The notes under the pieces: model-generated | Told to the model about the DNA's origin: nothing | The model's input: the letters and a program-made list of their open reading frames with translations, nothing else | Databases searched by the model: none | Source: Holosporaceae bacterium | GTDB taxonomy: Bacteria > Pseudomonadota > Alphaproteobacteria > UBA3830 | Reading direction: 5' to 3' | DNA: 10,975 nucleotides | NCBI GenBank assembly: GCA_031284345.1 | Contig: JAITAC010000044.1 | Span: forward strand, 1-10,975 | Program-made: the position numbers and the translations under genes | Shown here: positions 1-10,975 of the stretch, piece by piece | Numbering within the stretch: the first letter of the stretch is position 1 | How the letters are laid out: each line of letters starts with the position of its first letter

Positions 1-285
1 TACCAGATCCCATTTTGAATTATCCAAACAACTTGCGGAGTGCGTACTGTACCAGTCGCTTCCCAGTCGGCAATGGCAAATCAGAGATGGGATCTGGTAT
101 TGTCTCGGTTTGGTCGACCAATCGACGATGTGCAAAAATCACATTGAAGGCACTAATGATAAAGTCGCTGCCGAATATTGGAATGATACCAGATTCCATC
201 AGCGATTAGCCATTGTCCGTCTGGCAGCGCTTGGTACAGAGCGCCTTCCGAAAACAATTTAGCTAATTCAAAATGGGATTTGGAA
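1..285 (+). mobile_element. Degraded short element with inverted ends; end of an unidentified transposase frame
   Basis: Positions 1-22 and 264-285 are near-perfect inverted repeats (20 of 22 match, core CCCATTTTGAATTA), so this looks like a small or internally deleted insertion element; its left end may continue beyond the window. The plus frame starting at position 2 stays open to a TAG at 260-262 inside the right repeat, which is how many transposase genes finish. That frame ends with the residues RLAIVRLAALGTERLPKTI, which I cannot assign to a family. A 13-base motif (TACCAGATCCCAT) recurs at 1-13 (+), 87-99 (-), 187-199 (+, one mismatch) and about 272-284 (-, three mismatches). The element appears to interrupt the IS110-type gene that follows. 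The inverted ends are seen directly; the insertion is inference. Confidence 0.5.
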
Positions 286-772
286 TGAGACATTATCTAA
301 TCTGAAAAATCAGATAAAAAAGATAGTTAATCATATTGTTGAAATCATAAAATCAGACGCCGATCTTTCGCTGAAATTCAGTAATCTTCAGACCATAACC
401 GGAGTTGCGAAAATTACGGCAATTGCCGTTCTTTCTGAAATCGGAGATGTACATAATTTCCTGAGCGCTCGACAACTTGCTGCTTATTTGGGAGCAACTC
501 CCAAGCATAAAGAATCCGGAACTTCAGTACATAAACAACAGAAAATTTAGAAAATCGGAAATTCAATTTTGCGAAAAGCCTTGTATTTGCCGTCATTGAC
601 AGCCATGAACAAATGCGAACCGCTTACAAAATACAAAAATAAACAGAAGGCCAAAGGAAAAGCCACTAAACAAATCATTATCGCTGTTATGAAAAAAATT
701 ATTTACACAATTTACGCAATCCTAAAAAATGACTCGAAATTTAATGAAAAATTGCTCTTCAAAAATGCTTGA
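263..772 (+). pseudogene. IS110-family transposase, C-terminal half, with in-frame stop
   Basis: The frame from 263 to the TGA at 770-772 matches the C-terminal Transposase_20 (IS116/IS110/IS902) domain. It shows, in order, a basic coiled helix with IKSDADLS, the helix-hairpin-helix-like stretch GVAKITAIAVLSEIGD, then SARQLAAYLGATPKHKESGTS, then KIGNSILRKALYLP and a lysine-rich tail. The serine-containing ESGTS segment is probably the region of the catalytic serine in this family. The N-terminal RuvC-like DEDD domain is missing, and the sequence just upstream is the inverted end of another element. A TAG at 548-550 sits where relatives read serine in a K-I-S-K-I-G context, so a single base change explains it. 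The gene is dead twice over: truncated and interrupted. A TTG at 569 could in principle restart translation of the last 67 residues, but that has no likely function. Confidence 0.85.
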
Positions 773-902
773 CTTGCCATATGCAACACCATATCAAGGT
801 TTATAACCGGCACATGGAAAATAAATATGCATTTCAAAATCAATGTATTATGGGATCCATGGGGTAGCAAGCAACAAAATACTCTCTCTCACATAAAATT
901 AC
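773..902. other. Gene-free stretch after the IS110 remnant
   Basis: About 130 bases with no credible reading frame. IS110 elements lack terminal inverted repeats, so the right end of that element could lie here but cannot be located by eye. I see no hairpin with a T-run and no RNA gene. The promoter proposed for the following tRNA begins at 903. Confidence 0.4.
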
Positions 903-931
903 TGGACATAAACTATCATATGTACTAGTAT
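903..931 (+). promoter_or_regulatory. Probable sigma-70 promoter for tRNA-Lys (and rph)
   Basis: TGGACA at 903-908 matches the -35 consensus at 5 of 6 positions. A 17-base spacer leads to TAGTAT at 926-931, a 4 of 6 match to TATAAT. Transcription would start near 938, about 15 bases before the tRNA, which is a normal leader for a processed tRNA. No other pair with good spacing was found upstream of the tRNA. Confidence 0.5.
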
Positions 932-952
932 TCTGATTGTTTCAGTATATTC

Positions 953-1028
953 GGGCACTTAGCTCAGTTGGTAGAGCAATTGACTCTTAATCAATGGGTC
1001 ATAGGTTCGAGTCCTATAGTGCCCACCA
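953..1028 (+). tRNA. tRNA-Lys (anticodon CTT)
   Basis: A complete cloverleaf is visible. The acceptor stem pairs GGGCACT with AGTGCCC (1018-1024), followed by discriminator A and an encoded CCA. The D arm is GCTC/GAGC. The anticodon stem ATTGA/TCAAT encloses the loop CTCTTAA with anticodon CTT at 986-988, and the T arm is ATAGG/CCTAT with TTCGAGT. The anticodon reads the lysine codon AAG. RNase PH is encoded 47 bases downstream on the same strand, with no terminator between, so the two probably share a transcript. This is fitting because RNase PH trims tRNA 3' ends. Confidence 0.97.
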
Positions 1029-1075
1029 TTGAAATTTCAATAGCATACCGCAAGTATATTTTTAAGGAGCATTTC

Positions 1076-1780
1076 ATGCGTTTTTCCGGAAGAGCAAACG
1101 ACGAATTGAGAAATATAGAAGTGATTCCAGACTATCTGGGCCATGCCGAAGGAAGCTGCCTGATATCGTTTGGCAATACAAAAGTACTCTGCGCCGTAAC
1201 ACTGGAAGATAAAGTGCCAATCTTTCTAAAAGGCTCCGGCAAAGGCTGGATTACAGCAGAATATGCACTGCTCCCGCGCTCCACCAACGTACGCACCGAT
1301 CGCGAATCCATTAAAGGGAAGCAATCCGGCAGAACGCACGAGATCCAAAGACTGATCGGAAGGTCTCTGCGGGCCTCCATTGATCTGGAATTGCTCGGAG
1401 AACGCCAAATAAAAGTCGATTGTGACGTAATACAAGCGGACGGAGGTACCCGCACAACTTCCATATGCGGCGCCTGCATCGCCCTCGGATTGGCCATAAA
1501 AAAAATGAAACTAAAAAGAAATCCGTTCAAACATCTCATAGCGGGAATCTCCTGCGGAATCGTCGATGGTGAAGTAATGCTGGATCTAGACTTCCTGGAA
1601 GATTCCCAAGCAGACGTAGACGCTAATTTTGTCATGTTGGAGACCGGAGAACTTGTCGAAGTTCAGGCAACTGGTGAAAAAAACATCTTCAATGATAAAC
1701 AATTAATGGAAATGCTCTCCTGTGCCCGAAAAGGTATTGCCGATATTATTGAAATTCAGAAAAAAATTCTTCTGAGATAG
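1076..1780 (+). CDS. rph: Ribonuclease PH
   Basis: This is a phosphorolytic 3'-to-5' exoribonuclease that removes nucleotides after the mature 3' end of tRNA precursors and other RNAs, releasing nucleoside diphosphates; the family forms a hexameric ring in the cytoplasm. The 234-residue length is close to the usual 238. Hallmarks in order are MRFSGRANDELR at the N-terminus, HAEGSCLISFGNTKVLC, FLKGSGKGWITAEYALLPR, RESIKGKQSGRTHEIQRLIG (phosphate and RNA binding), VDCDVIQADGGTRTTSICGA, and DLDFLEDSQADVDANFV, which carries the active-site aspartates. I chose the ATG at 1076 because AAGGAG at 1064-1069 sits 6 bases upstream and the protein then begins exactly like other RNase PH proteins; the same frame is open further upstream, but that start would lie inside tRNA-Lys. 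All expected catalytic motifs are present, so the enzyme looks functional. It converges with the potassium transporter gene. Confidence 0.97.
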   Translation: MRFSGRANDELRNIEVIPDYLGHAEGSCLISFGNTKVLCAVTLEDKVPIFLKGSGKGWITAEYALLPRSTNVRTDRESIKGKQSGRTHEIQRLIGRSLRASIDLELLGERQIKVDCDVIQADGGTRTTSICGACIALGLAIKKMKLKRNPFKHLIAGISCGIVDGEVMLDLDFLEDSQADVDANFVMLETGELVEVQATGEKNIFNDKQLMEMLSCARKGIADIIEIQKKILLR

Positions 1781-1829
1781 AACTCGCCACTCTAGGGAAA
1801 AAATCCCGGCCGGCCCATGGAAAATAAAA

Positions 1830-3668
1830 TTATTTTCTCATCTGATAAGGTATCTCTACAATAACACGGGTTTCTTCGCTGGTTTGTTTGCGATAGAGCA
1901 GAGCGGTTTTTAAAATGGTTGCCGTTTGATTATGAAGAATATTTTGCCAAAATTGTCCCGGCACAAAACTCGGCATAACCACGATGGTTTTACCTTTCTC
2001 CGGATCGCGTTCGTCCTGCTCTGTCAAAAAATCCAGGAAAGGATTTACCACAGACCGATAAGGAGAGTTCAATATCATCAGTGGTATGGCGAAATTCATG
2101 GATCTCCAGGCCAATTTCAGTCTATCCACTTCTTTTTGGTCGACGTTTACGATTACTGCCACGACGTCGTCCGACAACGAGCTAGCGAATCTCAATGCGG
2201 CCAAAGTTCCCTTGTGCATACGGGAGATCGGCACCACAACTTTGGGTTTAGTTTCTTTTATGGATTTCAAAAATTTTCCCAATCCGCCTCTTTTTAGATC
2301 TAGTTCCACATTGGTTACCTGATATCTACGATTGATTTTTAAAAATACAGCAAAAAATATGGGAACTAACAGCAATATTATCCAGGCTCCATTCAGAAAA
2401 TTGCTCTGGATAATGACCAGCAGCGTTATGAGAGTCGCCAGCGATCCGAAAGCATTCAGAGCGACTTTTATGTGCCAATTTTTTCCTCTCATGCGGATCC
2501 AGTATTTTACCATTCCGGCCTGAGACAACGTAAACGACAGGAAAACTCCCAAAGAATACAACGTGATGAGCGCAAATGAATCGGATTCAAATATAAGTAT
2601 CAGAGTCATCGATACCAGAGCCAGCATCACAATGCCGTTGGAATAAGCTAGGCGATCTCCAAGATTGGCGAAGCTGGTGGGGATATATTTTTTTTCGGCA
2701 AGAATACTGGCCAATCGGGGAAATCCTGAGAACGCCGAATTAGCAGCGATCAGCAAGATGAAAACGGTTATTAATTGTATGAGATAATAGAAAAAACCGC
2801 GGCCGAACAATTGGTGCGACATCTGGGAGACAACGCTTTCGTCTTTCAGAAATACGAGATGAAATTTATCGGCCACAAAAGTGAGTCCCAGAAATAAAAA
2901 AACGAGAATGCAGGACATAACCACCAGCGTTACACGAGCGTTTTTATATTGGGGCTTGTGGAATGAACTGACTCCGCCGGCAATGGCCTCGATACCGGTG
3001 AGTACGGAACACCCGTAGGCAAAGGCCCGCAGCAGTACCACGATAATCAGCAGATTTGATGCTTCGGTAGCGGTATATTCCGGAACGACACAATTTTCCG
3101 GAGCCGATTCCCACAAACCGCCAATTATCATCACGAAGGCCAATAAAATGAAGATGTAGGTGGGAACTGTCAGCAAGCGAGAGGACGCCTTTGCACCTCG
3201 CAAATTTGATATTGTGATGATCGCCAACGACGTCATGCAAAATGGCACCGAGTGCTCCGCAAAAGACGGAAACGCCGATACAACCGCTCTCGCTCCAACA
3301 GATAAGCTCACCGCCACCGTGAGCGTATAGTCTATCAAAAGAGCAGATGCCGTGATAAGTCCCAGAAATTCTCCGAGATTTTCGTGCACCACCGTAAATG
3401 CTCCACCTCCGCCCGGATAAGCTTCTATGCTCTGCCAATAGGAGACGGATACAACGAATATCAGTCCAACTATGGCGCCGGCCACCGGCATGGTAAACGA
3501 ATGAGCAAACATTAGCCCCAGCGCCAGCAAAATTTCGTCTGTGGCGTAGGATACGGATGATAAAACGTCCGAAAAAAATACCGCCAGCGCTTTGGTTTTG
3601 CTAAAGTGTTCGGAAATTATATTTTCGGTTTTTAACGGATCTCCAAATATAATTCTATTTAGATTCAT
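1830..3668 (-). CDS. kimA: KimA-like APC-superfamily potassium transporter
   Basis: This 612-residue membrane protein resembles the KimA/YdaO group of APC-superfamily permeases, which import K+ with protons across the inner membrane. It has about twelve hydrophobic segments up to roughly residue 450, then a cytosolic domain of about 160 residues. The N-terminus has FSDVLSSVSYATDE (D34, Y41), AYPGGGGAF and LLIDYTLTVAVSLS (D113, Y114). From memory these acidic and tyrosine positions line up with the K+-coordinating D36, Y43, D117 and Y118 of the Bacillus protein. Later family signatures are GCSVLTGIEAI, AANSAFSGFPRLASILA and FTLSQAGM. The soluble domain ends with ILHNQTATILK and a final basic PYQMRK, also as in KimA. 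The gene overlaps the preceding small gene by 14 bases, has only a weak GAGAC ribosome site, and is probably translationally coupled to it. Substrate is inferred from homology; amino-acid transport is the alternative. Confidence 0.85.
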   Translation of the reverse strand: MNLNRIIFGDPLKTENIISEHFSKTKALAVFFSDVLSSVSYATDEILLALGLMFAHSFTMPVAGAIVGLIFVVSVSYWQSIEAYPGGGGAFTVVHENLGEFLGLITASALLIDYTLTVAVSLSVGARAVVSAFPSFAEHSVPFCMTSLAIITISNLRGAKASSRLLTVPTYIFILLAFVMIIGGLWESAPENCVVPEYTATEASNLLIIVVLLRAFAYGCSVLTGIEAIAGGVSSFHKPQYKNARVTLVVMSCILVFLFLGLTFVADKFHLVFLKDESVVSQMSHQLFGRGFFYYLIQLITVFILLIAANSAFSGFPRLASILAEKKYIPTSFANLGDRLAYSNGIVMLALVSMTLILIFESDSFALITLYSLGVFLSFTLSQAGMVKYWIRMRGKNWHIKVALNAFGSLATLITLLVIIQSNFLNGAWIILLLVPIFFAVFLKINRRYQVTNVELDLKRGGLGKFLKSIKETKPKVVVPISRMHKGTLAALRFASSLSDDVVAVIVNVDQKEVDRLKLAWRSMNFAIPLMILNSPYRSVVNPFLDFLTEQDERDPEKGKTIVVMPSFVPGQFWQNILHNQTATILKTALLYRKQTSEETRVIVEIPYQMRK

Positions 3669-4032
3669 TGGCGTCTCGCATGAGTGTCTTCAGCTCATTG
3701 AGCTCCGTCTGCAAATCCATACGTTTCTGAAGTTCGATATTATTAGATTGTATGAGTTCCAGAACTCTTTTTCGCAGAGTTTTTATCTCGCGAATCAGAA
3801 CACTCATGTAGTTTCTGGAATGGACCACAAACTGGGCGTCAGCTCTATTTTGCTCGCCGCTGCGGTAATCGAAAAGCGCAATCGGCTGGCCATCTACATC
3901 TGGCGACACCCATACTGTGTCCACATTTTTTTCGTCAACAATTCTCCATGGAGCAGGAGACGCTGCCTTTAATTTTTCCTCCAGATAATTCATATCTTCT
4001 GGAGTAAGGACTTGTTTCATTTGGCTCCACAT
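3655..4032 (-). CDS. Small hypothetical protein with C-terminal coiled coil
   Basis: I do not recognise this protein as a named family. It has about 125 residues, is soluble, and has no signal peptide or membrane segment. The first half contains a PAPWRI motif followed by VDTVWVSP and IALFDYRS, then RADAQFVVHSRNYMSVLIREI. The second half, from about residue 70 to the end, is a heptad-like charged helix (IKTLRKRVLELIQ and ELQKRMDLQTELNELKTLM). The layout (a PAPW motif, a stretch on data being present for each residue, then FVVHSRN and a leucine-rich coil) recalls the phage Ea22-like and actinobacterial 'PGPW...FIAAAR' proteins of unknown function. The start is uncertain: GTG at 4038, ATG at 4032, or ATG at 4020, the last with GGAG 4 bases upstream. 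It sits 11-17 bases after rplI and overlaps the transporter gene by 14 bases, so it belongs to that operon and may assist or regulate the transporter; that is inference. Confidence 0.75.
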   Translation of the reverse strand: MWSQMKQVLTPEDMNYLEEKLKAASPAPWRIVDEKNVDTVWVSPDVDGQPIALFDYRSGEQNRADAQFVVHSRNYMSVLIREIKTLRKRVLELIQSNNIELQKRMDLQTELNELKTLMRDANESK

Positions 4033-4049
4033 AGTCACTTACAAAATAG

Positions 4050-4550
4050 CTATGCAACGGCACTTGGCTCGTCCATTATTTGCTGCTGTGCCTCGCTTTC
4101 CGATTTCGCCACGCTCAATTTTATCGGTACCAATACTTCCGGATGTAAATTAATCGATAAATTATAAATGCCTATCTGCTTGATGGGAGCATTTAGATTT
4201 ATCTGGCCAGCATTGACATTAATACCAGAGTCCCGTATAGCAGCGGCAATGTCTCGACTGCTGACAGATCCGTATAAATGCCCCTTCTCGCTAGCCTGAC
4301 GAATCAACGTAACAGAAAAATTATTTATTTTCTCGGCAATGCTCAGCGCTTCAGCCCTTGTGTCGGCGTTCGTAGCCTCAATATGAGCTCTTCTCTCTTC
4401 AAAATATTTTTTATTTTCATTTGTGGCTCTTAGAGCAATTTTTTTCGGCAATAGATAATTTCTAGCAAAACCAGGCTTTACACTGACCACATCTCCAATG
4501 TTTCCGAGCTTCGCCACTCTCTGTAGCAAAATAACTTTTACATGTTCCAT
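4050..4550 (-). CDS. rplI: 50S ribosomal protein L9
   Basis: L9 binds 23S rRNA near the base of the L1 stalk and helps keep the reading frame. The 166-residue protein has the standard two-lobed plan. The N-terminal rRNA-binding lobe has VILLQRVAKLGNIGDVVSVKPGFARNYLLP split here as VILLQRVAKLGNIGD and VSVKPGFARNYLLPKKIALRA. A long connecting helix follows (about residues 44-75), then the C-terminal lobe with EKGHLYGSVSSRDIA and NLHPEVLVPIKLSV. The last 15 residues are an extra Q/E/A-rich tail. AGGTGA at 4555-4560 supports the ATG at 4550. In most alphaproteobacteria rplI follows rpsF and rpsR; here neither is present and the gene instead follows tRNA-Tyr by 34 bases, apparently sharing its promoter. 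Confidence 0.97.
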   Translation of the reverse strand: MEHVKVILLQRVAKLGNIGDVVSVKPGFARNYLLPKKIALRATNENKKYFEERRAHIEATNADTRAEALSIAEKINNFSVTLIRQASEKGHLYGSVSSRDIAAAIRDSGINVNAGQINLNAPIKQIGIYNLSINLHPEVLVPIKLSVAKSESEAQQQIMDEPSAVA

Positions 4551-4584
4551 ACAATCACCTACTCATTTAAATTTACATTCACAA

Positions 4585-4670
4585 TGGTGGAGGGGGTAAG
4601 ATTTGAACTTACGTAGACTTTCGTCGGCAGATTTACAGTCTGCTGCCATTGACCGCTCGGCCACCCCTCC
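4585..4670 (-). tRNA. tRNA-Tyr (anticodon GTA)
   Basis: Read on the minus strand, the acceptor stem GGAGGGG pairs with CCCCTCC, followed by A and an encoded CCA. The anticodon loop is CTGTAAA with anticodon GTA (plus-strand 4634-4636) on a GCAGA/TCTGC stem. A long variable arm marks it as a class II tRNA, as expected for bacterial tRNA-Tyr, and the T loop is TTCAAAT. The 86-base length fits the class. It lies between ftsL and rplI, and its transcript probably continues into rplI. Confidence 0.96.
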
Positions 4671-4691
4671 GAGAAGAGACACAAGTGCTCA

Positions 4692-4721
4692 TATATAAGC
4701 ATATAGAGCCGAACATGTCAA
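4692..4721 (-). promoter_or_regulatory. Sigma-70-type promoter for tRNA-Tyr-rplI-orf-kimA
   Basis: On the minus strand a perfect TTGACA (plus-strand 4716-4721) is followed after 18 bases by TATATA (4692-4697). A start near 4685 would give a leader of about 15 bases before the tRNA. This is the best promoter match in the window and sits exactly at the junction between the ftsL end and the tRNA-Tyr unit, so it marks the start of a new transcription unit. Confidence 0.65.
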
Positions 4722-4785
4722 TAGAAAGAGTGAGAACTCATAAATCTTTTTTCCGTTGGTTTTCTCGGATCTTGAAAACCGCTAC

Positions 4786-5139
4786 TCACTGCTCCATCTG
4801 GGAAATAATTTCGTTCACTAGCTTCGATAATTTTTCACTTTTTTTATGACTATTTTTATCCGCATGAAATAAAGACGGATCAAATTCTTTTAGCTGATTT
4901 GGCTCTATCTGCTTTAAATCTAAGTGCCGGAGCGCCAGATTTTGAATCCTTTCGGGAGATGTGAGCGATTTCCATTCGGCCTTTAAAATATGCTGGTTTT
5001 TTTTCTCCCGCATGATCTCCCTTTTGGCGATTTTTATTTTATCCTCGATGGAGATAACCGAATATTTTAAATAAAACATCCAGGATCCCGCCAGAAATAC
5101 AAGAACAATAAAAAAAATCGTAGTTTTTTTAGCCACCAT
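4786..5139 (-). CDS. ftsL: Cell division protein FtsL
   Basis: FtsL is a small bitopic inner-membrane protein that joins FtsB and FtsQ in the divisome and activates septal peptidoglycan synthesis by FtsW-FtsI. This 117-residue protein has a short basic N-terminus, one membrane segment (about residues 7-24), a periplasmic coiled coil (about 28-55) and the alphaproteobacterial signature LKAEWKSLTSPERIQNLALR followed by HLDLKQI at about 52-78. The tail from 90 on is lysine- and serine-rich. It follows rsmH by 45 bases, the classical order in the division and cell wall cluster. Odd point: the next gene should be ftsI, but the cluster stops here and a tRNA promoter begins. AGAGGA about 10 bases upstream supports the ATG at 5139. 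Confidence 0.88.
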   Translation of the reverse strand: MVAKKTTIFFIVLVFLAGSWMFYLKYSVISIEDKIKIAKREIMREKKNQHILKAEWKSLTSPERIQNLALRHLDLKQIEPNQLKEFDPSLFHADKNSHKKSEKLSKLVNEIISQMEQ

Positions 5140-5184
5140 TTTGCGATATCCTCTAGAGATACTATAATTTTTTGTGCAGTGGAA

Positions 5185-6036
5185 TTATAACATACAAATT
5201 CCCCGAAGTTTAGCGGATCTGCTTTTGGAATTTGTTCGCAATTCTTCTGCCGATGGAATTATTGGTTTTTTGGCGAGCAGAGCGAATTTTTTTGCGGCAT
5301 ACATTTCCCGAAAAAATAATTTTACGATTCTATCTTCGAGGGAATGAAAACTCACGATCAGAATTTTTCCATTTGGTTTTAGCATATGGATTGAATCAGC
5401 CAATATTTTTTCTAATTCTTCCAGTTCGTTATTTACGAAGATCCGCAGCGCCTGAAAAGTTTTAGTAGCGGGATCTATTTTCCCTTTTTTCCCAACGCAT
5501 TTTCTTATGATATTGGCCAGATCTTCGGTATTTTTTATATTTTTGAGATTGGCCTTTATATTTTTAGCAATTTTTCGGGAGAAATGTTCTTCGCCGAATT
5601 TATAAATTATATTGGCGAGATTATTTTCGGAATATTTTTTCAGGATATCCAGAGCTGTTTCGTCGCACAATCCCATGGCCATATTGACGGGGCCGGGTGA
5701 TTTAAACGAAAAGCCTCTGGCCGGATCCGCCAGCTGGAAATTAGACACTCCGAGATCCAGCACTATCCCGTCCACTGGATTCTGCAGCATAGACTTTATA
5801 TGACTGAATTTTTCATGGAAGAATGTAAATCTGCCGGGATATTCTTTTTCGAAGGCGTCGGCGATTTCCCGGACCTGATTGTCGCGATCGCAGGCTATGA
5901 CGCTGCAGTTTGCCGACTCCAATATAGCTCGAGAATATCCTCCACCGCCGAAGGTTCCGTCGAAATATACTTTACCGTCTGCCGGATGCAGCAGCTCCAA
6001 GACTTCCTTTAGTAGAACGGACCTATGTTCCTGCAT
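5185..6036 (-). CDS. rsmH: 16S rRNA (cytosine(1402)-N4)-methyltransferase RsmH
   Basis: RsmH (formerly MraW) uses S-adenosylmethionine to methylate N4 of C1402 in the decoding centre of 16S rRNA. Visible motifs are HRSVLLKEVLELL at the N-terminus, the SAM-binding loop DGTFGGGGYSRAIL (26-39), D50, DLGVSNFQL (94-102), the insert-domain GEEHFSRKIA (148-157), TKTFQALRIFVNNELEEL (191-208), VSFHSLEDRIVK (228-239) and the C-terminal KPIIPSAEELRTNSKSRSAK. At 283 residues it is a little shorter than the usual 300-315. The normally conserved LDMRM after RGFSF is replaced by VNMAM (117-121), losing an Asp and an Arg. Its ATG overlaps the end of the antiporter gene by 14 bases, so the two are probably coupled. 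No mraZ lies upstream. Confidence 0.95.
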   Translation of the reverse strand: MQEHRSVLLKEVLELLHPADGKVYFDGTFGGGGYSRAILESANCSVIACDRDNQVREIADAFEKEYPGRFTFFHEKFSHIKSMLQNPVDGIVLDLGVSNFQLADPARGFSFKSPGPVNMAMGLCDETALDILKKYSENNLANIIYKFGEEHFSRKIAKNIKANLKNIKNTEDLANIIRKCVGKKGKIDPATKTFQALRIFVNNELEELEKILADSIHMLKPNGKILIVSFHSLEDRIVKLFFREMYAAKKFALLAKKPIIPSAEELRTNSKSRSAKLRGICML

Positions 6037-7345
6037 GTTGCAACCATAGCGAAATCATCAAGAACACCGGAATCAATATGCTCACAGACCAAATCATATA
6101 TCCCATAAACGAAGGAACTTTGATGCCGTATCCTTCGGAGATGGACTTCACCATGAGATTTGGAGCGTTTCCTATGTAGGTGAGCGCTCCCATGAACACC
6201 GTAGCCATGGAAATGGCCGTCAAAATCCAAGATTTGACCGTCATGAGCTCCAGTGCGTTTCCTGAGGTTAGGTGGAAAAATATCAGGAATGTCGGCGCAT
6301 TATCCAGCATGGAAGACAATAGCCCACTTGCCCAGAAGCAGCGATCTGGCATAAAAGTTCCCGCCGGAGCTATCCAGTCGAAGATCCACTTGAGCTCTCC
6401 GGTAGGTCCCTTGTGCAGCATGTGTATTATGGGAATTACTGTCACAAAAATGGCGGCGAAAAGTTCCGCGACTTCTCTGATGGGAGCGAACGAAAAATGA
6501 TTCCTCTCTCGAATTTCCTTGGGAGTAATTTTTAGCGAAACCAATGGAATAATCACCAGCAAAATATTTCTAATCAGAGATGGATAGCTAATTAGCTCGT
6601 TGCTTTGGGCATCTCCTTCGGAATTGCAAAAAATAACCGTTAGTAGAATCATTGCCAGAAGCACAAGATTTCTCGCTCCTTTGAAAACAAACCGTTTTTC
6701 CAATAGTTTTATTTCGCGCATATCGGCTCCCTCCCGATAAAACCAAGAATCGATGATGAAAAACAGCAGGCACAGTCCCAAAGTAGTAATCAGCAGAACT
6801 CCAGTCAGATTTTTTAGAAACCAGAAAAAATTGACCCCCTCCAGAAATCCTATGAACAGCGGTGGATCTCCCAGCGGCGTAGCGGCCCCTCCGATATTGG
6901 CAATTAAAAATATAAAAAATACCAATAGATGCGTTTTATGCTTGCGGCCAACATTCGCTCTCAAAAATGGACGTATCAGCAATGTAGCGGCTCCGGTGGT
7001 GCCGATCCAACCGGCCACGAGACTCCCCACAAATAAAAAACATACGTTGAATAGCGGTCCGCGTCCCCGAGGAAAATCCACGTATATGCCTCCGGACGTT
7101 ATGTACAGCGACGAAATAAGCAAAATAAACGGCATATAATGCTCAAACAACGGCTCCAGAATTGCCGGTAAAATATTTTTGACTCCAAATACATACGCCA
7201 CAGACGCCAAATATACCGACGCCCAAAATACCGGCACAAAACTCGCGTATTTATGCCAAAAATTCGGACACAACAGCGGCAAAAATGACATAGAAAAAAT
7301 AATTCCCAAAAACGGTACCGCCCACCAAATATCAGAAAAATTCAT
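6023..7345 (-). CDS. Na+/H+ antiporter of the CitMHS/NhaD-like ion transporter group
   Basis: This 440-residue inner-membrane protein has about 12 hydrophobic segments and belongs to the ion-transporter superfamily that includes NhaD, ArsB and CitMHS (closest in feel to the family labelled CitMHS_2, usually annotated as sodium:proton antiporter). Diagnostic stretches are IGTTGAATLLIRPFLRAN (114-131), NIGGAATPLGDPPLFIGFL (150-168), SSMLDNAPTFLIFF (344-357) and TYIGNAPNLMVKSISE (389-404). The two re-entrant N-x-G/P-type motifs are inverted-topology repeats typical of the fold. AAGGAT about 7 bases upstream supports the ATG at 7345. It lies between a broken glycosyltransferase gene and rsmH, overlapping rsmH by 14 bases. 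Likely role is Na+ expulsion or pH homeostasis; a carboxylate carrier cannot be excluded from sequence alone. Confidence 0.85.
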   Translation of the reverse strand: MNFSDIWWAVPFLGIIFSMSFLPLLCPNFWHKYASFVPVFWASVYLASVAYVFGVKNILPAILEPLFEHYMPFILLISSLYITSGGIYVDFPRGRGPLFNVCFLFVGSLVAGWIGTTGAATLLIRPFLRANVGRKHKTHLLVFFIFLIANIGGAATPLGDPPLFIGFLEGVNFFWFLKNLTGVLLITTLGLCLLFFIIDSWFYREGADMREIKLLEKRFVFKGARNLVLLAMILLTVIFCNSEGDAQSNELISYPSLIRNILLVIIPLVSLKITPKEIRERNHFSFAPIREVAELFAAIFVTVIPIIHMLHKGPTGELKWIFDWIAPAGTFMPDRCFWASGLLSSMLDNAPTFLIFFHLTSGNALELMTVKSWILTAISMATVFMGALTYIGNAPNLMVKSISEGYGIKVPSFMGYMIWSVSILIPVFLMISLWLQHAGT

Positions 7346-7396
7346 TGGATATCCTTTTATTCTATAAAATCTTTTACCACATATAGCGGACGTTGT

Positions 7397-7759
7397 TTAG
7401 ATTCCATATATATTCTTCCACTTCTCCACCATAGGCAAAATTAAATTTGGCGGATCCTGAAGATCGCAATCCATGGGAATCACGCATTCTCCTGCTGCAA
7501 AATCCAAACCTGCCGTTAGAGCGGAATCTTTGCCGAAATTTCGTGAAAAATCTACGATTTTTATCTGGGGAATTATTTTTTTCTTCTGAATTAATTTATC
7601 AAAAGTGTTATCGCTACTGCCGTCATTTACGCATATAATTTCAAATTCGCAGCTGAGCTCCCGCAAAACAGGCATTACTTCCGCGAAAAAAACATCAACA
7701 GAATCCGCTTCATTATAAAGTGGAACAACTAAACTAAGAACAATATTTTTTCCGGCCAT
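7397..7759 (-). pseudogene. Family 2 glycosyltransferase, truncated after the GT-A core
   Basis: The 120-residue product is the N-terminal part of a dolichyl-phosphate-mannose-synthase/GtrB-like glycosyltransferase, which would move sugar from a nucleotide donor to a polyprenyl phosphate on the inner membrane. It has LSLVVPLYNEADSV (8-21), the donor-binding NDGSSDNT (45-52), DFSRNFGKDSALTAGLDFA (70-88) and the metal-binding segment MDCDLQDPP (96-104). It stops at EKWKNIYGI, just where full-length proteins (about 310 residues) continue into the acceptor loop and two C-terminal membrane helices. Only 51 bases separate the stop from the next gene, so the remainder is deleted, not merely frameshifted. 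The start is 12 bases after bamE, with AAAGGA just upstream. It is most likely a non-functional remnant; a working minimal enzyme is unlikely. Confidence 0.8.
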
Positions 7760-7771
7760 AATCCTTTACCA

Positions 7772-8179
7772 CTAGCGGAATTTTTTCAGCGTGGACAAAG
7801 CTTCGGCGTCGGTTGTTAACCCGGTTACATCTTCATCTAGACCAACGTTCGACATACCTTTTTCATCTGCTTTCTGAATGGATTTCAATATGCCATTGGC
7901 GTCGAATTCCATGCGCACCGTGATACGATCCTTTAGCTCCACATCACGAAACGAAACTTCCTCAGATTTGTAGCCGATATATATCAAGATAGAGCTCCCA
8001 TGACACAATGATGGGCTTCCACAGTTCTTCAGCACGTCTTCCAGAGTAGTTTTCCCCACAACAAAACTATCATATTTGTTGCAGATTGCAGGATTCCCCC
8101 TCAGACTCACCTTCGGCTGACAGGAACACAACCAAAACGCAATGAATATAGTCGCAATCCGCATCACTTTGACTCTCAT
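7772..8179 (-). CDS. bamE: Outer membrane assembly lipoprotein BamE (SmpA/OmlA)
   Basis: BamE is a lipoprotein of the BAM complex that inserts beta-barrel proteins into the outer membrane. The 135-residue protein starts with a lipoprotein signal peptide (MRVKVMRIATIFIAFWLCSC) whose lipobox LCSC gives acylated Cys20. The SmpA/OmlA fold follows at about 38-105, with VGKTTLEDVLKNCGSPS, YIGYKSEEVSFRDVELKDR and VRMEFDANGILKSIQ, all typical of alphaproteobacterial BamE, as is the short C-terminal LSTLKKFR (relatives end with a similar LGNLGRF-type tail). I chose the ATG at 8179 because GAGGAG lies 10 bases upstream and GGGAGA just before it; ATG at 8164 is the alternative. The frame is open far upstream, but that part encodes an IS30 fragment, not BamE. 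Confidence 0.88.
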   Translation of the reverse strand: MRVKVMRIATIFIAFWLCSCQPKVSLRGNPAICNKYDSFVVGKTTLEDVLKNCGSPSLCHGSSILIYIGYKSEEVSFRDVELKDRITVRMEFDANGILKSIQKADEKGMSNVGLDEDVTGLTTDAEALSTLKKFR

Positions 8180-8217
8180 CTTCTCCCAACTCCTCACATG
8201 GCTTATTTTGTAAATGT

Positions 8218-8433
8218 GATGGTTATCAAAGGAAAAGTCAATCCGATTTAGCAACTGTTCCAATGATTTCAATCTGTAAATAATTGCCCTATTTGTATTT
8301 TCCATGGTTTTTCTCCAGATTTTCTCCATGAGTGTTAATTTTGAATGACGCTCAGCGAGCGTGACTAGGGCGCATCGGATACCGTGACTGATTATGGTGT
8401 CGCCTTCCCAATCTCCGATGCGCAATTTTTCAT
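8218..8433 (-). mobile_element. IS30-family transposase fragment
   Basis: About 70 residues are recognisable on the minus strand: LRIGDWEGDTII, ALVTLAERHSKLTL and a divergent RIDFSFDN. These match the catalytic core of IS30 transposases around the first Asp (GDWEGDT) and the second Asp (in T-x-FDNG). The N-terminal helix-turn-helix domain, the catalytic Glu region and both inverted ends are missing. The fragment begins right after the phasin terminator and stops about 40 bases before bamE, in the same frame as bamE by chance or by fusion. It occupies the place where a bamE promoter would be expected. Confidence 0.85.
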
Positions 8434-8436
8434 AAT

Positions 8437-8464
8437 AAAAAAAAGGCTCCGATAACCAGAGCCT
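8437..8464 (-). terminator. Intrinsic terminator of the phasin gene
   Basis: On the minus strand AGGCTC and GAGCCT form a 6-bp stem around a 9-base loop, followed at once by a run of seven or eight T. It begins 25 bases after the phasin stop codon. The opposite strand has no T-run after the stem, so it works in one direction only. Confidence 0.85.
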
Positions 8465-8489
8465 AAAAAAATTCCAAAATAGTTTCGCG

Positions 8490-8903
8490 CTATTTCTTCG
8501 CCATAAATTTCTTCGCTTCTTCAAAAGATTCTTTAAATCTCTCGGAAGCAACAGTTGAAATGTCCTTATTGGCGTTGGTTACTATATCGGAAATCTGTTT
8601 CCCATTGCCAATGGCTTTGTTAAAAGTACTCTGGGCAACTTCCGAGAATTTCGACGCAGTTTCAGTAGGCTTTGAACTGAAAATTCCTCCAAAATCCTCC
8701 ATTGCTTGCTTGAAAAATGCCGTTTGCAATTTGGCTATGCCTGTGCATACCTCCAGCGACATCTTGTTTATGAGTCCGAGTATTTCTAAATTCTTCTTGT
8801 ATGAATCCCAAAAGGCGTCCGCATTAAACATTGGTGCTTTGAAATTAGCAAAAGAAAAGTCCTTTGTCTTGTCTGTTGTATTTGTACTAGCAGCTGTTGC
8901 CAT
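8490..8903 (-). CDS. Phasin family protein (Phasin_2)
   Basis: Phasins are small amphipathic helical proteins that coat polyhydroxyalkanoate granules; in host-associated bacteria related proteins may have other roles. This 137-residue protein has a disordered, Thr/Ser/Lys-rich start (1-22), then NADAFWDSYKKNLEILGLIN (27-46) and KMSLEVCTGIAKLQTAFFKQ (47-66), the core of the Phasin_2 family. A second amphipathic helical part covers about 84-137 and ends with KKFMAKK. No signal peptide or membrane helix is present. GGAGAG 7 bases before the ATG fixes the start. It is a single-gene unit with its own terminator, and no PHA synthase or depolymerase gene is near, so granule binding is a family-based inference. 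Confidence 0.85.
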   Translation of the reverse strand: MATAASTNTTDKTKDFSFANFKAPMFNADAFWDSYKKNLEILGLINKMSLEVCTGIAKLQTAFFKQAMEDFGGIFSSKPTETASKFSEVAQSTFNKAIGNGKQISDIVTNANKDISTVASERFKESFEEAKKFMAKK

Positions 8904-8926
8904 AATTTTCTCTCCATATTTTTTTT

Positions 8927-8988
8927 AAAAAACTTATACGATCGCCAATAGACAGGCATCGTACATCAGGAACGGTCTGCTTCCCTGA
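8927..8988 (-). promoter_or_regulatory. Tandem hairpins with a T-run in the phasin 5' leader
   Basis: Two imperfect stem-loops lie side by side. The first pairs TCAGG-AA (8966-8972) with TTc-CCTGA (8981-8988). The second pairs TACGATcGCC (8937-8946) with GGCATCGTA (8955-8963) with one bulged base. On the minus strand the second stem is followed after TAAG by six T (8932-8927), and the phasin ribosome site comes about 10 bases later. This could be an attenuator-like leader, or the end of a short RNA started near 9007. The pairing is seen directly; the function is inference. Confidence 0.4.
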
Positions 8989-9235
8989 CTTCCAATAACA
9001 GTTTACATGATAAATTATAAACAAAAGATAATCAACGTTAATTTTAAATAAAAAACAAAATTAATTCATATTGCTTTCCGTATTATAACATAAGAATATT
9101 TACAATGGGGATTATAATCAAAATATCGAAAATATAAAACTACAAAAATCAGAACATTTTTTTCTTTGAATATAAAAATACTAACTTTCTATAATTTTTT
9201 TTTTGTATTTAATAAAAAAGCTTTACTTTATTGTT

Positions 9236-9241
9236 TATAAT
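9236..9241 (+). promoter_or_regulatory. Candidate -10 box for the repeat-protein gene
   Basis: A perfect TATAAT lies 45 bases before the start codon in very AT-rich DNA, but no good -35 box sits at 16-18 bases. An alternative pair is TTTACT (9222-9227) with TATATA (9245-9250) at 17-base spacing. One of the two probably drives the gene. Confidence 0.4.
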
Positions 9242-9286
9242 GTCTATATATAAGTAGATGTTATTTGGAAATAAATAGGAGGCAAA

Positions 9287-10654
9287 ATGAAAAAATATAT
9301 TAAAAACATCGTGTGTATACTCGGAGCAGCAATGATCTTTAACTATGCGGATTGTATGTTTATAGAGGATGAGTTCAATGATGGGTTGAATTACAGTAAT
9401 CCCAGCCCAGGTTATCATTTCAATTCTGGGATATTCAACAGCCCAACGCATGTCGATTCTGTGATCAGCCCAACGCATGTCGATTCTGGGATATTCAACA
9501 GCCCAGGTTATGGCGATTTTGGGACATACAACAGCCCAACGCATGTCGATTCTGTGATATACAACAGCCCAACGCATGTCAATTCTGGGACATACAACTC
9601 TGGGATATTCAACTCTGGGATATTCAACAGCCCAACGCAGGTCAATTCTGGGACATACAACTCTGGGACATTCAACAGCCCAACGCAGGTCAATTCTGGG
9701 ATGTCCAGCAGCCCAGGTTATGTCGATCCTTGGATGTTCAGCAGCCAAACGCATGTCAATCATTGGATGTCCAGCAGCCAAACGCATGTCGACTCTCAGA
9801 TGTTCAACAGCCCAGTGTATAATTGCAATAATTTAGATTTTATACTTGATAACAGCAGTAGTAGCAGCAGTAGCAGTAGCAGTAGCATCACCCCAGCGTA
9901 TATCGATAAGATTATACAAGAAAGCGCTCTTTTAAAAGAGTTGAAAGACAGCGTAACAAATTTATTTGGTGTTTCAATTGCTAGTATGTTAGTTATGCGA
10001 AAAAACACAACATTAGCAGCACTTCATAAAAACCTAGATTTTACTTGCACAAGCAGAATATTTGCGATGTGTGGGAAAGTATTAATTTATTCGTCTCCCG
10101 GTCCCAAAAATTTTATTAAAAGAGAGGTGACAAATTACAATGAAGTTCCTTTTGAAATTCTAGAATGTTTGCAGGATAGCACAACCATAAGAAATCTTGG
10201 CAAACAGCAAGCGGGATTATTTCTTTACCTTAACGAACATCCAGAAGATCCAAAAGATCAAAATGACGTTATTGATAGTTGGACGACTTATCTTAAAAGG
10301 CTTAACTGTCTAATGTTAAAGATAACTAATATTTCTAGTTGTGGTAATATCTTTGGTACAAAGGATGTAAAATTACATACTGCCACTGGCGGGACATTTA
10401 CTCTGTACACACCCAACATGTTTTCGGAGAAATTTTCCGAAACAGCAGCCCTAAACAAAGCGCTGCATGATAAAGATAATTACGTTCTAAATAATTTGAG
10501 AGAAGCTATGATTGCGCGTTATAATTCGATGAATTACTCTTTAAACTCCGATGTATATATGCGAGGACAAGTCGGAACATGGAAAAATAACAATAATGCT
10601 GTCGTTTTAGCTAATAGCTCTAACGATGAGTACGATGAGTACGATGATCAATAA
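9287..10654 (+). CDS. Exported tandem-repeat protein of unknown function
   Basis: I do not recognise this 455-residue protein. A Sec-type signal peptide is visible (basic MKKYIKN, then a hydrophobic stretch to about residue 20, probable cleavage near A21). Residues 47-179 are tandem repeats of an 11-residue unit (consensus SGIFNSPTHVD). A run of 11 serines (190-200) forms a linker. Residues 203-440 form a non-repetitive, probably globular domain, beginning with the amphipathic YIDKIIQESALLKELKDSVT and including CTSRIFAMCGKVLIYSS and EVPFEILECLQD. The end is acidic (DEYDEYDDQ). AGGAGG at 9277-9282 gives a strong start. No membrane helix follows the signal peptide, so the product is likely periplasmic, surface-exposed or secreted. 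The gene stands alone, diverges from the phasin gene, and has an AT-rich flank and a mobile element downstream, consistent with an acquired effector or adhesin; that role is inference. Confidence 0.9.
   Translation: MKKYIKNIVCILGAAMIFNYADCMFIEDEFNDGLNYSNPSPGYHFNSGIFNSPTHVDSVISPTHVDSGIFNSPGYGDFGTYNSPTHVDSVIYNSPTHVNSGTYNSGIFNSGIFNSPTQVNSGTYNSGTFNSPTQVNSGMSSSPGYVDPWMFSSQTHVNHWMSSSQTHVDSQMFNSPVYNCNNLDFILDNSSSSSSSSSSSITPAYIDKIIQESALLKELKDSVTNLFGVSIASMLVMRKNTTLAALHKNLDFTCTSRIFAMCGKVLIYSSPGPKNFIKREVTNYNEVPFEILECLQDSTTIRNLGKQQAGLFLYLNEHPEDPKDQNDVIDSWTTYLKRLNCLMLKITNISSCGNIFGTKDVKLHTATGGTFTLYTPNMFSEKFSETAALNKALHDKDNYVLNNLREAMIARYNSMNYSLNSDVYMRGQVGTWKNNNNAVVLANSSNDEYDEYDDQ
9425..9823 (+). repeat. In-frame 33-bp tandem repeats (11-residue units) with 15- and 27-bp variants
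   Basis: The array starts with Ser47 of the exported protein. Nine units are full length (33 bp). Others are a 27-bp unit (SVISPTHVD at 9458-9484), three 15-bp half units (SGTYN, SGIFN, SGTYN) and a 30-bp last unit. Early units end SPTHVD or SPGYGD; middle ones SPTQVN; late ones change to SSQTHVN with W or M before it. All length changes are multiples of three, so the frame is kept. The middle reads NSG-x-x-NSG-x-x, like the five-residue NxGxx repeats of the Pentapeptide_2 type. Confidence 0.95.
9854..9886 (+). repeat. AGC/AGT trinucleotide microsatellite encoding 11 serines
   Basis: Eleven consecutive serine codons, all AGC or AGT and none TCN, lie between the repeat array and the C-terminal domain of the exported protein. 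The exclusive use of AGY codons points to growth by strand slippage. Length changes would alter the linker without breaking the frame. Confidence 0.95.
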
Positions 10655-10670
10655 GTACTTCGATAAAAGG

Positions 10671-10699
10671 TTTTTTTCTAGGATTTTTTTAGAAAAAAA
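10671..10699 (+). terminator. Possible AT-rich terminator hairpin after the repeat-protein gene
   Basis: TTTTTTTCTA (10671-10680) is perfectly complementary to TAGAAAAAAA (10690-10699) with a 9-base loop, beginning 16 bases after the stop codon. The stem is almost pure A-T and has no T-run after it, so it would be weak; it may act only as a 3'-end barrier. No better terminator is seen before the mobile element. Confidence 0.3.
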
Positions 10700-10728
10700 G
10701 TAGCGTAATGATTTTGTAGTGCTTAAAG

Positions 10729-10863
10729 AGGCTGTTGCATAATGTGATTTTTCTTGCAAGAACAAGGGAGAAGACCGACAACTTATGTTGTGGCGCAGGA
10801 CCGCGGTGTACTCCATGTGTATAACGAAGTCGATTGCGGGAAAAAGTCATTATGCAACAGCCT
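10729..10863. mobile_element. MITE-like element with perfect 16-bp inverted ends
   Basis: AGGCTGTTGCATAATG at 10729-10744 is repeated exactly in inverted form at 10848-10863, and imperfect similarity continues inward (TTTTTCTTGCAA versus TTTTTCCCGCAA). The 135-bp unit has no transposase gene; its GC-richer interior may be what is left of an IS5-like parent. GGCTGTTGCA-type ends are common in IS5- and IS6-like elements. A TTA lies just outside on each side (10723-10725 with the left A-rich edge, and 10865-10867), a possible 3-bp target duplication. The inverted ends are seen directly; family assignment is inference. Confidence 0.75.
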
Positions 10864-10975
10864 TTTAGATATTTGTTCACCGGCCGCCGTCGGATCCTAT
10901 CCTAGAACGCATTGATGCTGATGTTTATTTCTCACCGATTTTTACTTCTCGGACTGTGCAGCGCGCCACTGGAGT
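10864..10975. other. Unassigned GC-richer stretch at the window end
   Basis: After the element the composition shifts abruptly to GC-richer DNA (CCGGCCGCCG near 10879). One plus frame is open from about 10868 to the window end and reads ILERIDADVYFSPIFTSRT in part, but it has no start codon or ribosome site in view. It may be the edge of a gene cut by the element or simply non-coding; I cannot tell from 112 bases. Confidence 0.3.

Follow-up and report, generated by a model that had tools for sequence, protein, structure and literature searches.

The window analysed here, a stretch of 10,975 nucleotides, is the whole of one contig (C137) of a Holosporaceae assembly that comprises 1.05 Mb in 137 contigs and is 88% complete. 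It contains a genuine plus-strand reading frame of 455 codons, from the ATG at 9287 to a stop codon that ends at 10654, which is preceded by a ribosome-binding-site-like AGGAGG (Table 1). The encoded protein displays a signal-peptide-like N-terminus, an array of short repeats, a run of serines, a C-terminal domain of ∼235 residues and an acidic tail. The frame, the polyserine linker and the acidic end had been described in an earlier, sequence-only reading of the locus, and are present as described. The database protein for this contig (P0001, window positions 9800-10654) consists of 284 residues and starts at an internal methionine (residue 172); it is without the signal-like segment and contains almost none of the repeats. 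The longer start at 9287, which had been adopted in the sequence-only reading, is favoured over the 284-residue version because the only orthologue has the same signal-like N-terminus. A minus-strand ORF of 192 residues that overlies the repeat array was not taken as a gene; it is read as a shadow of the repeats, as the plus-strand product is the one with an orthologue. Beyond the divergent phasin gene lie an IS30 remnant and two minus-strand pieces, of which the lipoprotein-like product may resemble BamE/SmpA.

Table 1. Features of the window around the 455-residue protein.
Feature	Position	Strand	Basis
Glycosyltransferase-like N-terminal piece, 120 aa, apparently truncated	7397-7759	-	By eye
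Small lipoprotein-like product, IFIAFWLCSCQPK near start	7772-8179	-	One frame with IS30 remnant in mechanical ORF list
IS30 transposase remnant, just 3′ of phasin	8252-8458	-	NF033563, E 2.1e-11, profile positions 120-189 of 267, 44.1 bits vs cut-off 80
Phasin gene (Phasin_2), divergent, neighbour in both genomes	8490..8903	-	Pfam, alignment
Conserved intergenic region between phasin and gene, with AGGAGG before ATG	8904..9286	.	288/380 aligned bases identical to G002
Whole gene, 455-aa exported-looking orphan	9287..10654	+	ORF and orthologue
Signal-peptide-like N-terminus, residues 1-28, Cys10 and Cys23 common with orthologue	9287..9370	+	17/28 identical, E 3.2e-4, profile E 1.5e-4
33-nt (11-residue) repeat array with 15-nt variants; missing in orthologue	9416..9814	+	Repeat finding, alignment
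11-serine run, residues 190-200, codons AGC/AGT; missing in orthologue	9854..9886	+	Sequence, alignment
Conserved C-terminal domain, about residues 204-438, Cys262 and Cys294 common with orthologue	9896..10600	+	42% identity to orthologue; no family
Acidic low-complexity tail with 9-nt repeat (DEYDEYDDQ)	10623..10651	+	Repeat finding; orthologue tail also acidic
Dispersed inverted-repeat MITE-like element, about 140-150 bp, just 3′ of gene and of orthologue	10726..10866	.	Repeat finding, alignment

The single orthologue is from the same genus (G002, loci L002 and L007; contig JAITQS010000011.1), in a genome named ‘Holosporaceae bacterium isolate Roe453_bin108’. PMC11707648 assigns the genome Roe453_bin28 to the termite Roisinitermes ebogoensis, and the likeness of the two names suggests that the Roe453_bin108 genome probably also derives from a termite gut. 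Both orthologues are divergent from the phasin gene and occupy the same place in the two genomes. Alignment of the DNA runs from the stop codon of the phasin gene (8490) to 9369, just past the signal-like segment, with 73% identity over 975 columns, and a second block, within the domain, extends from 9931 to 10093 (71% over 168 columns). The two proteins share the locus, the signal-like segment, the C-terminal domain, which includes cysteines 262 and 294, and an acidic tail. They differ in that the orthologue consists of 321 residues rather than 455, lacks both the 11-residue repeats and the serine run, and has a different tail. A second allele of the orthologue (P0002) has one residue changed and an acidic tail that is six residues shorter, a loss that suggests slippage. 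G002 also encodes, near its phasin gene, a 740-residue product (L007, 4096-6318) whose N-terminus is signal-like and which contains long acidic repeats.

By a crude rule, rather than a trained predictor, the N-terminus of the window protein contains three lysines in residues 2-9 and a nine-residue core with a mean hydropathy of 2.73. By the same rule, the orthologue has three lysines and a core of mean hydropathy 2.76. The view of the sequence-only reading that the protein looks exported is supported. This segment has 17 of 28 residues in common with the orthologue, and its retention although the sequence directly behind it differs was counted in favour of export. The protein would be exported by the Sec machinery, with cleavage of the signal segment near residue 23-24. 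The residues before Cys23, read by eye as YADC in the window protein and SASC in the orthologue, do not match the standard lipobox pattern [LVI][ASTVI][GAS]C.

Between bases 9369 and 9931 the window contains 561 bases compared with 44 in G002. As the domain begins at around residue 204 in the protein alignment, slightly 5′ of the point at which the DNA alignment restarts, the extra stretch corresponds to about residues 29-203, a spacer of ∼175 residues that is present in the window genome and absent from the orthologue. The repeats and serines were thus either gained in the window lineage or lost in the other. The array reaches a TRF score of 268 at best, whereas none of 100 codon-shuffled versions of the gene scored above 46. 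The 11-residue periodicity that had been claimed stands as a 33-nt array, but it is irregular at the protein level, as only six of the 11 pieces into which the array can be cut are exactly 11 residues long. Of the remainder, one piece has nine residues, two (of 21 and 16) contain additional five-residue SGxxN steps, and the two at the ends have 13 and 16 residues. Since the array consists of stepwise 33- and 15-nt copies, and the only match of the gene's DNA in its own genome is itself, the spacer was probably gained, by local slippage or expansion. Within the six full units pN (0.28) exceeds pS (0.14), values derived from a small number of non-independent pairs, which argues against conservation of the repeat sequence. 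The Pfam repeat profile Pentapeptide_2 scored 12.1 bits, below its gathering score of 26.4. Because both repeats and serines are missing from the only orthologue, the ‘stalk and hinge’ proposed as part of the protein's architecture cannot be regarded as a fixed or conserved part of it; the spacer would instead be accessory, providing spacing or exposure, or reflecting neutral growth. Serine runs occur at one locus each in three of the 10 other genomes of the genus (G010, G006 and G001). Their lengths are 11 and 47 Ser in G001 (L067), 15 in G006 (L066) and 10 in G010 (L065), and by eye the proteins that carry them are unlike the window protein.

The distribution of the gene is narrow. A search of 60 genomes returned matches in three, namely the window's own genome, the G002 orthologue and G038. 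The G038 match (E 0.0095 over 52 residues, with two internal stops) spans residues 174-225, which include the serine run, and was rejected as low-complexity chance; G038 gave no match to the profile used in the search of the order. The domain occurs in two of 40 family genomes, in two of 49 genomes of the order and in one of 385 drawn from the class, the last being its own genome (G002 evidently lay outside the draw). Both family genomes are among the 11 of one genus, several of whose assemblies are incomplete, and this presence in two of 11 indicates that members of the genus can live without the gene. A search of ∼5.8 billion proteins, which requires shared exact five-residue words, matched nothing but the protein itself and a single orthologue allele. 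Paralogues that differ in their repeat arrays, which the sequence-only reading had put forward as a sign of a surface family, did not appear; there is one copy in the window's own genome and one in G002, both incomplete assemblies, and the 40 family genomes yielded the two orthologues only. A literature search conducted without locus or genome name found no title naming the gene among those listed.

The phasin gene itself is matched in 34 of the 40 family genomes. When 557 ORF pieces, taken from 13 of 14 regions around phasin matches (all but that of G002), were compared with the profile at full sensitivity, no relative emerged (best E 0.32). In G007 two ORFs in different frames lie upstream of the phasin gene (L049, 2442-3567), the first with a signal-like start; by profile they are unrelated to the window protein. 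A general tendency of phasin genes in the genus to adjoin exported genes was considered and rejected, as a crude, uncalibrated rule applied to eight loci, own genome not included, flagged five of 16 neighbours compared with 16 of 81 ORFs overall. With 16 of 81 ORFs flagged, being exported-looking says little. Small symbiont genomes contain many orphan exported genes, and in this respect the gene is an ordinary one.

With respect to the C-terminal domain, the claim that it lies outside known families is borne out by searches of Pfam, NCBIfam, PHROGs and PADLOC profiles, in which only weak matches were obtained and none was above chance, and of PDB sequences, which gave two chance-level rows (E 0.55 and 0.81). 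The strongest profile match, to Csn2 (E 0.0074 over 35 residues), was found in the orthologue only, is missing in the window protein and was rejected as chance. A match to a housekeeping family, named beforehand as a result that would refute the sequence-only reading, was not found in the libraries searched. AlphaFold2 models built from three-row alignments reached a mean pLDDT of 41.8 with the window protein first and 41.0 with the orthologue first, low values that reflect alignments holding effectively two sequences. Both of these low-confidence models are rich in helices, and in each of them two long helices lie next to one another in the central part of the domain, with a block pLDDT of 66 at best. 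A Foldseek comparison of the first model, which is too poor to judge, with the PDB gave 374 matches at E ≤ 10 and none at E ≤ 0.001, the best E being 0.3 among the matches listed (50 of 374). The domain could still belong, as a remote member, to a known family that its sequence no longer resembles, a somewhat unlikely explanation that is compatible with the other readings considered here. Such a loss is to be expected of a fast-evolving protein, the profiles rest on two distinct sequences, and the helix-rich character common to both models fits a concealed relationship; the libraries searched, however, gave it no support, and neither did the structural comparison with its poor model. That the domain has a fold of its own and represents a novel class of host-facing Holosporaceae protein, with its exposure tuned by rapid growth and loss of the spacer, seems quite unlikely.

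The domain has diverged rapidly. Between the window and G002 it displays dN 0.51 and dS 1.06 (0.56 and 1.13 over a longer stretch that includes the tail), compared with dN 0.083 and dS 0.72 for the phasin, and amino-acid-changing sites have thus evolved ∼6-fold faster in the domain. The dN/dS ratio of ∼0.48, derived from two sequences at a dS of ∼1, points to a domain that is constrained, but loosely. The phasin (84% identical) and RsmH (86%) are far more conserved; both are cytoplasmic, however, and provide no fair yardstick for exported proteins. These values bear on the possibility, which is less likely than not, that the protein belongs to the envelope or periplasm and has a purely bacterial role, its fast change reflecting weak constraint in a small genome. 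A dN/dS of about one half needs no host-driven selection, the signal-like segment is found without a recognised surface anchor and presence in the family is patchy; the much stronger conservation of the phasin and RsmH would count against this explanation were the comparison a fair one. It is improbable that the gene is decaying or dispensable, with the growth of low-complexity sequence as a sign of decay. Although the gene is found in two of the 11 genomes of the genus and has three stretches of low complexity, neither frame is interrupted, dN amounts to half of dS, and the upstream region, including the AGGAGG, is conserved.

The sequence-only reading had also stressed that the gene stands alone beside a mobile element, an argument that proves weak, as the phasin side of the locus is common to both genomes and the element is a dispersed repeat of 145 bp and of minor importance. 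The MITE-like element is found in five of the 11 genomes of the genus, with 15 match rows in the window's own genome (G000) and at least 54 in G002 (40 of 77 candidates scored), rows that are often single arms rather than copies. It follows the gene directly in both genomes and in G002 also follows the phasin gene, and the window contains an IS30 remnant 3′ of its phasin. The G+C content of the domain, at 35%, is lower than that of the window (41%), the repeats having 46% and the orthologue gene 38%. These features would fit a gene carried as cargo of a mobile element, but the locus, including its intergenic DNA, is common to both genomes, the widespread element lies outside the gene, and phage, plasmid and viral collections contained no match, making such an origin highly improbable.

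The reading that we favour, with roughly even confidence, is that the gene encodes a genus-restricted, rapidly evolving exported protein of Holosporaceae. Its site of action is probably not the bacterial cytoplasm, and may be the periplasm, the cell surface or the exterior. The C-terminal domain, in which Cys262 and Cys294 perhaps form a disulphide, would be the active part, with the eukaryotic host or the host-facing envelope as its most likely target. Holosporales are described in a passage of PMC11909080 as obligately associated with eukaryotes, mostly protists, and a host-facing role is plausible, in keeping with the rapid change of the protein and with the sort of bacterium that encodes it. 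If the protein is indeed host-facing, it would constitute a concrete candidate for the means by which uncultured Holosporaceae interact with their hosts. The same source notes a lack of experiments on the type VI system in these bacteria and on the molecules that it may secrete. The two-genome comparison also provides a clean case of two orthologues of which one has, and the other lacks, a spacer separating the signal segment from the conserved domain.

The tandem-repeat proteins of Anaplasmataceae, such as Ehrlichia gp36, resemble the window protein in belonging to an intracellular bacterium and in containing in-frame repeats, a likeness in manner of working only. They differ in that the repeats of the window protein sit between the signal segment and the domain, and the orthologue is without them. 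Within the same order, the 5.4-, 63- and 89-kDa proteins of Holospora obtusa are, by their titles, periplasmic (PMC11909080), and titles from the same source have the 63-kDa protein secreted and the 89-kDa protein translocated in infection; it is at this level that the window protein may be likened to them.
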